From assembly GCF_018399035.1 (NCBI RefSeq), contig NZ_CP073760.1, forward strand, positions 4,464,501 to 4,528,500: a stretch of 64,000 nt of DNA, read 5' to 3'. The position numbers and the translations under genes were made by a program. Below the pieces are notes generated by a model that saw only the letters and a list, made by a program, of their open reading frames with translations, ran no database searches and was not told the origin of the DNA. This document shows, piece after piece, positions 1 through 64,000 of this stretch (position 1 is the first letter of the stretch; each line of letters begins with the position of its first letter). This stretch comes from Thiocapsa sp. GTDB taxonomy: Bacteria > Pseudomonadota > Gammaproteobacteria > Chromatiales > Chromatiaceae.

Positions 1-180
1 ATCCAAGACCTGCTTGGCCTTGTCCCACTCCCGCACGATCAAACGCAGGATGCCGAACTGGGCGGTATCCGCGAGCGAGAGCGTCAGGATATTGATGCCT
101 GCCTTCGCGATCGTCTCCAGCGGCGCACCGAGGCGTCCGGGACGATTCTCGAGAAAGAGCGAGAGTTGTTGCAGTTTCAT
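1..180 (-). CDS. ACT domain protein (3' part, runs off the window)
   Basis: The minus strand from the ATG at 180 reads MKLQQLSLFLENRPGRLGAP and continues open to the window edge. The phrase QLSLFLENRPGRLGAPLETI is the typical first strand and Gly-containing turn of an ACT domain, a small module that binds amino acids. It follows paaK in the same direction. ACT proteins are regular partners of iorAB-paaK operons, where they probably sense aromatic amino acids; that role is inferred. Only 60 residues are visible, so the C-terminus cannot be judged. Confidence 0.85.
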   Translation of the reverse strand, partial: MKLQQLSLFLENRPGRLGAPLETIAKAGINILTLSLADTAQFGILRLIVREWDKAKQVLD

Positions 181-262
181 GCTTCGCGTCCTCGTGGTGT
201 TCAGCGTGCTTGAGTGGTTTTGTCAGGGGCAGGTTCATCCGATCGGGTTCAGCGGACGCGCT

Positions 263-1591
263 TCAGCGTCGATCGATGACTCGCTTCGCCTTCCCCTCGC
301 TGCGCGGGATGCTGCGCGGCTCCACCAAGCGTAGCCCGACGCGGATGCCGAGGATGTGCTCGATCGCCTTGGCGAGACGTGCGCGCACGTCCTCGAGTGC
401 GCGGATTTTGTCGCTGAAGACCTCGGGCGTGACCTCGACCTCGACCGACATCTGGTCCAGACCCTGATCGCGGGTGAGGATGATCTGGTAGTGCGGGAGC
501 GTGCCCTCGACCGCCAGAAGGGCCGCCTCGACTTGGGACGGGAAGACGTTCACGCCGCGGATGATGAACATGTCGTCCGAGCGTCGTCCGATGCGCCGCA
601 TCCGCCGGATGGTGCGCCCGCACGCGCAGGGCTCGCTGATCAGCGAGGTGATGTCGCGGGTGCGGTAGCGGATCATCGGCATCGCCTTCTTGCTCAGGGT
701 GGTGAGCACCAGCTCGCCCTCTTCGCCGTCGGGCAATGTCTCGCCCGTCTCGGGGTCGATGATCTCGGGATAGAAATGATCCTCGAAGATGTGCAGGCCC
801 TGCTGGGCGGAGCATTCGCTCGCCACGCCGGGGCCGATGATCTCGGAAAGGCCGTAGATGTCGTAGGCCTTGATGCCGGCGGCGGCCTCGATGTGATCGC
901 GCATCCCGTCGGTCCAAGGCTCGGCCCCGAAGATGCCGGCGCGCAAGGGCAGCGCGCGCAGATCCACGCCCAGCTCCGCGGCCCGCTCGATCAGATAGGT
1001 GAAATAACTCGGGGTGCAGCAGAGCGCGGAGACGCCGAAGTCGCGGATCAGCATGATCTGACGGTCGCTGTTGCCGCCCGAGATGGGGACGACGGTCGCC
1101 CCGAGGGCCTCCGCGCCGTAGTGGGCGCCGAGACCGCCGGTGAAGAGTCCGTAACCGAAGGCGTTCTGCAGGATGTCGCCGCGGTGCAGCCCGCAGCAGG
1201 CGAGGGTGCGCGCCATGACCTCGGACCAGACGCCGACGTCCTCGCGGGTGTAGGCGACGACGATTGGTTTGCCGGTGGTGCCGGAGGAGGCATGGAGCCG
1301 GACCACGTCGCTCATGGGCGTGGCGAAGAGGCCGAAGGGATAGGTGTCGCGCAGGTCGGCCTTGACCGTGAAGGGGAGCTGCTGGATGTCTTCGAGCCGT
1401 TGGATCGAGTCCGGGGTTAGGCCACGCTCTTCCAACCGGGCGCGAAACAGGGCGACGTTGTCGTAGGCAAGCGACACGACCGCGCGAAGCCGTCGCAGCT
1501 GCACCTGCTTCAGCGCCGTCTCCGGCAGGAAATCGGGCGCGCTGGCCGGGTGGAATCCGCCCTCGGCGTCGTTCCAGAGCTCTGTCAGCAT
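263..1591 (-). CDS. paaK: Phenylacetate-CoA ligase
   Basis: AMP-forming ligase that activates phenylacetate or related arylacetates to the CoA thioester in the cytoplasm. The 442-residue length fits the PaaK family. Visible motifs are the P-loop-like RLHASSGTTGKPIVVAYT, the adenylate-binding YDIYGLSEIIGPG, and the C-terminal RRSDDMFIIRGVNVFPSQVE, where the domain alternation hinge lies. I chose the ATG at 1591 (MLTELWNDAEGGF), which matches family N-termini; a longer frame to 1765 would overlap iorB heavily. It is the third gene of iorA-iorB-paaK-ACT. In anaerobes this set is linked to aromatic amino-acid breakdown, or to synthesis from arylacetates in reverse. Confidence 0.93.
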   Translation of the reverse strand: MLTELWNDAEGGFHPASAPDFLPETALKQVQLRRLRAVVSLAYDNVALFRARLEERGLTPDSIQRLEDIQQLPFTVKADLRDTYPFGLFATPMSDVVRLHASSGTTGKPIVVAYTREDVGVWSEVMARTLACCGLHRGDILQNAFGYGLFTGGLGAHYGAEALGATVVPISGGNSDRQIMLIRDFGVSALCCTPSYFTYLIERAAELGVDLRALPLRAGIFGAEPWTDGMRDHIEAAAGIKAYDIYGLSEIIGPGVASECSAQQGLHIFEDHFYPEIIDPETGETLPDGEEGELVLTTLSKKAMPMIRYRTRDITSLISEPCACGRTIRRMRRIGRRSDDMFIIRGVNVFPSQVEAALLAVEGTLPHYQIILTRDQGLDQMSVEVEVTPEVFSDKIRALEDVRARLAKAIEHILGIRVGLRLVEPRSIPRSEGKAKRVIDRR

Positions 1592-1601
1592 GGTGGTCCT
1601 C

Positions 1602-2099
1602 TCAGTGTTGAGCGATCGAGCCCTGGAGCGCGGCCTCGCGACCCAGAGCGAAGGCTTGGTCGTTGACCTTATGGAGCTTTTCCGCGAGGTTGGCGTAGAT
1701 GGCCGCCATCCAGTGCTCTTGGGGGATGTCCAGCACCGTGGAGACGGCGCCGAGCAGTGCGACATTGAGGCTCTTCTTGTTCTTCAGTGTGCCTTCGGAA
1801 AGGAGGCCCGGATCGATCAGGACCCCGCCGGGGCTCAGCATGTGGCGATTGATCTCGATCTGGGTCGCTTCCAGGACCAGGAGGACGTCCGCCTCCCCGG
1901 CCGGCACCATCGGACTCATGACCTGCTCGCCGTAGCGCACGTCGCTGCTCACCGAGCCGCCGCGCTGGCTCATGCCGTGCAGCTCGCTCTTCTTCACATC
2001 GAATCCGGCACGAAACGCCGCCTCGGCCAGCATGTCGGAGGCCGTCAGGACCCCTTGGCCGCCGAGTCCGGCGATGACGATGTTCTTCACCTTTTGCAT
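1602..2099 (-). CDS. iorB: Indolepyruvate oxidoreductase, beta subunit
   Basis: Gamma-domain type subunit of an aryl-pyruvate:ferredoxin oxidoreductase, which oxidatively decarboxylates indolepyruvate or phenylpyruvate to the aryl-acetyl-CoA. At 165 residues it is slightly short of the usual 190 or so. The N-terminal GLGGQGVLTASDMLAEAA and the following KKSELHGMSQRGGSVSSDVR are the conserved nucleotide-binding and subunit-contact motifs. It starts 69 bases after iorA ends and ends 10 bases before paaK starts, so all three are probably co-transcribed. Confidence 0.93.
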   Translation of the reverse strand: MQKVKNIVIAGLGGQGVLTASDMLAEAAFRAGFDVKKSELHGMSQRGGSVSSDVRYGEQVMSPMVPAGEADVLLVLEATQIEINRHMLSPGGVLIDPGLLSEGTLKNKKSLNVALLGAVSTVLDIPQEHWMAAIYANLAEKLHKVNDQAFALGREAALQGSIAQH

Positions 2100-2168
2100 T
2101 CGTGTTCTCCAATCGGAATCGAGGACGCGTCGGTCGGGTCGGCGAAGCCTGACCCGACGGACCCGGGC

Positions 2169-3800
2169 TCAGGCCGTCACGGCAGCCGCGCAGCTGTGCT
2201 GCCGAGCCGACTCGGCCGCAGCCTTGTCGTAGACACGGATCTTGGGCGCCGCCAGAACACAGGGCTGGCGCGTGATCAGGAGCGAGGTCTCGGGTTTGGC
2301 GAGCAGCTCCGCGATGACGTCCTTCAGCGATACGCTCTTGTCCGTCGTATCGACGACGTGCACGTTCTGCACGCCCATGGCACGCGCGATCCCCTCGAAG
2401 CTCAGCTTATTGGTCGTGGAGTGATCGAGCAGGCGTCCGGTCCCCGGATGCTCCTGAAGCCCGGTCATCGCGGTCGTGCCGTTGTCGAGGATCATCACCA
2501 GATGACCCGTCGCCGGGGGGTTATAGACCATCTCGGCGATCCCGGTGAGGCCGGAATGCACGAAGGTCGAGTCCCCGATCACGCTGACCACGCGTCGCGC
2601 CTGCTCTTCGGGCAGCGCATGACGCAGCCCCAAGCCGACGCCGATGCTCGCACCCATGCAGACGCAGGTATCCATCGCCGAGAAGGGCGGCAGCACGCCG
2701 AGCGTGTAGCAGCCGATGTCGCCGGAGACGATACACTCGAGCTCCCCGAGCGCTTGGAACACCTCGCGATGGGCGCAACCCTGACACAGCTCGGGCGGCT
2801 TGCCCTTGGGCAGGACGGTCTCCGGGCTGGTGTCGCCGGCCAGGATGCGGCGCACGCGTGCGACGTCCAGCTCGCTGAAACGATACATCTCGGGCTTGCC
2901 CTCGACCTGGATGCCGGCGGCGCGCAGATCATCGACCAGGACCGGATCGCCTTCTTCGACGACGAGGACACGCTCCACCGACGCGGCGAAGGCACGGATG
3001 CGCTCGAACGGCAGCGGATAGGTCATGCCGATGGTCAGATGGCTCGCCTGCGGGGCGGCCTCTCGGGCATGCACGGCACTGATCCCGGTCGAGATGACCC
3101 CGAGCTTGGAATCCCCGTCATCAAGCCGGATCGGGCCTTCGGCCTCGTTCCAAGCGGCGATCTCGGCAAGCTTGGCACGCAGACGATGATGTGCCGGTTT
3201 GGCATAGGCCGGGATCATGACGCGTGCCGGGATGTTGCGCTCGAAAGCGGGCTCCGCCACATCCGAGACCGGCGCGCGCGGCACCACGATGGTCTTGGAA
3301 TGACAGACCCGTGTGGTGAGCCGCAGTAGGACCGGAATCTTCCAGCGCTCCGAGATTTCGAAGGCCAGCAGGGTAAAGTCATAGGTTTGTTGCGAGTCGA
3401 TCGGCTCGAGGGTCGGAATCACCGCCGCGCGCGAATAGTGGCGGTTGTCCTGCTCGTTCTGGCTGGAGGCCATGCCGGGATCGTCGGCGGAGACGATCAC
3501 CAGGCCGCCTTCGACATCGGTGTAGGTCGCGGTGAAGAGCGGATCGGCCGCGACGTTGAGCCCGACGTGCTTCATGGTGACCAGGGTGCGTGCCCCGGCG
3601 AAGGCGACACCGAGCGCGACCTCCAAGGCCACCTTCTCGTTCGGCGACCACTGCGCACGCCCGCCGAGGCGGTCGAAGGTCTCCAGGATCTCGGTCGAGG
3701 GCGTGCCGGGGTAGCCGGTCCCGAGGCGCACCCCCGCATGCAGGGCGGCCAAGGCCACCGCGTCGTCACCGCTCAATAATTGCCGTTCTGCGGTCGTCAT
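2169..3800 (-). CDS. iorA: Indolepyruvate oxidoreductase, alpha subunit, without ferredoxin domain
   Basis: Thiamine-diphosphate-dependent catalytic subunit. The N-terminal half has the pyrimidine-binding domain (GVRLGTGYPGTPSTEILETF; MKHVGLNVAADP). The middle carries the LCQGCAHREVF segment, and GDIGCYTL plus GDSTFVHSGLTGIAEMVYN form the TPP/Mg site. The protein stops at residue 543 after RQPCVLAAPKIRVYDKAAAE. Many IorA proteins continue for about 60-80 residues with a two-cluster 4Fe-4S domain; that domain and its CxxCxxCxxxCP motifs are absent here. Either electrons leave through another protein, or this belongs to a clade that lacks the domain. First gene of the operon. Confidence 0.92.
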   Translation of the reverse strand: MTTAERQLLSGDDAVALAALHAGVRLGTGYPGTPSTEILETFDRLGGRAQWSPNEKVALEVALGVAFAGARTLVTMKHVGLNVAADPLFTATYTDVEGGLVIVSADDPGMASSQNEQDNRHYSRAAVIPTLEPIDSQQTYDFTLLAFEISERWKIPVLLRLTTRVCHSKTIVVPRAPVSDVAEPAFERNIPARVMIPAYAKPAHHRLRAKLAEIAAWNEAEGPIRLDDGDSKLGVISTGISAVHAREAAPQASHLTIGMTYPLPFERIRAFAASVERVLVVEEGDPVLVDDLRAAGIQVEGKPEMYRFSELDVARVRRILAGDTSPETVLPKGKPPELCQGCAHREVFQALGELECIVSGDIGCYTLGVLPPFSAMDTCVCMGASIGVGLGLRHALPEEQARRVVSVIGDSTFVHSGLTGIAEMVYNPPATGHLVMILDNGTTAMTGLQEHPGTGRLLDHSTTNKLSFEGIARAMGVQNVHVVDTTDKSVSLKDVIAELLAKPETSLLITRQPCVLAAPKIRVYDKAAAESARQHSCAAAVTA

Positions 3801-3847
3801 CGTCGACTCACTCTCTGTCAGGGCGTCACGAAACCCACATTATCCGC

Positions 3848-4426
3848 ATGATTGTTGCCCTGCAGCAAGCCGAGTCGTTTCCGTTGATTCTTGCGGCAAC
3901 CGCCGGCTTTGCGCAGGAAGGCGGGCAGGATGCCCGGCTCGCCGAGGCGAAGGCGCTGGTGGAGCGCTTCGGGACGACGCTGCAACAAGAGCTGAAGGCC
4001 GCAATGACGGAGGGAGGCCCTCAGAACGCGGTGAAGGTCTGCCGGGAGCGTGCACCCGCGATCGCGGTCGAGATCTCCGAGGAGTCCGGCTGGACGGTGG
4101 GCCGCACGAGTTTGAAACTCCGCAACGCCGAATTGAACGCCCCCGACGATTGGGAGCGCGCGGTGCTGCTTCGGTTCGACGAGCGCAAGGTGGCCGGCGA
4201 GGATATCGCGACCATGACGGTTGCCGAGGTCGTGGACTCCGACGACCGCAGTCGCTTCCGCTTCATGAAGGCGATTCCGACCGTTCAGCTTTGTCTTTCG
4301 TGCCATGGCACGATCGTGAATGCCAACGTGAGCGCGGCCCTCGCGGAGGCCTATCCCGAGGATCAGGCGCGAGGCTACGAGGTGGGCGACGTGTGCGGCG
4401 CATTCACGCTTTCCACGCCCCGCTGA
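3848..4426 (+). CDS. DUF3365 (Tll0287-like) heme-binding protein
   Basis: Periplasmic-type sensor or cytochrome domain of about 190 residues. It contains KAVKVCRERAPAIA-like sequence (seen as NAVKVCRERAPAIAVEI), the aromatic strand EESGWTVGRTSLKLRN, and a C-terminal CLSCH (CxxCH) that should bind one c-type heme. The start is uncertain. The ATG at 3848 gives MIVALQQAESFPLILAATAGFAQ, which has the hydrophobic stretch and A-x-A-like cleavage site of a signal peptide but no basic residues before it. It is divergent from iorA, only 47 bases away. Function beyond heme binding is unknown. Confidence 0.75.
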   Translation: MIVALQQAESFPLILAATAGFAQEGGQDARLAEAKALVERFGTTLQQELKAAMTEGGPQNAVKVCRERAPAIAVEISEESGWTVGRTSLKLRNAELNAPDDWERAVLLRFDERKVAGEDIATMTVAEVVDSDDRSRFRFMKAIPTVQLCLSCHGTIVNANVSAALAEAYPEDQARGYEVGDVCGAFTLSTPR

Positions 4427-4489
4427 CCTGTGGGGAGCGAATTCATTTAGCGCCCTCGCAGGTACGAAGATCCTTTCCGTTTAACATTT

Positions 4490-4594
4490 TAGGTGATTTC
4501 CGGGAAAGCATCGACCAACAAGGGGCGACTTTAGTCGCCCGGTAAGCATTGGCAACACGCACGGCCGGGATGATCATTCCCGGAAATCGCCTTA
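4490..4594 (+). repeat. Family-1 inverted repeat, copy 1
   Basis: About 105 bp with complementary ends TAGGTGATTTCCGGGA and TCCCGGAAATCGCCTTA. Inside are the hairpin GGGCGACTTTAGTCGCCC and the motif GGCCGGGATGATCATTCCCGG. This copy lacks the TGTA found after CAACA in the others. It abuts a family-2 repeat. Confidence 0.9.
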
Positions 4595-4679
4595 AACCGC
4601 GCCAGCTCCGAGGGTTGTCGGAGCTCGCGCGGCCAAGCCAATCCCACAAACGACGCATACCGCAGCGGGCGCGGTTTAA
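4593..4679 (+). repeat. Family-2 inverted repeat, copy 1
   Basis: About 87 bp with ends TTAAACCGCGCC and GGCGCGGTTTAA. The interior (AGCTCC..., GCCAAGCCAATCCCA, CGCATACCGC) is shared with copies near 11.9, 16.9, 35.8, 42.1, 50.3, 59.3 and 63.8 kb. The right end supplies the stop codon of the next gene on the minus strand. Confidence 0.9.
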
Positions 4680-5974
4680 CCGCGACGCGCCAACAGGGTC
4701 CGCCCGTCGTCGGCCTTCAGGATCAAGGCGCCTGTAGGATCCACTTCGAAGGTTCTGATCCGAGCAAGCAGATCGAGGACCTTGCGCTCCTGATCCATCA
4801 AGGCCGGCGCGCAGGCCATCATGGTCGTTGCCGAGAGCCCGAGTGTCAGCGTCTCGCCGGTGAGGCTGTAGTCGCCCTGATAGGTATTGCAGGAGGCCCG
4901 GCCCCACAGACGGCCGTCGGCGCCGAAGTTCAGCGTGACGCGGGAACGATCGATGATACCGCCACCGCCGATGTCCTCGACCACCCATTCGGGTCCCTGA
5001 AGCAGCGTGGCGGGGTCCCCGCCGCAGCCCTCGAGCCTGCGGTCGTCGAGCTGGATCTCCACCCTTGCGGGGTGCGGCATGCCGCTCATGGTGTCGATGC
5101 AGGGCCGATCGAAGATACTGACGACGAGGTCGCCGTCTTCGATCAGATTGCGATAGCGGCGCCCGTCCTCGAGCAGCTCCTGCTCGGTCAGTGCGACATT
5201 GATCCGGGTCTCGCCGAGATCCGTGGTCAGCTCGACGCGCTTATCGGTGAGCTCCAGGCTCCAAAAGGGCTCGTTGCCGGTCGCTCGAAAGCCTGTCGTC
5301 GTGGTCTCCACCGGGAGGCATTCCGGATAGGCCGTGCCCGCGATCTCGAGCATCCCGCGCTCCCCCTTGCCCCGGAAGGAGGTGGTCGGATCCGCGAGGG
5401 CCTCATAGCGGGCGCCCGAGCCCGAGACCGCTTGTCTCAGATCGAATGTCCGATCGCCGACCTGAAGGCGCATGCGATCCTCCAGATAGCCGACACGGAT
5501 CGGCTGATCCCCGCAGACCATCTCGCTCGCAAAGGGGATCGGCTCGTAGGGTCGCATCAGGATGGTGCCGAGATCGAGCGACTCGACCGAAGGATCGAGC
5601 GGCACCTCGTCGGTGATCCACGTCGCCGGACCACCGGACAGGACCGCGCCGCGGACGAAATACGTCTGCTCCGGGAGCAGCGCCGCGCGCTCGACCACGA
5701 GCGCGAAGGGGATCGGGACCTGGCGGCCGTCCAGCGCGATCCTCTGCTCGGCGACCGAGCGCCCGCCCGGCAGGCTCGGGTCGATGAGCTCGACGATCGC
5801 GAGGGCGTCCGGCGGCAGGGCGATGCGGGCCAGGTTGCTCAGCTCGCCGATGATGTGCAGGCTCGATGTCTCATCCCGGCCTTCGGGCGCCCCGGCGAGG
5901 ACGGTCTGCGCGCCGACGATGAAGGCTAGGCATGGCATGAGGAACGTGAGCGTAGTGCGACGGATCAGCGACAT
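4676..5974 (-). CDS. YbaY-MliC-COG3650-META four-domain envelope protein
   Basis: Secreted or periplasmic protein of 432 residues with signal peptide MSLIRRTTLTFLMPCLAFIVGAQ...A. In order: a YbaY-like domain (about 38-140, LHIIGELSNLARIALPPDA to LDLGTILMRPYE); an MliC-type lysozyme-inhibitor domain (about 150-215, MVCGDQPIRVGYLEDRMRLQ, QAVSGSGARYEA, SFRGKGERGMLEIAG); a COG3650-like section (FRATGNEPFWSLEL); and a C-terminal META/HslJ domain (EWVVEDIGGGGIIDRSRVTL, ASCNTYQGDYSL, TMMACAPALMDQE). These domains usually occur singly or in pairs. Its TAA stop (4676-4678) lies inside a family-2 repeat. The likely job is envelope stress or lysozyme resistance, inferred from the domains. Confidence 0.85.
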   Translation of the reverse strand: MSLIRRTTLTFLMPCLAFIVGAQTVLAGAPEGRDETSSLHIIGELSNLARIALPPDALAIVELIDPSLPGGRSVAEQRIALDGRQVPIPFALVVERAALLPEQTYFVRGAVLSGGPATWITDEVPLDPSVESLDLGTILMRPYEPIPFASEMVCGDQPIRVGYLEDRMRLQVGDRTFDLRQAVSGSGARYEALADPTTSFRGKGERGMLEIAGTAYPECLPVETTTTGFRATGNEPFWSLELTDKRVELTTDLGETRINVALTEQELLEDGRRYRNLIEDGDLVVSIFDRPCIDTMSGMPHPARVEIQLDDRRLEGCGGDPATLLQGPEWVVEDIGGGGIIDRSRVTLNFGADGRLWGRASCNTYQGDYSLTGETLTLGLSATTMMACAPALMDQERKVLDLLARIRTFEVDPTGALILKADDGRTLLARRG

Positions 5975-6159
5975 CGGGCAGTCTCCAGGGCGATGGAATT
6001 CGAGCTCGGCCGGCCGATCGGCGCTTGACGCGAGTCTCGGTTCGGATGGATCGTTCCGAGCGATGCGGTCGTGCAGCGATCACTGCACCCTCCGCAGGGC
6101 GATTCTGCCCTTGATTCCCCGAGCGTTCCAGGGCGAGACGCCCGATCGGCGATTGAGCT

Positions 6160-6267
6160 TAGGTGATTTCCGGGAAAGCATCGACCAACATGTAGGGGCG
6201 ACTTTAGTCGCCCGGTAACCATTGGAGGCATGCACGGCCGGGATGCTCATTCCCGGAAATCGCCTTA
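6160..6267 (+). repeat. Family-1 inverted repeat, copy 2
   Basis: Same ends and same TTTAGTCGCCC core hairpin as copy 1, with the small changes CCATTGGAGGCATGCACGG and GATGCTCATTCCCGG. It lies alone between the divergent YbaY-MliC-META gene and the PNPOx-like gene. Confidence 0.9.
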
Positions 6268-6341
6268 GCCCGTTTCCGCGACCGCCCCGGCGAGCCTCGG
6301 CCACGTCGATCAAGCATCCACGCGCGAGTGACACCCGGACC

Positions 6342-6902
6342 ATGTCCAGCGAGCCGAGCACCGACGCACCATCCTCCTCGCCCGATCTCCATGCGGTCTA
6401 CGAGGAGCTTCGGCTGTTTCGCGCCGGGTTTTCGACACTCGCGATGGCGACCTGCGGTCCGGACGGCGAACCCGACGCGAGCTATGCGCCTTATCTGGAG
6501 GTGGAAGGCGATCTCTACGTCTTCGTCAGCGCGCTCTCGACCCACACCGCCAACCTGATCGAAACGGGGCGAGTCAGCGTGCTCTTCATCGAAGACGAGA
6601 CAAGGGCTGCGCACCCGTTCGTGCGTCGACGTCTGACCTTACAGTGCCGGGTCGAGGAGATCGCGCGCGACAGAGACGGGTACGAAGGCGTCCTCGACCT
6701 GTTCGAGACCCGCTTCGGCGGTCTGGTCAAGACCTTGCGCGCGTTGGTGGACTTTCATCTTCTGCGCTTGCATCCGGAGCGCGGGCGCTACGTGAAAGGG
6801 TTCGGCAAGGCGTTCGCCATTGACGATCTCGAGCTTGCCCGCATCCGGCATCTCCGAGAGATCGGCCGTCGCGGTGTTCCGGGGGACGATTCCGCAGCCT
6901 GA
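6342..6902 (+). CDS. HugZ-like / pyridoxamine-phosphate-oxidase fold protein
   Basis: Split-barrel flavin- or heme-binding family. After the ATG at 6342 (MSSEPSTDAPSSSPD) come LRLFRAGFSTLAMATCGPDGEPDASYAPYL, DLYVFVSALSTHTANLIETG and SVLFIEDE, which are the core strands of the PNPOx-like barrel. The tail FHLLRLHPERGRYVKGFGKAFAI matches the HugZ family, whose members bind or degrade heme. The frame is open upstream into the repeat at 6160-6267, but that part is not protein-like. 186 residues. It stands alone; folP follows convergently. Confidence 0.82.
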   Translation: MSSEPSTDAPSSSPDLHAVYEELRLFRAGFSTLAMATCGPDGEPDASYAPYLEVEGDLYVFVSALSTHTANLIETGRVSVLFIEDETRAAHPFVRRRLTLQCRVEEIARDRDGYEGVLDLFETRFGGLVKTLRALVDFHLLRLHPERGRYVKGFGKAFAIDDLELARIRHLREIGRRGVPGDDSAA

Positions 6903-6938
6903 AGAACCTGGCGCGCGGTGCGATCACAGCCCCGCACT

Positions 6939-7775
6939 TCAGCCCCGAGCGCAGCGGATCGACCAGGCCACGTCCGCGGCTTGGCGGTTGCCGGCGACAT
7001 CATGCACCCGCAAGACCTTCACGCCGGCCAGGACACCGATGGTCGTGGTCGCGCAGGTTGCGGGCATGAGGGCGGCAAGGTCCGGCTCCCCGCAGACGGC
7101 GCTCAGGAAGCGCTTTCGGCTTGCCCCCAGCAGCAGGGGCGGCCCGAGGCGGACCAGCTCGCCCAGCCCGGCCATGAGCGCGAGGTTGTGCTCGATCGTC
7201 TTGCCGAATCCGATGCCCGGGTCGATCAGGATCTTGTCCTGCCCAATCCCCGCGGCCAAGGCCGCTTCGATACGCTCGGCGAGAAAGCCCCGAACCTCCG
7301 CGACCACGTCCGTATAACGCGGGTTCTGCTGCATGGCGTCCGGCATCCCTTGACGATGCATCAAGACGATCGGCACGTCTCGATCCGCCGCCAGGGCGAG
7401 CATGGCCGGATCGTCGCGTCCGGCGGAGGTGTCGTTGATCCAGTCGGCACCGGCGTCGAGCGCGGCCTCGGCCACCCGGGCGGAGGTGGTGTCGATACTG
7501 ATTCGGGTGCTGCTCGGTACGCATTCGCGCAGGCGCAGGATCACCGGGAGCACCCGGCGCTCTTGCTCCGGGGCGGGGACGGGCAGCGAGCCTGGCCGTG
7601 TGGACTCCCCGCCGATGTCGATGATGTCGGCGCCCTCGTCGATCATCGCGAGGGCATGTTGCACGGCAACGGCGGTTTCCGAGTAAAGGCCGCCGTCGGA
7701 AAAACTGTCGGGCGTCACGTTGAGGATGCCCATGATGAGGGGCGGCGTGTCGTGCCCCGACGGCGTGCTGTTCAT
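6939..7775 (-). CDS. folP: Dihydropteroate synthase
   Basis: Condenses p-aminobenzoate with 6-hydroxymethyl-dihydropterin diphosphate in folate synthesis. 278 residues, normal size. Key motifs: LIMGILNVTPDSFSDGG (loop 1), DIIDIGGESTRPGS, RISIDTTSARVAEAALDAGADWINDTSAG, ILIDPGIGFGKTIEHNLAL, and GASRKRFLSAV near the C-terminus. The ATG at 7775 (MNSTPSGHD) is chosen because the glycine-rich TIM barrel begins shortly after it. No folate partner gene is next to it. Confidence 0.95.
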   Translation of the reverse strand: MNSTPSGHDTPPLIMGILNVTPDSFSDGGLYSETAVAVQHALAMIDEGADIIDIGGESTRPGSLPVPAPEQERRVLPVILRLRECVPSSTRISIDTTSARVAEAALDAGADWINDTSAGRDDPAMLALAADRDVPIVLMHRQGMPDAMQQNPRYTDVVAEVRGFLAERIEAALAAGIGQDKILIDPGIGFGKTIEHNLALMAGLGELVRLGPPLLLGASRKRFLSAVCGEPDLAALMPATCATTTIGVLAGVKVLRVHDVAGNRQAADVAWSIRCARG

Positions 7776-7971
7776 CTGCCTGACTCCGGTCGATTGGTTT
7801 TGACCTTGCGCCGGGCATGCGTGCATGATCCCGACGCGTTGCGCGGCGTTGAAGATCGCCGGCGAATTTCCCCGAAGGATAACGCCGACTCGGCCTCGCG
7901 CACCTATCGGGATCTCGGACCCGGATCGGGATTGAGTCCGGGCCGGACGAGCAAACGGAAAGGGTACCGAA

Positions 7972-8322
7972 ATGAGCAGTGTCAGGCTTGGTTTGATCGG
8001 CGCCTTCGCGAGCGTCGCGTTGATCGCGGGGTGTGCGACGGGTGGGCAGTCGGGCAATTTGCCGACCGTGACGAACCCATCCGAAGCGGCAAACATCACG
8101 CTCTATCGAGACGGCTCGCTGGCCGGCTGGTTCGCCACCATGCGGGTCGATCTCGACGGCCGGGAGATCTATCGCATCGGTCGCGACGAGGCGTTTTCCT
8201 TCACCGTGGATCCGGGTCAGTATCTGCTGGTCTATACACTCGGCTTCAACGAGTGCCGCTTGGTCATCTGGGCCGAGCCGCGGGAGAATCAGCGGATACG
8301 GTTGTCGCCCACATGCACTTAG
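7972..8322 (+). CDS. Small outer-membrane-type lipoprotein
   Basis: 116 residues. The N-terminus MSSVRLGLIGAFASVALIAGC ends in a clear lipobox (LIAGC), so Cys21 should be lipidated. The mature part has strands NITLYRDGSLAGWFATMRVDLDGREIYRIGRDEAFSFTVDPGQYLLVYTL that resemble a short beta-sandwich of the DUF2846 type. The last residues are SPTCT and the TAG stop at 8320-8322 is the first triplet of a family-1 repeat. Function unknown. Confidence 0.8.
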   Translation: MSSVRLGLIGAFASVALIAGCATGGQSGNLPTVTNPSEAANITLYRDGSLAGWFATMRVDLDGREIYRIGRDEAFSFTVDPGQYLLVYTLGFNECRLVIWAEPRENQRIRLSPTCT

Positions 8323-8427
8323 GTGATTTACGGGAAAGCATCGACCAACATGTAGGGGCGACTTTAGTCGCCCGGCAAGCATTGGCAACACGCACGGCCG
8401 GGATGATCATTCCCGGAAATCGCCTTA
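8320..8427 (+). repeat. Family-1 inverted repeat, copy 3
   Basis: Begins TAGGTGATTTACGGGA (one change from consensus) and ends TCCCGGAAATCGCCTTA. Its first triplet is the stop of the upstream lipoprotein gene. It is joined directly to a family-3 repeat. Confidence 0.9.
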
Positions 8428-8512
8428 AACCGCGTCCCCTTGGCGACGGTCTTGGGTTGAGCGGGATTCGCCGTTGGTGGATTCCAGTAGGTCCGTGGAG
8501 GACGCGGTTTAA
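8425..8512 (+). repeat. Family-3 type inverted repeat with a divergent interior
   Basis: Ends TTAAACCGCGTCC and GGACGCGGTTTAA match family 3. The interior (TTGGCGACGGTCTTGGG, GTTGGTGGATTCCAG) is not the one shared by the copies at 12.0, 16.8 and 50.2 kb. Only the termini are conserved. Confidence 0.75.
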
Positions 8513-8629
8513 GAAAGTAAAACGAATCATTCGGGCGGCATTCGTCGGATCCGCGTGGAGCCTGCGGCATCTACCGTAAGCGCGGCTCGGCTGGTTGGGC
8601 ATTGCATCCGACCGACTCGAAGCGATGCC

Positions 8630-8700
8630 GGCAATCGCCGCGAAGCGGCGACGCCCCGGGATCGACGACTTGCAGTCGTCTTCTTCCGCCGACCTGGCGG
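8630..8700 (+). repeat. REP-like double-hairpin repeat, copy 1
   Basis: Contains two short perfect hairpins, CGCCGC-GAA-GCGGCG and GACGACT-TGC-AGTCGTC, followed by TTCTTCCGCC. Related copies lie at 9962-10039 (opposite strand) and 11582-11630. This is the fourth repeat family in the window. Confidence 0.8.
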
Positions 8701-8789
8701 CTTGAGAGTGCGGGCTTGCCCTGACGGTCCCCAAAACCGCGCTGAGCTGCAGGTGCGAGTGAATTCGCACGACATGCCGGCATGTGCTT

Positions 8790-8896
8790 AAGGTGATTTC
8801 CGGGAAAGCATCGACCAACATGTAGGGGCGACTTTAGTCGCCCGGTAAGCATCGGCAACACGCACGGCCGGGATGATCATTCCCGGAAATCGCCTA
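8790..8896 (+). repeat. Family-1 inverted repeat, copy 4
   Basis: Starts AAGGTGATTTCCGGGA and ends TCCCGGAAATCGCCTA, with the complete internal hairpin. It is not joined to another repeat. The flanking 8520-8790 stretch holds only the REP-like repeat and no credible gene. Confidence 0.9.
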
Positions 8897-9247
8897 ATTA
8901 CAGGAAAAGACCTGAGGAGATCTCCGGAAAATTCCATACGTGTATGGTTGTGCTAACGGCAGGAAGCACAGCGACGGTTGGCGGTGCGTCGCACGGCTCG
9001 GCACAACGGCCTGGCTAAAGACGCCGCGTAGGTTTCACTTGCAACCCCGCCCATCCGAGATGGCAGTAAGAGCGGTAGGTCGGCAAGGTCAGCGCAGTCC
9101 ACCAGTGTTGAAGTATGCCTCTGTGGACTTCGCTCTCGCTGATACCTACCTATCGATACGATCAAAGCGCGAGCGCCCCATTGGGGTACGCAGTTTACTC
9201 CAGCCTACACGTTGTGTTTTTTTGAATTTTTGCTTTTTTCAGCCGAG
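8897..9247. other. Intergenic, no gene seen
   Basis: A plus-strand open frame crosses this stretch, but its product is arginine/proline-rich with no recognisable fold and it runs antisense into the pilin gene, so I do not call it. The only feature is a T-rich run at about 9210-9240, just beyond the 3' end of the pilin gene. Confidence 0.6.
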
Positions 9248-9862
9248 TCAACCGCTTTTTTTGCAGTTTCGTCCTTGTCCTGTGCGACTCCAACCGTCTG
9301 GGCAGTTATCTTGGCCGTCTGGAAGTTTGCACATACCGCTTTCTCCGGTCGGGGTTAGTGGCGGCGGACATTTCGTATCGCCGTTTCCGCCTTTGGTACT
9401 GCCGCATTGGGCTGCATCGCGACAAGACGCCGGCATATACCGCGCTTCGATATCCTCGCTGTAACAACACCAATCGATCGCACCGCCGCGCTCCGTCGCA
9501 GCAAGCATCACGCTTTTGCCCGTGAGTTGCGGGATGGTGTCGTTGAAGGTGACTCGAATATTGCCGCCTTCTTCGATCTTGACCGACTCAACGTACTGGC
9601 TTTCGAAATCGCCCGCCTCGGACAGTCCCGCCTCGGCATTGCTCCCCGGCAAGCCTGTGTTGCTGTAGGCAGACACCACCGCAACCTTCGCGGCCGAGGC
9701 GAAGCCGAGCCCCTCGCTGACCTTGCTGCGAACCGTATAGTCCTGATAGGCCGGCAGCGCGATGGCGGCGAGGATGCCGATCACGGCGACGATGATCATG
9801 ATCTCGATCAGGGTGAAGCCACGGATCCTTGTCTTGCTGCTCATTCGATTCAGTCCGCGCAT
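9248..9862 (-). CDS. pilA: Type IV pilin with a cysteine-rich C-terminal region
   Basis: Major-pilin-type subunit. Prepilin peptidase should cut at RIRG|FTLIEIMIIVAVIGILAAIALPAYQDYTVRSKVSEG, which includes the invariant Glu5. I prefer the ATG at 9862 (MRGLNRMSS) because GAGGAGG lies about 9 bases upstream; the ATG at 9844 is also possible. The C-terminal half is unusual. From IDWCCYSEDIEARYMPASC onward there are eight cysteines, and the tail TGESGMCKLPDGQDNCPDGW continues past the normal D-region disulfide loop. It is a single gene with no assembly genes nearby. Confidence 0.9.
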   Translation of the reverse strand: MRGLNRMSSKTRIRGFTLIEIMIIVAVIGILAAIALPAYQDYTVRSKVSEGLGFASAAKVAVVSAYSNTGLPGSNAEAGLSEAGDFESQYVESVKIEEGGNIRVTFNDTIPQLTGKSVMLAATERGGAIDWCCYSEDIEARYMPASCRDAAQCGSTKGGNGDTKCPPPLTPTGESGMCKLPDGQDNCPDGWSRTGQGRNCKKSG

Positions 9863-9961
9863 GTCTTGCAGCCTCCTCGTGAAAGCCAGGGATCGTTGAT
9901 CCGTCCGGCCAAAACACGTTCGGCGCGGTTTGCGGGATCGTCGCGTCGAGCCGACCTCGCT

Positions 9962-10039
9962 GGCCGATAGCCGGTGGAAGAAGACGACTGCAAGTCGTCG
10001 ATCCCAGGGTGTCGCCGCTTCGCGACGATCGCGAATGCC
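9962..10039 (-). repeat. REP-like double-hairpin repeat, copy 2
   Basis: Inverse copy of the repeat at 8630-8700: GGTGGAAGAAGACGACTGCAAG, then GTCGCCGCTTCGCGACGA. It lies about 100 bases upstream of the pilin start. Confidence 0.8.
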
Positions 10040-10372
10040 ACCTTTGGCCTGCCGTATGAACGAGTTCCGGAAGCCATATTGACCACGCCGCCCGGATCTC
10101 GGGTCTTCGGAAGGCCGCTCGGCGCGTGGGGCAGGTCGCGAAACCGCACCAGAGTGCAGCAAGAATGCGACCAAGGCCACCGTCGTGTGTCGGCTCGATG
10201 CGCCCTCGTGTTCAAATGGCCGGCCGGTAGGGTGGACTGCGCTGCGCTTGTCCCTAGCCTCCCCTCAGCGACGTGGCCGGATTCGGTGGCACAGGCGTCG
10301 GATGGACAGAGGATGACATAAAAGGACTTTTTCGGCCGCGAGCGTCGCGCGCCGGTCAGCACTCCGGGGGAC
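10040..10372. other. Intergenic, no gene seen
   Basis: No open frame here has protein-like composition. A short interrupted palindrome around 10226-10262 (GGTAGGGTGGACTGC ... GTCCCTAGCC) resembles the intergenic palindrome near 19.6 kb. No promoter could be assigned. Confidence 0.5.
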
Positions 10373-11425
10373 TCAGTGCGGGTCCTTCTCGCTCACCGAT
10401 GCCTCGAAGGCGGATGTCGCCGCGTGCACGTAGTCCTCGCCGGCGCGGCTGACGAAGAAGGCGCCGACGCCGAGCGATTCGGCGAGGCTCAAACCGCGCT
10501 CGGGCCCGAGGACCAGGAAGGTCGTCGCCAGGGCGTCGGCGGTCGCGCAGTCCTCGGTGATGACGGTGACGGATGCCAAGGCGTGCGCGACCGGTCGGCC
10601 GGTAGCTGGATCGATGGTGTGCGAGTAGATCCGTCCGTCCTGCTCGTAGAAGTTTCGATAGTCGCCGGAGGTGGCCATGGCGTCGTCCTCGAGTGCGACG
10701 ACTCGGTAGACGGTCCGCGAGGTCGCCTCCGGGCGCTCGATGGCGATGCGCCAGGGCTGATCGCCGGGCTTGGTTCCCTTCGCCTTGATCTCTCCGCCGA
10801 TCTCGGCGAGGTAGGCGCTCACGCCGAGTCGGTCCAAGAGGTCTGCGATCCGGTCGACACCGTAGCCTTTGGCGATGGCGGACAGGTCGACATAGAGCTC
10901 GGGGTGATCCTTGCGCAGCGCCGGCGGTTGATCACGCACGTTGAGCTTGTCGTGGCCCACGCGTGCGCGGGTCTCCTCGATCGTCTGCTGGTCCGGAACC
11001 CGAAACGGGTGGGCATCCGGCCCGAATCCCCAGAGATTCACCAGCGGACCGACGGTCACGTCGAAGGCCCCGCCGCTCAGCGCGCTGATGGATTGAGCGC
11101 GGGCGACGAGACCGGCCAGCTCTGGGTCGACCGAAAACCAATCTGTCGATCGGCTCGCATTGAAACGCGACAGCTCCGAGTCCGGGCGATAGGTCGACAT
11201 CAGGGCGTTGACGGTATCGAGACGTGCATCGAGCTGCGCTTTCAGTGCATCGGCCGTCAGATCCCGGGGAAGCGCGACGAGCTTGACGCTGTAGGTCGTC
11301 CCCATGGTGCTGCCGTGGATCTCGACGAGTGTCTCGGGTTCGCTGCATCCGCTCGTAAGGAGAACCGCGACGAGCAAGGATAGGCAGGCCAATGCTCGGA
11401 TCTGTGCTGAGAGGCTCCAACGCAT
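10373..11425 (-). CDS. apbE: FAD:protein FMN transferase, lipoprotein form
   Basis: Attaches FMN covalently to Thr/Ser of flavoproteins such as NqrB/NqrC or RnfG/RnfD. The ATG at 11425 gives MRWSLSAQIRALACLSLLVAVLLTSGC, a lipobox signal. It is followed by VEIHGSTMGTTYSVK (family N-terminal motif), SGGAFDVTVGPLVNLWGFGP, VDLSAIAKGYGVDRIADLL, YLAEIGGEIKAKG, and IYSHTIDPATGRPVAHALASVTVI with the Mg-binding DCATADALATTFLVLG. About 350 residues, full length. Its Nqr or Rnf target genes are not in the window. Confidence 0.95.
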   Translation of the reverse strand: MRWSLSAQIRALACLSLLVAVLLTSGCSEPETLVEIHGSTMGTTYSVKLVALPRDLTADALKAQLDARLDTVNALMSTYRPDSELSRFNASRSTDWFSVDPELAGLVARAQSISALSGGAFDVTVGPLVNLWGFGPDAHPFRVPDQQTIEETRARVGHDKLNVRDQPPALRKDHPELYVDLSAIAKGYGVDRIADLLDRLGVSAYLAEIGGEIKAKGTKPGDQPWRIAIERPEATSRTVYRVVALEDDAMATSGDYRNFYEQDGRIYSHTIDPATGRPVAHALASVTVITEDCATADALATTFLVLGPERGLSLAESLGVGAFFVSRAGEDYVHAATSAFEASVSEKDPH

Positions 11426-11581
11426 GCGATTTCTTCCGGGTGTATGCCGCTGCAGCATGCCCTAAACACTGCAGGGAGATGTCTCGGTCGGCTCGGGTGT
11501 ACATCATAATCCCGATGGCCCGGAGCGCATCGGATGTCGGCCCGGAGTCCCGGAGATGGTCGAGTCGGGCTCTATTCCGGG

Positions 11582-11630
11582 GGCCGTCGGGGCGGCGGAA
11601 GAGGACGACTGCACGTCGTCTATCACGGGA
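11582..11630 (-). repeat. REP-like repeat, copy 3 (partial)
   Basis: Carries GGCGGCGGAAGAGGACGACTGCACGTCGTC, the second hairpin and flank of the REP-like family, but lacks the GCGGCG hairpin. Confidence 0.65.
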
Positions 11631-11662
11631 GTTAAGGAGCTTCGGGGTTGTGTGGGTGCCGA

Positions 11663-11836
11663 TCAAGTCTCCAGGCAAGGCCGAGGAGCGTTACAGTGGT
11701 CACGTCCCTGGACCTGCGAAACCGGCGTATCCGTCTCCCGTTCGACGACCAGCGTCTCGCGACGGAACAGGAGCGGCATCAGCAGATAGGTCGATGCGAC
11801 GGCGATGCCCACGAGTGTGAGGTTGTCGATATACAT
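11663..11836 (-). CDS. Small single-span membrane protein
   Basis: A 57-residue frame starts MYIDNLTLVGIAVASTYLLM and continues PLLFRRETLVVERETDTPVSQ to CLET-stop. It has one hydrophobic segment (about 7-24) followed by a basic RR, giving a likely outside-in topology with a short polar cytoplasmic tail. No homologue recognised. It is divergent from the RND gene and downstream of the apbE promoter region. The regular amphipathic layout and good start support it; the short length keeps confidence low. Confidence 0.4.
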   Translation of the reverse strand: MYIDNLTLVGIAVASTYLLMPLLFRRETLVVERETDTPVSQVQGRDHCNAPRPCLET

Positions 11837-11866
11837 GTGTTGAAGATCGATGAGGGGTGAATGATA

Positions 11867-11953
11867 TTAAACCGCGCCCAGCACGATATGCGATGTTTTT
11901 GGATGGGATCGGCCCCGGCGGAGTTGACGACCGCTGGAGCCGGCGCTGCTTAA
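11867..11953 (-). repeat. Family-2 inverted repeat, copy 2
   Basis: Ends TTAAACCGCGCC and GGCGCTGCTTAA; the right end has mutated. Interior TTTTTGGATGGGATCGGCCCC matches copies at 35.8 and 63.8 kb. A 20-base AT-rich linker (GATATTAAAAATGTTAAAAT) joins it to a family-3 repeat. Confidence 0.88.
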
Positions 11954-11975
11954 GATATTAAAAATGTTAAAATTC

Positions 11976-12060
11976 TAAACCGCGTCCCCGCTAAGGGCCG
12001 TGGATGCACCAAACGTCGACCTCACTCGAAAGTGAGCATCTCGCTCTGGACGCGGTTTAG
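11976..12060 (-). repeat. Family-3 inverted repeat, copy 1
   Basis: Ends TAAACCGCGTCC and GGACGCGGTTTAG. Interior has GGCCGTGGATG, the hairpin CACTCGAAAGTGAG and CATCTCGCTCT, shared inverted with the copy at 50.2 kb. It lies about 125 bases before the RND gene. Confidence 0.88.
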
Positions 12061-12186
12061 TTCAGCACTTTAGCAAACACTAACGCACTGTCAATGCGGC
12101 GCTTGTTGGCACCGAGCTTGTGGGCTAGATTCGCCGAACCATTTCAGAAAATAGAGAAATGTCATGGACGACGGGAGTCGTGACTC

Positions 12187-15100
12187 ATGGCCGATCCGAT
12201 CGCCTCGCCTCCTCCTCCTGAATCCGCGCCGTCCTCCTCGGCGGACGCGTCTCTACCGCTCGGCCTCGCCGGTCGTATTGCACGCGCCTTCATCAATACG
12301 CCGGTCACGCCGATGCTGTTGTTCGGCGCGCTCTTTCTCGGGATCCTGGGTCTGCTGTTCACGCCGCGACAGGAGGATCCGCAGATCTCGGTCCCGATGA
12401 TCGACATCTTCGTACAGTATCCGGGCGCCTCCGCGCAGCAGGTCGAGCGCTTGGTGACGGACCCGCTCGAACGAATCATGAAGGAGATCAATGGCGTTCG
12501 GCACGTCTACTCGGCCACCCAGCGCGGAGCGGCGATGGTGACCGTGCGCTTCGAGGTCGGCGAGGAGATGGGCGCCTCGATCGTCAAGGTCCACGACAAG
12601 CTCCAGTCGAACATGGACCGCATGCCTCCGGACGTGCAGATGCCGCTGGTCAAGCCGGTCGGCGTGGACGATGTGCCGGTCGTGACCCTCACGCTCTGGT
12701 CGGAGGATGTCGAGGACCATCAACTGCGCAAGCTGGGTCTCGACCTGCTCCAAGCGGTCGGCTCGCTGCCGGATGCCGGCAAGGGGTTCGTCGTCGGCGG
12801 GCGGGAGGATCAGATCCGCGTCGAGGTCCTGATGGAGCGCTTGGCCGGGCACGGCATCACCCTCGATCGCATCGCCAACACCATTCGCACCGCCAACTCC
12901 GAGCAGACCACGGGTGTGAGCGAATCAGGCGGTACCGCCTACAACGTCTATTCGGGCTCCTTCCTGCGCAATGCGGAGGATGTCGGCCGGCTGGTGATCG
13001 GCAATCGCGGGGACTATCCGCTCTATCTACGCGATATCGCCACGGTCGAGCATGTCCCGCAGGACACCAAGCAGATCGTCAACCATTTCACGGGACCGGC
13101 CTACGCGGGCGAGCATCGCGCCGACGGGGCGCAAGCCGTGACCGTGGCGATCGCCAAGAAGCAGGGCACCAACGGCGTGACGGTCGCGCGCCAGATCCTC
13201 GGCAAGGTCGAGGAGCTGAAAACGACGCTCATCCCCTCGAATGTCCATGTCGAGGTCACGCGCAACTACGGCAAAAGCGCCAACGACAAGGTCAACGAGC
13301 TGTTGCGGGCGATGTTCGAGGCGGCCGTGATCGTGGCCGTCCTCTGTCTGATCGGGCTGGGCGCGCGGGCGGCCTTTGTGGTCATCACGGTCATCCCGGT
13401 GGTGATCCTGTTGACCATCTGGTGGGCCTGGATGGTCGACTACACCATCGATCGGGTCAGTCTCTTCGCGCTCATCTTCGCCATCGGCATCCTGGTCGAC
13501 GATGCGACCGTGGTGGTGGAGAACATCTTTCGCCATTGGCTCGAAAGCGGCAAGACGACCATCGAGACCGCGGTGCGGGCGGTCGACGAGGTGGGCAACC
13601 CGACCATCCTGGCGACCTTCACCATCATCGCCGCCTTGCTCCCGATGGGCTGGGTGAGCGGCTTGATGGGGCCTTACATGCGCCCGATTCCGGTGCTTGG
13701 ATCCTCGGCCATGTTCTTCTCGCTGGTGGCCGCCTTCGTCTTTACGCCTTGGTTTGCGTTGCGCGTTCGTCCGCGGCTGGCGGCGCTGGAGAAGGCGGAG
13801 CGACGCGAAGAGCAGACGCGCCGTTGGGTCAGTCGCTTCTATCGGCCCTTGGTGATGCCGTTGATCCGCAACCGCCGCCTCGGCAGCGCCTTCCTGGTCG
13901 GAACCATCCTCACCACGGCCGGTGTCTGCGTGCTCTTCTACACCCAGACCGTTCCGGTGAAGATGCTGCCCTTCGACAACAAGCCCGAGTTCAGCGTCGT
14001 CGTGAACATGCCCGAGGGCACGGCGCTCCCGGTGACCGCGAACGTCGTGCACCGACTCGCCGAGAAGGTGCGCACCATGCCCGAGGTGACCGCCGTCCAG
14101 ACCTATGTCGGTACGGCCCAGCCCTTCAACTTCAACGGCATGGTGCGTCACTACTATTTGCGCGAGCGGCCCTGGGAGGGTGATCTCCTGGTCATGCTCA
14201 AGGACAAAAACGCGCGCAAGCTCGGCAGCCATGCCCTGGCGGTGGCCGCGCGCGAGATGCTGACCCCGCTGGCGCATGAGCTGGGTGCGCGCATCGCGGT
14301 GGTGGAGATGCCGCCGGGCCCGCCGGTGCTGCAGACCGTCGTGGCCGAGGTCTACGGACCCGATGCCGAGACCCGCCGCCGGGTCGCAACCGATTTGACC
14401 GGGATCTTCGAGGAGGTCGAGGGCATCGTCGATGTGGACAGCTACATGGCCGAGCCCTACAGCTACTGGCGCTTCGAGGTGGATGCCGAGAAGGCGGTGC
14501 GGATGGGGATCTCGGTCGACGCCGTCAATCGCAATCTCGCCATGGCGATGGGCGGCTTCAAGCTCGGGGACGTCAAGCGCGGCGTCGTCCAAGAGCCGAC
14601 CTTTATCGTCCTGCAGATCCCGCTCGCCAGCCGGGCCGAGATCGGCAGTCTGGCCAGCCTGCCGATCCAATCCGAGATGGGCGGGCAGGTGCCGCTCGGC
14701 GAGCTGGGGCGCTTCGTCCGGCAGCAGGAGGATCCGGTCATCTACCACAAGGATCTGCGGCCGATGGAATACGTGGTCGGCGAGATGCAGGGCCGCCTGG
14801 GTGCGCCGATCTACGGGATGTTGGAGGTCGAGGACCGTCTCGAGACCTATCGTGCCCCCGACGGGGTGCAGATCAGCGGGATGCCGCGGGGTCTGATCGG
14901 ACCGCCGCTGACCGATCGCCAATCCGGATTCGAATGGTCCGGCGAGTGGACCGTCACCTACGAGACCTTCCGCGACATGGGGCTCGCCTTCATCGCCGCG
15001 CTGATCCTCATCTACGGATTGATCGTCTGGGAGTTTCGCAACTTCAAGATCGCCGGGCTGATCATGTCGCCCATCCCCTTGACCTTGATCGGCATCGTGC

Positions 15101-15939
15101 CCGGTCACCTCCTCATGGGCGCCGAGTTCACCGCGACCTCCATGATCGGGCTGATCGCGCTCGGCGGCATCATCGTGCGCCAGTCGATCCTGATCGTGGA
15201 GTTCGTCAAGATCGAGGTCGCCAAGGGCAAGACCGTGAAGGAGGCGGCGGTCGCCGGTGCCGAGATCCGGATGCGCCCCATCCTCATTACCTCGCTCACC
15301 CTGATGGCCGGCGCCTGGGCGATCATCGAGGACCCCATCTTTCAGGGGATGGCCGTCAGCCTTCTGTTCGGCGCCGGTGTCGCGACCCTGATGGCGGTGA
15401 TCGTCATCCCGCTCGGCTGCATCAGCCTGTGCCGCGAGTTTTATCTCGTGGAGACGGCGAGCGGGGAACGGGCGCTGTCGGCGAGCTACGGGGAGATCGA
15501 GGGTGTCCCGATGCCCGATCCGCCTGCGCCGGGTGTGGTCCGAGCGCGGCCTGCGGGCGGGAGATCGATTCTGCTTCAACTGTGGAGCGCATTGGTCGGC
15601 GTCGTCTTCAGCGTGATCGAAGGTGTCGGGAAGCTCCTCGCGTGGTTGCGACAGCGCCGATCCGGTAGGTCTGGCAAGGGTTCGGGCGCGGTTTCCGACG
15701 CGGCGGTCGCTCAAGCCGACACGGCCTCCGGTGGCTCGGTGGCCGAGTCGCGTGCCGAGCCGGCGCCGCAGGCGGCTGCCGTGAAGCGGTCGTCGGCTGC
15801 CGCTCGAAAGCCCGCGCGTGCGCCGCGAAAGGCTGCGACCAAGGCTGTCGCCGACGATGGGTCGACCGTGAAAAAGCCACGGGCCAGGCGCTCGACGAAA
15901 AAGACCGCGGACAAGCCTGAAGACCCGGGCGAGCGCTGA
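12187..15939 (+). CDS. RND efflux pump permease with long basic C-terminal tail
   Basis: Inner-membrane proton-driven exporter of the AcrB/CzcA superfamily. The first TM (PVTPMLLFGALFLGILGLLF) is followed by PQISVPMIDIFVQYPGASAQQVERLVTDPLE. TM4 carries LFALIFAIGILVDDATVVVENIFRH with the proton-relay Asp pair, and the second half has SMIGLIALGGIIVRQSILIVEFV. The RND core ends near residue 1080 (CISLCREFYLVE). About 170 further residues follow: a probable extra TM (ILLQLWSALVGVVFSVIEGVGKLL, about 1127-1155) and a Lys/Ala/Pro-rich tail (AARKPARAPRKAATKAV, KKPRARRSTKK) like histone H1. Substrate unknown. No membrane-fusion or outer-membrane partner is adjacent. Confidence 0.92.
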   Translation: MADPIASPPPPESAPSSSADASLPLGLAGRIARAFINTPVTPMLLFGALFLGILGLLFTPRQEDPQISVPMIDIFVQYPGASAQQVERLVTDPLERIMKEINGVRHVYSATQRGAAMVTVRFEVGEEMGASIVKVHDKLQSNMDRMPPDVQMPLVKPVGVDDVPVVTLTLWSEDVEDHQLRKLGLDLLQAVGSLPDAGKGFVVGGREDQIRVEVLMERLAGHGITLDRIANTIRTANSEQTTGVSESGGTAYNVYSGSFLRNAEDVGRLVIGNRGDYPLYLRDIATVEHVPQDTKQIVNHFTGPAYAGEHRADGAQAVTVAIAKKQGTNGVTVARQILGKVEELKTTLIPSNVHVEVTRNYGKSANDKVNELLRAMFEAAVIVAVLCLIGLGARAAFVVITVIPVVILLTIWWAWMVDYTIDRVSLFALIFAIGILVDDATVVVENIFRHWLESGKTTIETAVRAVDEVGNPTILATFTIIAALLPMGWVSGLMGPYMRPIPVLGSSAMFFSLVAAFVFTPWFALRVRPRLAALEKAERREEQTRRWVSRFYRPLVMPLIRNRRLGSAFLVGTILTTAGVCVLFYTQTVPVKMLPFDNKPEFSVVVNMPEGTALPVTANVVHRLAEKVRTMPEVTAVQTYVGTAQPFNFNGMVRHYYLRERPWEGDLLVMLKDKNARKLGSHALAVAAREMLTPLAHELGARIAVVEMPPGPPVLQTVVAEVYGPDAETRRRVATDLTGIFEEVEGIVDVDSYMAEPYSYWRFEVDAEKAVRMGISVDAVNRNLAMAMGGFKLGDVKRGVVQEPTFIVLQIPLASRAEIGSLASLPIQSEMGGQVPLGELGRFVRQQEDPVIYHKDLRPMEYVVGEMQGRLGAPIYGMLEVEDRLETYRAPDGVQISGMPRGLIGPPLTDRQSGFEWSGEWTVTYETFRDMGLAFIAALILIYGLIVWEFRNFKIAGLIMSPIPLTLIGIVPGHLLMGAEFTATSMIGLIALGGIIVRQSILIVEFVKIEVAKGKTVKEAAVAGAEIRMRPILITSLTLMAGAWAIIEDPIFQGMAVSLLFGAGVATLMAVIVIPLGCISLCREFYLVETASGERALSASYGEIEGVPMPDPPAPGVVRARPAGGRSILLQLWSALVGVVFSVIEGVGKLLAWLRQRRSGRSGKGSGAVSDAAVAQADTASGGSVAESRAEPAPQAAAVKRSSAAARKPARAPRKAATKAVADDGSTVKKPRARRSTKKTADKPEDPGER

Positions 15940-15965
15940 TCAACATCGGTAGGATATCGACATGC

Positions 15966-16211
15966 ACCGAAGCTCTTCCTCGAGGTATCCGTTCGATCAC
16001 CGATGCCCGGCTCCAGATCGAGCTCGCCATTCAGGACAGTCCGAGTCTGCGACCCTACCCGGCCTGGGTGCTCGCACAGAGCTACCAGCGCGCGAGACGC
16101 AGCGCCGCGATGCAGACCGGTCGGGCGCTCGCAACCTTTCCCAAGAACTGTCCCTATCGACTGGAACAGGCACTCGACGAGGCGTTCTTGCCCGAATCCT
16201 TGATGTCTTGA
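15966..16211 (+). pseudogene. DUF29 protein, 5'-truncated remnant
   Basis: One frame reads EALPRGIRSITDARLQIELA, then QDSPSLRPYPAWVLAQSYQR, and ends NCPYRLEQALDEAFLPESLMS-stop. This is the C-terminal half of a DUF29 protein, parallel to the QSPSLRTLLVADTLANVYGK and DCPYRLEEILDDDWLPDA of the intact gene just downstream. The N-terminal half is missing, and the frame has no suitable start after the RND stop. It is a decayed tandem copy. Confidence 0.75.
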
Positions 16212-16234
16212 AGACGCAAGACCGGAGAGACCCT

Positions 16235-16678
16235 ATGAACGAGTCGGTCAGCTACGACAGCGATTTTCATGCTTGGGCGCTTCGAAACGCTCGGCTGCTG
16301 CGCGACGGCAGGCTCGGCGAGCTGGACGTCGAACATATCGCGGAGGAGCTCGAAAGCATGGGCGCAAGCGAACGTCGTGAGCTCTTGAGCCGCCTTCAGG
16401 TCCTGCTCGTCCATCTGCTGAAGTACCGATATCAACCCGAGCGGCGCAGCAAGAGCTGGCTGCTGACCATCATTCATCAGCGGACCGCAATCGAGCGCTT
16501 GCTGGAGCAATCGCCGAGCTTGCGGACCCTTTTGGTCGCGGACACCTTGGCCAATGTCTACGGCAAAGCGGTGCGGGAGACGGTCATCGAAACCGATCTG
16601 GATCGCTCCGTCTTCCCGATCGACTGTCCCTATCGACTTGAAGAGATCCTCGACGACGACTGGCTACCGGATGCCTGA
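16235..16678 (+). CDS. DUF29 family protein
   Basis: 147 residues from the ATG at 16235. It has the typical DUF29 layout: YDSDFHAWALRNARLLRDGRLGELDVEHIAEELESMG, then RRELLSRLQVLLVHLLKYRYQPERRSKSWLLTI, ending CPYRLEEILDDDWLPD. The family is all-helical, of unknown function, and occurs in many copies in cyanobacteria and purple sulfur bacteria. It follows a decayed copy of itself. Confidence 0.88.
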   Translation: MNESVSYDSDFHAWALRNARLLRDGRLGELDVEHIAEELESMGASERRELLSRLQVLLVHLLKYRYQPERRSKSWLLTIIHQRTAIERLLEQSPSLRTLLVADTLANVYGKAVRETVIETDLDRSVFPIDCPYRLEEILDDDWLPDA

Positions 16679-16743
16679 CGAGGTCGGTCCGCTCTGCCCC
16701 GGCCCGGTTCGCCGTCGGGCAGGCTTTCGTTTCCGGAGAGCAC

Positions 16744-16830
16744 CTTAATCCGCGCTCAGAGCGAGATGCTGATTTTCGAGTCAGTTCGAGGTTTGGTTCA
16801 TCCACAGCCCTTGGCGGGGGCGCGGTTCAA
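16744..16830 (+). repeat. Family-3 inverted repeat, copy 2 (diverged ends)
   Basis: Interior CAGAGCGAGATGCTGATTTTCGAG and TTTGGTTCATCCACAGCCC matches family 3. The ends have drifted to TTAATCCGCGCTC and GGGCGCGGTTCAA. A 21-base linker joins it to the family-2 copy. Confidence 0.82.
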
Positions 16831-16851
16831 AATGATCTGTTTTGTAATCTC

Positions 16852-16938
16852 TTAAACCGCGCCGACTCCAACGGTCGTCAAGTCTGCCGGGGCCGATCCC
16901 ATCCAAAAACACCGCGTACGTCGCTGGGCGCGGTTTAA
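16852..16938 (+). repeat. Family-2 inverted repeat, copy 3
   Basis: Perfect ends TTAAACCGCGCC and GGCGCGGTTTAA. Interior GACTCCAACGGTCGTCAAG, TGCCGGGGCCGATCCCATCC. The right end supplies the ruvB stop codon. Confidence 0.92.
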
Positions 16939-17990
16939 TCCGAGACGACGCCGAAAAGGTCCGGGATGGCGGCGCGCTCGACGACGCTCCGCGGAGGTCT
17001 CAGCCCGAGGTGAAGATAAGCCGCCTGCGTGGCGACACGTCCGCGCGGGGTCCGCATCAGATAGCCTTGTTGAATCAGAAACGGCTCCAGGACGTCCTCG
17101 ATGGTGCCGCGCTCCTCGCCGATCGCCGCCGCGAGGCTTTCCACGCCCACCGGTCCGCCGTCGAACTTGTTGATGACGGCATCGAGCAGCCGGCGATCCA
17201 TGTGGTCGAAACCCAGGGCGTCGACCTTGAGCATCCCGAGCGCCTGGTCGGCAACCTCCGCGGTGATGCGCCCGTCGGCACGCACCTGGGCGAAGTCACG
17301 CACCCGGCGCAGCAGCCGGTTGGCGATGCGCGGTGTCCCGCGCGCGCGTCGCGCGATCTCGGCGGCACCCTCGGCCTCGGTCTCGATGTCCAGGATCCGC
17401 GCCGAGCGGCGGACGATCCAGGCCAGATCCTCCGCGGTGTAAAACTCCAAACGCTGCACGATGCCGAAGCGGTCGCGTAGCGGGGAGGTCAGGAGTCCGG
17501 CCCGCGTGGTCGCGCCGACCAAGGTAAAGAACGGCAGATCCAGCTTGATCGAGCGCGCGGCCGGGCCGTCGCCGATCATGATGTCGAGCTGATAGTCCTC
17601 CATCGCCGGATAGAGCACCTCCTCGACCACCGGGCTCAGACGATGGATCTCGTCGACGAAGAGCACGTCCCCCGCATCGAGGTTGGTGAGGATGGCCGCG
17701 AGATCGCCCGGCTTCTCCAGCACGGGCCCGGAGGTCTGACGCAGATTGACCTGCATCTCGTGCGCGATGATGTGCGCGAGCGTGGTCTTGCCGAGCCCCG
17801 GCGGGCCGAAGATGAGCACATGATCCAGCGCCTCGCCGCGGCCGCGTGCGGCGCCGATGAAGATCTCCATCTGCTCGCGCACGACCGGCTGCCCGACATA
17901 ATCCTCGAGTTTGCGCGGGCGGATGGCCCGGTCGAGTGCCAGCTCGTCGCTGGCCGAGTCGGCGTTGATCAGACGTTCGGGCTTCGCCAT
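16935..17990 (-). CDS. ruvB: Holliday junction branch-migration ATPase RuvB
   Basis: AAA+ motor that drives RuvA-bound Holliday junctions in recombinational repair. Start is the ATG at 17990 ([20 protein letters not shown]). Motifs: [14 protein letters not shown], Walker [24 protein letters not shown], Walker [25 protein letters not shown], sensor [39 protein letters not shown], and the winged-helix DNA-binding tail [22 protein letters not shown]. 351 residues. It shares one base with the end of glcD (TGATG). ruvA and ruvC, usually just upstream, are not here. The TAA stop lies in a family-2 repeat. Confidence 0.97.
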
Positions 17991-19477
17991 CAGTGCGGGT
18001 GCCGATGCGTGTGATCCGGAAGCTGTCGATACTCCGAGCAACGTCTCGGCGTCGGCACCCCCTTGCCCGGGTTCAGCAGCCCCTTCGGATCGAACGCCGC
18101 CTTGACCGCGTGGAACTGCTGCAGCTCCTGGGGGTTGAACTGGACGCACATCTGATTGATCTTCTCGATCCCCACCCCGTGCTCGCCCGTGATGGTCCCG
18201 CCGACCTCGACGCACAGCTCCAGGATGCGCCCGCCCAGCTCCTCGGTCCGCTCCAGCTCGCCCGGCTTATTGGCATCGAAGAGGATCAAGGGGTGCATGT
18301 TGCCGTCCCCGGCGTGAAAGACATTGGCGACCCGCAGCCCGTACTCGCGCGACATCTCCGCGGTGCGCCGCAGCACCTCGGGCAGGGCGCGGCGCGGGAT
18401 GGTGCCGTCCATGCAGTAATAGTCCGGCGAGATCCGACCCACCGCGGGGAAGGCGGCCTTGCGTCCCTTCCAGAACATCAGCCGCTCGGCATCGTCGCGC
18501 GAGGTCCGGACCTCGGTCGCGCCGCTGGCCAAGAGCAGATCGCGCACCCGCATGACCTCCTCGGAGACCTCTTGACGGGTCCCGTCGATCTCGCAGATGA
18601 GGATAGCCGCCGCGTCCGTCGGATAACCGGCATGCACGAAGTCCTCCGCCGCCTGGATCGCCGGACCGTCCATCATCTCCAGACCCGCCGGGATGATCCC
18701 GGCCGCGATGATGTCGCCGACCGCTTGACCGGCCTTCTCCACGTCGTCGTAAGCCGCGAGGATGGCTTGGGCGCGCTCCGGCACGGGCAGCAGCTTGACC
18801 GTCACCTCGACCGTCACGCCGAGCATCCCCTCGGAGCCGATGAAGAGCGCCAAGAGGTCATAGCCGGGTGCGTCGAGCCCGCCCGATCCCAGCTCGATCA
18901 GCTCGCCCTCGATCGTCACCAGCGTGACCGCGAGCACGTTGTGCACCGTCAGCCCGTACTTCAGGCAGTGCACCCCGCCCGAATTCTCCGCCACATTGCC
19001 CCCGATGGTGCAGGCGATCTGGCTCGACGGATCCGGCGCGTAATAGAGCCCATGCGGCGCCGCGGCCTCGCTGATCGCCAGGTTGCGCACACCCGGCTCG
19101 ACCCGGGCGGTGCGTGCGACCGGGTCCAGATCGAGGATCCGCGTGAAGCGCGCCAGACTCAGCAACACCCCGTCGCCACGCGGCAAGGCCCCGCCCGAGA
19201 GCCCGGTCCCGGCCCCGCGCGCCACCACCGGCACATCCCGCGCGTGACACAACCGCAGGATGCGCTGCACCTCCTCGACCGTACGCGGCAGCACCACCAG
19301 CAAGGGCAACTGCCGATAGGCCGAGAGGCCGTCGCACTCGTAGGGCTGCACCTGCTCCTGCTGCTCGAGCACCGCATCCGACGGCAAAAAGGCCCGCAGC
19401 GCGCGGACAAGCTCCGCCCGCGTCGCGGACAGCTCGGGATCTTCGAAGTCGATCCGGGTCGGTTGAATCAGACTCAT
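17990..19477 (-). CDS. glcD: FAD-linked glycolate/lactate oxidase subunit
   Basis: Flavin oxidase of the GlcD / D-lactate dehydrogenase family, oxidising glycolate or another 2-hydroxyacid. The FAD_binding_4 domain has [71 protein letters not shown] and [18 protein letters not shown]. The C-terminal domain has [17 protein letters not shown] and [18 protein letters not shown]. 495 residues, full length, with an added His-rich end (DHTHRHPH). glcE and glcF are absent here. It is translationally coupled to ruvB by a one-base overlap. Confidence 0.93.
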
Positions 19478-19499
19478 GACGTTGACCCTGGTCGTAGTG

Positions 19500-19925
19500 T
19501 CATCCTCGGAAGAGTCGGAGCCTAGGGCCAGACGGGCCCCGAGTAAACCCGCGACCGCGTCCGGTACCCCCTCCGATGCGACTCAGACCACAATACCCCG
19601 AGTGTAGGATGGGTAGAGCACAGCGAAACCCATCCTCCAAACCGCAACGTCTCCGGCCGAGTAGGCCGTGATTCCGGCCGCCGTGTAGAGCACAGCGAAA
19701 CCCATCCTCCAAACCACGGCCTCTCGCCACCGCCGCCTCCCGGCCTTGGCGCCGGGTGGATGTCTCTCGCCCTCTGCTCTCCCGCCGTTGCACAGACGAC
19801 GGTTGGTCGATCAACCGCATCGACTTGGATCTCAGCCATCAGCTCCAGGCGCATTGAGCCCCCGTAGCGCTTGACTGTAGAATGCCCCAATCGCCTAGTC
19901 TTCGGACATAGGCGCATCCCGCATC
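19500..19925. repeat. Intergenic stretch with a duplicated palindromic unit
   Basis: The unit TAGAGCACAGCGAAACCCATCC TCCAAACC occurs twice, at about 19614-19643 and 19685-19714. The first lies inside the hairpin GGATGGGT...ACCCATCC (19607-19635). No protein-like frame exists. Such units are common between genes in this kind of genome. The promoter of tRNA-Thr must lie at the right end but has no clear boxes. Confidence 0.6.
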
Positions 19926-20001
19926 GCTGGCGTAGCTCAGTTGGTAGAGCAGCTGATTTGTAATCAGCAGGTCGTCGGTTCGAATCCGTCCGCCAGCTCC
20001 A
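19926..20001 (+). tRNA. tRNA-Thr (UGU)
   Basis: 76 bases including encoded CCA. Acceptor stem GCTGGCG pairs with CGCCAGC, followed by T and CCA. D-arm GCTCAGTTGGTAGAGC, anticodon arm CTGAT-TTGTAAT-CAG with anticodon TGT, and T-arm GTCGGTTCGAATCCGTC. All four arms fold. It reads codon ACA (and relatives). An IS66-type element begins 29 bases downstream. Confidence 0.97.
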
Positions 20002-20107
20002 ATAAAACAACGACTTAGCTGTAACGCGCCGTAAACATTCGGTCACGCCTTCCGGGACGCAGAGAAAGTACGGGACACAGACGTAGAAATCACGTACAAC
20101 GTGTGTC

Positions 20108-21811
20108 ATGGAAGGCACGACACGTCTCGATCCATCTGCGGAGCGACCGCATCCATGCCTCGGCACGGCTGACGGCAAGGGGCCGCGTTTCGCTCGGGAA
20201 TGGGTCACGATCAGCAAACAGGAGCACATTGACCTGCGTGCGCGGGCCAACTACTGGGAAGCGCAGCATGCCCGCGCGAAAGTCCAGGTCGAGGCGTTGA
20301 CGCAGGAGGTGGCGCGCAAAGAGGCCATCATCAAAGACCTGAGACGGCGGTTGTTTGGCAAGAAGAGCGAGAAACACAGTCCGCTGCCCTCGGAGAAGGA
20401 CCGAGGCGACGGCGACGACGCGCCCCAGCGCAAGCGCGGCCAGCAGCCGGGCTGTGCGGGGCATGGCCGGACCCCACGCCCGACGCTGCCCGTGGTCGCC
20501 GAACAGCACGCTCCGGCCGATGGGCAGAGCGCGTGTCCGCACTGCGGTTTGCCCTATCGGCGCACGCCGGCGCTGGACGAGGAAAGCGCGGTGATCGAGG
20601 TGCAGGTGCGCGCCTATACGCGGCGCATCACCCGGTGTGCCTACACCCGCGATCCCGGTTGTTGCTGCGAGAATACCCCGGCCGTGATCAGTGCACCGCC
20701 GCCGGCGCGGCTGATCGCACGCAGCCCCTTCGGCGTGAGCTTTTGGGTCGAGATGCTGCTGGGCAAATACCGCTACGGCCAACCGAGCAACCGCCTGCTC
20801 CAAGACCTCGCCGATCAAGGCTTGCCGGTCTCCCCCGGCACGCTCGCCGGTGGCCTGCAGCGTCTCACCGGGTTGTTCGAGCCGGTGCTCGAGGCGCTGT
20901 ACTGCAAGCAGATGAGCGAGACGCTATTCAACAACGACGAGACCCGCTGGGAGGTCTTCGTCGAGCTGGAGGGTAAGGTCGGGACGCGTTGGTATCTGTG
21001 GCTGACGCGCTCGGCCTCGGTGGTGTTCTACTGCATCGATCCGAGCCGCAGCGCGGCGGTGCCCGGCGCGCATTTCGCCGGCTTGCAGGGGCAACAGGCG
21101 ATCATCGTCTGCGATCGCTACAGCGCCTACAAAAAGCTCGCGCGCTTGGCCGAGAACATTTTGCTGGCGTTCTGCTGGGCGCACGTGCGCCGCGACTTTC
21201 TGGAGGCCGGGCGCGCGCTGCCCGCGTTGGAACCTTGGGCGCTGGTCTACCATCTCAACCAACAGCGTCTGGCGCACTGGGATCCCGATCGCCCCTTGGT
21301 GCAGCAATGCGCGGCGTTCGAGCACGCGCAGGCGGCCTTGCAGGCGGCGCTGGCGGACCTGCACGCCGAGGCCGAACGGCTGTTGGCGCAGGACGACACC
21401 GACGCGACCCTGCCGAAGGTCGCCCGCGCCAGATGCAAGCGGGTGCTCACCAGTCTGCTACACCATTGGTCGGGGCTGACGGTCTTTGTCGCGCATCCCG
21501 AGGTGCCGATGGATAATAACCGTGCCGAGGAGACGATCCGCACGCCGGTCATCGGGCGCAAAAACTACTACGGCTCGGGTAGCCTGTGGAGCGCGCAGCT
21601 CGCCGCGACGCTGTTCTCCATCCTGCAGACCCTGGCGCTGTGGGGGATCAATCCCCGCGCCTGGCTCACCTGTTATCTCAACGCCTGCGCCGAGGCCGGC
21701 GGACAAGCTCCGAGCACGCTGGCGCCTTTCCTGCCCTGGTCGATGGATGCCGCGCGCCGTGCCGAACTGTGCCGACCCGCCGCACCACCGACCGGCATCG
21801 ACAGCTCATGA
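20108..21811 (+). CDS. IS66-family transposase (TnpC-type)
   Basis: 567 residues. Order: N-terminal coiled coil (AQHARAKVQVEALTQEVARKEAIIKDLRRRLFGKKSEKH), zinc-binding segment (SACPHCGLPYRRTP), the central region PARLIARSPFGVSFWVEMLLGKYRYGQPSNRLLQDL, and the DDE core with NNDETRWEVF, CDRYSAYKKLARL, and MDNNRAEETIRTPVIGRKNYYGSGS. The frame is intact. Its stop overlaps the DUF4338 start in ATGA, so the two should be translated together. Confidence 0.95.
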   Translation: MEGTTRLDPSAERPHPCLGTADGKGPRFAREWVTISKQEHIDLRARANYWEAQHARAKVQVEALTQEVARKEAIIKDLRRRLFGKKSEKHSPLPSEKDRGDGDDAPQRKRGQQPGCAGHGRTPRPTLPVVAEQHAPADGQSACPHCGLPYRRTPALDEESAVIEVQVRAYTRRITRCAYTRDPGCCCENTPAVISAPPPARLIARSPFGVSFWVEMLLGKYRYGQPSNRLLQDLADQGLPVSPGTLAGGLQRLTGLFEPVLEALYCKQMSETLFNNDETRWEVFVELEGKVGTRWYLWLTRSASVVFYCIDPSRSAAVPGAHFAGLQGQQAIIVCDRYSAYKKLARLAENILLAFCWAHVRRDFLEAGRALPALEPWALVYHLNQQRLAHWDPDRPLVQQCAAFEHAQAALQAALADLHAEAERLLAQDDTDATLPKVARARCKRVLTSLLHHWSGLTVFVAHPEVPMDNNRAEETIRTPVIGRKNYYGSGSLWSAQLAATLFSILQTLALWGINPRAWLTCYLNACAEAGGQAPSTLAPFLPWSMDAARRAELCRPAAPPTGIDSS

Positions 21812-22665
21812 GTCATCGCTACTGCGGGCGCGACTTCCAACCCGAGGAGATCGCGCTGATCCGCGCACTCATCGCCGAGGACCCGACCCGCAGACGCGCA
21901 GCGCTGTCGCGCTTGACCTGCCAAGCGCTCGCCTGGCACACCGTCAACGGCGGTTTGAAGGACATGTCCGCCCGGGTGGCCATGCTGCGGATGCACAACG
22001 ACGGGCTCATCACGCTGCCGCCGCCGCGCAACCGCCGGCCCGATGCGCGCGTGCGACTGAGCGCGCTCAGCGATCCGCAACCGCGGCTCGAGCGGCCGGC
22101 CTCGGCCCTCGGACCACTGACCTGGTCGCGCGTGCAGCACAAAGCCCAATCACGGCTGTGGAACGAACTCATCGAGCGCTACCATTATCTCGGTCATACC
22201 CTCTTGCCGGGGGCGCAGCTGCGCTATCTGGTCTACGCCGCCGAGCAGCCCGTCGCCGCGCTCGGCTTCGGTGCCGCAGCGTGGATGTGCGCTCCGCGCG
22301 ATCGCGACATCGGCTGGAGTCATGCACAACGTGAGCGCCATCTCCATCTGGTCGTCAACAATGCCCGCTTCTTGATCTTGCCCTGGGTCCACTCCAAAAA
22401 CCTCGCCTCCATGCTCTTGGCGCAGGCGGCCAGGATCCTGCCCGAGGATTGGCTGGCGGTCTACGGCTACCGCCCGCTGCTGCTGGAGACCTTTGTCGAG
22501 ACACCGCGCTTCCGCGGCACCTGCTACAAGGCCGCCAACTGGACCTGCTTGGGACAAACCAAAGGCCGCGGAAAACTCGGCCAGGCCGGAAAACAAAGCG
22601 AACCCATCAAGGACATATGGATTTACCCGCTGGACCGACGCTTCCGCGAAGTGCTTACCCGTTGA
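21808..22665 (+). CDS. DUF4338 / DruA-like protein inside an IS66 element
   Basis: 285 residues from the ATG at 21808. It matches the DUF4338 family, to which Druantia anti-phage protein DruA belongs: FQPEEIALIRALIAEDPTRRRAALSRLTCQALAWHTVNGGLKDM, WNELIERYHYLGH, GAQLRYLVYAAEQPVAALGFGAAAW, NNARFLILPWVHSKNLASMLLAQ, and VETPRFRGTCYKAANWTCLGQTKGRGK. It starts inside the transposase stop (ATGA). The rest of a Druantia operon (the large DruE helicase and others) is absent. The molecular role is unknown; it could aid transposition or act on incoming DNA. Both are inference. Confidence 0.85.
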   Translation: MSHRYCGRDFQPEEIALIRALIAEDPTRRRAALSRLTCQALAWHTVNGGLKDMSARVAMLRMHNDGLITLPPPRNRRPDARVRLSALSDPQPRLERPASALGPLTWSRVQHKAQSRLWNELIERYHYLGHTLLPGAQLRYLVYAAEQPVAALGFGAAAWMCAPRDRDIGWSHAQRERHLHLVVNNARFLILPWVHSKNLASMLLAQAARILPEDWLAVYGYRPLLLETFVETPRFRGTCYKAANWTCLGQTKGRGKLGQAGKQSEPIKDIWIYPLDRRFREVLTR

Positions 22666-22730
22666 TTCTGATGGGTAGGGGTAGACCGAATATTTACAAC
22701 GCGCCCAGGCCGTTTTCCGTTGAGGGGCAT

Positions 22731-22812
22731 TTGGTTGCCGTTTCGCCGGCCCTAGGCTGCCGGATCACCCGCGAACATTCTGGTTCGCGTGCCAAAACGG
22801 CAACCAGTTGTT
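22731..22812. repeat. Interrupted palindrome next to the IS66 element
   Basis: Outer arms TGGTTGCCGTTT and AAACGGCAACCA enclose an inner hairpin CGCGAAC-ATTCTG-GTTCGCG. It may be a terminator or the end of a lost element. The wider region 22706-22922 has no gene. Confidence 0.55.
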
Positions 22813-23499
22813 GCTTTCGACGTTATCTCGTCACGGATTTCTAAGATTCGCTCACCTGCCTCCGCCGATCTTTCCGCACTGCGGCACCGCCCGAAAGCCG
22901 GTGGAAGAGACCGTTTTCGACCCTTATGCAAAGTTCGTGATTATGGAAAGTTTCCCTCCCGAAGCCCGCGCGAAGTGAGGCGGGAAGCGGCCAAGTGCGC
23001 GTCGCGCCGGCAGAATGCTCGACATAATCGCTTCCATCTCCTGAAGTGGTGTCTCCGCGTGGCAGGACGCCTGCAAGAGCAGCGATACACACCCTCAAGC
23101 CTCCACTGCGGACACCCTGACCCATTGCACCCTGGCTCGACTACCAGAGCCCTGTGACGACGCAGCAGTAGCGCGAAGGCGATTGGCTGATGAAGCGGCA
23201 TGCCCTGGCCGAAATCCAGGAAACGGGCATGGCGCTCCAACGTTACCGAACACCTGACCGCCTGATCCTCTTCCTGACGACTGTTGTTTCCCATCCTGAT
23301 CCGCAAACCACCGGCCATTTTTGCAGGGAATCTTCCACCGGTGATGTCGTTTTCCGGTGAGGTAATGCGGTAAGCGCGGAGCGCGGATGTCCCGCACGCT
23401 TCACCGGCGTGCACTCTCGCGGTCGCCCCGGCACAATCGCCTCACCCTCCTCCAAATGAGAAGGCCCGCCACGGGTGCAACCGTGCGGGCCGATGGCCG

Positions 23500-24095
23500 G
23501 TGCAACTACGCTTCGAGTGTCATCTCACCGGCGCGGACTACGTTATCCAGCAAGCCTGGTTGGATGCAAGTCTTCCGCGCTGTCCGCTGCATCCGCAAGG
23601 CGGGTGTCACTTCGCTCGGCACGGGACCTATGCGCGGGTCTCCCCGCCCGGCACGCGCGTGGCGCGCTGGTACTGTCCCGAGGGGCATCGCACCTTCAGT
23701 CTGCTCCCCGACTGTCTGGCGGCGCGCCTCTCGGGCACGCTCGCGGAGGTCGAGGCGGTGGTCAGTGCGGCCGAGCAGGCCCCGAGTCTGGAAGCGCTGT
23801 GCAAGCAGCACCGTCTGGACATCGAGCTACCCGGGCGTTGCGCTGGGTGCGACGGCGCGTGCAGGACGTGCACAGCGCGTTGCATCGGATCAAGGGCATC
23901 CTGGGCGAGCCTTTCGCGCTGGTCGAGCCGACCCTCACGGCGTTTGCCGACCACCTGGAGGTGGAGCAGGTTTTGGTGGCGCTGCGCGGGATCGCCGCGG
24001 CGTGGTTGGACGCGCTGCCCAAGCCGCTCGGATTCGCGCCCCGGCGCCACCCGGCGGCGGTGCGCTCCCCGCGTCCAACACCGTGCGGGGCCTGA
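23500..24095 (+). pseudogene. Zinc-ribbon protein of the transposon, frameshifted
   Basis: The frame from the GTG at 23500 reads MQLRFECHLTGADYVIQQAW, with Cys/His pairs in SLPRCPLHPQGGCHFARHGTY and ARWYCPEGHRTFSLLPDCLAA, a pattern like the DUF6431 zinc-ribbon proteins of similar transposons. Near 23835 the reading passes to another frame, which continues ALRWVRRRVQDVHSALHRIK and FADHLEVEQVLVALRGIAAA to a stop at 24095. One indel is enough to explain it. The likely role is DNA binding in transposition. Confidence 0.65.
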
Positions 24096-24164
24096 CCCGC
24101 CGGGATGCCAGGCGTAGGGTCTCCCGCGCAGGCAAACCGCCTGCGTCAGCCGCGGAGTGCGTCC

Positions 24165-24861
24165 ATGAGTGACCCGCAAACCGATGTTCAGCACGACATC
24201 GCCCTGTTTCGCTACGGGGTGATCGCCGAGTTCGTGCCGTGGCCCAAAGAACGGAAGGGCCTGTATGAGGCGATCCAGGCGAAAGCCGAGCGTGAGCACA
24301 CCATCCCCGGCAGCGCCCGCACCGGGTGGCCGCCGAGACCATCCGCGATTGGCTCAAGGCCTATCGGCGCGGCGGCTTCGACGCACTCCTGCCCAAACCG
24401 CGCGCCGATCGCGGCCAGGCGCGCCGGCTGCCGCCCGGCGTGGTCGAGGCGCTGCTCGCCGCCAAGGAGGCCAACCCGCAGCTGTCGGTGCAGTTGGTGA
24501 TCCGCGCGGTGCGCCAACGCCCCGAGGTCCCGCCCGACCTGCCGTTGCCGCCCTCGACCGTGCATCGGTTGCTTGCCCGTCACGGCCTGATGGACGCGGC
24601 CAAGACGGCGAGTCAGACGCAGGACCGGCGCCGGTTTGCTTTCGAGCAGGCCGGGGAGCTGTGGATGAGCGACGTCATGCACGGTCCGGCCGTGGTGGTC
24701 GGGGAGCGCGTCAAACGCAAGACCTACCTGATCGCCTTCATCGACGATGCGACCCGCGTGATCCCGTACGCGCGCTTTGCCCTCTCGGAGAACACCCGGA
24801 CCTTTCTGCCGGTGCTCGCGCAGGCGATCCTGCGCCGTGGCTTGCCGCAGAAGCTCTATGT
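24165..24861 (+). pseudogene. Mu/IS481-like DDE transposase, 5' part (frameshifted, then interrupted)
   Basis: Starts MSDPQTDVQHDIALFRYGVI at 24165. At about 24322 one base seems lost (CGCACCGGGTGG, where CGCACCCGGGTGG would keep frame), after which the protein continues AAETIRDWLKAYRRGGFDAL (helix-turn-helix) and ELWMSDVMHGPAVVVGE with the first catalytic Asp. The gene breaks off at QKLYVD, where foreign sequence TTATGTGGCATGCCACATAA begins. The remainder is at 29470-30135. Two independent lesions inactivate it. Confidence 0.8.
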
Positions 24862-24900
24862 GGATTATGTGGCATGCCACATAATCCACATGCCTCTTTA

Positions 24901-25963
24901 TGCATTCCAGACAGTTCCCGACAGAGTCGAGGCGGGGAGCCTTGGAGAGCACTGGATGCAGCACGAGGCGGGCCGTGGGGGTAGAATACTGTCCCTTTCG
25001 AAGTGGCCAGGCAGTGCGCCCCATGTTGAACATCCAGAATCTCGTCGACGACGCCAAATGTTTCGAGACCGTCCGTGCCCTGCGTTGGCCCGAGGGGGTG
25101 CGCTGCGTGCACTGCGCCTCGGCCGAGATCAACAAGCAAGGTCGGGATCCGACGCAACCCGAGCGGCAGAAGTACCGCTGCAAGGACTGCGGGCGCTGGT
25201 TCGATGATTTGAGCGAGACGATTCTGGCCGGCCATCATCAGCCACTGCGAACCTGGGTGTTATGCCTGTATTTCATGGGCTTGAACCTGTCCAACCGGCA
25301 GATCGGCCAAGAACTGGGCCTTCACAAGGATGACGCCCAGCGCATGACGCAACAGTTGCGCGAGGGCATCGAGTCCAAGCAGTCCTTGCCCGTGCTCGAC
25401 GGCGAGGTCGAGGCCGACGAGGTGTACGTGGTCGCCGGTCACAAAGGGAACCCCGAGGCGGTAAAAAAAGCGCGCAAAGGCCGTCGGCGCCGACTGAAGG
25501 GGGCGCGCGGTCGCGGCACCCTGGCCAAAGAGAAGCCACCGATTCTCGGCCTGATCCAGCGCGGCGGCGAGGTGGTGCTGCGGATGCTGGATAACGTCCA
25601 ACAGAAGACCATCAAACCCATTATCCTCGCCTGCGTGGCCGAGGGGACGCGCTTCTACACCGATGAGTATGACATCTACGCCCGCTTGCCGGCATGGGGT
25701 TACGAGCACCACAGCGTCTGCCACAGCCGCGGAGAGTACGCCCGCGACGAGGACGGTGATGGCTTCCATGAGGTCCACGTCAACACCATCGAGGGCGTCT
25801 GGTCGTTGCTGCGCTCCTGGCTGCGCCCTCACCGCGGGATCTCTCAGGAACACCTCCCGATGTACCTGAGCTTTTTTCAGTTCGTCCACAACAGTCGTGC
25901 GCGCGGGAAGGGGCTCCTCCCGGCGCTCTTGGCAGCGCTGATTGTCTAGCTGTCTGGAATGCA
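24901..25963 (+). mobile_element. IS1595-type insertion sequence
   Basis: 1063 bp bounded by perfect 14-bp inverted ends TGCATTCCAGACAG (24901-24914) and CTGTCTGGAATGCA (25950-25963). It holds one intact transposase gene. The expected 8-bp target duplication is not visible (CCTCTTTA on the left, GATTGAGC on the right), so a flank may have been rearranged. It lies 11 bases left of the RIT element. Confidence 0.85.
25023..25949 (+). CDS. IS1595-family transposase
   Basis: 308 residues. N-terminal zinc ribbon CFETVRALRWPEGVRCVHCAS with KYRCKDCGRWFDDLSETILAGHH, helical TWVLCLYFMGLNLSNRQIGQELGL, then the ISXO2-like DDE domain: DGEVEADEVYVVAGHKG, TDEYDIYARLPAWGYEHHSVCHSRGEYARDEDGDGFHEVHVNTIEGVWSLLRSWLRPHRGISQEHL. 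The frame is intact. The ATG at 25023 follows a purine-rich stretch. The longer frame from 24900 only reads through the IS end. Confidence 0.92.
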   Translation: MLNIQNLVDDAKCFETVRALRWPEGVRCVHCASAEINKQGRDPTQPERQKYRCKDCGRWFDDLSETILAGHHQPLRTWVLCLYFMGLNLSNRQIGQELGLHKDDAQRMTQQLREGIESKQSLPVLDGEVEADEVYVVAGHKGNPEAVKKARKGRRRRLKGARGRGTLAKEKPPILGLIQRGGEVVLRMLDNVQQKTIKPIILACVAEGTRFYTDEYDIYARLPAWGYEHHSVCHSRGEYARDEDGDGFHEVHVNTIEGVWSLLRSWLRPHRGISQEHLPMYLSFFQFVHNSRARGKGLLPALLAALIV

Positions 25964-26118
25964 GATTGAGCCATCCACATAATGTTCCGAGTCCGGTTAT
26001 GTGGCCTGTCTCGTTGAGCGGGCCGCCATATCAGCGCTGCGACTTGAGAGTCGCCACATAACGCCGCACCGCAAACGCGTGATGATCAGTGCTCCATTGG
26101 GTCATTGGAGCGATTGTC

Positions 26119-27393
26119 ATGTTGGAACGGTACTTTCTGAAGCCCGAGTCGGTCGACCGCATCCGAGCGTGCTGGCTCGGCGCGGCGATCGAGGAGTACG
26201 TCGGCGACTTGAGCGAGCACGGCTATGCGCCGAGCAGCATCACGCGTCGCGTACCGGTGTTGATGCACTTCGCCGACTTTGCTGCGCGGCACGGGGCCAC
26301 CTGCCCGGACGACCTGCCGGCGCAGGTCGAGCCGTTCGTGCAGGCATGGCTCGACAACCACGACCACCAAGAGGAAGGCCACGGTCGTCGTGGCGAAGGG
26401 CGGAGCCTTGCCGACACGCTGCGCAACCCGATCAGACAACTGTTGCGCCGGTTGCTGCCGCAGGACCGCTGGCCCGGGTACGCCGTCGAGCCGTGGCCCT
26501 TTGCCGAGGACGCCCCTGGCTTTTTCGAGGCGTTGCGCGAGGAGCGCGGTTTGCGACCGGCCACACTCGCCTTATACGCCTGCCATCTGCGCGGCTTTGA
26601 GCGCTATCTGCAAGGCTGCGGCGCGGTTGTGCTCGGAACGCTGTCGCCGGCCGTGTTGGAGGGATTCTTGAGCGCCAGCGGTGCGACGATGGCGCCGGGT
26701 TCATTGGGGATTCTGTGCGCGCATCTGCGCATCTTTCTGCGTTATCTGCACCGTGAAGGGCTGCTCGGCACCGACCTGAGTGTGCATATCGACAGCCCGC
26801 GCCAGTACCGACTCGCCACGCTGCCGCGGGCGATCACCTGGGATGAGGTCGCTCAACTGCTGGGCGGCGTGGATCGGCGCAGCGCGCTCGGCAAGCGCGA
26901 CTATGCCCTGTTGGTCTTGTTCACGACCTATGGCTTGCGCGCCCGCGAGGTCGCCGCCTTGACGCTGGATGATCTGGATTGGGCCCATGACCGGCTGATG
27001 ATTCCGGCACGCAAGGGTGGTCATGCCAGCAGCTATCCACTCTCGCCCGGTGTCGGCGAGGCCCTGATCGCCTATCTCCAAGACGGCCGCGTCGCGAGCA
27101 CCCGGCGCGCCGTGTTCCTGCGCGCGCACGCCCCGCACACGCCGATGACCCATGCGGCCATCAGCGGTTGCGTACGCAAACGACTGCAGCGTGCCGGGAT
27201 CGCCGTCGCACGGCCGGGCTCGCATACCCTGCGCCATAGCTGCGTGACACGGCTTGTGGAGGCAGGGTTTTCGCTCAAGAGCATCGGCGACTATGTCGGC
27301 CACAGTCATCCGAAGTCGACGCAGATCTACACCAAGCTCGACCTCGAGGCGCTTCGCGAGCTGGCCTTCAGTGACGGGGAGGCGCTGCTATGA
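26119..27393 (+). CDS. ritA: Tyrosine recombinase RitA
   Basis: First of the three recombinases, about 424 residues from the ATG at 26119 (MLERYFLKPESVD); an upstream ATG at 26089 is possible. After the SAM-like arm (LRPATLALYACHLRGFERYLQG) come the catalytic motifs TTYGLRAREVAALTLDDL (Arg I), PGSHTLRHSCVTRLVEAGFSL (His-x-x-Arg) and YVGHSHPKSTQIYTKLD (His and Tyr nucleophile). All key residues are present. It overlaps ritB in ATGA. Confidence 0.93.
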   Translation: MLERYFLKPESVDRIRACWLGAAIEEYVGDLSEHGYAPSSITRRVPVLMHFADFAARHGATCPDDLPAQVEPFVQAWLDNHDHQEEGHGRRGEGRSLADTLRNPIRQLLRRLLPQDRWPGYAVEPWPFAEDAPGFFEALREERGLRPATLALYACHLRGFERYLQGCGAVVLGTLSPAVLEGFLSASGATMAPGSLGILCAHLRIFLRYLHREGLLGTDLSVHIDSPRQYRLATLPRAITWDEVAQLLGGVDRRSALGKRDYALLVLFTTYGLRAREVAALTLDDLDWAHDRLMIPARKGGHASSYPLSPGVGEALIAYLQDGRVASTRRAVFLRAHAPHTPMTHAAISGCVRKRLQRAGIAVARPGSHTLRHSCVTRLVEAGFSLKSIGDYVGHSHPKSTQIYTKLDLEALRELAFSDGEALL

Positions 27394-28373
27394 CGACGCT
27401 GCATAGCCTACTCGCCGATGCCATGGAGCAGTTTCTGGCCCATCATCGCGCCCTCGGCAAGCGCTTCGACACCGAAGCGGCCACCTTGCAACTGCTCGAT
27501 CGCTACTTGCTCGAGCAACAGGTTGCGAGCCTGGAGGCCATCACGCCGGCCTTGCTCGAGGCATTCCTCGGCTCACGGCCCCGCGCCTCGGCGCGCAGCT
27601 ACAACCACTTACTGAATGTGCTCCAGCGCTTCTTTCATTGGCTGGAGCGCCAGGCGCTGTTGTGCCCGAGCCCGTTGCGCACTCGCCCGCGACACGCGAC
27701 CTCGCAGCTGTTGCCGTTTCTGTTCGAGCCGGCACAGGTCGAGCAGTTGATGCGCCTCGCCGCGGACTTGCCCGATGCCCGCCGCACCCACCGTCGTGGA
27801 GCGGCCTATCGGATCAGCTTCGCGTTGATGTACAGCCTGGGATTGCGCGTCGGCGAGGTCGCGCGACTCTGTCGTCAGGACATCGACCGGGAGCGCCACT
27901 GCCTGATCATCCGTCAAACCAAGTTCGCCAAGACGCGCATGGTGCCCGTCGGACCACACCTCGAGGCACAGCTGCTGCAGTATCTGGATGCAGATGATGG
28001 CATCGGCTCGGCGTCGCCGACGGATCCGGTCATCTCGGTGTCGCGCGATCATCGCCGGCCGCTGAGCAGCCATTCGATCAGTCGCGCCTTTCAGCGGGTG
28101 CTCCCGCAGCTCGAACTGACGCTCCCTCCGGGCGTGGCCGCCCCGCGACTGCACTGCCTGCGCCATTCCTTTGCGGTGGGCACCCTGCTGCGGTGGTATC
28201 GCAGCGGTGTCGATCCCAACGTGCGCCTGAGCGGGCTGTCGACCTTCCTCGGGCATGTCGATCCCACCTCGACCGCCGTCTATCTGACCATCACCGATGC
28301 CCTGCTCGCCGAGGCCAACACCCGCTTCGAGCGCTTTGCCGCACCGGCCCTGCGGGAGGTATACCGCCCATGA
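27390..28373 (+). CDS. ritB: Tyrosine recombinase RitB
   Basis: 327 residues. Arm region EQFLAHHRALGKRFDTEAATLQLLDRYLLEQ, then MYSLGLRVGEVARLCRQDID (Arg I), IIRQTKFAKTRMVPVGPHL, CLRHSFAVGTLLRW (His-x-x-Arg) and STFLGHVDPTSTAVYLTITD with the Tyr nucleophile. Complete catalytic set. Overlaps both neighbours by four bases (ATGA), so the three proteins are probably made in fixed ratio. Confidence 0.93.
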   Translation: MTTLHSLLADAMEQFLAHHRALGKRFDTEAATLQLLDRYLLEQQVASLEAITPALLEAFLGSRPRASARSYNHLLNVLQRFFHWLERQALLCPSPLRTRPRHATSQLLPFLFEPAQVEQLMRLAADLPDARRTHRRGAAYRISFALMYSLGLRVGEVARLCRQDIDRERHCLIIRQTKFAKTRMVPVGPHLEAQLLQYLDADDGIGSASPTDPVISVSRDHRRPLSSHSISRAFQRVLPQLELTLPPGVAAPRLHCLRHSFAVGTLLRWYRSGVDPNVRLSGLSTFLGHVDPTSTAVYLTITDALLAEANTRFERFAAPALREVYRP

Positions 28374-29386
28374 GTACGATCACACTCGGGGCGCTGCTGT
28401 ATGCCTTCTTCGAGCACGACCTCAAGGCCACAAAAGGCGTGAGGGAGGCGACCATCAAGAGCTATCGCGATGCCCTGCGGCTGTTTTTGCTGTTCGTCGC
28501 CCGCGCGCGCAAGGTCAAGCTCACCGCTCTGCATCCGGAAGACCTCACCGCGGCGCGGGTGCGGCAGTTTCTGACTTTCCTCGAGCAGGAGCGCCACAAC
28601 CAGGTGCACTCGCGCAACCAACGTCTGGCCGCGCTGAAGACCTTCTTCGATTTCCTCGCCACCCAAGCGCCCGAGCAGTTCGCCGAGGCCGAGGCGGTCA
28701 TGGCCATTCCCGTCAAGCGCAGTCCACCGCCGCCGACGGTGTTTCTGGAACGCGAAGAGATGCAGGCGCTGCTCGCCGGCTTACCCACGACGGGGCCGCA
28801 GGCGTTACGCGACCGCACGCTGCTGCTGTTTCTCTACAATACCGGCGCCCGCGCGCAGGAGGTGGCAGACCTGTCTCGAGGCCATCTGGATCTGGCCCGA
28901 CGGCGCGTGCGGCTGCACGGAAAAGGCGACAAATGGCGCCTCTGCCCGCTGTGGGAGGACACCGTCCGGCTGCTGGAGCAACTGCTGCAACAGCACGCCG
29001 ATGCCGGAGCCGACGGCGCGGTCTTTCGCTCCCAGCGCGGGCTGGCGCTGACGCGGTTCGGCATCTACAAGATCGTCCGTCGGCATACCCGGGGGCTCGA
29101 TAAGCGCGGTCACGACGGCCAACCGGTGAGCATCTCGCCGCATGTCCTGAGGCACACCGCCGCCGTCGGGTTGCTCGAAGCCGGGGTCGAGGTCAACGTC
29201 ATCCGAGCTTGGCTGGGCCATGCGAGCCTGGAGACGACGAACCGCTATGCGGAGATCAACATCGCCATGAAGGCCGCTGCGATGCAGGCGTGCGAGCCAC
29301 CGACGTCGGCCGCCGAGCCCGGCTTTCCGTGCAAGAGCCGTTGGCACGACGATGCGGCGTTGCTGGACTGGCTGCAATCGCTCTGA
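28370..29386 (+). CDS. ritC: Tyrosine recombinase RitC
   Basis: 338 residues from the ATG at 28370 (MSTITLGALLYAFFEHDLKA). Arm ATIKSYRDALRLFLLFVARARK, then LYNTGARAQEVADLSRGHLDL (Arg I), RRRVRLHGKGDKWRLCPLW, SPHVLRHTAAVGLLEAGVEV (His-x-x-Arg) and AWLGHASLETTNRYAEINI (Tyr). Complete. The right inverted repeat begins 58 bases after its stop. Confidence 0.93.
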   Translation: MSTITLGALLYAFFEHDLKATKGVREATIKSYRDALRLFLLFVARARKVKLTALHPEDLTAARVRQFLTFLEQERHNQVHSRNQRLAALKTFFDFLATQAPEQFAEAEAVMAIPVKRSPPPPTVFLEREEMQALLAGLPTTGPQALRDRTLLLFLYNTGARAQEVADLSRGHLDLARRRVRLHGKGDKWRLCPLWEDTVRLLEQLLQQHADAGADGAVFRSQRGLALTRFGIYKIVRRHTRGLDKRGHDGQPVSISPHVLRHTAAVGLLEAGVEVNVIRAWLGHASLETTNRYAEINIAMKAAAMQACEPPTSAAEPGFPCKSRWHDDAALLDWLQSL

Positions 29387-29469
29387 GCGTTATGTGCCCC
29401 CTGTCCCGGTCGCCTTCCGACGATTCGGGACTGGCACGGTTCCTGGCCACATAACCGGACTCGGAACAT

Positions 29470-30135
29470 TATGTGGACAACGGCGCCAATTACCGCTCCA
29501 AGCAGCTCGCCCTGGTCTGCGCCAAGCTCGGCATCGCGTTGATCCACGCCCGACCCTATCAACCGCAAGGCAAGGGCAAGATCGAGCGCTGGTTCAAGAC
29601 CGTGCGCGCCCAGCTGCTGACCCGCCTGACCGAGGCGGATCTGGCCAGCCTCGCGGCGCTCAATCGTCGCCTCGCCGGCTGGATCGAGGGCGAGTATCAC
29701 CACACCCCGCATCGCGGCCTGGACGGTGCTACCCCGCTCGAGCAGTGGGCGCGCACCGGCGCGGGCGTGCGCTTTCCCGAACCCGGCCTGGATCTGGCCG
29801 ATCTGTTCCTGCACGAGGCGGTGCGCAAGGTGCAGAAGGATCGCACGGTCAGCCTCCACGGGGTCGTCTACGAGGTCGACGCCGCCCTGGTCGGGGAGAA
29901 CATTACCCTGCGCTACGATCCGGACGCACCGCCCGAACGGCCGATTCAGGTCTGCTTCGAGGGCCGGGAGCACGACCCGGCACGTCCGGTCCAGACGTAT
30001 GCGAACTGCTTCGTCAAACGCGATCGCCCCTCGCGCACCTTGGCCGTGGACGGCCCGGCCCCCGAGCCCGCACCCTCGACGCTGCGCCTGCGCGCGCTGC
30101 CCGAGACGGATGCCGACACCCTGGAGGGGCGCTGA
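29470..30135 (+). pseudogene. Mu/IS481-like DDE transposase, 3' part
   Basis: Resumes the split gene at YVDNGANYRSKQLALVCAKL. The Asp in YVDNG is the second catalytic residue, and GKGKIERWFKTVRAQL holds the catalytic Glu. The C-terminal beta-barrel-like region follows (VRKVQKDRTVSLHGVVYEVD, VGENITLRYDP). Removing the RIT and IS1595 DNA would join it to the 5' part in frame at LYVD. It could start at the GTG of 29473 but would lack the DNA-binding half. Its stop overlaps the ATPase start by one base (TGATG). Confidence 0.85.
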
Positions 30136-30935
30136 TGTACCGCAAACACTTCGCCCTCACGGCCTTTCCCTTCGATCTGACTCCGCCGCCGGATGCGCTG
30201 TTTGCCGCCGCCAGCCTCACCGAGGCCGAGGCGCGCCTGAAACATCTGCTGGAGCTGCGTGCCATCGGCCTGATCACCGGCGAGGCCGGCTCGGGCAAGA
30301 CGACGGTCTGCCGCAAGGTCGCCGCCGATCTGCATCCGGGACTCTATCGGGTGTTCTATATCCCGCTCTCCACCGGCAACGTGATGGACATGTACAAGAC
30401 CATCGGTTGGGAGCTGGGACTCCCGGTGGAGCGCAACCGTGCGGCGGCCTTCCGCACCATCCGCACCGAGATCACCCGCTTGAGCCTGGAGGCCAAGCAA
30501 CGCCCCGTCCTGATCGTCGACGAGGCCCATCATCTGCGCAACGAGGTGCTCGAGGATCTGCGCCTGCTCACCAACTACCAAATGGATTCGGAGAATCGCC
30601 TCTGTCTGCTGTTGGTCGGGCTCACGGAGCTGCGCCGCCGTCTGAGCATGGCGGTGCACGAGTCGCTCGCCCAGCGCATCGTGGTACGTCATCACGTGAC
30701 CGGGCTGACCCGCGAGGAGTTGCCGGCCTATCTGACCCATCGTCTGCGCCTGGCCGGCTGCGAGCTGCCGCTGTTCGAACCGCCCGCCGTGGAGGCGTTG
30801 TTCCAGGCCACCCGCGGCATGCCCCGCAAGGTCAATCGTCTGGCCCACTACGCGCTGACCGGCGCCGCCCTGGAGCAGGCCCGTCAGGTCACCGCCGAGC
30901 ACGTGCAGACTGCCCGCGAGGAGGTCGCCCCATGA
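30135..30935 (+). CDS. Transposon AAA ATPase, ExeA/TniB-like
   Basis: 266 residues. MYRKHFALTAFPFDLTPPPD is the ExeA-type N-terminus. Walker A is GLITGEAGSGKTTVCRKVA, Walker B PVLIVDEAHHLRNEVLEDLR, sensor LLLVGLTELRRRLS, and the C-terminal lid ATRGMPRKVNRLAHYAL has the arginine finger region. ATPases like TniB or MuB choose the target DNA and activate the transposase. Intact although its transposase is broken. Confidence 0.9.
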   Translation: MYRKHFALTAFPFDLTPPPDALFAAASLTEAEARLKHLLELRAIGLITGEAGSGKTTVCRKVAADLHPGLYRVFYIPLSTGNVMDMYKTIGWELGLPVERNRAAAFRTIRTEITRLSLEAKQRPVLIVDEAHHLRNEVLEDLRLLTNYQMDSENRLCLLLVGLTELRRRLSMAVHESLAQRIVVRHHVTGLTREELPAYLTHRLRLAGCELPLFEPPAVEALFQATRGMPRKVNRLAHYALTGAALEQARQVTAEHVQTAREEVAP

Positions 30936-31171
30936 GTCGGCTTCCCGAACCCTTCACCATCCTCCTGCCCGAGGACTGGACGCCCGAGCAGGCCTGGGCC
31001 GTCCAGGATTGTTTGGATGAACTGCTCGTGCAGATCCAGGCGCGCTACGGAGCGGCCGTGCAGCAGTGGCTCGACGGCGAGGACACCGATCCGGACCCGG
31101 ACCCGCCGCCCGACGCCGTCACCCAACTGGACCTCTTCGGCACCGACTTCGACGATCCGTTGCCCTTCTGA
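30932..31171 (+). CDS. Small acidic transposon protein
   Basis: 79 residues, overlapping the ATPase stop by ATGA. Reads MSRLPEPFTILLPEDWTPEQ with a helix AWAVQDCLDELLVQIQARYG and an acidic low-complexity end (DGEDTDPDPDPPPDAVTQLDLF, ending DDPLPF). No known domain. Position and coupling imply a part in transposition. Confidence 0.75.
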   Translation: MSRLPEPFTILLPEDWTPEQAWAVQDCLDELLVQIQARYGAAVQQWLDGEDTDPDPDPPPDAVTQLDLFGTDFDDPLPF

Positions 31172-31181
31172 CCGACCCGCG

Positions 31182-31205
31182 CCCGGCGGGTCGCCACCCG
31201 CCGGG
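31182..31205 (+). terminator. Strong hairpin after the transposon operon
   Basis: Perfect 10-bp stem CCCGGCGGGT / ACCCGCCGGG with loop CGCC, 10 bases after the stop of the last transposon gene. There is no T-run, so it is a stem-loop or Rho-assisted end rather than a classic terminator. Confidence 0.6.
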
Positions 31206-31513
31206 CACCCTCCCCACAGGCGCCCGACCCGGGCGCGTCGATCACCGCCGCGACGCACTCCACACGTCGCCTTCGCGCTCCTCGGGCTCCTCGCACTCCT
31301 CCACCTGCCGACACTGCACCACCGGGGTGATCAGTGCGGGAAAACCGCGAGCATTCCGCGCGAAATAATTCGGGAATTGGGCGGTGAAACTAAGTGAGCA
31401 ACAACAACGACCCTCTGATTATGGCAAGCCTTTCGCGCTGTCTGGCCGCCATCCAACGGCGGTCGGCGCGCTCCGCAGCGCCTCCCTTTGCATAATCCCG
31501 AACTTTGCATAAG

Positions 31514-31956
31514 GACGCTTATGCAAAGCTTTCCATAACGGCCCGGATCCGCCGCTCGGCGTCTCTTCCCGGGCGACCGTTCCGGACGCAGAGCGGACTG
31601 TCGCGCCGAACCCTCGCGGCCGCAAGCTACGCATCCGGAGGTGGCACGCACGATCAGCGCGTGCCGCATATGGGAACGCTTCGAGACCGAGGGGCGTGGT
31701 TCCATACCGTTGATCCGACGGCGACTTAGGCATAATGTTGACGCTTTTCGTCGCAGGATTAGGGGGCCAAGCCGCGCCATTAGTGGTTTAGGCGGCAATA
31801 TGGCCACCTAATGCACTAACGGTGCAGTCCCAGAAGCCGCCTAACCTTTTTAGACCAAAAACGGGATATTTGGAGTACTGACCGGTCGGGCCAGAATACC
31901 GGGACCGCTCGTACGCCGAATACTAATTATGTACTGAATCTACCGCAGGAAATCAT
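31514..31956. other. Intergenic stretch before the recQ-like gene
   Basis: No protein-like frame. An extra outward copy of the transposon end motif (CTTATGCAAAG, 31518-31528) lies just outside the right terminus. An interrupted palindrome GGTTTAGGCGGC / GCCGCCTAACC spans 31785-31845. AT content rises toward 31957, and AGGA precedes the ATG by 7 bases. A possible -10 (TACTAAT near 31921) is visible, but no matching -35 was found. Confidence 0.5.
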
Positions 31957-34035
31957 ATGAGTTACTCTCGGAATAGAGCGCTGCAGTTGCTTAGGATAGG
32001 TTCGGGACTTCCCAGCGCGACTTTCCGTGATGGCCAAGAAGATGCTATTCGTCGGATCGTCGAAGGCAGAGGCCGCTTGCTGGTCGTTCAGAAGACCGGG
32101 TGGGGCAAGAGCTTCGTCTACTTTATCGCGACCAAGCTACTGCGGGAATCGGGTGCCGGCCCCGCTCTGCTGATCTCGCCGCTCCTGGCGCTGATGCGTA
32201 ACCAGATCGCTGCGGCAGAGCGGATGGGGGTTCGCGCCGCCACGATCAACTCCGACAACATGGTCGACTGGACGGCAGTCGAGGGCAGGCTCGCCAAGGG
32301 AGAAATCGACATTCTGTTGGTCTCGCCCGAGCGCCTGGCAAACGAGCGCTTCCGCACCAATGTGTTGGCGGGTATCGCCGGACAGATTTCCCTTCTTGTC
32401 ATTGACGAGGCGCATTGCATCTCGGATTGGGGGCATGACTTCCGTCCTCACTACCGGTTGCTGGAACGGATCGTTAAGACGTTGCCTCCCAATCTGCGAC
32501 TCCTCGCTACTACGGCGACGGCGAACAACAGGGTGATGGACGATCTCTCTGTGGTGCTTGGGCCAAAGCTCGATGTGTCGCGGGGTGATCTCAATCGCAC
32601 CTCGCTTTCTCTGCAGACGATCCGTCTGCCCAGCCAAGCCGAGCGTCTTGCATGGCTGGCGGAACAGCTCGCCACGCTGCAAGGCCATGGGATTATCTAT
32701 ACGCTAACAGTCCGTGATGCCAATCAAGTTGCGGAATGGCTGAAGACTCAGGGTTTCAACGTGGAGTCCTATACCGGAGAAACCGGTGATCGTCGCGAAC
32801 AGCTCGAACAAGCGCTGCTCAATAACCAGGTCAAAGCGCTGGTTGCCACGACAGCCTTAGGCATGGGCTATGACAAGCCCGACCTGGCATTTGTCATCCA
32901 CTACCAGATGCCAGGCTCTGTGGTTGCCTACTACCAGCAGGTTGGTCGCGCGGGACGTGCGCGGGACTCCGCCTATGGGGTGCTCCTCAGTGGCCAAGAA
33001 GAGTCTGACATCACGGACTGGTTTATCCGGAGCGCGTTCCCGACCCGAAAGGAAGTAGCCGATGTCCTGGGGACACTTGAAGAAGAGCCCAACGGCTTGT
33101 CCGTCCCTGAACTGCTCAGCAGAGTCAATCTGAGCAAGGGACGCATTGAGAAGACGATTGCGCTGCTCTCGCTTGAGGCGCCGGCACCCATCGCCAAGCA
33201 AGGCAGCAAGTGGCAGCTCACAGCGGCAACGCTGAACGAAGCGTTTTGGGATCGGGCGGAACGTCTCACTGCGCTTCGCCGAGACGAGCATCAGCAGATG
33301 CAGGACTACGTAAGCCTGTCGTTTGGTGAGCACATGGGCTTTCTGATTGGCGCGCTCGACGGCGACCCAAACGTTGCCACGGAACCGGCCTTACCGCCAC
33401 TGCCTACAACCGTAGATACCGAACTGGTCAAAGCGGCGGTTGCATTTCTTCGTCGAACCAGCTTACCGATCGAGCCGCGCAAGAAGTGGCCCGACGGTGG
33501 GATGCCCCAGTATGGCGTCAAGGGATTCATCGACCCCGCTCATCAGGCCGAGTCCGGCAAAGCGCTATGCGTATGGGGCGACGCTGGCTGGGGCGGCTTG
33601 GTTCGACAGGGCAAATACCACGACGGGCACTTTTCCGATGACCTGGTTGCAGCCTGCGTGAGGATGATCCGGGAGTGGAAACCGCAACCAACTCCGACCT
33701 GGGTGACCTGCGTTCCATCTCTGCGGCATCCGGACTTGGTACCGAATTTCGCGCAACGCTTGGCTGTTGCCCTGGGGCTGCCTTTCCATTTGGTGATCGC
33801 GAAAACCGACGCAAGGCCCGAACAGAAAACGATGGCAAACAGTACACAACAGGCGCGCAACATTGATGGCTCGCTGGCACTCAACGGCCAGCCTATCCCA
33901 CCTAGCCCGGTTCTCCTGATTGATGACATGGTCGATTCGCGGTGGACGCTGACGGTGTCGGCGTGGCTTATCCGCAAGAGCGGTAGTGGCGTAGTGTGGC
34001 CAATGGCCCTCTCGGAAGCGGGGCACGACGAATGA
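31957..34035 (+). CDS. RecQ-like DNA helicase fused to a phosphoribosyltransferase domain
   Basis: 692 residues. Helicase part (1-370): [30 protein letters not shown] (motifs 0 and I), [47 protein letters not shown] (motif II and the RecQ aromatic loop), [11 protein letters not shown], and [18 protein letters not shown] (motif VI). There is no HRDC domain or RecQ zinc cluster. The C-terminal third resembles the ComF-type phosphoribosyltransferases: [30 protein letters not shown] and [23 protein letters not shown], the PRPP-binding loop. It overlaps the DprA-like gene in ATGA. Lower GC than its neighbours suggests transfer. A defence role is inferred from the family and context. Confidence 0.88.
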
Positions 34036-35486
34036 CACCAATCCTTTCACCCAACACCCAGGCGATCCTGCTGCTGACGGCACCACTCATTGCCGGGGGT
34101 GGCACTGCGTCATCCGAACTGCTCTCGCCGGGTGAATACAAGCGCCTCGCCCGCCGCTTGCGCGAGATTCAGCATCAGCCAGCGGATCTAGTCTCGCCAG
34201 AAGCGGATGAGATCCTGCGTGCGTGCCAGCCGGTCATCGACGAAAGCCGAATGCAGAGACTGTTGGGACGCGGATTCCTGCTGAGCCAGGTGATCGAGCG
34301 CTGGCAGGCACGCGCCATTTGGGTGGTCAGTCGTGCCGACGCCGGGTATCCGCGTCGCTTGAAGGCTCGCCTTCGTGAAGATGCACCGGCTGTTCTCTAC
34401 GGCTGTGGCGACACGGGTTTTCTCGAAACCGGAGGGCTTGCAGTCGTCGGCTCGCGCCATGTGGATGACGCACTGATTGACTACACGGTCTCCGTTGGGC
34501 GATTGGCTGCCAGGGCGGGCAGGACGCTCGTGTCAGGCGGAGCCAAAGGCATCGATCAGGCCGCCATGCGTGGTGCGCTTGAAGGGGGCGGCAAGGTCTG
34601 TGGCGTTCTGGCGGACAGCCTGGAAAAGACCGCCATGAACCGTGAGCACCGCAACCTGCTGCTCGATGGTCAACTTGTACTGATGTCGCCCTATGACCCT
34701 AGCGCCCGGTTCAACGTCGGCAATGCCATGCAGCGGAACAAGCTGATCTATGCATTGGCGGACGCATCGCTGGTGGTGAATTCTGACTTCAACAAAGGGG
34801 GGACTTGGACCGGCGCAGTGGAGCAGCTCGACAAGCTAAAGTTCGTCACTGTATTCGTCCGCTCGACCGGTGAATCCTCTGCTGGACTAGACGCCCTGCG
34901 AAAGAAAGGCGCGATTCCCTGGCCGAACCCGCAAGACGTCGATTCTTTTGCTGACGTGTTAAACGTGCAGGTGCCGTCGCCAACCGTTTCTCGACAGGTT
35001 GGCTTTTCGCTGTTAGATGAATCGCAGTCAGCCGACACCACGCCCACGACGACTATCCTCGGCGATGCCACGCCACTTGCTAAGAACGAGAGCGAGCCAT
35101 TAACACCTGCTGAAACTGTCTCAGATACGCAGCCACTGGCAGCAGCGTCAGAAGGCCAACCGTCAATTGAATCGGGAGCGGTAGCGTCAGCTGCCGAGAC
35201 TAAAGAGCCGCCGCAGCCGGAATTGACCCCGGCCGAATTGGTCTTTTCAGCTGTTCAGGCAGCGATTGAAAACCTCTTGAGCAAGCAGATGAAAGACGCC
35301 GAAGTCGCCGCCGCGCTGGATGTCTCAAACCAGCAGGCCAAAGCATGGTTGCAGCGTCTTGTCGAGGACGGAAAGGTGGAAAAGCTGAATAGACCGGTAC
35401 GCTACGTAGCGAAATCACAGAAATCTTTATTCGGCGATGAAGTGCATAACAACCGGTTGCAGCGGACGGCTGACCGCGGCCGCTGA
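34032..35486 (+). CDS. DprA-like protein with C-terminal winged helix
   Basis: 484 residues. The Rossmann core has [93 protein letters not shown] and [11 protein letters not shown]. These match DprA/Smf, which loads RecA on single strands in competence. A 100-residue Ser/Thr/Ala/Pro linker leads to a winged helix ([28 protein letters not shown]). The last residues, [13 protein letters not shown], are translation of the attC-like site. Paired with the upstream helicase-PRTase it resembles predicted anti-phage DprA/PRTase pairs; I rely on memory for that. Confidence 0.87.
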
Positions 35487-35501
35487 ACCGGGGCGTTAGC
35501 G
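35444..35501 (+). other. Integron attC-like recombination site
   Basis: Begins GCATAAC and ends CGTTAGC(G). The arms CCGGTT-G-CAGCGG and CCGCTGAACCGG pair fully except one bulged G, and the AA/GG mismatch separates them from the TAAC/GTTA ends. This is the imperfect palindrome of an attC site (core boxes, spacer, extrahelical base). It overlaps the 3' end of the DprA-like gene, as attC sites do at the end of cassettes. No integrase gene and no second convincing attC are in the window. Confidence 0.72.
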
Positions 35502-35635
35502 TCCGGTTCAGGACGTAACCGAGCTATCTGAAGCGTTACCGTCAGTGTCGGCAATGCGCGTAACCCGGTCAGACACAGCCGACCAGCGAGCGGCCGGTCC
35601 TGGCCGTTAACCGCGGTGGCGGAGATTTGTAGATC

Positions 35636-35743
35636 TAAGGCGATTTCCGGGAATGATCATCCCGGCCGTGCGTGTTGCCAATGCTTACCGGGCGACTAAA
35701 GTCGCCCCTACATGTTGGTCGATGCTTTCCCGGAAATCACCTA
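35636..35743 (-). repeat. Family-1 inverted repeat, copy 5
   Basis: Inverse orientation. Ends TAAGGCGATTTCCGGGA and TCCCGGAAATCACCTA, with the full internal hairpin. It is the first of three repeats in a row (families 1, 2, 3). Confidence 0.9.
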
Positions 35744-35752
35744 AACCGCGTC

Positions 35753-35838
35753 TAAACCGCGCCCGGTGCGGTATGCGTAATTTGTTGGATGGCTTGGCCG
35801 CACCGGCTCCGACGACTGTCGGAGCCGGCGCGGTTTAA
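35753..35838 (-). repeat. Family-2 inverted repeat, copy 4
   Basis: Ends TAAACCGCGCC and GGCGCGGTTTAA; interior GGTGCGGTATGCG and GGATGGCTTGGCC. It follows a partial duplication of its own left end (TAAACCGCGTC). An AT-rich 21-base linker separates it from the next repeat. Confidence 0.9.
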
Positions 35839-35859
35839 AGTATTAAAAATCTTAAATTC

Positions 35860-35943
35860 TAAACCGCGTCTCACTGGGATCAAGGATATCTCCGAAGCTA
35901 AACGAACAATGAAAACTACGCATGTCGCTCTGGACGCGGTTTA
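35860..35943 (-). repeat. Family-3 inverted repeat, copy 3
   Basis: Ends TAAACCGCGTC and GGACGCGGTTTA, with CATGTCGCTCTGGACGCGG at the right; the left interior is diverged. The right end gives the stop codon of the gene remnant at 35942-36106. Confidence 0.85.
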
Positions 35944-36106
35944 GAGCGGGATGCGTAATTTTTCCTCCTCCGGATCGAGCGTCGTTCTCGTCCACAGGCG
36001 GTCGGCGACCGTAAACGGATCGAGGTTGATGGTGTTTGCAAAGTCGCTCACGCGTGCGGTCAACGCCTCGGCGCTCACGTGACAGTGGTGATAGGTGACG
36101 TACCCC
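35942..36106 (-). pseudogene. C-terminal remnant of an unidentified protein
   Basis: Between a TAG near 36107 and the TAA at 35942 the minus strand reads TYHHCHVSAEALTARVSDFA, then TINLDPFTVADRLWTRTTLD and PEEEKLRIPL-stop. The composition is protein-like, and the ending resembles the C-termini of some IS630-type transposases, although I am not sure. There is no proper start codon. The stop belongs to a family-3 repeat. Confidence 0.5.
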
Positions 36107-36124
36107 TAACGCGGAGTATCTTCC

Positions 36125-36454
36125 ATGCAGAGCGTCGGTATCAAAGCGCTGCAAACCAACCCTGGTGTCCTCAGCAAGGTGCTCGACAGCGGGGACTACC
36201 TGCTGATTACCCGGCGTGGCAAACCGTTCGGGATCGCCGCCGCCTGCGACGACGGCCTGCTCGATCTGGGATTCAGGAAGAGGATCGCCGTGTGCTCCTT
36301 CCAGACCGGTGACCTCAGCCTGGGCCAGGTGGCGCAGGTGTTCGAGAAGCCAAAGACGGAGACGATGCGACTACTGGCCGAGCTGGGGGTTCCGATTGCC
36401 GACTACGACCTGGCCGAAGACCTGGAAACCCTGGATCTGCTTGGCGGCAACTGA
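36125..36454 (+). CDS. UPF0175-type antitoxin with Phd-like N-terminus
   Basis: 109 residues. The N-terminal part SVGIKALQTNPGVLSKVLDSGDYLLITRRGKPFGIAAACDD looks like a Phd/YefM antitoxin strand pair. The C-terminal half FRKRIAVCSFQTGDLSLGQVAQVFEKPKTETMRLLAELGVPIADYDLAEDLE is the UPF0175 helix-turn-helix segment. It precedes a DUF3368 PIN toxin gene whose ATG directly follows its TGA. It should bind DNA and neutralise that toxin. GGAG lies about 8 bases before the start. Confidence 0.82.
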   Translation: MQSVGIKALQTNPGVLSKVLDSGDYLLITRRGKPFGIAAACDDGLLDLGFRKRIAVCSFQTGDLSLGQVAQVFEKPKTETMRLLAELGVPIADYDLAEDLETLDLLGGN

Positions 36455-36838
36455 ATGGCTGCAATTGTCAGCGATACGACCGCGCTGATCGTGCTGGCGG
36501 GCGGGCAGCGCTTGGATCTGCTTGGGGCCTGTTTCGAGCGGGTCTTGCTACCACAGGCCGTTTACCTGGAATGGTTGGCCGGCGACGCGGCCATCGAGCA
36601 AACCGTCGAGCTCGCCGACGACGGTCTCGAAGGTGTTGCACGCGTCCGATCGCTTGGTGACGCGCGTGAGCGTTCTCGAATCCAGCCCTTGCGGCACGTC
36701 GAGGATGGCGCATGGGTCGCCGCTCCCGGTCAATCTTTGCCGATCACCGTCCGGGTCTTTTCGCGAGGCCGGTTGATCTCCGGTGGAATCGCCCCCCGGA
36801 TCGTCGCATTCCGTTCTTCGATCAGCCACCTTTGGTAG
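36455..36838 (+). pseudogene. DUF3368 PIN-domain toxin, C-terminally truncated
   Basis: The first 50 residues or so are typical: IVSDTTALIVLAGGQRLDLLGACFERVLLPQAVYLEWLAGD, with the first PIN Asp in SDTTAL. After AIEQTVELADDGLEGVARV the sequence stops resembling the family (ARERSRIQPLRHVEDGAWVA), and the acidic residues of the second half are missing. The frame then runs antisense into the DUF4124 gene. The nuclease is probably dead, leaving an orphan antitoxin. Confidence 0.7.
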
Positions 36839-37149
36839 ATGAGCGAGGTGTTTGTCTGCGGCTGCTGCTCTTTGGCGGGTTCTCTCGTTCGCTGTCGATC
36901 GAGCCTGATTGCCGGAGGTTGCGCCGTCGGATACGGGATCATTTCGGGTCTCTGGTCGCGCGTGGCGCCCGCCGGTTTGCCGGGGATGTCCAGCGTCTCC
37001 CCGACTGCATCGTGAGGGCAGGCGACGTCGCTGAAGGAGACTTCCCCGTCCTTGCTGGTGCACTTGTGTATTTCGGCTGCGATCGGTGGCGAGAGCCCGC
37101 CCCAGGCGATGGCGAGAATCACGAGGCAATCTCGGCAGCGTCCCGGCAT
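36730..37149 (-). CDS. DUF4124 periplasmic protein
   Basis: 139 residues from the ATG at 37149, chosen for the strong AGGAGG six bases upstream. Signal peptide CLVILAIAWGGLSPPIAA, then EIHKCTSKDGEVSFSDVACPHDAVGETLDI, the DUF4124 pattern (Y/H-x-C-x-D-G-x-x-x-F-S-D-x-x-C). The rest is polar and low complexity. Function unknown. Its 3' end overlaps the broken toxin on the other strand. Confidence 0.82.
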   Translation of the reverse strand: MPGRCRDCLVILAIAWGGLSPPIAAEIHKCTSKDGEVSFSDVACPHDAVGETLDIPGKPAGATRDQRPEMIPYPTAQPPAIRLDRQRTREPAKEQQPQTNTSLIYQRWLIEERNATIRGAIPPEINRPREKTRTVIGKD

Positions 37150-37188
37150 GTGTTTCCTCCTGGTTTGCAATCACGCATTCCGGCCGCC

Positions 37189-37584
37189 CTATTCACTCCC
37201 GGCCGGGCGATAGAGCTGAACGGTTTCCTGCTCGTTGGCGTTGTTGCGCGCGACGATGGCGAGCGCGGGCTCGGTGTCGCTGAGATTTCTGGGTTGGTGG
37301 GGCACACCGGGCGGAATAAAGATGAAATCGCCTTCGTCGTTGATCACCGAGTGGCGGAGGTCCTCGCCGTAGCGCGTCTCGACGCGGCCCTTGAGCAGAT
37401 AGATGGCGGTTTCGAAACCCAGGTGCAGATGGGGCTCGGCCTCGCCTGCGGGCGGGATCACCACCAGGTTCATCGAGAGTCCCGCGGCGCCGGCCGTGGC
37501 CTCGGAGATGCCCACGAAGTTGGGCAGCCGCTGCAACGTGTCGGTGGGAAGCTCGGGGCGGACCGTCACGATCTTTGCATTCAT
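37189..37584 (-). CDS. Cupin-domain protein
   Basis: 131 residues from the ATG at 37584 (MNAKIVTVRPELPTDTLQRL). Single cupin barrel: GEAEPHLHLGFETAIYLLKGRVETRYG (motif 1 with metal-binding His/Glu) and EGDFIFIPPGVPHQPRNLSD (motif 2). It may bind a metal and a small ligand. It lies 39 bases upstream of the DUF4124 gene in the same direction. An open frame extends upstream to 37680, but that part is not conserved-looking. Confidence 0.82.
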   Translation of the reverse strand: MNAKIVTVRPELPTDTLQRLPNFVGISEATAGAAGLSMNLVVIPPAGEAEPHLHLGFETAIYLLKGRVETRYGEDLRHSVINDEGDFIFIPPGVPHQPRNLSDTEPALAIVARNNANEQETVQLYRPAGSE

Positions 37585-37975
37585 GACTCGGATTCTCTGG
37601 TTCGCTGACGTCTCCTCGATCATGGGGGTCGCGACCCGCCGGGAGAAGGCGCGCAGGCCGCCGAGGATCATCGACCACATGGCCGCTAAGGTTTGTACAC
37701 CGAATGACCTCGCGCAAGAAGAGGCAGGCGATAGGTTCGCGGCTCATGGGCCGGGTGGCAAGCGACCTGCCGCCGCACGGACTACACTCAAACGAACATG
37801 AATGCCCGGCGGATCGGTAGGATGATCGGGGTCGTTCAATCCGAGATCGTCCAGCCGACCCGCGATCGGCCTGGTACGGCTCGATGCGATCGGACGGCAG
37901 CGTCGTCGGCCTCAAAGAAAAACAACGACAGGGATCCGTAGACGTCACACCACCACTGGAGGCGCCAGTCGACAG
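37585..37975. other. Intergenic region upstream of glpK
   Basis: Divergent promoter region of the cupin gene (minus) and glpK (plus). No protein-like frame. GGAGG at about 37959 is the glpK ribosome site. I could not find a convincing GlpR operator. Confidence 0.45.
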
Positions 37976-39479
<1,504 letters not shown>

Positions 39480-39490
<11 letters not shown>

Positions 39491-41156
39491 TTCCATGACG
39501 CTGCGCGAGAGCAACATCGCCAAGCTGCGAGAAGGCGTCGTCTACGACGCCCTGATCATCGGCGGCGGGATCAATGGGGCGGTCTCCGCCGCCGCGCTGT
39601 CCGGCAAGGGCGCCCAGGTGGCCTTGATCGATCAGCGCGATTTCGCGGGCTTCACCAGTCAGCAATCGTCGAACCTGGCCTGGGGCGGTATCAAGTATCT
39701 GGAGAACGGCGATTACCTGCTCGTGCGCAAGCTGTGCCTGAGCCGTAACGAGTTGATCCGCAGCTATCCGAGCCGGGTGAAGGAGATCCGCTTCTTTGCT
39801 ACGATCGACCGCGGGTTTCGCTTCTCGCCCTTCTTTCTGTGGCTCGGCACCTGGGTCTACTGGCTGTTCGGCAACGGCTTCACCCGGATCCCGCGCTTCC
39901 TCGCCAAGGACCGCATCCACCGCGAGGAGCCGGTGGTGAAGACCGACCAGGCGGCCGGCGGGTTTGAATACTCCGATGCCTATCTGCACGACAACGATTC
40001 GCGCTTCGTCTTCCAGTTCGTACGTTCGGCGATGGATCGCGGCTGCATCGCGGCGAATTATGTCGAGTCACTCGGTGCGCGGCGCGACAGGGGGCTCTGG
40101 ATCACCCGTGCGCGCGATACCCGGACGGGCGAGACCTTCGAGATCCGCTCCAAGATCCTGATCAACGCCGCCGGCCCCTTCGTCGACGATCACAATCAGC
40201 TCACCGGGGAGCAGACCGAGCATCAACACCTGTTCTCCAAAGGCATCCATCTGATCGTGCCGCGGATCACGCCCCATCAGCGGATCCTGACCTTTTTCGC
40301 CGACGACGGACGGCTGTTCTTCGTCATCCCGATGGGCGTGCGCACCTGCATCGGCACCACCGACAACCGGGTCGACACTCCCGAGACCGAGGTCACCGAC
40401 GCGGATCGCGACTTCGTGCTGGAGAACATCAACACGCGGGTGGCGTTGGCCACACCGCTGAGGCGCGAGGACATCATCGCCGAGCGTTGCGGGGTACGGC
40501 CGTTGGTGGTGAAGCGCCAGGGCGACGACGGCAGCGGGCGCGACTGGATGCACCTCTCGCGCAAGCACGAGATCGACGTCGACCGCGCGCATGCGCATCT
40601 GTCCATCTTCGGCGGCAAGCTCACCGACTGTGTCAATGTCGGCAACGAGGTCGCGCGGATTGTCGCGGGGCTCGGCATCGAGCTGCCGCATGCCGGGTAC
40701 CGCTGGTACGGCGAGCCGCACCGCTCGGTCTACGAGGAGTATATGCACCAGGCGCGCTTGATGAATCTGGACAGCTACACCTCGCCCGAGTCCATCGAGC
40801 CGCTCTCCAGCCGGCTGTGGCGCCGCTACGACCAGCATGCCTTCGAGCTGCTCGCCCGGATCCGCGAAGATCCGCGCCGGGCCGATGTCTTGATCAAGGG
40901 GACGGACTATCTGCGCTGCGAGATCCAGCTCGCCAAGCGTCAGGAGATGATCGTCACGCTCGAGGATTTCCTGCGCCGTCGCTCCAAGATCGCCCTGGTG
41001 GTGCCGCGCCGGCAGATCCAGGAGGCCGAGGGCCTGATGGAGGCTTGCGAGATCCTCTTCGGCGAGGCCGCACAGGCGCGATACGAGGAGTATTTCGGCG
41101 AGTCTCGAACCGTCACGCGCGCGCAGTGTCGCCATCCGGAGTCGGACGCCGCCTGA
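39480..41156 (+). CDS. glpD: Aerobic glycerol-3-phosphate dehydrogenase
   Basis: Membrane-associated flavoprotein that oxidises glycerol-3-phosphate to dihydroxyacetone phosphate and passes electrons to quinone. The FAD motif is [53 protein letters not shown]. The middle has [43 protein letters not shown], and [17 protein letters not shown] near the C-terminal domain. 558 residues from the ATG at 39480; the ATG at 39495 ([11 protein letters not shown]) is an alternative. Operon with glpK. Confidence 0.94.
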
Positions 41157-41301
41157 CTCTGAGCAGCGGCGGTGCGGACAGCCCGGGCAGCAGCAGACCG
41201 ACGAGCCCGCCGAAGGCCAACGCGACACCGGCGATCTGAATGCCGTATTGAAGTTATCGGAAATCGCCTTGTTCTTGATTCCCGCATCGGGAGCCAATAA
41301 A

Positions 41302-41321
41302 CTAGTCATAGATCTAGTCAT
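41302..41321 (+). promoter_or_regulatory. Putative antitoxin operator: direct repeats
   Basis: Two identical CTAGTCAT units, 12 bases apart centre to centre, 25 bases before the Phd-like antitoxin start. AGGAG (41334-41338) then follows. Antitoxins of this class repress their own operon through such repeats; the assignment is inferred from position. Confidence 0.5.
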
Positions 41322-41345
41322 TTGTCGCCTTGCAGGAGCCTATCG

Positions 41346-41603
41346 ATGCATGTCTGGCCCGTTCAGGACGCAAAAGCCCGCTTCAGCGAGTTTCTGGATG
41401 CCTGTGTGACCGATGGCCCCCAAGTGGTCACGCGACGGGGCACCGAAACTGCCGTGCTGGTGCGCATCGATGAGTGGCGCCGACTTCAGGCGGCTGCCCG
41501 CCCCTCGCTGAAGCAGCTTCTGCTGGCGGATTCTGCCCGGACCGACATGCTGGTGCCGCAACGAGGCAAGGCTCGCCGTCGCCAAGCCGTGCCGCTGCGG
41601 TGA
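41346..41603 (+). CDS. Phd/YefM-type antitoxin
   Basis: 85 residues. MHVWPVQDAKARFSEFLDACVTDGPQVVTRRGTETAVLVRIDEWRRL is the classic Phd/YefM fold that binds DNA. The C-terminal ARPSLKQLLLADSARTDMLVPQRGKARRR should wrap the toxin. Start ATG 41346 with AGGAG 7 bases before. The PIN toxin gene follows after 6 bases. Confidence 0.92.
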   Translation: MHVWPVQDAKARFSEFLDACVTDGPQVVTRRGTETAVLVRIDEWRRLQAAARPSLKQLLLADSARTDMLVPQRGKARRRQAVPLR

Positions 41604-41609
41604 CCCAAC

Positions 41610-42038
41610 ATGTACCTGCTGGACACCAATGTTGTCTCCGAGCTTCGCAAGCCCCGGCCGCACGGCGCCGTTGTTGCGTGGATCAATTCAGTCGACGATG
41701 GCAGTCTGCATCTGGCCACCGTAACGCTTGGCGATATCCAGGCCGGCATCGAATTGACCCGTGAGCAGGACGCCGGGAAGGCCGCAGAGATTGAATCCTG
41801 GCTTGATCTCGTCACGGACTCTTACAACGTCTTGCCGATGGACGGCCCGGCGTTCCGCTGCTGGGCCAAACTCATGCACAGGACATCGGATACTCTCTAC
41901 GAAGACGCGATGATTGCCGCAATTGCGAAAGTAAAAGGGCTTATCGTCGTCACACGCAACGTTTCCGACTTCTCTTCCTTCGGTGTTGGGCTTCTCAATC
42001 CATTCGAGTTTGGCTCGAAGCCCGGAAATGCAGACTAA
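41610..42038 (+). CDS. PIN-domain toxin, VapC/FitB type
   Basis: 142 residues. MYLLDTNVVSELRKPRPHGAV carries the first PIN Asp. Then come ATVTLGDIQAGIELTREQD with the Glu, TLYEDAMIAAIAKVKGLIVVTRNVSDF with the C-terminal acidic residues, and LLNPFE, typical of FitB-like toxins. It should cleave RNA (VapC type). It looks intact. Its TAA stop (42036-42038) is the first triplet of a family-2 repeat. Confidence 0.92.
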   Translation: MYLLDTNVVSELRKPRPHGAVVAWINSVDDGSLHLATVTLGDIQAGIELTREQDAGKAAEIESWLDLVTDSYNVLPMDGPAFRCWAKLMHRTSDTLYEDAMIAAIAKVKGLIVVTRNVSDFSSFGVGLLNPFEFGSKPGNAD

Positions 42039-42120
42039 ACCGCGCCAGCTCCAACGCTCGTTAAGTCTGCCGGGGCTGATCCCATACTAAAACATCGCAT
42101 ACCGCCTTGGGCGCGGTTGA
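42036..42120 (+). repeat. Family-2 inverted repeat, copy 5
   Basis: Ends TAAACCGCGCC and GGGCGCGGTTGA; interior AGCTCCAACG, TAAGTCTGCCGGGGCTGATCCCAT. The first TAA is the stop codon of the PIN toxin. Confidence 0.9.
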
Positions 42121-42172
42121 ATCCCGACATCCGATCGCGTCCGTCGCGCGTCGCTCCCTCCGTACATATCCC

Positions 42173-43057
42173 CTATTCGACGGAATGCTCGGTCGACAGC
42201 TCCGCCTGCCGCAGCACGAGCTGGGTGGCGCCTTCAGCGAGATCCGGCGGGTAGCCGTACTTTGCGAGCAGGCGCCGGATGTTGCGCCGCAGGGTGGCCC
42301 GGACCGATTCGCGCTGCGTCCAGTCGAGCTTCGGCATCCGGCGCACGATCTCGATCAGCTCGCGGGCCATCAGCCGCAGCGCGTCGCTTTGCATGACCTC
42401 GCGCGCCGAGGCGTTCTCGGCCAGCGCGTCGTAAAACGCGATCTCCTCGGTACTCAGCCCGAGCGCATCACCCTGCTGTTGCGCCTCGCGCAGGTCCCGC
42501 GCCAGATCGATCAGACGGGCGATCATCTCCGCCGTCGTGATCGCCTTGTTGGTGTAGCGCAGCAGCGCGTCTTCCAGCGCCTCGCGGAATTTGCGGCTGC
42601 GCACCAGGTTGCTGCGCTCGGTGCTGCGGATTTGATCGTTCAGCAGCTTGCGCAGTGTCTCCAGGGCGAGGTTCTTCTGCTCCAGCGCGGCCACGCGCTC
42701 CAGGAACTCATCGCTCAGGATGTCCAGCCGCGCCTCGTCGAGGCCAGCCTGCCCCAGCACATGATCGATGGCCGTCAAATACACCGGCAGCACATCGCGC
42801 GGTGCGGCGTCGAGTGCCCTAGCGTAGTCGCAGCCGTGGAAGAAATCGCGCAGCTTCTCGAAGGCCGACTGCATCGCCGGCACCGCCTCGTCCTGCACCT
42901 GTCGCACGGCCTGCCCGGTGCCCCTGGCGCGGCTGTAGGTGGCTAGCGCATCGGCGAGTTGGTCGGCGAGCCCGAGCCATTCGCCCCGGCGCGCTCGCTG
43001 TGAAATCCGCTTCGCACAGGAATGGAGTTTCGTATTCAGGAATCGGCTCGTGGCCAC
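42173..43057 (-). pseudogene. hsdR: Type I restriction subunit HsdR, C-terminal remnant
   Basis: From about 42985 leftward the sequence is the C-terminal helical domain of HsdR: GEWLGLADQLADALATYSRA, FEKLRDFFHGCDYARALDAA, LNDQIRSTERSNLVRSRKFR, KAITTAEMIARLIDLARDLR and ESVRATLRRNIRRLLAKYGYPPDLAEGATQLVL. The nuclease and helicase domains, some 700 residues, are missing. The first 23 residues of the frame (MATSRFLNTKLHSCAKRISQ) look unrelated, marking a junction. hsdM lies 5 kb away in the same direction, with the Hachiman-like genes between. Confidence 0.82.
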
Positions 43058-43432
43058 ACCATCTTGCCTCGGCCGACTCGCAACACTTCCACCAGAGGGC
43101 GGCCCTCATCCAATCGTCCGAAGATCAGGCTCGGTTTTGGATCAACCGCGGGCTTCCTGAACGACGCCTGCCGTCGATAATCGGGTGTTGCCAGCCAAGT
43201 CTGACCGTCGCCCTCATCGGTGAGTATCCGGTATAGCCCGGCAGGCGGCACCGAACTAATAGGTGCATCGAGCAGCCGCCGTTTGCGTTCGACAGACCAT
43301 TTCTGAATCCCACCGCTGAGGGCTTCGATCCTGAACCGCGCCCATAACGCCGCCGTTCCTGGAGTCGGCCAGTCGCCCGCACCCGTGAACGCGCTGATTT
43401 CATCTCGACCCGAGCCAAGCGCGCATTTCCGC
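43036..43432 (-). CDS. Hypothetical ORF overlapping the helicase end
   Basis: A frame with no stop from about 43432 to 43036 reads SGRDEISAFTGAGDWPTPGT, WARFRIEALSGGIQKWSVER, PPAGLYRILTDEGDGQTWLA and ends VGRGKMVWPRADS. The composition is protein-like, but no ATG is present in frame; a GTG at 43251 is the only standard start (71 residues). It may be a third gene of the defence operon or a fragment. No family recognised. Confidence 0.4.
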
Positions 43433-46127
43433 TGGCGTCACGAACACAGGGTTGCTACTTTGGATGGCCGCCATCGCTGCCCGTCTTGAGGGAAGCCCGG
43501 CGCGGATCAACATCGACATCATAAATTGCGGCACACCTGTCTCCAAGGCAGCAGCCCCGCCCCCTGGTATGATGTCTGGCGACCAACCCAGTGTCATGCG
43601 TCGGGTGCGGATGGCTTCAAGCGCCCAGACCAGCCTATAGGTGAAGGCATCTTCGACCATGCGCATATTGTTCGGCCCGATCTCGGAAACCTCGGCTCCC
43701 GACACCCACTGCCGCAGGATGGTGTGCCAATTCCCAGGAAGTGCGTTCTTCTTATCGGGAATGAAGGGGCGCATAGCGAGAAGCCGTTCCCCAAGGCCCG
43801 CCAATGCCTCGGCGAGTTCATCGACGTCGCCCGGGAGCGACGCCGCGTCGGCGCGATCAATGAGATCTCCCAATTCGTCGGCCATCGCGTCGATCGCTAA
43901 GTCAGCCTCAAGGCCGACGCCCATCGCAAAATGCCCTTTACGGGACTGTGACGTCGTCGTCAACCAGATGAGGTCGGCGCGTGCTTCGAGTACCTTCCGG
44001 TGCAGGGCCTCGACGCCTTCGCCTTCGCCCTCGCGAACGATCTGGCGTGCCCACAACGAACCCTTGAGGGCCTCGTCCAAGAGTTTCGGCAGGTCAGCGC
44101 GATCCGCATCGAGTGCTTCAATCATGCCGAACACGGTCGCATCGAGACGTTCCACGAGTTGCGAGAGCGGCGCTTCGTCGATGCTCTCTTCCTCATCGCC
44201 TCCAGCATCGTCATCTTCGTCGTCGCCGTTGCCCGGCTCATGGTCCGCGCCCGCTGCCAACCGTTCGGCCAAAGCCCCCTCTTCAGCGGTCGATTTCCAG
44301 GCATCGCGAGCGTTGGCGAGATACTCCCACGCATCGTCGCTCGCCAACACGCCCCCCCGAGTCAGGCGCTTAAGAATCTCCGCGACGATCTGGATCAGCC
44401 CGCTCTTTAAGGTCCGAGCCTTCGAAGAGGCGACCAGTCCCCGCCATTCACCGCTCCGCCAGCCCACCTTGTCGAACATGACATGAACAATCAAACCTTC
44501 GACATCGACGAACGCGCGTCCAGCACGGCCGGCGACATTGGCGAACTCCTCGCCGGTAATCAGGTGTCCTGCGCGGTAGAGCGCTGGGACCAGCAAGACA
44601 GCAGCATTGAGATTAAGCCCCTGCGAGAGCGTCGGCGATGCGACGATCACTTTCAGTATCCCCTCGGAAAGCAGAATCTCCAGTTCACGCAGAAATGGAC
44701 TGGGTAGCCGGCCGTGATGAATGGCGACGCCAGCCTTCAGGCTCGCCACCGCCGGATGCTTTTCACCGAGCCATTCTTTGCCCACTTCCAGCGCGCGGGC
44801 GATCGGTCCCTCATCGTCCAGTAACGATTTTAGATAACCGCGCTTGCGGAGGTCGACGACCTGCTTTCCATACCCCTCAACCCAGTTCGCCTGCGTCGAG
44901 AAGATCAGGGTGCGCTTGCCTTGGGCGGCGAATGCCCACGCGGCGAACAAGGCCAGATGCGAGTTCTTCCTCGGATAAGCCTTCGTCTCCCGCCCGCGTG
45001 CGGATTTCTCGGTTACGAACTTGTCGAGGAATGCTGAATCCGAGTGGTGCGAACGTCTTGCGGAATGACCGTTCCGTCTGGGCCGAGAGCGCCCTCAACG
45101 GCGTAACGATCAAGACCCGCCTCGCGGTGGAGAGCGTCATCAGTGCAGCGATCTCCGCCACGCGCGTCTTACCCGCGCTGGTCGGAAGCGCTACCACCAG
45201 GTCATCCTTAACGTCTGTCGATCGACGGGCCGCCTCTCGCTGCGACGGCCAAAGCTCAACTTCCGAACTCTTCCGGGCATAGAGTGAGCCGATGAACAGC
45301 CGCCTCAGATCGGCATAGCGCTCGGCCGCACCTTCGGGCGGCTCCGTAGGAAGATTCTCATGCAGTGAGTGCGACCAGAGGTCATCGATCAGGTGCATGC
45401 AGAGATTGGATATCCACCACAGCGGCACATTTTCGGCGTTGCCAGCCAGGCTGACGGCGCTCGCGAGCAGCGCACGCGCATCCTCCATCGATTCTTCTTC
45501 ACCGGCCTCTAAGGCGAAGTCGAAAAACGCGAGAGCCCGACAGATCGTCGTATTGATGATCGTGGACAGGACCTCATCGACATCGGCGTCCTCGCCTCTC
45601 AGCTCGGCCGCCATCTGGTTGTCGCCATGAACATCGTCGTTCAACCAGCCCCGCACGAACGCTCGAAGGCCGTCAAGATCGCGCAGGATCAACTGCATCA
45701 CGGCCGTTTCGCCTGGCGCCATATTCAGTCCCTCCGCCGCTTGGCTGAAGAGCGAGTAGGCGACAGCGGAGAAGCCCGCCAAATGATAGGCGACGGCTGC
45801 GATCGTCCGGTGGAACCCACGATCCACTGCATTGGGATCGCCGTTCCGGATCAGCGCTTCTAACGCATTCGCAGCGCGCTCGAATGCCCTGCTGGTCAGT
45901 TCTGACCCGCCTGCCTGGGCACGAAGCGCCATGGCGGCGCGTAGCAGAGTGAACCCATGCTCGGCAAGATCCGTTTCGATGGTCGCTCCCAATGGCGGCG
46001 CGTTGGCTGGCAGCACGCCATCAGTGCGCATGAGCGACCAAGCCGCCCCGCGATACAAGAGCCGCCCAAACACGCCGTCCTGGGTGGCGCTCGCCAGGAG
46101 CGTGTAGAGTTCTTCAGTCGTCTCCAA
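43400..46127 (-). pseudogene. hamB: Hachiman-like helicase HamB with internal deletion and frameshift
   Basis: The 5' part (METTEELYTLLASATQDGVF..., from 46127) has a long helical N-domain, then motif I LVVALPTSAGKTRVAEIAALM and motif Ia RVLIVTPLRALSAQTERSF. At about 45060 it jumps, in another frame, to FLDKFVTEKSARGRETKAYP, then LIFSTQANWVEGYGKQVVDL, HHGRLPSPFLRELEILLSEG, VASPTLSQGLNL and GRAGRAFVD (motifs IV-VI), ending at 43400. The DEAH box and motif III are gone. HamB helicases normally have both. The start overlaps the hamA end by 14 bases, as in Hachiman operons. Confidence 0.62.
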
Positions 46128-46633
46128 GGTCTTCTGCCTTTTCGTACATCTTGGCGATAAATTCCTGATGATCTTCGATGTGAAGGTTCACCACATATTG
46201 ATTTCGGTTCGTGGCGGCCGCGTCGAGATTCTCCTTCAGCGATGAGAGTGGGCCGTTGCCTGATACAGTGAATAGCATGTGGTCAATCCGACTCGCCCAT
46301 ATTGCGCCCATCCTTGTTGCGCAAGCGGCGCACGGGAACACGCAGGCCAGTTTCCTCCTCGACTAGTTCGGTAGCCAGAATTTCGCCAAGATCGCCAGAC
46401 CTCCCCTTGGTAGTTTGTGGGAGTGCGGACCGCAGGATCTCTGCCGCTACCTTGTAGCCCAGGCGCGCGACATCGTCCGCAATGCGCTCAAGCCGCTCGT
46501 AATGTGAGCGTATTGTCTTGGCGAAGGCCTCACGAATTTCCTCACGCCCTCCGGGCTTTTCGACATATTTCCAGTAATACTTGCGCTTGTCCTGTTCCTT
46601 GGTCGCATCGCACCATTTCTCATACAACACCAT
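46114..46633 (-). pseudogene. hamA: Hachiman-like HamA (DUF1837) with internal deletion
   Basis: N-terminal part from 46633: MVLYEKWCDATKEQDKRKYY, then ILRSALPQTTKGRSGDLGEI and RVPVRRLRNKDGRNM, which resembles the KGDLGEILA...LR-K-x-x-RNM region of DUF1837. It then frameshifts at GESD-stop. The other frame continues DHMLFTVSGNGPLSSLKENL, NQYVVNLHIEDHQEFIAKMY to a stop at 46114. The piece between RNM and the C-terminus, which should hold the nuclease acidic residues, is missing (perhaps 80-90 residues, an estimate). The gene cannot make an active nuclease. Confidence 0.55.
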
Positions 46634-46877
46634 ACATTGCCCCGTTCACCGTCAGCGAGGAACCATCATGTTACCAAAGCTACCAGGCCCAGGTTGAGCA
46701 TGCCGGATTGATATGCTTTTATAATCGTCCGTTTGCAGCGGATGGAGTTGGTGGCTAGCGCTGCGAACCCGCTATTCTATTGGTTGAGTGGATCAGACAA
46801 GCCATTCTTGCGCACTTTCCGGCAGCGGTGGGGATTTCACCGCAAACGGGTTGCGATGCCCTGTGCTCGCCCGTCGT

Positions 46878-48011
46878 TTACGCATTGCCGTCTCTCTTCG
46901 GCTTGCGCCTCCGTGTGTCCCCTTTTCCCGCATTTTCCCCGGCCCCGCGCGACGCTGTATCGATCTCCAGCCGTTTCATCTGCTCAACCGCCGTATCAAA
47001 GTCGCTCGCGGTTTGCATGGCTTCAAGCCGACGGCGCTCAGCCTCGTGCTTGTCGAATTCGGCGTGGGCGTGCCGTTCGGCCAGTTCGTGCGAGACAGTG
47101 CCGGCGTGGCTGAGGATGTTGCGCTCATTGAATTGCAGGAAGGCATCGAGTCGCTCGACCCATTCGGCCATGTGCATCGGCTTCTGCCGCCGGGCCTGGT
47201 CCTCGGCGAAGTCGAGGTACATGCTGACGACGCGGTTCAGCTCGGTGAGCTCTTCCCGTGTCAGGTAGTTTTTGGCGACCGTGACATCGGACTTGCGGAT
47301 GGGCCCGTGGGGTGCGTTCTTCCAAGTGGTCAGACCCATGTTGGGCTGTGCGGCGTCGGCGCGCCCCTTGACGATCTCGGCCGCGGTGTGACCGTGGATC
47401 GCCCAGTGCAGCTTGTTCTGCACCGTGGCGAAGAAGGTCTGGCTGATGGGGTCGGTCGGGTCGTAGTCGATGCTGGTAGCGTAGATGTCGGTGATCTTCT
47501 GGTAGAACAGCCGCTCCGAGGCGCGGATGTCGCGGATGCGCTCCAGAAGCTCGTCGAAGTAGTCGGCGCCGATGCTCCGGCCTTCCTTGAGCCGCTCGTC
47601 ATCCATTGTGAAGCCCTTGAGGAGCAGCTCGGAGAGACGCGAGGTGGCCCACTGGCGGAAGGCGGTGCCGCGGACGGAACGGACGCGGTAGCCGACGGCC
47701 AGGATGGCGTCGAGGCTGTAGTGGCCGACGGCACGGGAGACCTGGCGGGCCCCCTCGGTTTGAACTATCCGGAAACTCCGGATAGTTGCCTCGCGATCAA
47801 GCTCACGCTCTTCATAAATGTTAACCAGATGCTCGTTTACGGTCTTGACGGATACCTGGAACAGCTCGGCGATCAACCGCTGTGGCAGCCAGACGGAGCG
47901 GCCCGCGAGGCGGACCTGCAAGCTTGCGGTACCGTCCCGATAAATCAGGAGCTGGCCTTCCGGCGGGCCAGGTTCAGACAGGGGCTCAAGGTCAGTTGGC
48001 CGATCAGCCAT
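46878..48011 (-). CDS. RhuM family protein
   Basis: 377 residues, complete. Family features: QLLIYRDGTASLQVRLAGRSVWLPQRLIAELFQVSVKTVNEHLVNIYEERELDREATIRSFRIVQTEGARQVSRAVGHYSLDAILAVGYRVRSVRGTAFRQWA, then NKLHWAIHGHTAAEIV and NYLTREELTELNRVVSMYLDFAEDQARR. The N-terminal part is a Bro-N-like DNA-binding region. RhuM genes often lie inside type I restriction operons, as here: it overlaps the hsdM stop by 8 bases. Function unproven; it may modulate the restriction system. Confidence 0.9.
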   Translation of the reverse strand: MADRPTDLEPLSEPGPPEGQLLIYRDGTASLQVRLAGRSVWLPQRLIAELFQVSVKTVNEHLVNIYEERELDREATIRSFRIVQTEGARQVSRAVGHYSLDAILAVGYRVRSVRGTAFRQWATSRLSELLLKGFTMDDERLKEGRSIGADYFDELLERIRDIRASERLFYQKITDIYATSIDYDPTDPISQTFFATVQNKLHWAIHGHTAAEIVKGRADAAQPNMGLTTWKNAPHGPIRKSDVTVAKNYLTREELTELNRVVSMYLDFAEDQARRQKPMHMAEWVERLDAFLQFNERNILSHAGTVSHELAERHAHAEFDKHEAERRRLEAMQTASDFDTAVEQMKRLEIDTASRGAGENAGKGDTRRRKPKRDGNA

Positions 48012-49239
48012 TGCCCACCCCCTTCAACCGCTCGCGCACCACGCCCATTAAACGCTCACCCTCCACGAAGCACGCCTCCAACTCCGCCAGCAGGCGCGGA
48101 TATTTTTCCTCGAACGGCTCGCTGTCCTCCTCCTGCTCCTCGGCGCCGACGTAGCGGCCGGGGGTGAGCACGAAGCCGTGCTTGCGGATGCCGTCGATCG
48201 TCTCCGCCTTGCAGAAGCCGGGGATGTCGCGGTAGGTCCAGTCGCCGTGTTCGACGGCGTCCCACCAGGCGGGGGCAGGCTCGCCGCGCCATTGGCGGAA
48301 GGCGTAGACGATGCGGCCGATGTCGGAGGCCGGGCGCGGGTCGCCGAGGCCGTCGGCGAGCAGGGTCTCGCCGCCGTCGCCGCCGGTGAGCACCCGCAGC
48401 GTGCGGGTCTGCAGGGTGCCGAGTTTGCGGGCGTCGATGAAGAGGGTCTCGTCGCGGCGCCCCTCTTTTCGATTGGGGCCGCCATGCTTAAGGTTGCGGC
48501 CGGTCTTGTCGCGGGTCAGAAACCAGAGGCAGGCGGGGATGCCGGTGGTGAGAAAGAGCTGGGCCGGCAGTGCGACGATGGCGTCCACAAGGTCGGCTTC
48601 GACGATGCGTTGGCGGATCTCGCCCTCTCCGCCGGAGCCGGAAGAGAGCGACCCGTTGGCCATGACGAAGCCGGCGACCCCGCCGCCGTGGCCCCCGTTT
48701 GAGATTGGCGGCGGCGCCAGGTGGTGGATGAAGTGCTGAATCCAGGCGTAGTTGGCGTTGCCGGCGGGCGGCGTGCCGTAGCGCCAGCGCACGTCTTTTT
48801 CCAGCAGCTTGCCGGACCAGTCCGAGATGTTGAACGGCGGATTGGCGAGGATGTAGTCGGCCTTCAGATTCGGGTTGTCGCGCTCGACGGCGAGGATGGC
48901 GTCGTCGATCAGCGTGGCGATATCGGGCCGGATGGCCTGGTTCTGCAGGTTCTGCCAGCGCGCCTCCGGCGGCACCCAGAAGACGCGTTCGGCGGTGTAC
49001 TCGTCCCGGCTCTCCAGCAGGCTCTCCATCTGGGCGCCGGTGATGCCATCCGCTTCGAGTTCGGCCATGAGCCCCTCGCGCCTGGCCGCGAAGGCATCGG
49101 AGATGTACTTCAGGAACAGCAGGCCCAGCACGACGTGCTTGTACTCGGCGGCGTCCACCTGACCGCGCAGCGCATCGGCCGACTTCCATAGGGTGTCGGC
49201 ATAGGCGAGGTCGTTGTTGTTCGAATCCTGACTGGCCAT
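48004..49239 (-). pseudogene. hsdM: Type I methyltransferase HsdM lacking its SAM-binding motif
   Basis: The ATG at 49239 follows AGGAG and gives MASQDSNNNDLAYADTLWKS, a normal HsdM start, with LRGQVDAAEYKHVVLGLLFLKYISDAF. At DDAILAVERDNPNLKADYILANPPFNISDW the sequence jumps from the segment before the catalytic domain straight into motif IV (NPPF). About 110 residues that hold DPCCGSGG-type motif I are missing, in frame. The rest (FVMANGSLSS, IVEADLVDAIVALPAQLFLTTGIPACLWFL, DIPGFCKAETIDGIRKHGFVLTPGRYVG) is normal. 411 residues; it probably cannot bind AdoMet. hsdS is absent. Confidence 0.8.
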
Positions 49240-49333
49240 CGAGGCTCCTGTGTTTGCGTCATGCTGTCGTGCCGTCGTTGTCCGGAGACGGATGTCTTCG
49301 GGATGCCCCTCGAATTCCTCGCGGATTTCCTGT

Positions 49334-49519
49334 CTAAGGCACCCTTGAAGACGGCTCGGAGCCAGGGACCACAACTTGAGTGCCCACGCCTAAGCGTTGG
49401 GCGCGTCGCGCAAACCGACGGTCATCGAAGGTATAGAGCGCCTCGCAGTGACGGCTGCCGGCAAGATGAAGCGCATCGGCGAAGTCCAGACCCTGTTCGA
49501 GAAGCTCCAGTCTGTTCTT
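49334..49519 (-). pseudogene. PIN-domain toxin, C-terminal remnant
   Basis: Just after the Uma2 stop the minus strand reads LLEQGLDFADALHLAGSRHC, then EALYTFDDRRFARRAQRLGV to a stop at 49334. DFADALHLA and TFDDRRFARRA are the last catalytic motifs of a VapC-like PIN domain. No start or N-terminal half is present. Confidence 0.7.
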
Positions 49520-50137
49520 CTATGCGGTTGGCGTCCAAAGATCGCTGAGGTTGATGGCCACCGCATCGAAGGGTGCGACGGATACCGAGGCCGCACCGGC
49601 AAAACGGCCGATCTCTCTCCAGGCTCCGTCTTCGAGGGCGTAGGCTTCCAATGTGTGTGCTAGAGGGTCGACCAACCACGCATAGGACACGCCGAACTTC
49701 GCGTAGATCGGCATCTTGATATTTCGGTCCTTGCTTTCCGAGGACGGGGACAGGACCTCGCAGGTCCAATCAGGCACGATCTCGATACGGTGAACCGGCG
49801 GATGGGTGAGCATGCGCTCGCGCCGCCAGCCGGCAAGATCCGGCACATCGACCTCGGCGTCTCGGATGAAATGCACTTCAGGCTCGTCGACGATCCACCA
49901 ACCGCCGGGGCCGCCGCGTCCCCGTTGGAAGGGCCCGATCAGCTCGTACCCAAGCCCGGACGCCGTCACGATGTGGGGCCACGCCGGGCGCGGCTGGACG
50001 TAGAGTTGGCCGTCGAGGATTTCCCCTACGACCTCTTCGGGTAGGTTCTCGAGTTGTTCGTTTGGATCAACAGGCGTTGGAGCGGACGCGATTTGAGGAT
50101 GTCGAATGCTTGGGCGAGGCGTGCGATGATCGGGTGT
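49520..50137 (-). pseudogene. Uma2-family protein without a start codon
   Basis: The frame is open from a stop at the family-3 repeat edge (about 50140) to 49520. It reads PTPVDPNEQLENLPEEVVGE, ILDGQLYVQPRPAWPHIVTA, PEVHFIRDAEVDVPDLAGWR, VPDWTCEVLSPSSESKDRNI and SYAWLVDPLAHTLEAYAL. These are the catalytic motifs of the Uma2 (DUF820) PD-(D/E)XK-like fold. There is no ATG, GTG or TTG upstream of the core; the first is the GTG at 49969. The repeat at 50141 seems to have replaced the 5' end. Confidence 0.7.
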
Positions 50138-50140
50138 TGT

Positions 50141-50224
50141 TTAAACCGCGTCCAGAGCGAGATGCTCACTTTCGAGTGAGGTCGACGTTTGGTCCATCCA
50201 CGGCCCTCAGCGGGGACGCGGTTT
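50141..50224 (+). repeat. Family-3 inverted repeat, copy 4
   Basis: Ends TTAAACCGCGTCC and GGACGCGGTTTA; interior AGAGCGAGATGCTCACTTTCG and TTTGGTCCATCCACGGCCC. Inverse orientation of the copy at 12.0 kb. Joined by a 15-base AT-rich linker to family 2. Confidence 0.9.
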
Positions 50225-50239
50225 ATGATTTTTAATATC

Positions 50240-50326
50240 TTAAACCGCGCCGTCTCCAGCGGTCGTCAAATCCGCCGGGGCCGATCCCATCCAACAACAT
50301 CGCATACCGCACCGGGCGCGGTTTAA
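50240..50326 (+). repeat. Family-2 inverted repeat, copy 6
   Basis: Ends TTAAACCGCGCC and GGGCGCGGTTTAA; interior GTCTCCAGCGGTCGTC and GCCGGGGCCGATCCCATCC. Confidence 0.9.
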
Positions 50327-50350
50327 TGCGGGAATGCGTCGGGAGTATCG

Positions 50351-50839
50351 ATGGATCTGCAACAGCTTGTGCTGCGGTCGGATGAGCTCGGGGTGCGGCT
50401 GGAGATCGTCAATGGGCTGGCGATCTGGGAGGCGCAGCCGCTGTATCGGCATCAGAAGCATGTCGAGCGGATTGCCGCTTCGATCGTGCGGTCGGAGGGC
50501 GGTGATTGCGGCTGCGTTCACGCGCTGGATGTCTACATCCAGTTCCCGAACGGGTTGAAGCGACCCGACATCTCCATCTTTTGTCGTGAGCCCGGCGAGG
50601 CGGAGCAGGACAGCGTTTTGACGATGGTGCCCGAGGCGGTCGTCGAGGTCGTGAGCAAGGGATACGAGGCGAAAGACTTGGAGATCGGCCCGCCTTTTTA
50701 TCTCTCTCAGGGCGTCAAGGATGTGCTGGTGTTCGACCCACAGACCCTTTTGGTGCTGCACATTTGTCAGGGTCAAGCGCGCCGTTTGGTTTCGCCCGTC
50801 GTCGTCGATCTAAAGTGCGGGTGCCGCGTGGTGATCTGA
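50351..50839 (+). CDS. Uma2 family (DUF820) protein
   Basis: 162 residues. MDLQQLVLRSDELGVRLEIVNGLAIWEAQPLYRHQKHVERIAASI begins the fold. DVYIQFPNGLKRPDISIFCRE carries the catalytic-type Asp, and MVPEAVVEVVSKGYEAKDLEIGPPFYLSQGVKDVLVFDP the E-x-V/K core. The family is PD-(D/E)XK-nuclease-like and expanded in cyanobacteria and Chromatiaceae, with unknown role. Intact, unlike the copy upstream. Confidence 0.85.
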   Translation: MDLQQLVLRSDELGVRLEIVNGLAIWEAQPLYRHQKHVERIAASIVRSEGGDCGCVHALDVYIQFPNGLKRPDISIFCREPGEAEQDSVLTMVPEAVVEVVSKGYEAKDLEIGPPFYLSQGVKDVLVFDPQTLLVLHICQGQARRLVSPVVVDLKCGCRVVI

Positions 50840-50924
50840 CGATCTGACCCGTACAGCGCCGGCGCTGTGGATGAATGAGGGTTGCAACTCGGCGGGATGC
50901 GTCGCATGTCCCGCCGGGCTCGGA

Positions 50925-51116
50925 TCAGCCGAGACTGCGCAGGGCATCGGCCTCGATCTGTCGCGCATAAGGCCCGAACTGTTTTTGCTGCTCGGCTTCC
51001 CACTGCAATTCGGCCCACGTCTGCATCCGTAGCTCGGGCCGGGCGTCCGGGCGGAGACGGTCCGCCGAGCGGAGTCGGGCATCAGGATAGTCTCGATCGA
51101 GATCGATGTCGTACAT
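50925..51116 (-). CDS. Small hypothetical protein
   Basis: 63 residues from the ATG at 51116: MYDIDLDRDYPDARLRSADR then a helical part TWAELQWEAEQQKQFGPYAR and IEADALRSLG. Charged and soluble, no known domain. The codon use and helical periodicity favour a real gene, but there is no second support. Confidence 0.5.
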   Translation of the reverse strand: MYDIDLDRDYPDARLRSADRLRPDARPELRMQTWAELQWEAEQQKQFGPYARQIEADALRSLG

Positions 51117-51430
51117 GGCTGGATCCTCGGTGCTTCTGGGTGAATAACGCTGAAGATGCGAATCTTGAAGCAAAGACTGCACCAAAATCCTACAACGCCT
51201 GTCGTCTTTCGGAAACCCTGAGTCCATTCATCGGGAAATTCAATCCCGCGCGGCGGTGTAGCTGTCGGAGTTGTGCTTCGGGATCAATCGGATCGTGACC
51301 GGGTCTTGCGCACCTGCCGGGCTCATCGCGATCCGAACGGTTCGGTCGATCAGGCCATGGCTCGGGGCCCGAGGCGGCCCCGAAATGGTGCGACCCTCGA
51401 CCCGCAACGGGTCGAGAACCCTGCCCGGCG
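51117..51430. terminator. Intergenic stretch with two hairpins behind the cyclophilin gene
   Basis: Perfect hairpin CTCGACCC-GCAAC-GGGTCGAG (51396-51416) lies just after the cyclophilin stop on the minus strand, and GGGGCC-CGAGGC-GGCCCC (51363-51380) next to it. They probably end that transcript, although there is no T-run. The remaining sequence has no credible gene. Confidence 0.5.
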
Positions 51431-52009
51431 TCAGAGCGCGCGGCAGTCCGCGAGGACCACTTCGGTCTTGGTTCCGCCGGAGCGCGAGCCTTGGGCCTCC
51501 ATCGCCTCGACGACATCCATGCCTTCGACGACCTTGCCGAACACCACGTGCTTGCCGTCCAGCCAAGGTGTGGCATCGACCGTGATGAAGAACTGCGACC
51601 CGTTGGTGTTGGGGCCGGCGTTGGCCATCGAGAGCATGCCGGCCTCGGTGTGCTTCAGCTCGAAGTTCTCGTCGGCGAACTTCTCCCCGTAGATGGACTC
51701 GCCGCCCGTGCCGTTGCCGCGGGTAAAGTCGCCGCCCTGGATCATGAAGCCCGGGATGATGCGATGGAAGGGACTGCCGGCATAGGTGAGCGGCTTGCCG
51801 CTTTTGCCCATGCCCTTCTCGCCGGTGCAGAGCGCGCGGAAGTTCTCGGCCGTCTTCGGGGTCACGTCGGCGAACAGCTCGATCGTGATGGTGCCGGCGG
51901 GTTCGCCGCCGATCGTGACGTCCAATGCAACCTTGGGATTGTCGGCAAGTGCGGGTGTCGTCATAGCAGCTAAGAGTACCGTGGTGAGGTAAAGGGATGG
52001 TTTTGACAT
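51431..52009 (-). CDS. Periplasmic cyclophilin-type peptidyl-prolyl isomerase
   Basis: 192 residues with signal peptide [18 protein letters not shown]. The cyclophilin fold is complete: [53 protein letters not shown] with the catalytic Arg, [15 protein letters not shown] and [20 protein letters not shown] with the Trp-loop. It catalyses cis/trans isomerisation of X-Pro bonds during folding. The ATG at 52009 follows AGGA. Confidence 0.95.
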
Positions 52010-52075
52010 GGTCAATTCCTGTCGTGGTGGAACGTTGCGAGTGATCGTCGGAACAACAGGCCAGGAGGCCGCGAA

Positions 52076-52696
52076 TTATGCGACCGGCGGCTCGGTTTCG
52101 CTCCCGATGACCCCGTCCGGGGGAGGACGTCGCGCGACCAACGCATCGGGCAGCTCTCCGCGTCCGGCTTGGTAGAGCGCGCCGGACTCAAGCATGACGG
52201 TGACCATCACCGCAAGCAACAGCGGAACCACGCCGATGCGCGCCCAGATGGCGCTGGCCATGTCCTGGGATTCGATCTTGTGCCGCTCCATCTCCTGCAT
52301 CGCCGGGGGCAGGGTCTTGAGCTGCGCCGCGATCTCGGTCTCGTCCGGCTTGCCGAGCAGGGCGATGCTCAGGATCGCGGCACACACCAGATAGGCGATC
52401 AGGATCAGCCGATAGCGGCTTGCAGCCAACCGCCAATGCGTTGCGGCAAACCAGCTCATGTCCTTGCCGGGTCGCCTGGACCTCATCCAGGTCACGCCGA
52501 TCAGCACCAAAGAGAAGGCGAGCGGGATCGAGACCGCCAGCCACTTATAGCGCCCGATCGTCGAATCCGGCTCGGCCATCGAGCCTGCGAGCAGTGCCAC
52601 CCCGATCAGGAGGTTGAAGACGATCAGGTTGACCATCGCCAGCTCGTGGGGCGTTTTGGCCTTGCGGCGGGTTGTGTCGTCGACCGGGAAGAACAT
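52076..52696 (-). CDS. Inner-membrane protein, unknown function
   Basis: 206 residues. Three or four hydrophobic segments: LAMVNLIVFNLLIGVALLAG, WLAVSIPLAFSLVLIGVTW, LILIAYLVCAAILSIALL and IGVVPLLLAVMVTVMLESGAL. A charged loop (KPDETEIAAQLKTLPPAMQEMERHKIE) separates the last two. No family recognised. It is divergent from the TerB-like gene, which starts 212 bases away. Confidence 0.75.
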   Translation of the reverse strand: MFFPVDDTTRRKAKTPHELAMVNLIVFNLLIGVALLAGSMAEPDSTIGRYKWLAVSIPLAFSLVLIGVTWMRSRRPGKDMSWFAATHWRLAASRYRLILIAYLVCAAILSIALLGKPDETEIAAQLKTLPPAMQEMERHKIESQDMASAIWARIGVVPLLLAVMVTVMLESGALYQAGRGELPDALVARRPPPDGVIGSETEPPVA

Positions 52697-52908
52697 GTCT
52701 GTCGCGTCCGTGGATGTCGATCGGAACGTCCGATCCGGGTCGCGCGAAGAGCGTACCCGGAGCCTGCATCATTTTGGAGCCTCTGCTCCCGGAAACGCAA
52801 ACCCGCCGCCGGACCTGGCTCCGGACCCGGGCGCGGCGGCGTGCTCGGGTTTGTGCGATCATCGCTCGACCGTCACGAGAACGAAATTACCGAGGAGCCA
52901 AGACGAGG

Positions 52909-53325
52909 ATGCCCGAGACCACCCCTTACGCGAACAACAGCGCCGATGCCATGCTGCGCGTCATCTCACTCTTCATCATCAGCGATGGCGAGGTGAAGGA
53001 CGAGGAGATGGCCATGCTTGAGCAGCTCGGCGTCTTCGAGCGCTTCGGCGTCGACCGCGATGACTTCGCCAGGATCTTCGACGGTTACTGCGACGATCTC
53101 ATCGCCCATGCAGGCACGGCGCGCTTCGTCGGGCTCGCCGACCCGGACTGGGTCGACAGCATCTTGGCGCCGGTCACGGACCGCGTCTCGCGTCGAACCT
53201 TGGCGCGGATCCTTCTGCTGCTGGCGCGCTCGGATGGCTTCTTCTCCGATGCCGAGCTCGTGATCTACCGCCAAATGCTCGACCGTTGGGAGATCGACAT
53301 CGACTCGCTCGCCGAACCGGACTGA
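52909..53325 (+). CDS. TerB-like protein
   Basis: 138 residues from the ATG at 52909. Two helical halves match the TerB-like fold: ADAMLRVISLFIISDGEVKDEEMAMLEQLGVFERFGVDRDDF and TLARILLLLARSDGFFSDAELVIYRQMLDRWEI. Both have the D-G-x-x-x-x-E metal-binding motif (SDGEVKDEE, SDGFFSDAE). TerB domains are linked to tellurite resistance and phage inhibition; the actual role here is unknown. Confidence 0.8.
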   Translation: MPETTPYANNSADAMLRVISLFIISDGEVKDEEMAMLEQLGVFERFGVDRDDFARIFDGYCDDLIAHAGTARFVGLADPDWVDSILAPVTDRVSRRTLARILLLLARSDGFFSDAELVIYRQMLDRWEIDIDSLAEPD

Positions 53326-53372
53326 GCGGCGGCCGCTAAGGGCCGTCGGGCGCGCGTGTCGTGCGGCTCGAC

Positions 53373-53825
53373 TCAACAGCGCGGACAAGCCTCCACCGGC
53401 AATCGCTCTCGAATCCAGCCGGTCCCGGCGCGGCTTCCGGCCATCCCGCCGACGACGTTGTAGACGTTGGTGAATCCTCTGTCGAGGAGCGCCTTCTGCA
53501 TGTGAGCGCTGCGATTTCCGGTTCGGCAGATCAGTGCGACAGGGGCGTTTTTGTCGCCGCCGACCTCGGCCAACACCTGCTCCGCGAAGCCCTCGGGCCC
53601 TTTCGGGTGGCGCATGTCGACGCGATGCGCGCCTTCCGCGATCCCGGTTTGGCGCCACTCCATCGGCGTGCGGATGTCGATCAAGGTCACCTCGCCGCTG
53701 TTCGTGCGCTCGAACGCCTCGGAGGTGGTCAGGGTCGGACCGGTCGTCGGGAGACATCCGGCGAGCAGAAGTGTGGCGGCGACTACCGCACCGGCGAGGT
53801 GTGATCCGGGTTGTGTAAGCGACAT
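53373..53825 (-). CDS. Rhodanese-domain lipoprotein
   Basis: 150 residues. Lipobox in LAGAVVAATLLLAGC. One rhodanese domain: EVTLIDIRTPMEWRQTGIAEGAHRVDM, and the active-site loop VALICRTGNRSAHMQKALLDRGFTNVYNVVGGMAG with catalytic Cys in CRTGNR. It may carry sulfane sulfur in the periplasm or be a signalling relic. The C-terminal CPRC adds a second cysteine pair. Single gene. Confidence 0.9.
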   Translation of the reverse strand: MSLTQPGSHLAGAVVAATLLLAGCLPTTGPTLTTSEAFERTNSGEVTLIDIRTPMEWRQTGIAEGAHRVDMRHPKGPEGFAEQVLAEVGGDKNAPVALICRTGNRSAHMQKALLDRGFTNVYNVVGGMAGSRAGTGWIRERLPVEACPRC

Positions 53826-54007
53826 CGAAGAATCCCTGCGACAACGTTGATGATAACTGCCGCGTTAGATGGTCACGAGCGGAGGCGACACAAGTCCGAG
53901 CGGTCGCGGCGGGACGCGCTCGGTATACTTGATGCCCCGACCCCTCGGCGTCTTGCCGGCTGCGATACCTCGGACCATCCACATTCGCCATACACGGAGC
54001 GCCTGAT

Positions 54008-55537
54008 ATGACCCAGTCCATCCTCGTCGGCAAAGGGCCCGAACCGATCTCGATCCTCTCGCGCATGGCCAACCGGCACGGTCTGGTCGCGGGCGCAACC
54101 GGTACGGGCAAGACGGTGACCCTGCAGCGGCTCGCCGAGCAATTCAGCCGCATCGGCGTGCCGGTGTTCCTCGCCGACATCAAGGGTGATCTTGCGGGCA
54201 TCAGCCAGCCGGGCGGCGGCAATCGGCGCGTCGCCGAGCGGGTCGCCGAGATGGATCTGGAGCAGGAGGAAGGCTTTGTCTTTGCGGGTAATCCGGTGAT
54301 GTTCTGGGACATCGAGGGCCGACAGGGCCATCCGGTCCGCACCACCCTGACCGAGATGGGGCCGGTGTTGTTGTCGCGGCTCCTGAATCTCAACGAGGTG
54401 CAGGAAGGCGTCATCAATATCGTCTTCCATGTCGCCGACGAGAACGGCTGGCTACTCCTCGATTTGAAGGATCTGCGCGCCTTGTTGGCCCATGTGGCCG
54501 AGAATGCCGCGGAGCTCCAGACCCGTTACGGCAACGTCTCGTCGGCGAGCGTGGGCGCAATCCAACGCCGCCTGCTGGTGATCGAGAAGCAGGGCGGAGA
54601 CCGCCTCTTCGGCGAGCCCGCGCTCGCGCTGCAGGACATGATGCAGACCGACGAGCAGGGCCACGGCTACATCAACATCCTGGCCGCGGACACGCTGATC
54701 CACTCCCCGGCGATCTACTCCACCTTCCTGCTCTGGCTCCTCTCCGAGCTGTTCGAGGAGCTGCCCGAGGCGGGCGACCAGGACAAGCCCAAGCTGGTCT
54801 TCTTCTTCGACGAGGCGCATCTGCTGTTCAAGGATGCCCCCAAGGTCCTGCTCGACAAGATCGAGCAGGTCGTGCGGCTGATCCGCTCCAAGGGTGTCGG
54901 GGTCTATTTCGTGACACAGAATCCGATGGATGTCCCCGAGACCGTCCTCGGACAGCTCGGCAACCGCATCCAGCACGCCTTGCGCGCCTTTACGCCGCGC
55001 GACCAGCGCGCGGTGCGGGTCGCCGCGGAGACCTTCCGGCAGAATCCGGCACTCGACACCGAGGCTACCATCACCGCACTCGGCGTCGGCGAGGCGCTCG
55101 TCTCGACCCTCGACGAGCAGGGGATCCCGGGGATCGTCCAGCGGGTCAATGTCGCGCCGCCCGGAAGCCATCTCGGCCCCATCGAACCCGAGGTTCGCAA
55201 GGCCGTCATGGATCAGTCGCTCGTGAAGGGTGTCTACGACGTCACGATCGACCGGGTCTCCGCCTACGAGATCCTCGAGCAACGTGCCGAGCAGGCCGCC
55301 GCAGCCTCGGCCGCGCCCGAGATCCCGGATCTATCCGAGTACTTCGGTCGCAGCGGCAAGGGCGCCCAAACGTCGTCGACCGGCAAGGCGCCGGCCCGAC
55401 GCGCCGGCACACGCCAGACCCCGGTCGAAGCCTTCGCGACCAGCGCCATGCGCTCGCTCGGCAGCCAGATCGGCCGTCAGTTGGTGCGCGGGATCATGGG
55501 CTCGCTGACCGGCGGGGGTACGCGCGGGCGCGGGTGA
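54008..55537 (+). CDS. DUF853 HerA-like ATPase
   Basis: 509 residues. Walker A HGLVAGATGTGKTVTLQRLAEQ near the N-terminus; VFLADIKGDLAGISQPGG; Walker B KLVFFFDEAHLLFKDAPKVLLDKIEQVVRLIRSKGVGVYFVTQNP; and HALRAFTPRDQRAVRVAAETFRQNP, typical of DUF853 (YjgR). The C-terminus has an Ala-rich helix and a basic tail. HerA-type pumps move DNA or protein along DNA; the specific job of DUF853 proteins is not known. Single gene. Confidence 0.92.
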   Translation: MTQSILVGKGPEPISILSRMANRHGLVAGATGTGKTVTLQRLAEQFSRIGVPVFLADIKGDLAGISQPGGGNRRVAERVAEMDLEQEEGFVFAGNPVMFWDIEGRQGHPVRTTLTEMGPVLLSRLLNLNEVQEGVINIVFHVADENGWLLLDLKDLRALLAHVAENAAELQTRYGNVSSASVGAIQRRLLVIEKQGGDRLFGEPALALQDMMQTDEQGHGYINILAADTLIHSPAIYSTFLLWLLSELFEELPEAGDQDKPKLVFFFDEAHLLFKDAPKVLLDKIEQVVRLIRSKGVGVYFVTQNPMDVPETVLGQLGNRIQHALRAFTPRDQRAVRVAAETFRQNPALDTEATITALGVGEALVSTLDEQGIPGIVQRVNVAPPGSHLGPIEPEVRKAVMDQSLVKGVYDVTIDRVSAYEILEQRAEQAAAASAAPEIPDLSEYFGRSGKGAQTSSTGKAPARRAGTRQTPVEAFATSAMRSLGSQIGRQLVRGIMGSLTGGGTRGRG

Positions 55538-55911
55538 CTCTCGCCCGCGCCTTGAAAGAGTCGGTTTCCTAGTCGATCCTATCCTACAGTGTACGAACGT
55601 CGGGTCATCCGGTTGGTCGGTGAGCAGCGCGATAGTACGCGCGGCCTTGCTCGTAACTCCGGCCATCGTGGCACGTGGCGCAGAGCGCCACGGGGCATGC
55701 GTGACACCGCAGAGCGGATGTCACGAGCGACTGATGTTTTGGGTGGCCGGTCTTACGAGCGTGGCCGTACGCGCGGTCCGGAAGCGGGCAGCGCATGGAT
55801 CGGACGCACCGATCACGGTGGCCTCGACGACATAGGAGAGCAGTAAGCGAGCGGTCTTGGCGAAGGTCATGGTCCGCTCATCGAGGTATAAACCGACCCG
55901 GAGGAGATGCC
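55538..55911. other. Intergenic region between the DUF853 and DUF900 genes
   Basis: Frames on both strands here are short and without recognisable features. GAGGAG at 55901-55906 is the ribosome site of the next gene. No repeat element seen. Confidence 0.5.
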
Positions 55912-57006
55912 ATGTACGTCGTCACCAACCGCAAGGTCAACGCTCGCAAGGAAGGTCTGGATGTCTTCGGCAATACGCCGAACGCGGTCGGCCCGAACGA
56001 GCTGAGGCTCGTGAAGGTCACCAAGCAGGGTTCTCACTACGCGACCGAGCTGCTTACCGACAAGCTGACGCAGGCCGAGGTGCGGGAGCTGAAGCGACGG
56101 CACGCGCTCGACATCGACGAGCGGGCGGATTGGTACGCGAGTCTGCAGGTCGCCTGCGATCTCATGGAGCAGGCGGCACGCGAGAAGCGTCATCTGCTGG
56201 TCTATGTCCACGGCTTCAACAACGACATGAAGGACGTGCTGAGCACGGCCGAGACGCTCGAGGCGCTTTACAACGTCATCGTTTTGCCCTTCAGTTGGCC
56301 GGCGAACGGCGGCGGGGCGGTCAGCGGGACGGCGGCCTACCTCGACGACAAACAGGACGCGCGGGTCTCGATGGACGCGCTGAACCGCTTCTTCGAGAAG
56401 GTGCAGCTCTACCATGAAAAGCTGACCGAGGCGCGTCGCGAGGTCTTTTGGACGCAGGCGATGGCGGAAGACGGCGGTCGCGGCAATCGGGAGGCCGTTC
56501 AAGCGCGCTTCACGCAGCTGTTGGCCGAGGATTGCAAGGTGACGCTCAATCTGATGTGCCACAGCATGGGCAACTATGTGCTCAAATACGCCCTGCAACC
56601 CGGCGCTGCAGCCGCCGCACGGCTGATCTTCGACAATGTCTCGCTGGTGGCCGCCGATACGAACAATGCGGCTCACGAGACCTGGGTTCAGCGCATCCAG
56701 GCCCGCAACCGTCTCTATGTCGTCATCAACGAGAACGACTTCGCGCTTGCGTGGTCGCGGCGCAAGCCGGGCGAGGCGCAGCGGGCGCGGCTCGGCCACT
56801 ACCTCAAGAACCTATTCGCGGCGAATGCGCGCTATATCGACATCACGCGTGCCGAGGGTGTGGGAAACACCCACGGCTATTTCGCGGGCGAGCCGGTGGC
56901 GCGCAACCCGGCGCTCAAGGCCGTGTTCAGCGATGCCTTCGAAGGCGGGCGGGCCGAGGATCGGTTGTCCTATGCGACCGATATCAACGCCTATCGGTTG
57001 ATCTAG
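55912..57006 (+). CDS. DUF900 alpha/beta-hydrolase
   Basis: 364 residues from the ATG at 55912, preceded by GAGGAG. Hydrolase motifs: RHLLVYVHGFNNDMKDVLSTAETLEAL (oxyanion HG), VLPFSWPANGG, and NLMCHSMGNYVLKYAL with the nucleophile Ser in HSMGN. VAADTNNA follows, with HGYFAGEPVARNPAL near the end offering the His. DUF900 proteins are cytoplasmic or secreted esterases of unknown substrate. Single gene; it overlaps the convergent nucleotidyltransferase by 4 bases. Confidence 0.85.
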   Translation: MYVVTNRKVNARKEGLDVFGNTPNAVGPNELRLVKVTKQGSHYATELLTDKLTQAEVRELKRRHALDIDERADWYASLQVACDLMEQAAREKRHLLVYVHGFNNDMKDVLSTAETLEALYNVIVLPFSWPANGGGAVSGTAAYLDDKQDARVSMDALNRFFEKVQLYHEKLTEARREVFWTQAMAEDGGRGNREAVQARFTQLLAEDCKVTLNLMCHSMGNYVLKYALQPGAAAAARLIFDNVSLVAADTNNAAHETWVQRIQARNRLYVVINENDFALAWSRRKPGEAQRARLGHYLKNLFAANARYIDITRAEGVGNTHGYFAGEPVARNPALKAVFSDAFEGGRAEDRLSYATDINAYRLI

Positions 57007-57383
57007 ACGCGCATCGCTGGGTTCACGCTGGCGCCCTGTTGCCGCCCGGACGCGCGGGCATCGGCATGTCGGAGGGTCACCCTGTCCTGCGCGATAATCC
57101 TTCGGAACGATTCGCTCGCAGCGGCCCAATCCACGATATCGACACGCCAGGGCAGGTCGGACTCTGAGAGTTCCTCGGCCAGTGCGGCGCGGACATCAAG
57201 GGAAAGAGGCGTGTCGGTGATGATCGCGAGATCCAGATCCGAGTAGGGCCTGGCCGTCCCTTTGGCGCGCGAGCCGAAGGCCCAGACCTCGTGGTGCGGG
57301 AGATGCCGATCGAGAATGTCGCGGACGATCGTCCAGTGCTCGGGGCTGATGTCGATCGGGGGTACCGTGGTCGCCTCTGTCAT
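57003..57383 (-). CDS. MntA-like nucleotidyltransferase (antitoxin type)
   Basis: 126 residues. VWAFGSRAKGTARPYSDLDLAI is the minimal nucleotidyltransferase motif GS-x10-D-x-D, followed by WRVDIVDWAAASESFRRII with the third acidic residue. In HepT/MntA systems this enzyme AMPylates the HEPN toxin and silences it. It overlaps the HEPN-like gene by 4 bases. The C-terminal end (ASGRQQGASVNPAMRV) looks like read-through. Confidence 0.88.
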   Translation of the reverse strand: MTEATTVPPIDISPEHWTIVRDILDRHLPHHEVWAFGSRAKGTARPYSDLDLAIITDTPLSLDVRAALAEELSESDLPWRVDIVDWAAASESFRRIIAQDRVTLRHADARASGRQQGASVNPAMRV

Positions 57384-57781
57384 ATTGCGCGTTCCTTTAT
57401 GCGGTCACGCAGATAAGTCGCCTCGGCGAGAAATGACGGGATGGCATCGACGACCTTGAGTGCAGTGTCTTCGTCATACGTGTGGCTGGTCATCCCGCGC
57501 ATCTCGCGGTATCGACGCCAAGTAGGCCAATCACCCTGCAGCAGACCCTGTGCGTTGCCCGAGCGGATCAGATCCTGAAAGGCCACGCCGTGATAAGTGT
57601 CGGGACTGGGCGAGACAGATGCAAGATAACGTTTCAGCATCTTGTGGCTGAGCTCGTAGGTAAACTCGAAGCGCTGAATCAGGCCATCACGAATCTGTGT
57701 GTCCGTGATGTCCTGTTGATACCGGGCTAGGCCTTCCGCCAATCGCGCGATGGCTTTCTCAAGGGCGCTGATGTCGAGCAT
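57380..57781 (-). CDS. HEPN-like nucleotidyltransferase substrate-binding protein (HI0074 family)
   Basis: 133 residues, all helical: LEKAIARLAEGLARYQQDITDTQIRDGLIQRFEFTYELSHKMLKRYL, VAFQDLIRSGNAQGLLQGDWPTWRRYREMRGMTSHTYDEDTAL. The R-x-x-M-T-S-H segment is the HEPN-type active motif of HI0074/HepT proteins. It is probably the RNase toxin of the pair, with the downstream nucleotidyltransferase as antidote. The promoter should lie in 57782-57873. Confidence 0.88.
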   Translation of the reverse strand: MLDISALEKAIARLAEGLARYQQDITDTQIRDGLIQRFEFTYELSHKMLKRYLASVSPSPDTYHGVAFQDLIRSGNAQGLLQGDWPTWRRYREMRGMTSHTYDEDTALKVVDAIPSFLAEATYLRDRIKERAI

Positions 57782-57873
57782 GAGGACACGTCTCCCTTTG
57801 TGGCTCGCCGATATTGAACGCGCCTAGCGTAACATGACGGCGTCCTCCCGCCTCGCTCCCCAGTTGCGCGCGG

Positions 57874-58118
57874 TTAAACCTAGATCCGGCAGTTGAACGC
57901 TTCGTGCTTATGCAAGACTTTGACGGTATTGACGATCGCGTTTATCCGATGGCTCACTGGCCGGGTGATGGCCGCTACGACCCCTGGAGCACGCCCCGCG
58001 CGGCGCCCGACTGCGTTGCAACTCGTTGTCGTAGAACCACTACGACGCCTCGTCGCGCCTTGCCGGACACCACGCGGGACGCACTCCGGGGACCGTTCAA
58101 CTGCCGGATCTAGGTTAA
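57874..58118. repeat. 245-bp inverted-repeat (MITE-like) element
   Basis: The left end (TTAAACCTAGATCCGGCAG...) and inverse right end (TTAACCTAGATCCGGCAG...) match over 25 bases with one missing A. The interior holds a stem GTCGTAG-AACC-ACTACGAC near 58027-58047 and no gene. It ends in TTAAA like the other repeats, and its right end supplies the stop of the HMA gene. Only one copy is in the window. Confidence 0.75.
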
Positions 58119-58468
58119 AGCAGCACGCTCACCAGCCGCACGGCCGAGCGCTCGACGGCTTTCCGCATCACGGCGCCGACGAGGGCCTTGCCGAAGACCT
58201 CGTGCACGCGCGTTGTACCCAAATCCGTGCGGATCGTGGCACCGAGACAGCCGACCTGCTCGAGCCTTTCCAGGATCTGCGCTTGAGTCAGGCGTTCGGG
58301 CTCGTAGTGGACGGTGATGCTGCCTGCACGCGGATTCACGCGTACCTCGCGCACCCCTTCGGTGGAGAGCAGCTCGCCCTCGGCCAGTCGCGCACTTACC
58401 GGGTCGCAACGAAACGAGCCGGAACGAATCCGTAGGCGGCCGGGGACGTGATGGATATAGTGGCTCAT
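58115..58468 (-). CDS. HMA-like domain protein next to the P-type ATPase
   Basis: 117 residues. MSHYIHHVPGRLRIRSGSFR begins an HMA_2-like ferredoxin fold without the CxxC metal pair (EGVREVRVNPRAGSITVHYEPERLTQAQILERLEQVGC). The N-terminus of the nearby P-ATPase (RYRIVHELPGRLRLRVP) is clearly related. The second half ends KALVGAVMRKAVERSAVRLVSVLL, a hydrophobic/basic helix that could touch membrane. The TAA stop is in the inverted-repeat element. Probably a member of the fez-like cluster, though separated from it by a cupin gene. Confidence 0.8.
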   Translation of the reverse strand: MSHYIHHVPGRLRIRSGSFRCDPVSARLAEGELLSTEGVREVRVNPRAGSITVHYEPERLTQAQILERLEQVGCLGATIRTDLGTTRVHEVFGKALVGAVMRKAVERSAVRLVSVLL

Positions 58469-58699
58469 GGACGCATGCCTCGCGATGGAAGAGCAGATGA
58501 CGACAAACGGATGGTATGACCTGTCATGGTTAAATGCAAATCCTTCGCATTACCGGTATCATCTCGGGGTCTTCGGATCCGCAAGACCGACACTCGACGG
58601 TGAGGCCCGCGCCGATGCTCTTCCAGCCGCTGGCTCCAAGACATCGACAACGGGGCTTCACCGGTTCCATGCACCGCTTTCAAGACGAGATCGCGCACG

Positions 58700-59071
58700 A
58701 TGAACAAAGACGATGATTGGTTGGTCTTCCAGCTCGAGGACCTGATGGCACGCGTCGAGCCGGGCACCCTGTCGCTCAAGGAGTTTCTGCGCACCCCCTC
58801 GCTCAGCTGCTCGGTCTATCACCTCCCCGCCGGATCGCGCGACATGGCGAGCGCGCACGAGGAGGACGAGCTGTACCTCGTCCTCGGCGGACGGGGGCGA
58901 CTGCGGGTGGGGGAGAGCGAGCACGCGGTCCGCGAAGGCACGCTGATGTACGTGCATGCGGCCTGTGACCACACCTTTTTCGACGTCGAGGAGGATCTGA
59001 CCGTCCTGGTCTTCTTCGGCGCGCCGGTCCGGCTAAACCGCGCCGGGAGCACCGACGAAGACGTTGACTGA
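58700..59071 (+). CDS. Cupin-domain protein
   Basis: 123 residues. LARVEPGTLSLKE-like start (seen as MARVEPGTLSLKEFLRTPSLSCSVYHLPAG), then cupin motif 1 SAHEEDELYLVLGGRGRLRVG and motif 2 REGTLMYVHAACDHTFFDVEEDLTVLVFF. Metal-binding residues His and Glu are visible. It stands on the opposite strand between the HMA gene and the ATPase, so it is probably a separate transcript. Confidence 0.85.
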   Translation: MNKDDDWLVFQLEDLMARVEPGTLSLKEFLRTPSLSCSVYHLPAGSRDMASAHEEDELYLVLGGRGRLRVGESEHAVREGTLMYVHAACDHTFFDVEEDLTVLVFFGAPVRLNRAGSTDEDVD

Positions 59072-59125
59072 CGTTGATATGCCGAGGCAGCGAACGAGAC
59101 TGGGAGTCTGCGCGGTATAGAGTAT

Positions 59126-59234
59126 TTAGGCGATTTCCGGGAATGCGCATCCCGGCCGTGCATGCCTCCAATGGTTACAGGGCGACTAAAGTCGCCCCTA
59201 CATGTTGGTCGATGCATTCCCGGAAATCACCTTA
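59126..59234 (-). repeat. Family-1 inverted repeat, copy 6
   Basis: Inverse orientation: TTAGGCGATTTCCGGGAATG ... CATTCCCGGAAATCACCTTA. It carries the same CATGCCTCCAATGG variant as copy 2. Only about ten bases separate it from a family-2 copy. Confidence 0.9.
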
Positions 59235-59243
59235 AAAAATGAC

Positions 59244-59330
59244 TTAAACCGCGCCGACTCCAACGGTCGTCAAGTCTGCCGGGGCTGATCCCATCCGAAA
59301 ACGTTGCATATCGCTCCGTGCGCGGTTCAA
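59244..59330 (+). repeat. Family-2 inverted repeat, copy 7
   Basis: Ends TTAAACCGCGCC and GTGCGCGGTTCAA; interior GACTCCAACGGTCGTCAAG and GCCGGGGCTGATCCCATCC. The TTCAA end supplies a TGA stop to the P-ATPase. Confidence 0.9.
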
Positions 59331-61600
59331 CGACGGACGATGTCCTTGATCTGCTTCAGTTGGGCATTCACCGCCCCGTCGGTCTCCCCGTCCAGTCGAA
59401 CACCCTTGAGTGCATTGAAGAGGATGCCGATGGTGGTGCCGTTGTGCAGCAGAGCGCTGGCGACCGGCGAGAGGACACCGCCGATCGCGCCGGCCAGGAT
59501 GCCGGTGTTGATCCCGATGGCTGCGCGGAAGTTGCCGCGGATCAGCGCCATGGTCTTGGTTGCGATCTCGCGGGCGTCGGCCACGGCGCCGAGGCGGTCG
59601 TCCATCAGCAGGATGTCGGCGGTGGCGCGGGCGATGTCCGCGCCGCGCGGCATGGCGATGCCGACGTCTGCGGCGACCAGTGCCGGGCCGTCGTTCACGC
59701 CGTCGCCGACGAAGGCCACGCGGCTGCCGTCCGCCTGGAAGCGGGCGATCAGGGCGGCCTTTTCCTCCGGCGCGACCTCCGCGTAGAAGGCGTCGAGACC
59801 CAGCTCGCGGGCCAGGGCCTCGGCCTTCTGGCGGCGGTCGCCCGTGATCATCACCAGACGACGAATCCCTTGTGCCCGCAGCCGGTCGAGCGTCTCGCCG
59901 GTCTCGGCCCGCAGGGTATCGCGCAGTGCGATCAGCCCGACCGGTCCCTGCGCGTTGCCGACGAAGAGCAGGATCTTGCCCTCGTCCTCCAGACGCGCGA
60001 TCTGCTCGGCATGCTCCTCGAACGCGATGCCGCGATGCTCTTCCAGATAGTGCCGGCTGCCGACCAGGATCTGCTCGCCTTCGACCTCGGCCGAGAGACC
60101 GTGCGCGACCAGATAGTCGACCTCGCCGTGCGAGATATGCTGCAGATCGCGCGAGCGCGCCGCCTCCACCACGGCGTTGGCCACCGGATGGGAGGCGTGC
60201 TCCTCGACCGAGGCGACGAGCGCGAGGAGTGCCGTCTCGGTGCAGGTGGCCTGTTTGTTGAGAACGACGACATCCGTGACCGCGAGCTCGCTGTGGGTCA
60301 GCGTGCCGGTCTTGTCGAAGACGATGGTGTCGACACCGGCGAGGTGCTCGATCGCCTCGCCGCCCTTCATGAGGACACCGTGCGCGGCGGCCTGGTACAT
60401 CCCGGATTTGAAGGCGACCGGCGTGCCCAGCTTGAGCGCACAGGAGTAATCGACGAGAAACACGGACTGCAGGCGGGTCAGGTTGCGGGTCACCCCGTAG
60501 ACCAGTGCACCGGTCCCCAGGGTCAGATAGACCCGCTGATCGGCAAGACGATCGGCCTCGCGCTGGGTGTCCGAGCGCTTGTCCAGCGACTCCTGGATGA
60601 AACGCGAGATGCGCGAGGTCGTGGTCTCAGCGCCGACCTGCGTCGCCTCGATGCGCAGACGACCCTCGATCAGGACCGCGCCCGAGACGGCACGGCGCGG
60701 TGCCTCCTTGCGCACCGGAACGTCCTCGCCGGTGACGGCGGCCTGATTGACCAGGGCGCTGCCGCCGACGACGCGGCCGTCGACCGGGATGGTCTCCCCG
60801 GTGCCGACGACGACCACCTCGCCGGGCATGACCTGATCGCCCGGAATCTGCGTCAGCTCGCCGTCGCGCTCGACCCAGGCTATGGCCGGCTCGGGTCGCA
60901 GCAGCTTGCGCAGCAGTCGGTCCGACTGGCGCTCGGTGCGTCGCTCCAGGAAGTTGCCGAGCGCGAGCAGAAAGTCGGTGATGTTGGCGGTGTAGAGCTC
61001 GCCCCGGGCCGCGGAGAGCCCGATCGCCAGTGCGTCCAACACCTCGACCTTGATGCCCTTGCGGATCAGGGTCTCGGCCCCGGTCCCCAAGGTCGAGGCG
61101 ACGTTGGCCACCGTCAGCGCGACCTGGAGCGGTCGGCTCAGAAAGGGCAGGAGTGCGATGGTCGCCGCGGCGGTGACCATGGGGGCGATCTCCGCCTCGC
61201 GCGCCCCGCCGCCCGTGAAACCGGACTCGCTCCGCGGCGAATAGGCATCCAGTCGTCGGAGCACGGCGTCGCGGGCGCCGGCGGATTCGCGATAGACCAC
61301 CACCAGACTGCGGGCGCCGCAACTCGCCCGTGCGCTCGTGACGATGCCGAGTGGATCCATCCAGTCTTCCAGGTCGTCGGGGTCGACGCCCGGCGCGCCG
61401 AGCGCCGGCACGCGCAACCGCAATCGCCCGGGAAGCTCATGGACGATGCGATAGCGCATGTCGAGCGGCGGCAAGCCGGCGGTCATCATCGGGTCAATCC
61501 ACAGCCGGCGCGCCCGACGCGCAGACCAAGCGGGCTCGGGTGCTTCGTGAACGACGGTCGTCGCAGGACACGGGTTCGAGCAATCGACGTCCTCGAACAT
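59327..61600 (-). CDS. fezB: P1B-type metal ATPase with SCA motif (ferrosome FezB-like)
   Basis: Up to 757 residues; conserved sequence starts near MRYRIVHELPGRLRLRVP (residue 48), so ATGs at 61489 or 61459 are alternatives. An HMA_2-like N-domain is followed by paired TMs. The actuator has TGEDVPV (about 290), the metal-transport helix has DYSCALKLGTPVAF (about 386), then the phosphorylation loop VFDKTGTLTHSEL (Asp about 429), HASHPVANAV, MITGDRRQKAEAL and FVGDGVNDGPALVAADVGIAM. Copper and zinc pumps have CPC, cobalt pumps SPC. SCA is the signature I know for P1B-6 pumps such as FezB, which load iron into ferrosomes. The TGA stop lies in a repeat. Confidence 0.85.
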   Translation of the reverse strand: MFEDVDCSNPCPATTVVHEAPEPAWSARRARRLWIDPMMTAGLPPLDMRYRIVHELPGRLRLRVPALGAPGVDPDDLEDWMDPLGIVTSARASCGARSLVVVYRESAGARDAVLRRLDAYSPRSESGFTGGGAREAEIAPMVTAAATIALLPFLSRPLQVALTVANVASTLGTGAETLIRKGIKVEVLDALAIGLSAARGELYTANITDFLLALGNFLERRTERQSDRLLRKLLRPEPAIAWVERDGELTQIPGDQVMPGEVVVVGTGETIPVDGRVVGGSALVNQAAVTGEDVPVRKEAPRRAVSGAVLIEGRLRIEATQVGAETTTSRISRFIQESLDKRSDTQREADRLADQRVYLTLGTGALVYGVTRNLTRLQSVFLVDYSCALKLGTPVAFKSGMYQAAAHGVLMKGGEAIEHLAGVDTIVFDKTGTLTHSELAVTDVVVLNKQATCTETALLALVASVEEHASHPVANAVVEAARSRDLQHISHGEVDYLVAHGLSAEVEGEQILVGSRHYLEEHRGIAFEEHAEQIARLEDEGKILLFVGNAQGPVGLIALRDTLRAETGETLDRLRAQGIRRLVMITGDRRQKAEALARELGLDAFYAEVAPEEKAALIARFQADGSRVAFVGDGVNDGPALVAADVGIAMPRGADIARATADILLMDDRLGAVADAREIATKTMALIRGNFRAAIGINTGILAGAIGGVLSPVASALLHNGTTIGILFNALKGVRLDGETDGAVNAQLKQIKDIVRR

Positions 61601-61601
61601 C

Positions 61602-61687
61602 TAAACCGCGTCCGCCACCGAGGCATCGGGCCGCGGCAACGTCGGGCCCAAGCACGAACAACCCTGTCATCACGACGACGCGGTTGA
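61602..61687 (+). repeat. Family-3 type inverted repeat with its own interior
   Basis: Ends TAAACCGCGTC and GACGCGGTTGA; the interior GGCATCGGGCCGCGGCAAC is not shared with other copies. It fills the gap between the ATPase start and the preceding gene and supplies that gene's last codons and stop. Confidence 0.7.
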
Positions 61688-62098
61688 CTTGGACTGAGCC
61701 GCGTGATGCAACTCGGCCTCGGCATCCTGGAAGCGTTCCTTGGCCTCTTCGATGCCGCCTTGCAGTGCCGACCAGACCTGGACAACGCCTTTGATCGCGG
61801 TGCGCTGGAGGCTTTCGTTGGTGAGCAAATAGGTCGCCGCAGCGCCGATCAGCAGGCCCTTCAGGAAGCGATCGTTGCCGAAATCGAGGAACGAGCTTGA
61901 TGGCTGCGCCTGCCGAGGGTAGGCGTTACCGGCCTGCATCGTGCCGTAGCCTTGCGCGTATCCGTATCCCGGTGCGGCCGACCCGTAGGCGGCATAACCG
62001 ACCATATGAGAGGCTTGGCTACCGCCTTGGATCTGGGGCGCCTGTGCGCCCGGGTCGGCCGCCATCGGGTCACCGTAAGGGTAATAGGGGCTGTTCAT
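61670..62098 (-). CDS. Gly/Tyr-rich single-span protein of the fez-like cluster
   Basis: 142 residues from the ATG at 62098. The N-terminal half is low-complexity, rich in Gly, Tyr, Ala and Gln (MNSPYYPYGDPMAADPGAQA...). Then FLDFGNDRFLKGLLIGAAATYLLTNESLQRTAIKGVVQVW forms one glycine-rich membrane span with an amphipathic helix, followed by IEEAKERFQDAEAELHHA. The core F-x-K-G-x-L-x-G-A-A-A-x-x-x-L-T-N-E-S is shared with the 272-residue protein three genes upstream. Probably a ferrosome membrane or scaffold protein, by context. Its last codons lie in a repeat. Confidence 0.8.
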   Translation of the reverse strand: MNSPYYPYGDPMAADPGAQAPQIQGGSQASHMVGYAAYGSAAPGYGYAQGYGTMQAGNAYPRQAQPSSSFLDFGNDRFLKGLLIGAAATYLLTNESLQRTAIKGVVQVWSALQGGIEEAKERFQDAEAELHHAAQSKSTASS

Positions 62099-62202
62099 GT
62101 CGATCCGTCTCCGTGTGAAAGTGTCGGCAGCGCGGCCGCTGGCCGGTCGGAAGTGATAAGGGACGAGACTCATCGGGGTGTCGCCGGACGATCGGTAAGC
62201 GC

Positions 62203-62421
62203 TTAGGGGGCGCTCATGGGGCGCGCATCCGGCGCGCACGGCTGGTCCCCTGACGGGGCGAGCGTCGGTGAGGGGGGCGCATCCGTCGAGGCCGACCGCG
62301 CCCGAGCCTTGAACAGGGAGCGCGCGAGCAAGACGAGGGCTGCCCCGGCGAGGAGACCGCCGATCCCTTCGGCCAGGTTTTTATGCACGCCGTGGCGTTG
62401 ACGCTGCCGATGATCACTCAT
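62203..62421 (-). CDS. Small membrane protein of the fez-like cluster
   Basis: 72 residues. MSDHRQRQRHGVHKNLAEGI has a His-rich start, then one span GGLLAGAALVLLARSLFKAR and a Pro-rich tail (TDAPPSPTLAPSGDQPC). Its start overlaps the upstream gene by 8 bases. The MSDH opening is shared with the two genes before it. No family assigned. Confidence 0.7.
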   Translation of the reverse strand: MSDHRQRQRHGVHKNLAEGIGGLLAGAALVLLARSLFKARARSASTDAPPSPTLAPSGDQPCAPDARPMSAP

Positions 62422-62767
62422 GGGCGTCGCCCCGCGCCTCTGCCCAACGCTGCAGGCCGTAGAGTGCCAGAGTGCCCGCCGCGAACATGATGCCGAGACG
62501 CATCAGGCCCTGTTCGGCGACGCTGGACGCAGCCGCACCACCGATGGCGGTGGCCACGGCTGCGGCGATGGCCGTTTTGCCGGTCTCGGCGACCGCTGCG
62601 GTTGCGGTCAGGTCGCCGGACTCGACGCGTTGCAGATTGGATGCGGCGGCGACACTGCCGCCGACGACGGCGCCCAAGGTGGCGAGTCGGACCAGGGTCG
62701 CGCAGTCCGCGCCGCCGGTTCGGGTCCCGGGTTGAACCTGTGCTTGAACGAGCCCGTGATCAGACAT
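62414..62767 (-). CDS. Gly/Ala-rich membrane protein of the fez-like cluster
   Basis: 117 residues starting MSDHGLVQAQVQPGTRTGGA. Three hydrophobic glycine-zipper-like segments: LVRLATLGAVVGGSVAAASNL, TAIAAAVATAIGGAAASSVA and LGIMFAAGTLALYGLQRW. Compact helical membrane proteins of this sort shape or coat organelle membranes in other systems; here that is only suggested. Overlaps both neighbours by 8 bases, so translation is coupled. Confidence 0.75.
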   Translation of the reverse strand: MSDHGLVQAQVQPGTRTGGADCATLVRLATLGAVVGGSVAAASNLQRVESGDLTATAAVAETGKTAIAAAVATAIGGAAASSVAEQGLMRLGIMFAAGTLALYGLQRWAEARGDAHE

Positions 62768-63578
62768 CGGATGGTTCCGCCCGATCTGTCGGCCGTGGCC
62801 GCTGCGGGCCTTCCTTGACGCGATCGACCCCCGTCTTGACCGCCGATTTCGCCTTCGCGCCCGTCTTGAACAGGGCGCCTTGAACGGATTCGTTCGTCAA
62901 CACAAGGACGGCCGCGGCGCCGAGGAGTGCGCCTTTCCAAAATTCCGAATCGTCCAGATTCAGCATCTTGGACAGACTCGACAAACCGTTGCCTCCGTTG
63001 GCGATCTCGTCGACCAGCTCCGACATGCCGGGGCCTCGCGGTCCGTGAGCGTTGCCGGAGACGGGCGGGTGAGCGGGCATGGCGCCGAAAGGCGGGGCGT
63101 AGCCGGGGTGAGGCATGCCGGGCGGGACCAGACCGGAATAGGGCGGCGGCAAGGTATAGCCGGCTTGGGCCTGGGCCTGGGCCTGGGCCTGGGCATGATA
63201 GGCGGCCCAGTAAGGATCGAAACCCGGCGGGAGACCATAGCCTGCCGGGTGCTGCGCCGGACCCGGATACGGACCCGGATACGTGCCCGGAGTGGGGCCT
63301 TGCGACATCCCCGAGTAGGACGGGGTTGCACCGTATCCGGGTTGACCGAGGTGCGCCCCCGGTCCGGGATAACCGCCGGCCATGCCGGCGTGAGGGCCGT
63401 TCGGAGGGAGCGCGTTTGCGCCCTGAGTCGGGGCCGGATGAAAGGCGGCCGCGCCGGGGGCGAAACCTGTTGCGGCCGCGCCTTGCTGCGGTGCCGCTGC
63501 GCCTTGTCGCGGTGCATCCGCCGCCGGCTGACCGGCTGCCGACGTGTGTTCCTGTTGACCGTTGCCGTGATCGCTCAT
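62760..63578 (-). CDS. Pro/Gly-rich membrane protein, first gene of the fez-like cluster
   Basis: 272 residues from the ATG at 63578 (MSDHGNGQQEHTSAAGQPAA). Residues 10-185 are low-complexity Pro/Gly/Ala/Tyr, with a run of Ala-Gln pairs (HAQAQAQAQAQAG) and several YPGPG or YAPPFG units. The C-terminal part SKMLNLDDSEFWKGALLGAAAVLVLTNESVQGALFK is the membrane span shared with the 142-residue protein, then AKSAVKTGVDRVKEGPQR. The long disordered tail may scaffold a condensate or organelle coat, by analogy only. The TGA overlaps the next start. Confidence 0.78.
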   Translation of the reverse strand: MSDHGNGQQEHTSAAGQPAADAPRQGAAAPQQGAAATGFAPGAAAFHPAPTQGANALPPNGPHAGMAGGYPGPGAHLGQPGYGATPSYSGMSQGPTPGTYPGPYPGPAQHPAGYGLPPGFDPYWAAYHAQAQAQAQAQAGYTLPPPYSGLVPPGMPHPGYAPPFGAMPAHPPVSGNAHGPRGPGMSELVDEIANGGNGLSSLSKMLNLDDSEFWKGALLGAAAVLVLTNESVQGALFKTGAKAKSAVKTGVDRVKEGPQRPRPTDRAEPSDV

Positions 63579-63708
63579 GCTCAGTGTTCCTTGTCGGTGT
63601 TCGATCGAGTCGGCACAGCGCCGGCTCGCCACAAGTGATACTGAGCGAATGGTAACGGTTCTTGTTTATGTTCTCAACAAGGGATGATGCGATGGGTCTT
63701 GAGGCCCC

Positions 63709-63803
63709 TAAACCGCGCTCAACCGCGCCCAGTGCGGTAGGCGATGTTTTTGGATGGGATCGGCCCCGGCGGATTTCAGAACCGCTGGAGCCGGCGCGGT
63801 TTA
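63709..63803 (-). repeat. Family-2 inverted repeat, copy 8
   Basis: A duplicated left end (TAAACCGCGCTCAACCGCGCC), interior TTTTTGGATGGGATCGGCCCC and end GGCGCGGTTTAG. The right end gives TAA to the partial gene at the window edge. Confidence 0.88.
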
Positions 63804-64000
63804 GGCCACCTGCGTCCGGTTTTCGTTCGGGCGCCGTGCGCTGCCGGTTTCGCCGTCGGAGTGCACCGCCGGGGTCACCCACACGCGACCCATGCCGGGG
63901 CCGAGCTCGAGCTCGAAGGGTGTCGGCAGTCGGTCCAGTGGTGACTCGGGCGAGACGTCCAGCATCGGATCGGTTGTTCGAGCGACCTGGCAGATGTCGT
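63801..64000 (-). CDS. Unidentified protein, C-terminal 65 residues (runs off the window)
   Basis: The minus strand from the edge reads DICQVARTTDPMLDVSPESP, then LDRLPTPFELELGPGMGRVW, VTPAVHSDGETGSARRPNEN and RTQVA-stop. Composition is protein-like, but no family is recognised from this piece. The TAA at 63801-63803 is in a family-2 repeat. Confidence 0.6.
   Translation of the reverse strand, partial: DICQVARTTDPMLDVSPESPLDRLPTPFELELGPGMGRVWVTPAVHSDGETGSARRPNENRTQVA

What the first reader, a model, noticed from the sequence alone, without database searches (positions are those of the whole stretch)
20031..22697. Intact IS66-type element whose only cargo is a translationally coupled DruA-like (DUF4338) gene
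Both ends (13 of 14 bases matching), the 8-bp duplication AACGCGCC and both reading frames are intact, so the unit is defined to the base. DUF4338 is the family of DruA from the Druantia anti-phage system, yet no druE-like helicase is here. Instead it overlaps the transposase stop in ATGA, which implies matched expression with the transposase. This suggests that DruA-type proteins work in transposition, or that the element uses one against rivals, and that Druantia may have taken its DruA from such elements.
Basis: partly seen in the sequence, partly recalled or inferred. Interest (0 to 1): 0.75.

Follow-up and report, generated by a model that had tools for sequence, protein, structure and literature searches.

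The report
Jumping gene carrying a Mom-like enzyme
This small jumping DNA element carries, locked to its transposase, a gene related to the enzyme with which phage Mu chemically disguises its DNA, and the same partner gene recurs beside or fused to several unrelated kinds of transposase, which suggests that some jumping genes chemically mark DNA as they move.

Summary
The element is 20031-22697, with 13/14-bp ends, an 8-bp duplication, an IS66 transposase and, overlapping its stop by ATGA, a PF14236 ("DruA"/DUF4338) gene. Four copies lie in this genome. The pairing recurs: of the 80 nearest relatives in public genomes, 72 adjoin or are fused to an IS66 transposase, usually with the same 4-nt overlap, in about ten phyla. 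Related genes are coupled or fused to transposases of the IS4/Tn5, IS701, ISAs1 and ISKra4 types. Purifying selection on the gene equals that on the transposase.

The Druantia reading is not supported. Druantia DruA is a separate, very distant clade, and PADLOC's DruA models do not match this protein. The IS-borne protein instead resembles phage Mu Mom, the GNAT-fold DNA-modifying enzyme: 39 of 48 relatives hit only the Mom PHROG, profile comparison gives 96.5%, the predicted structure's best PDB match is Mom (8bv8), and Mom's key residues, S124 included, have conserved equivalents. Druantia DruA lacks at least the His and Ser.

Best explanation: a transposition-coupled, Mom-like DNA-modifying accessory. 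Modification activity, and whether it protects or regulates, are inferred.

The parts
20023..20030 (.). left copy of the 8-bp target duplication AACGCGCC
   Evidence: sequence
20031..20044 (+). left terminal inverted repeat GTAAACATTCGGTC
   Evidence: same boundary in four other copies
20108..21811 (+). IS66-family DDE transposase (567 aa, P0002); no TnpA or TnpB frame in this element
   Evidence: PF03050 171.8 bits, NF033517 250.2 bits
21808..21811 (+). ATGA: start of the second gene overlaps the stop of the transposase
   Evidence: sequence; the same 4-nt NTGA overlap in 55 of 63 relatives that have an IS66 hit upstream
21808..22665 (+). PF14236 (DUF4338) gene, 285 aa (P0001): Mom-like GNAT-fold protein
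   Evidence: PF14236 152 bits; PHROG 1384 'Mom-like DNA modification protein' 5.1e-5; AF2 model pLDDT 89.9 with 8bv8 Mom as best PDB match
21808..22017 (+). N-terminal helical domain, residues 1-70 (two short strands, three helices; winged-helix-like by eye only, not tested)
   Evidence: secondary structure of the model
22102..22662 (+). GNAT-fold (Mom-like) domain, residues 99-285
   Evidence: VIA-align range 99-285 against 8bv8_A, Z 13.8; hhalign
22183..22185 (+). codon of H126, equivalent of Mom H48 (231-aa numbering)
   Evidence: H in 109 of 109 IS-type representatives; hhalign pairing
22408..22410 (+). codon of S201, equivalent of Mom S114 (S124 in PDB 8bv8, whose title calls S124A inactive)
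   Evidence: S in 108 of 109
22684..22697 (-). right terminal inverted repeat, reverse complement GTAAATATTCGGTC
22698..22705 (.). right copy of the 8-bp target duplication AACGCGCC
   Evidence: sequence

Best explanation
The unit is an IS66-family insertion sequence that makes two coupled proteins: the DDE transposase and a Mom-like GNAT-fold enzyme. Shown here: anatomy, recurrence, repeated fusion and coupling to different DDE transposases, purifying selection, and relationship and active-site correspondence to phage Mu Mom. Inferred: the enzyme transfers an acyl-type group to a DNA base (adenine N6 in Mom) on element or target DNA while the transposase is bound. It would do so either to shield the element's DNA and transposition intermediates from host restriction and nucleases, as Mom does for Mu DNA, or to mark element ends or target and so tune transposition. 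Translational coupling or fusion would keep the two activities on the same DNA and at matched amounts. I think protection or marking of the element's own DNA is the likelier use; attack on rivals is not needed to explain the data.
For: Of the 80 nearest relatives, 62 have an IS66 transposase just upstream, 9 downstream and 1 (L171) is one fused frame (L104, whose IS66 hit is 3.2 kb away, not counted; in L135 the two are 299 bp apart). Exact 4-nt overlap in 55 of the 63 with an upstream IS66 hit; without the 22 loci of one Accumulibacter genome, 34 of 41. Intact, moving elements: 13 of 14 Accumulibacter copies read (12 of the 13 are 2716 bp) and 3 of 3 Acididesulfobacillus copies have 8-bp duplications; 2 of 2 copies of a DruA-Tn5 fusion have 9-bp duplications. 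Fusions confirmed by Pfam or NCBIfam: IS66 (L171, L249), IS4/Tn5 (L054), IS4_1 (L246), IS701 (L255; DDE_5 in L261, L263, L295, L317), ISAs1-type PF13808 (L060). In two samples (398 and 299 genomes) 28 of 39 IS-type loci fetched have a fused or adjacent transposase, 0 of 17 Druantia-type frames. dN/dS 0.07-0.21 in 9 pairs; window vs L044 gives 0.206 for this gene and 0.204 for the transposase. Mom: 39 of 48 members hit PHROG 1384 and no other PHROG, 17 of 48 hit Pfam Mom; hhalign 96.5%, 9.2e-10 over 167 columns, against 0.1% for a profile of 20 ordinary GNATs; PDB 8bv8 ranks first by Foldseek (5.7e-5) and by VIA-align (Z 13.8, 3.6 A, 167 aa; next 12.1). H126/H48, R187/R101, S201/S114 (=S124), T228/S136, E231/D139, Y240/Y149, N244/N153 pair up; H and R 109 of 109, S 108 of 109.
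Against: No modification activity was or could be tested. Sequence identity to Mom is about 16%; single-sequence hits are weak (P0001 itself passes PHROG but not Pfam Mom at 0.01). Ordinary GNATs score not far below Mom by fold (FeeM 9.1e-5; hNaa60 Z 12.1), so the fold alone does not fix the substrate. In Foldseek's viral library Mom is only rank 6, behind unnamed proteins. My GNAT control profile is built from 20 very diverse sequences and may be a weak control. The partner is dispensable for IS66 transposition in general: 53 of 57 more distant IS66 loci lack it. 7 of 80 near relatives had no IS66 hit, several of them with other transposases.
Confidence: 0.55

Rival explanations
1. The protein is a GNAT that acylates a protein: the transposase itself, a host DNA-bending factor or the replication clamp, so as to switch transposition on or off.
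For: GNAT fold with ordinary protein and small-molecule acetyltransferases close behind Mom in the structural lists; fusion to transposases would also suit a regulator of the transposase.
Against: Only Mom-like families are hit by sequence besides PF14236 itself, an ordinary GNAT profile is not, and the residues shared with Mom include the serine whose mutation inactivates Mom. Partners belong to several unrelated transposase families, so a common protein substrate would have to be a host factor.
Confidence: 0.2
2. It is a non-catalytic DNA-binding subunit: the N-terminal helical domain plus a dead GNAT fold help the transposase find ends or targets.
For: An N-terminal helical domain is predicted; it is missing from the ISAs1 fusions (alignment), where the transposase might supply DNA binding itself.
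Against: Invariance of H126, R187, S201 and E227 in 108-109 of 109 representatives and dN/dS 0.07-0.21 suit an active site better than a scaffold.
Confidence: 0.15
3. It is a Druantia-like defence protein carried by the element against phages or rival elements.
For: Same Pfam family, 152 bits; profile similarity to Druantia DruA, 96.4%.
Against: No PADLOC hit; Druantia DruA is a separate clade with another sequence at the Mom-like His and Ser; 0 of 17 Druantia-type frames are coupled to a modelled transposase; no helicase is in the element.
Confidence: 0.07
4. Neutral passenger kept by hitch-hiking.
For: IS66 elements in general do without it: 53 of 57 distant loci lack it.
Against: Purifying selection as strong as on the transposase, a conserved 4-nt overlap, and repeated association or fusion with unrelated transposases.
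Confidence: 0.03

Closest known systems
Phage Mu Mom (methylcarbamoylase, PDB 8bv8; Pfam PF25680, PHROG 1384)
   Same: GNAT-fold domain, with equivalents of H48, Y49, R101, N111, S114 (S124 in the PDB title), D139, Y149 and N153; carried by a transposing element (Mu)
   Different: About 16% identity; an extra N-terminal domain; here co-translated with or fused to the transposase, while Mu mom follows a late promoter under Com (record annotation); no modification shown
Druantia DruA (PADLOC PDLC00001, PDLC00002; Pfam PF14236)
   Same: Pfam family and the RD-x-x-IGW region; profile similarity 96.4%
   Different: About 370-720 aa or more, extra C-terminal part, often beside a DEAD/DEAH helicase (6 of 8 loci read), no Mom-like His or Ser, separate clade, not coupled to a transposase
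IS66-family insertion sequences
   Same: PF03050 transposase, 8-bp duplication, GTAA... ends; some DruA-carrying members keep TnpA-TnpB (L146; L159 by eye)
   Different: The window element has neither TnpA nor TnpB, and has the Mom-like gene instead
DUF4338 domain fused to DndF (GNAT-like, PMC10853773, one passage read)
   Same: DUF4338 recognised as GNAT-like
   Different: The passage concerns defence ATPases and names neither transposases nor Mom

Membership tests
IS66 family of insertion sequences | DDE transposase of the IS66 type | tested here: met
   PF03050 171.8 bits, NF033517 250.2 bits over cut-off 180
IS66 family of insertion sequences | terminal inverted repeats and 8-bp target duplication | tested here: met
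IS66 family of insertion sequences | accessory TnpA and TnpB frames (classic members only; recalled that single-gene members exist, so not required) | tested here: not met
   only two frames fill the element; TnpB present in the relative L146
Pfam PF14236 (DruA/DUF4338) | score over the curated cut-off | tested here: met
   152 bits against 27
Druantia system | DruA recognised by the defence-system models | tested here: not met
   no PADLOC hit at E 1; L069 gives 701 bits with the same models
Druantia system | DruE-type helicase next to DruA | tested here: not met
   the element holds two genes only
Druantia system | falls among Druantia DruA in a tree | tested here: not met
   22 Druantia rows on one side of a branch, SH-aLRT 100, window among the 109 IS-type rows
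Mom family (DNA modification) | sequence-profile match | tested here: met
   PHROG 1384 5.1e-5 for P0001, 39 of 48 members; hhalign 96.5%; Pfam Mom in 17 of 48 members, but not P0001 itself at 0.01
Mom family (DNA modification) | fold | tested here: met
   8bv8 best PDB match, Z 13.8, 167 residues aligned
Mom family (DNA modification) | active-site residues, above all S124 | tested here: met
   S201 aligned to S114 = S124, S in 108 of 109
Mom family (DNA modification) | transfers an acyl-type group to adenine N6 in DNA | not testable with these tools
   needs expression and mass spectrometry

The most novel reading that the evidence does not exclude
Insertion sequences of at least five transposase families have repeatedly recruited, and partly fused to their transposases, a Mom-like enzyme that chemically modifies DNA at the moment of transposition: a 'writing' transposase. 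The Pfam 'DruA' family would then be, at root, a family of transposon-borne DNA-modifying enzymes, and Druantia's DruA a derived, chemically altered offshoot.
Probability: 0.33. Interest if true: 0.92.

Novelty: new variant of a known kind. Interest (0 to 1): 0.78.

Why it matters
If true, some insertion sequences carry their own DNA-base modification, a feature known to me only from phages and restriction-type systems. That gives transposons a possible way to escape restriction or to mark donor from target. It also corrects an annotation trap: 'Druantia protein DruA' (Pfam) covers hundreds of transposon genes that are closer in active site to phage Mom than to Druantia, and it gives a handle on what DruA itself does. 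The main claims are testable with one small element in E. coli K-12.

Tried and rejected
Considered and rejected: (1) pairing unique to this locus - refuted. (2) Druantia membership -. (3) tRNA-directed insertion: the left duplication begins 21 bases after a tRNA-Thr gene (19926-20001), but of 26 other element loci scanned only L137 has a tRNA (Thr) within about 50 bp of its end and L132 has one 2.3 kb away; treated as chance. (4) Phage relatives of P0001: tblastn on 50,697 phage records found none. (5) Reverse test: of 59 IS66 loci have a DruA-type frame; both with 45-47% identity to the window transposase do (L418, L419, but L419 is in a genome chosen because it has the element), 4 of the 57 others do. 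(6) A profile of Druantia DruA with its long forms gave no Mom match; the short or long forms alone gave none either.

Limits: the open-access PMC library only. DUF4338 is in 3 papers, PF14236 in 2 (one is a lizard study); searches for IS66 plus acetyltransferase or passenger gene, Mom plus GNAT, Mom plus transposase, and momylation or Mom-like plus insertion sequence listed no report of IS-borne DUF4338 or Mom, but the last was dominated by papers with transposase and insertion sequence only. Papers seen: PMC10853773, PMC12774648, PMC8565338, PMC7251935, PMC10952713, PMC8072286 and PMC7824862 by passages only; PMC12458937 by a word search that found none of the terms as whole words; others as search listings. 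The Mom paper of 2020 (Karambelkar) is not held; what I say on Mom chemistry comes from PMC7824862 (passage), the 8bv8 title and the Mu record.

Rows left out: in the sample I fetched 41 regions, mostly the stronger matches; weaker fragments were not examined. In the sample, 13 regions were fetched, and 4 of the 9 IS-type loci are fragments, frameshifted or at a contig edge. 'Transposase adjacent' rests on twelve home-made profiles, so other families are missed. Tree rows were thinned at 80% identity.
Full report
What is there. The element runs from 20031 to 22697 (2667 bp). Its ends are 14-bp inverted repeats with one mismatch, flanked by AACGCGCC on both sides. It holds two frames: an IS66 transposase (20108-21811) and a 285-aa PF14236 protein (21808-22665) whose ATG overlaps the transposase stop as ATGA. 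Three more copies lie in the same genome and a broken one in a relative; blastn boundaries agree to the base at the left end in all four and at the right end in L044 and L048. The window copy, L044 and L049 keep 8-bp duplications; L048 and L065 do not. All four close copies of this transposase in the genome have the second gene, intact or frameshifted.

Is the pairing general? Of the 80 best, 63 have an IS66 profile hit upstream on the same strand, of which L104 is 3.2 kb away and not counted; 9 have one downstream; one, L171 from Pirellulales, is a single frame with PF03050 at 206-487 and PF14236 at 633-805; 7 have none. In 55 of the 63 the start overlaps the stop by exactly four bases, ATGA, GTGA or TTGA; leaving out the 22 loci of one Accumulibacter genome, 34 of 41. 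The 80 loci come from Pseudomonadota, Thermodesulfobacteriota, Planctomycetota, Bacillota, Acidobacteriota, Bacteroidota, Actinomycetota, Spirochaetota, Verrucomicrobiota, Nitrospirota and Eiseniibacteriota. These are mobile units: 13 of 14 Accumulibacter copies read have 8-bp duplications around the same ends, 12 of the 13 being 2716 bp and one 2728 bp, and 3 of 3 Acididesulfobacillus copies have them around a 2714-bp unit.

Other transposases. The same domain lies N-terminally in single proteins with IS4/Tn5 transposase (L054, NF033590 411 bits, 9-bp duplications in 2 of 2 copies), with another IS4 subgroup (L246, 168 bits), with IS701 (L255, 299 bits; DDE_5 in L261, L263, L295, L317) and with the ISAs1-type domain PF13808 (L060), and C-terminally with IS66 (L171, L249). 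Unfused, it precedes Tn5-type (L046), IS701 (L107, 275 bits), ISKra4 (L276, 248 bits) and PF13808-type transposases (L298, L299, L301, L305, L319), and in L146 it follows TnpB and precedes the IS66 transposase (L159 alike by eye). In two samples not chosen for the pairing (398 genomes of the window's phylum; 299 genomes of the phylum of G480), of the regions fetched 5 of 9 and 23 of 30 IS-type loci had a fused or adjacent transposase; 0 of 4 and 0 of 13 Druantia-type frames did. Several of the IS-type misses are fragments or at contig edges.

Selection. Nei-Gojobori dN/dS of the gene is 0.07-0.21 in nine pairs; for the window against L044 it is 0.206, and 0.204 for the transposase. The gene is kept as strictly as the transposase.

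Not Druantia. PADLOC's DruA models give 268-701 bits for three short and 384-592 bits for two long Druantia-type proteins but nothing for P0001, L060 or L171 and 22 bits for L058. On plasmids, six of the eight Druantia-type genes whose surroundings I read have a DEAD/DEAH helicase within the stretch shown. In a tree of 131 domains all 22 Druantia-type rows are on one side of a branch with SH-aLRT 100 and the window protein is among the 109 IS-type rows. The tree is unrooted, so the direction of descent is open. Partner labels change at least 29 times on the tree (fewest possible 15, shuffled mean 88.5), so partners are inherited but have been swapped repeatedly.

Mom. P0001 hits one PHROG only, 1384 'Mom-like DNA modification protein' (5.1e-5); 39 of 48 members of alignment A4 hit it and no other PHROG at 0.001, and 17 of 48, P0001 not among them, hit Pfam Mom at 0.01. 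Profile against profile, 26 IS-borne proteins and 11 phage Mom-like proteins give 96.5% and 9.2e-10 over 167 columns; 20 ordinary GNATs give 0.1-0.3% against either; 14 short Druantia DruA give 96.4% against the IS-borne family but 0.2% against Mom. The AlphaFold2 model of P0001 (pLDDT 89.9, pTM 0.72) has the Mu Mom structure 8bv8 as first PDB match by Foldseek (5.7e-5) and by VIA-align (Z 13.8, 3.6 A over 167 residues; the next entry 12.1). FeeM and other GNATs follow closely, so the fold by itself shows only GNAT. In the viral library the best matches are unnamed proteins, with a Salmonella phage Mom at rank 6. The pairing of residues is H126/H48, Y127/Y49, R187/R101, N198/N111, S201/S114, T228/S136, E231/D139, Y240/Y149, N244/N153. 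The 8bv8 chain differs from Mu Mom at S114, which is therefore the S124A of its title, 'inactive mutant'. Among 109 IS-type representatives H126 and R187 are invariant, S201 is S in 108, E227 is E in 108, and position 231 is E in 53 and D in 48. Druantia DruA has WSVPVS-like sequence where the His should be and LLGGKL-like sequence where the Ser should be (the alignment is weak there).

How it probably works. Mom enzymes transfer an acyl group from an acyl-CoA to adenine N6 and so shield phage DNA (PMC7824862, passage read). A co-translated or fused Mom-like enzyme would act on DNA held by the transposase. The likelier uses are shielding of the element's DNA during transfer or chemical marking of ends or target; regulation of the transposase by protein acylation is the main rival. 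The steps from 'Mom-like' onward are inference.

Novelty. The searches listed no report of this association; DUF4338 was called GNAT-like in PMC10853773 (passage) and a DruA-like protein in Synechococcus phages was noted in PMC12774648 (passage). I file it as a new variant of a known kind (an insertion sequence with an accessory gene) with an unusual accessory.

Noticed in passing
window 24326-25949: A transposase-like frame (24326 onwards) seems to be interrupted by an IS1595-like element (frame 24900-25949); read from the translations only, not tested.
   Followed up: no
L041, L042, L043, L045, L046 (same genome): Five further loci in this genome where a DruA-type gene precedes a Tn5/IS4-type transposase, stop and start apparently overlapping as in the window element but in the opposite gene order.
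   Followed up: partly
G462 and G484 (genomes of L109 and L168): 46 PF14236 matches each are listed (the count may be capped), including many fused frames of about 700-800 aa: genomes colonised by several kinds of DruA-type elements.
   Followed up: partly
L078, L085, L324: Druantia-type DruA fused to what looks like an NTPase (weak nSTAND3/AAA hits; weak SspF hits; L085 by its translation): a possible separate defence architecture.
   Followed up: no
L185:6342-10242: In the Pseudomonas putida plasmid pKF715A a complete IS66 (TnpA, TnpB, TnpC) ends 440 bp upstream of a Druantia druA; probably chance, but a hint of how the two could meet.
   Followed up: no
L320:993-6566: A 1858-aa frame with a DruA-type domain at its C-terminal end and no other Pfam domain; perhaps an element inserted in frame into a long gene.
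   Followed up: no
window 19926-20001: The element sits just downstream of a tRNA-Thr gene; one Accumulibacter copy (L137) is also beside a tRNA-Thr.
   Followed up: partly

Follow-up and report, generated by a model that had tools for sequence, protein, structure and literature searches.

A probable ferrosome (fez) gene cluster encoding a MamC-family protein in Thiocapsa sp.

Ferrosomes are membrane-bounded iron stores of bacteria. In the 64,000-nucleotide stretch of Thiocapsa sp. DNA analysed here (the window), six minus-strand genes at 58115–63578, the last of which is preceded by a plus-strand cupin gene, raise the question of whether a purple sulfur bacterium carries the genes for such a store or only a metal pump with auxiliary proteins. 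The original prediction read the locus as a six-gene ferrosome-like (fez) cluster. We found that it is very likely a fez cluster of the Shewanella/Vibrio type. This reading is supported as homology by what we observed across loci in gene content, order, and conservation, namely the placement of the pump in a clade with the SCALK motif, a recurring gene set and order, feoB neighbors, and an enrichment of Fur-like boxes.

Gene layout of the Thiocapsa locus

The first gene, p7 (62760–63578), encodes a 272-aa protein with a P/G/A-rich low-complexity N-terminal part and, at its C-terminus, a membrane domain (FWKGALLGAAAVLVLTNESVQ) that also occurs in p4. Downstream on the minus strand follow p6 (62414–62767), encoding a 117-aa membrane protein of two to three helices assigned to the MamC family; p5 (62203–62421), encoding a 72-aa protein with a single membrane span and a conserved RQRHGV-K-L motif; p4 (61670–62098), encoding a 142-aa protein with a YtxH-like membrane-proximal domain and an invariant E-KE---DA-AE tail; and the gene of a FezB-type P1B ATPase (59327–61600; 757 aa as the longest ORF), which carries SCALK, DKTGTLT, an HNGTT C-terminal motif, and an N-terminal HMA_2-like domain. 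The sixth minus-strand gene (58115–58468) encodes an HMA_2-family small protein of 117 aa (YIHHVPGRLRIRS), which agreed with the predicted HMA-like protein beside the ATPase (PF19991, E-value 6e-7).

All six ORFs and that of the cupin were located where they had been predicted, and gene order and sequence were kept across sister Thiocapsa genomes (44–97% identity). Therefore, the ORFs of the cluster are real genes. The predicted overlapping operon held for p7, p6, and p5, with 8-nt overlaps at p7/p6 and p6/p5, but not for p4 and the ATPase gene, which are preceded by gaps of 104 nt (p5–p4) and 69 nt (p4–ATPase). Similarly, the description of four glycine-rich proteins of one to three spans was right for p7, p6, and p4 in glycine content (12–16%) but not for p5 (8%), and hydropathy gave one membrane segment in p7, three in p6, and one in p5 but only zero to one in p4.

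The cupin gene (58700–59071, plus strand; 123 aa; PF07883, E-value 2.8e-8) indeed separates the HMA_2 gene from the others, as had been noted, but its presence is not incidental; it was retained in 13 of the 80 loci compared below, often opposed to the HMA_2 gene. The cupin gene thus appears to be a conserved neighbor rather than an accident, with a putative accessory role. The repeats reported near the HMA_2 gene are real but irrelevant to the cluster. Inverted copies of a 93-nt repeat lie at 59240–59332 and 63716–63808, and the repeat belongs to an element dispersed genome-wide in at least 40 copies, eight of them in the window; it was ruled out as a part of the fez system.

The SCALK pump and its conserved neighbors

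As predicted, the metal motif of the ATPase is SCALK (LVDYSCALKLGTP), which replaces CPC, and the enzyme was classed as a P1B-6 pump (FezB). Comparison with relatives suggested that the start may lie at Met38 (61489) or Met48 (61459) instead of that of the longest ORF. The predicted HMA-like N-terminal domain scored an E-value of only 0.014 with Pfam and ca. 1e-23 in orthologues with a purpose-built profile. The closest solved structures were those of CopA, and the pump shares its fold and catalytic motifs with CopA/ZntA P1B ATPases; in contrast to these, it has SCALK for CPC in the membrane part, the HNGTT motif, and an N-terminus with LPGRLRLR that lacks CXXC. An identity as a CopA/ZntA exporter was therefore rejected for want of the CPC motif, whereas the two other P1B pumps detected in the Thiocapsa genome are both of the CPC type. 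In a phylogenetic tree, SCALK pumps formed a single clade apart from CPC pumps (SH-aLRT 99%), within which the Thiocapsa ATPase grouped with the pumps of Shewanella, Vibrio, Ferrimonas, and Rhodopseudomonas rhenobacensis. A placement outside this group, which would have counted against the original prediction, did not occur.

Since P1B pumps are mostly exporters and no organelle has been seen so far in Thiocapsa sp., the locus could also be read as a plain metal-efflux operon, in which the pump would export excess Fe(II) or another metal across the cell membrane with the small proteins as auxiliaries and no organelle would be formed. To weigh these readings, we compared 80 loci with a SCALK pump from public genomes. 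The set p47–p6–p47–FezB–HMA_2, where p47 denotes the domain family of p4 and p7, recurred with the same families in the same order in most of them. They include dozens of loci of Chromatiaceae and their relatives, Shewanella (the pump was present in five of the 60 species sampled), Vibrio, Ferrimonas, and, with fewer parts, R. rhenobacensis. The p47 family was found in 78 of the loci (two copies in 63), and p4 was conserved in alignment from Thiocapsa to Shewanella and R. rhenobacensis. The p6 family was found in 71 loci, and p5, upstream of p4, in 36, mainly of Chromatiaceae.

The fez operon of Shewanella (S. putrefaciens type) has six genes: HMA_2, p7-like, MamC-like, p4-like, and ATPase genes in this order and a divergent HMA_2 gene. 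In Shewanella and Thiocapsa alike, the SCALK pump is accompanied by an HMA_2 small protein and by a MamC-like protein flanked by two p47 proteins, and the genes follow the same order; the p7, p6, p4, and HMA_2 families thus all have homologues beside the Shewanella pump. However, Thiocapsa is without the upstream HMA_2 gene of ca. 110 aa and has p5 instead, a lineage-specific 72-aa protein. The Thiocapsa HMA_2 small protein corresponds to the product of the divergent gene (YIHK---RLRVRS), which lies upstream in Shewanella, whereas the Thiocapsa gene lies downstream behind the opposed cupin gene. The predicted fit to a fez operon in count, types, and order was accordingly borne out in gene number (six) and order, and for five families out of six, in a comparison made with Shewanella at the level of the genus. 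The FezB pump is found also in fezABC of Desulfovibrio magneticus and fezAB of Clostridioides difficile, and is the part that these systems have in common with Thiocapsa. Six fez genes underlie ferrosome formation in R. palustris CGA009 (PMC12016538). Judged through its congener R. rhenobacensis, the fez genes of CGA009 (RPA2333–2338) would share HMA_2, two p47, and the pump with Thiocapsa. The R. rhenobacensis genes for an HMA_2 protein, two p47 proteins, and FezB sit together at a contig end; no MamC-like protein was detected in this species, and searches of the surrounding genus and family yielded no further genome that carries the cluster. The FezC-type heme cytochrome of other ferrosome systems is related to DUF4405 (PMC10979944). 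It has no counterpart in Thiocapsa, where no protein of the cluster matched DUF4405; a FezC-like cytochrome among p4–p7 was thus rejected, and the cluster was not classed with the D. magneticus subtype.

The surroundings of the loci point to iron. feoB adjoined the cluster in 12 of the 80 loci and feoA in several; feoA and siderophore receptors lie beside it on a conjugative Cereibacter plasmid, and an iron ABC transporter adjoins it in Azospirillum. Fur-like boxes were enriched upstream of the clusters: 22 of the 75 regions contained them, compared with an expectation of 2.3. In Thiocapsa, the Fur box sought upstream of 63578 was represented by an element at 63645–63663 (minus strand; GCGAATGGTAACGGTTCTT on the plus strand), 67 nt upstream of p7, whose position is conserved within the genus but whose sequence is degenerate (11/19). 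The best Fur-like site upstream of Thiocapsa feoAB scored 12/19, and the consensus used may not be the local one. Upstream Fur-like boxes suggest induction by iron lack, contrary to what efflux would call for; several small membrane proteins, which an efflux pump would not require, accompany the pump in an order that stays constant from class to class, Shewanella-type clusters have the same set as their ferrosome genes, and one of the proteins, p6, belongs to an organelle family. A plain efflux operon is therefore unlikely.

Relationship of p6 to MamC

MamC (Mms13) has so far been tied to the magnetic organelles (magnetosomes) of magnetotactic bacteria. p6 matched the MamC model NF038051 of NCBIfam with an E-value of 8.2e-10 and 38.9 bits; the curated cut-off is 100 bits, so p6 was regarded as a homologue of MamC and not as MamC itself. 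The model matched 33 of 38 members of the p6 family, and a reciprocal search with a p6-family profile recovered all 13 true MamC proteins. Profile–profile comparison by hhalign aligned the two families over 82 columns without gaps (probability 98.7%, E-value 2e-16). They share the patterns G-AVVGG-AA, N, TGK, and ATA, and a helical hairpin is predicted for both. The AF2 model of p6 has helices at residues 21–49, 55–86, and 89–115 (pLDDT 70, pTM 0.34), and no convincing resemblance was found among solved structures. This relation to MamC had not been part of the original prediction.

Because both proteins are short and Ala/Gly-rich, and the score of p6 is far under the cut-off, the likeness might reflect convergence of small membrane hairpins. 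The gapless alignment and the success of the reciprocal searches argue against this, as do the hhalign controls with p4/p7, p5, and HMA_2, all of which gave probabilities below 5%. Moreover, matches to the MamC model below 1e-5 in 398 genomes of the phylum were all either above the curated cut-off or adjoining a SCALK pump. Convergence is thus very improbable, and these comparisons indicate that p6 is homologous to magnetosome MamC and that a MamC-family protein belongs to the fez set of Thiocapsa and of most related clusters. p6 is not essential to every such cluster, since it is absent in T. imhoffii and was undetected in R. rhenobacensis.

The same homology could be taken as a sign of magnetosome ancestry, or of magnetosome formation by the cluster. 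However, no cluster gene other than p6 matched a magnetosome model, p6 was the sole match to the MamC model in the whole Thiocapsa genome and lies below its cut-off, and the p6 family retains only in part the acidic loop residues that never vary in MamC (positions 57, 61, and 65 are acidic in 40%, 54%, and 14%, respectively). That the cluster is left over from, or akin to, a magnetosome island is hardly credible, and p6 was rejected as magnetosome MamC proper on its score and its fez-type neighbors.

Proposed working and implications

On the fez reading, the substrate and location of the pump, the formation of an organelle, and the role of each protein can be predicted from the homologies as follows. 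Iron limitation would relieve repression by Fur, and p7, p6, p5, and p4 would mark or shape vesicles derived from the inner membrane. FezB in the vesicle membrane would spend ATP to move Fe(II) from the cytoplasm to the lumen, where iron would be laid down as an amorphous granule for later anaerobic growth. p6, as a MamC-family hairpin in the same membrane, probably touches the growing granule or organizes the membrane, like MamC in magnetosomes. The CXXC metal motif is absent from both the small HMA_2 protein and the ATPase N-terminus, and a classical metal-chaperone role was rejected on this ground; because of this lack, the HMA_2 domains would probably serve in docking or sensing rather than as cysteine-based chaperones.

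The fez cluster type itself is known; its link to magnetosomes via the MamC-like p6 appears to be new and was unexpected. No paper linking MamC to ferrosomes was found in the open-access literature, a scope outside which the primary ferrosome papers lie. The ferrosome gene set would extend to purple sulfur bacteria, phototrophs that allow culture tests of iron storage in membrane organelles. Ferrosomes and magnetosomes have so far each been attributed to gene clusters of their own. The chances are about even that MamC-family proteins are general parts of bacterial iron organelles, of ferrosomes in many proteobacteria and of magnetosomes in magnetotactic ones, and that one organelle may have recruited from the other. 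If so, ferrosomes and magnetosomes would have a common part. With the MamC family retained beside the FezB pump all the way from Thiocapsa to Shewanella and Vibrio, a common toolkit or origin of the two organelles can be tested directly.

The six-gene block and its pump

The genome around the window is complete (5.73 Mb) and was placed in one genus with Thiocapsa sp. KS1 and T. roseopersicina. On its minus strand, from 63578 down to 58115, six genes were arranged in the order p7, p6, p5, and p4 (small membrane proteins), the ATPase gene (59327-61600), and HMA_2 (a small protein; 58115-58468). A plus-strand cupin gene, which the original prediction had correctly flagged, sits between the last two. 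The block was retained in sister genomes; therefore, all six are real genes. ATPase orthologues were 76-95% identical within the genus, and some small-protein orthologues were less identical than these. The reading of 58115-63578 as a ferrosome (fez) cluster was right as to the system, with a homologous set found in the same order beside SCALK pumps. Judged from sequence, the region is a ferrosome cluster of an already known type.

The ATPase showed the P1B core (TIGR01525, E 8e-148) and the phosphorylation motif DKTGTLT, and carried LVDYSCALKLGTP at the place of CPC in copper/zinc pumps. A tree built from 40 P-type ATPases had the SCALK pumps on one side of a branch with an SH-aLRT of 99, and CPC pumps (97) and P2A pumps were separate from them. 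The proposed class of the ATPase was borne out by this tree, where it grouped with the SCALK pumps, apart from the CPC pumps. In the literature, P1B-6 pumps with the SCALK motif are FezB. The genome encodes five P-type ATPases (PF00122), namely two with CPC, two P2A-like, and the SCALK pump of the window. At another locus (L044:6960-9045, genome G268), a frameshift splits the pump gene near residue 578 and an intact feoB adjoins; the split gene is possibly a pseudogene or a sequencing error.

An intergenic repeat of ca. 86 nt, with ends TAAACCGCGCC...GGCGCGGTT, occurs eight times in the window (59240-59332, 63716-63808, 4591-4680, 11867-11954, 16851-16938, 35755-35838, 42036-42121, and 50239-50326). 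Counting the repeats as part of the fez set was wrong, since this element is dispersed, with 40 or more close copies across the genome (346 candidates). It resembles a small palindromic mobile element. Additionally, 26-nt inverted repeats (57874-57899 and 58094-58119; 96%), 194 nt apart, flank an element of ca. 245 bp, whose right arm provides the stop codon of HMA_2. A nucleotidyltransferase and HEPN-like small gene pair of the MNT/HEPN toxin-antitoxin type (57003-57781) was found in sister loci L018 and L020, and not in L019 and L021.

The gene set in other genomes

We ran a profile of a pump segment against a single genome for each species in GTDB r220 and took the best 80 of 376 loci, over which small-protein profiles built from the window's proteins were iterated. 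The order [HMA_2]-p47-p6-(p5)-p47-pump-(HMA_2), where p47 is the domain common to p4 and p7, extended from Chromatiaceae to Shewanella, Vibrio, Photobacterium, Ferrimonas, and Budvicia. Among these best 80 loci, p47 was present in 78 (two copies in 63) and p6 in 71. The pump occurred in 5 of 60 sampled Shewanella species, and all four fetched Shewanella loci had six genes (divergent HMA_2, HMA_2, p7-like, p6-like, p4-like, and pump). In Rhodopseudomonas rhenobacensis, the pump lay at a contig end together with HMA_2 and two p47 proteins; its relative R. palustris CGA009 forms ferrosomes with six fez genes (PMC12016538). Plasmid p3 of Azospirillum brasilense carried a six-gene row, five of which were recognised as cluster families.

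Several loci showed other arrangements. Thiocapsa imhoffii has the cluster without the MamC-like gene and with the other genes retained, a natural deletion for comparison. Another genome of the genus (G006) has two distinct fez-type clusters, whose pumps are 81% and 66% identical to that of the window. In Magnetococcales MAGs, a magnetotactic order, fez-type clusters lack the MamC-like gene and encode a two-span protein (L046:10048-10416 and L045:2835-3257) with HPY-GAAL-GF--LHL, for which Pfam gave no match; it is perhaps a heme protein like FezC. A DUF2325 protein recurs as a neighbour in 11 of the best 80 loci (including L060:2702-3985). Plasmid pORIO2 of Cereibacter azotoformans (NZ_CP089968.1), which was typed as conjugative, also bears a fez-type cluster; ferrosomes may thus be transferable.

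Iron context and proposed working

feoB lay inside the fetched flank in 12 of the best 80 loci, and feoA-like genes were present in several. The pORIO2 cluster is flanked by feoA, TonB siderophore receptors, and a FecR/sigma pair, and the Azospirillum cluster neighbours an iron ABC transporter. A DUF2202 protein, of a ferritin-like family, was in or near the fez operon at six loci (L079, L087, L095, L105, L109, and L110); in L079 (6113-6652) it lies between p4 and the pump and has a C-terminal membrane span. The ferritin-like affiliation would be compatible with oxidation of iron at the vesicle.

Upstream Fur-like boxes (at least 13/19 matches) were observed in 22 of 75 loci versus 2.3 expected from dinucleotide shuffles. 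As for the Fur box sought upstream of 63578, the window has a site at the position taken by AAACAAGAACCGTTATCATT in sister species, but with 11/19 matches it is degenerate.

In the most probable mode of action, the cluster would be expressed under Fur control during iron lack, p4, p5, p6, and p7 would equip the vesicle membrane, and the pump would load Fe(II) into the lumen, where an amorphous iron granule would form. The N-terminal parts of p4 and p7 are low in complexity and rich in P, G, and Y; at a guess, they might cluster on the vesicle surface or tether vesicles. Because the HMA_2 domains have no CXXC, docking or sensing appears more likely for them than thiol metal carriage.

Relation of p6 to MamC

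The 117-aa p6 matched the NCBIfam model of the magnetosome protein MamC with an E of 8.2e-10 (38.9 bits; profile positions 12-93 of 97), below the cut-off of 100 bits. Independent relatives in a Vibrio-like cluster and a second locus of the genus gave 2.9e-8 and 6.5e-10, respectively. Within the p6 family, 33 of 38 members matched at 0.01 or lower (best 4e-12), and no other model was matched by more than one member. Conversely, a profile restricted to p6 relatives found the MamC reading frame in each of the 13 loci whose MamC exceeds the cut-off (36-55 bits; next frame, 4.7 bits). Profile-profile comparison of p6 and MamC gave a probability of 98.7% (E 2e-16; 82 columns, no gaps), and the controls (p4/p7, p5, and HMA_2 against p6 or MamC) were all below 5%.

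When 398 genomes of the phylum were searched with the MamC model, 13 matches exceeded the cut-off. Below it, exactly three had E <1e-5, all adjoining SCALK pumps (window, G701, and G610), and noise started at E 0.002. L135, the true MamC locus inspected closely, has a CXXCH-rich magnetochrome-like neighbour.

Grant et al. 2022 reportedly state that ferrosomes are produced by their own gene clusters. Our full-text literature search, with the primary ferrosome papers outside its range, brought up four papers that mention both MamC and ferrosomes; the one examined does not tie the two together, and none contains "MamC-like", "MamC homologs", "MamC homologues", or "MamC family". The conserved MamC-family protein, overlooked by the original prediction, is what raises the interest of the cluster.

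The structure model of p6 had three helices (pLDDT 70, pTM 0.34), which agrees with the prediction of a hairpin of helices and a helical loop in MamC (PMC3905215), but the model was not strong enough to support a fold search. Positions 57, 61, and 65 of p6 (window numbering) were acidic in 40%, 54%, and 14%, respectively, and the equivalent loop residues were acidic and invariant in these MamC proteins. The scaffold is therefore common to both, while, with the acidic residues only partly kept, the loop that touches mineral in MamC differs. We infer that the altered loop of p6 would suit a mineral other than that of MamC.
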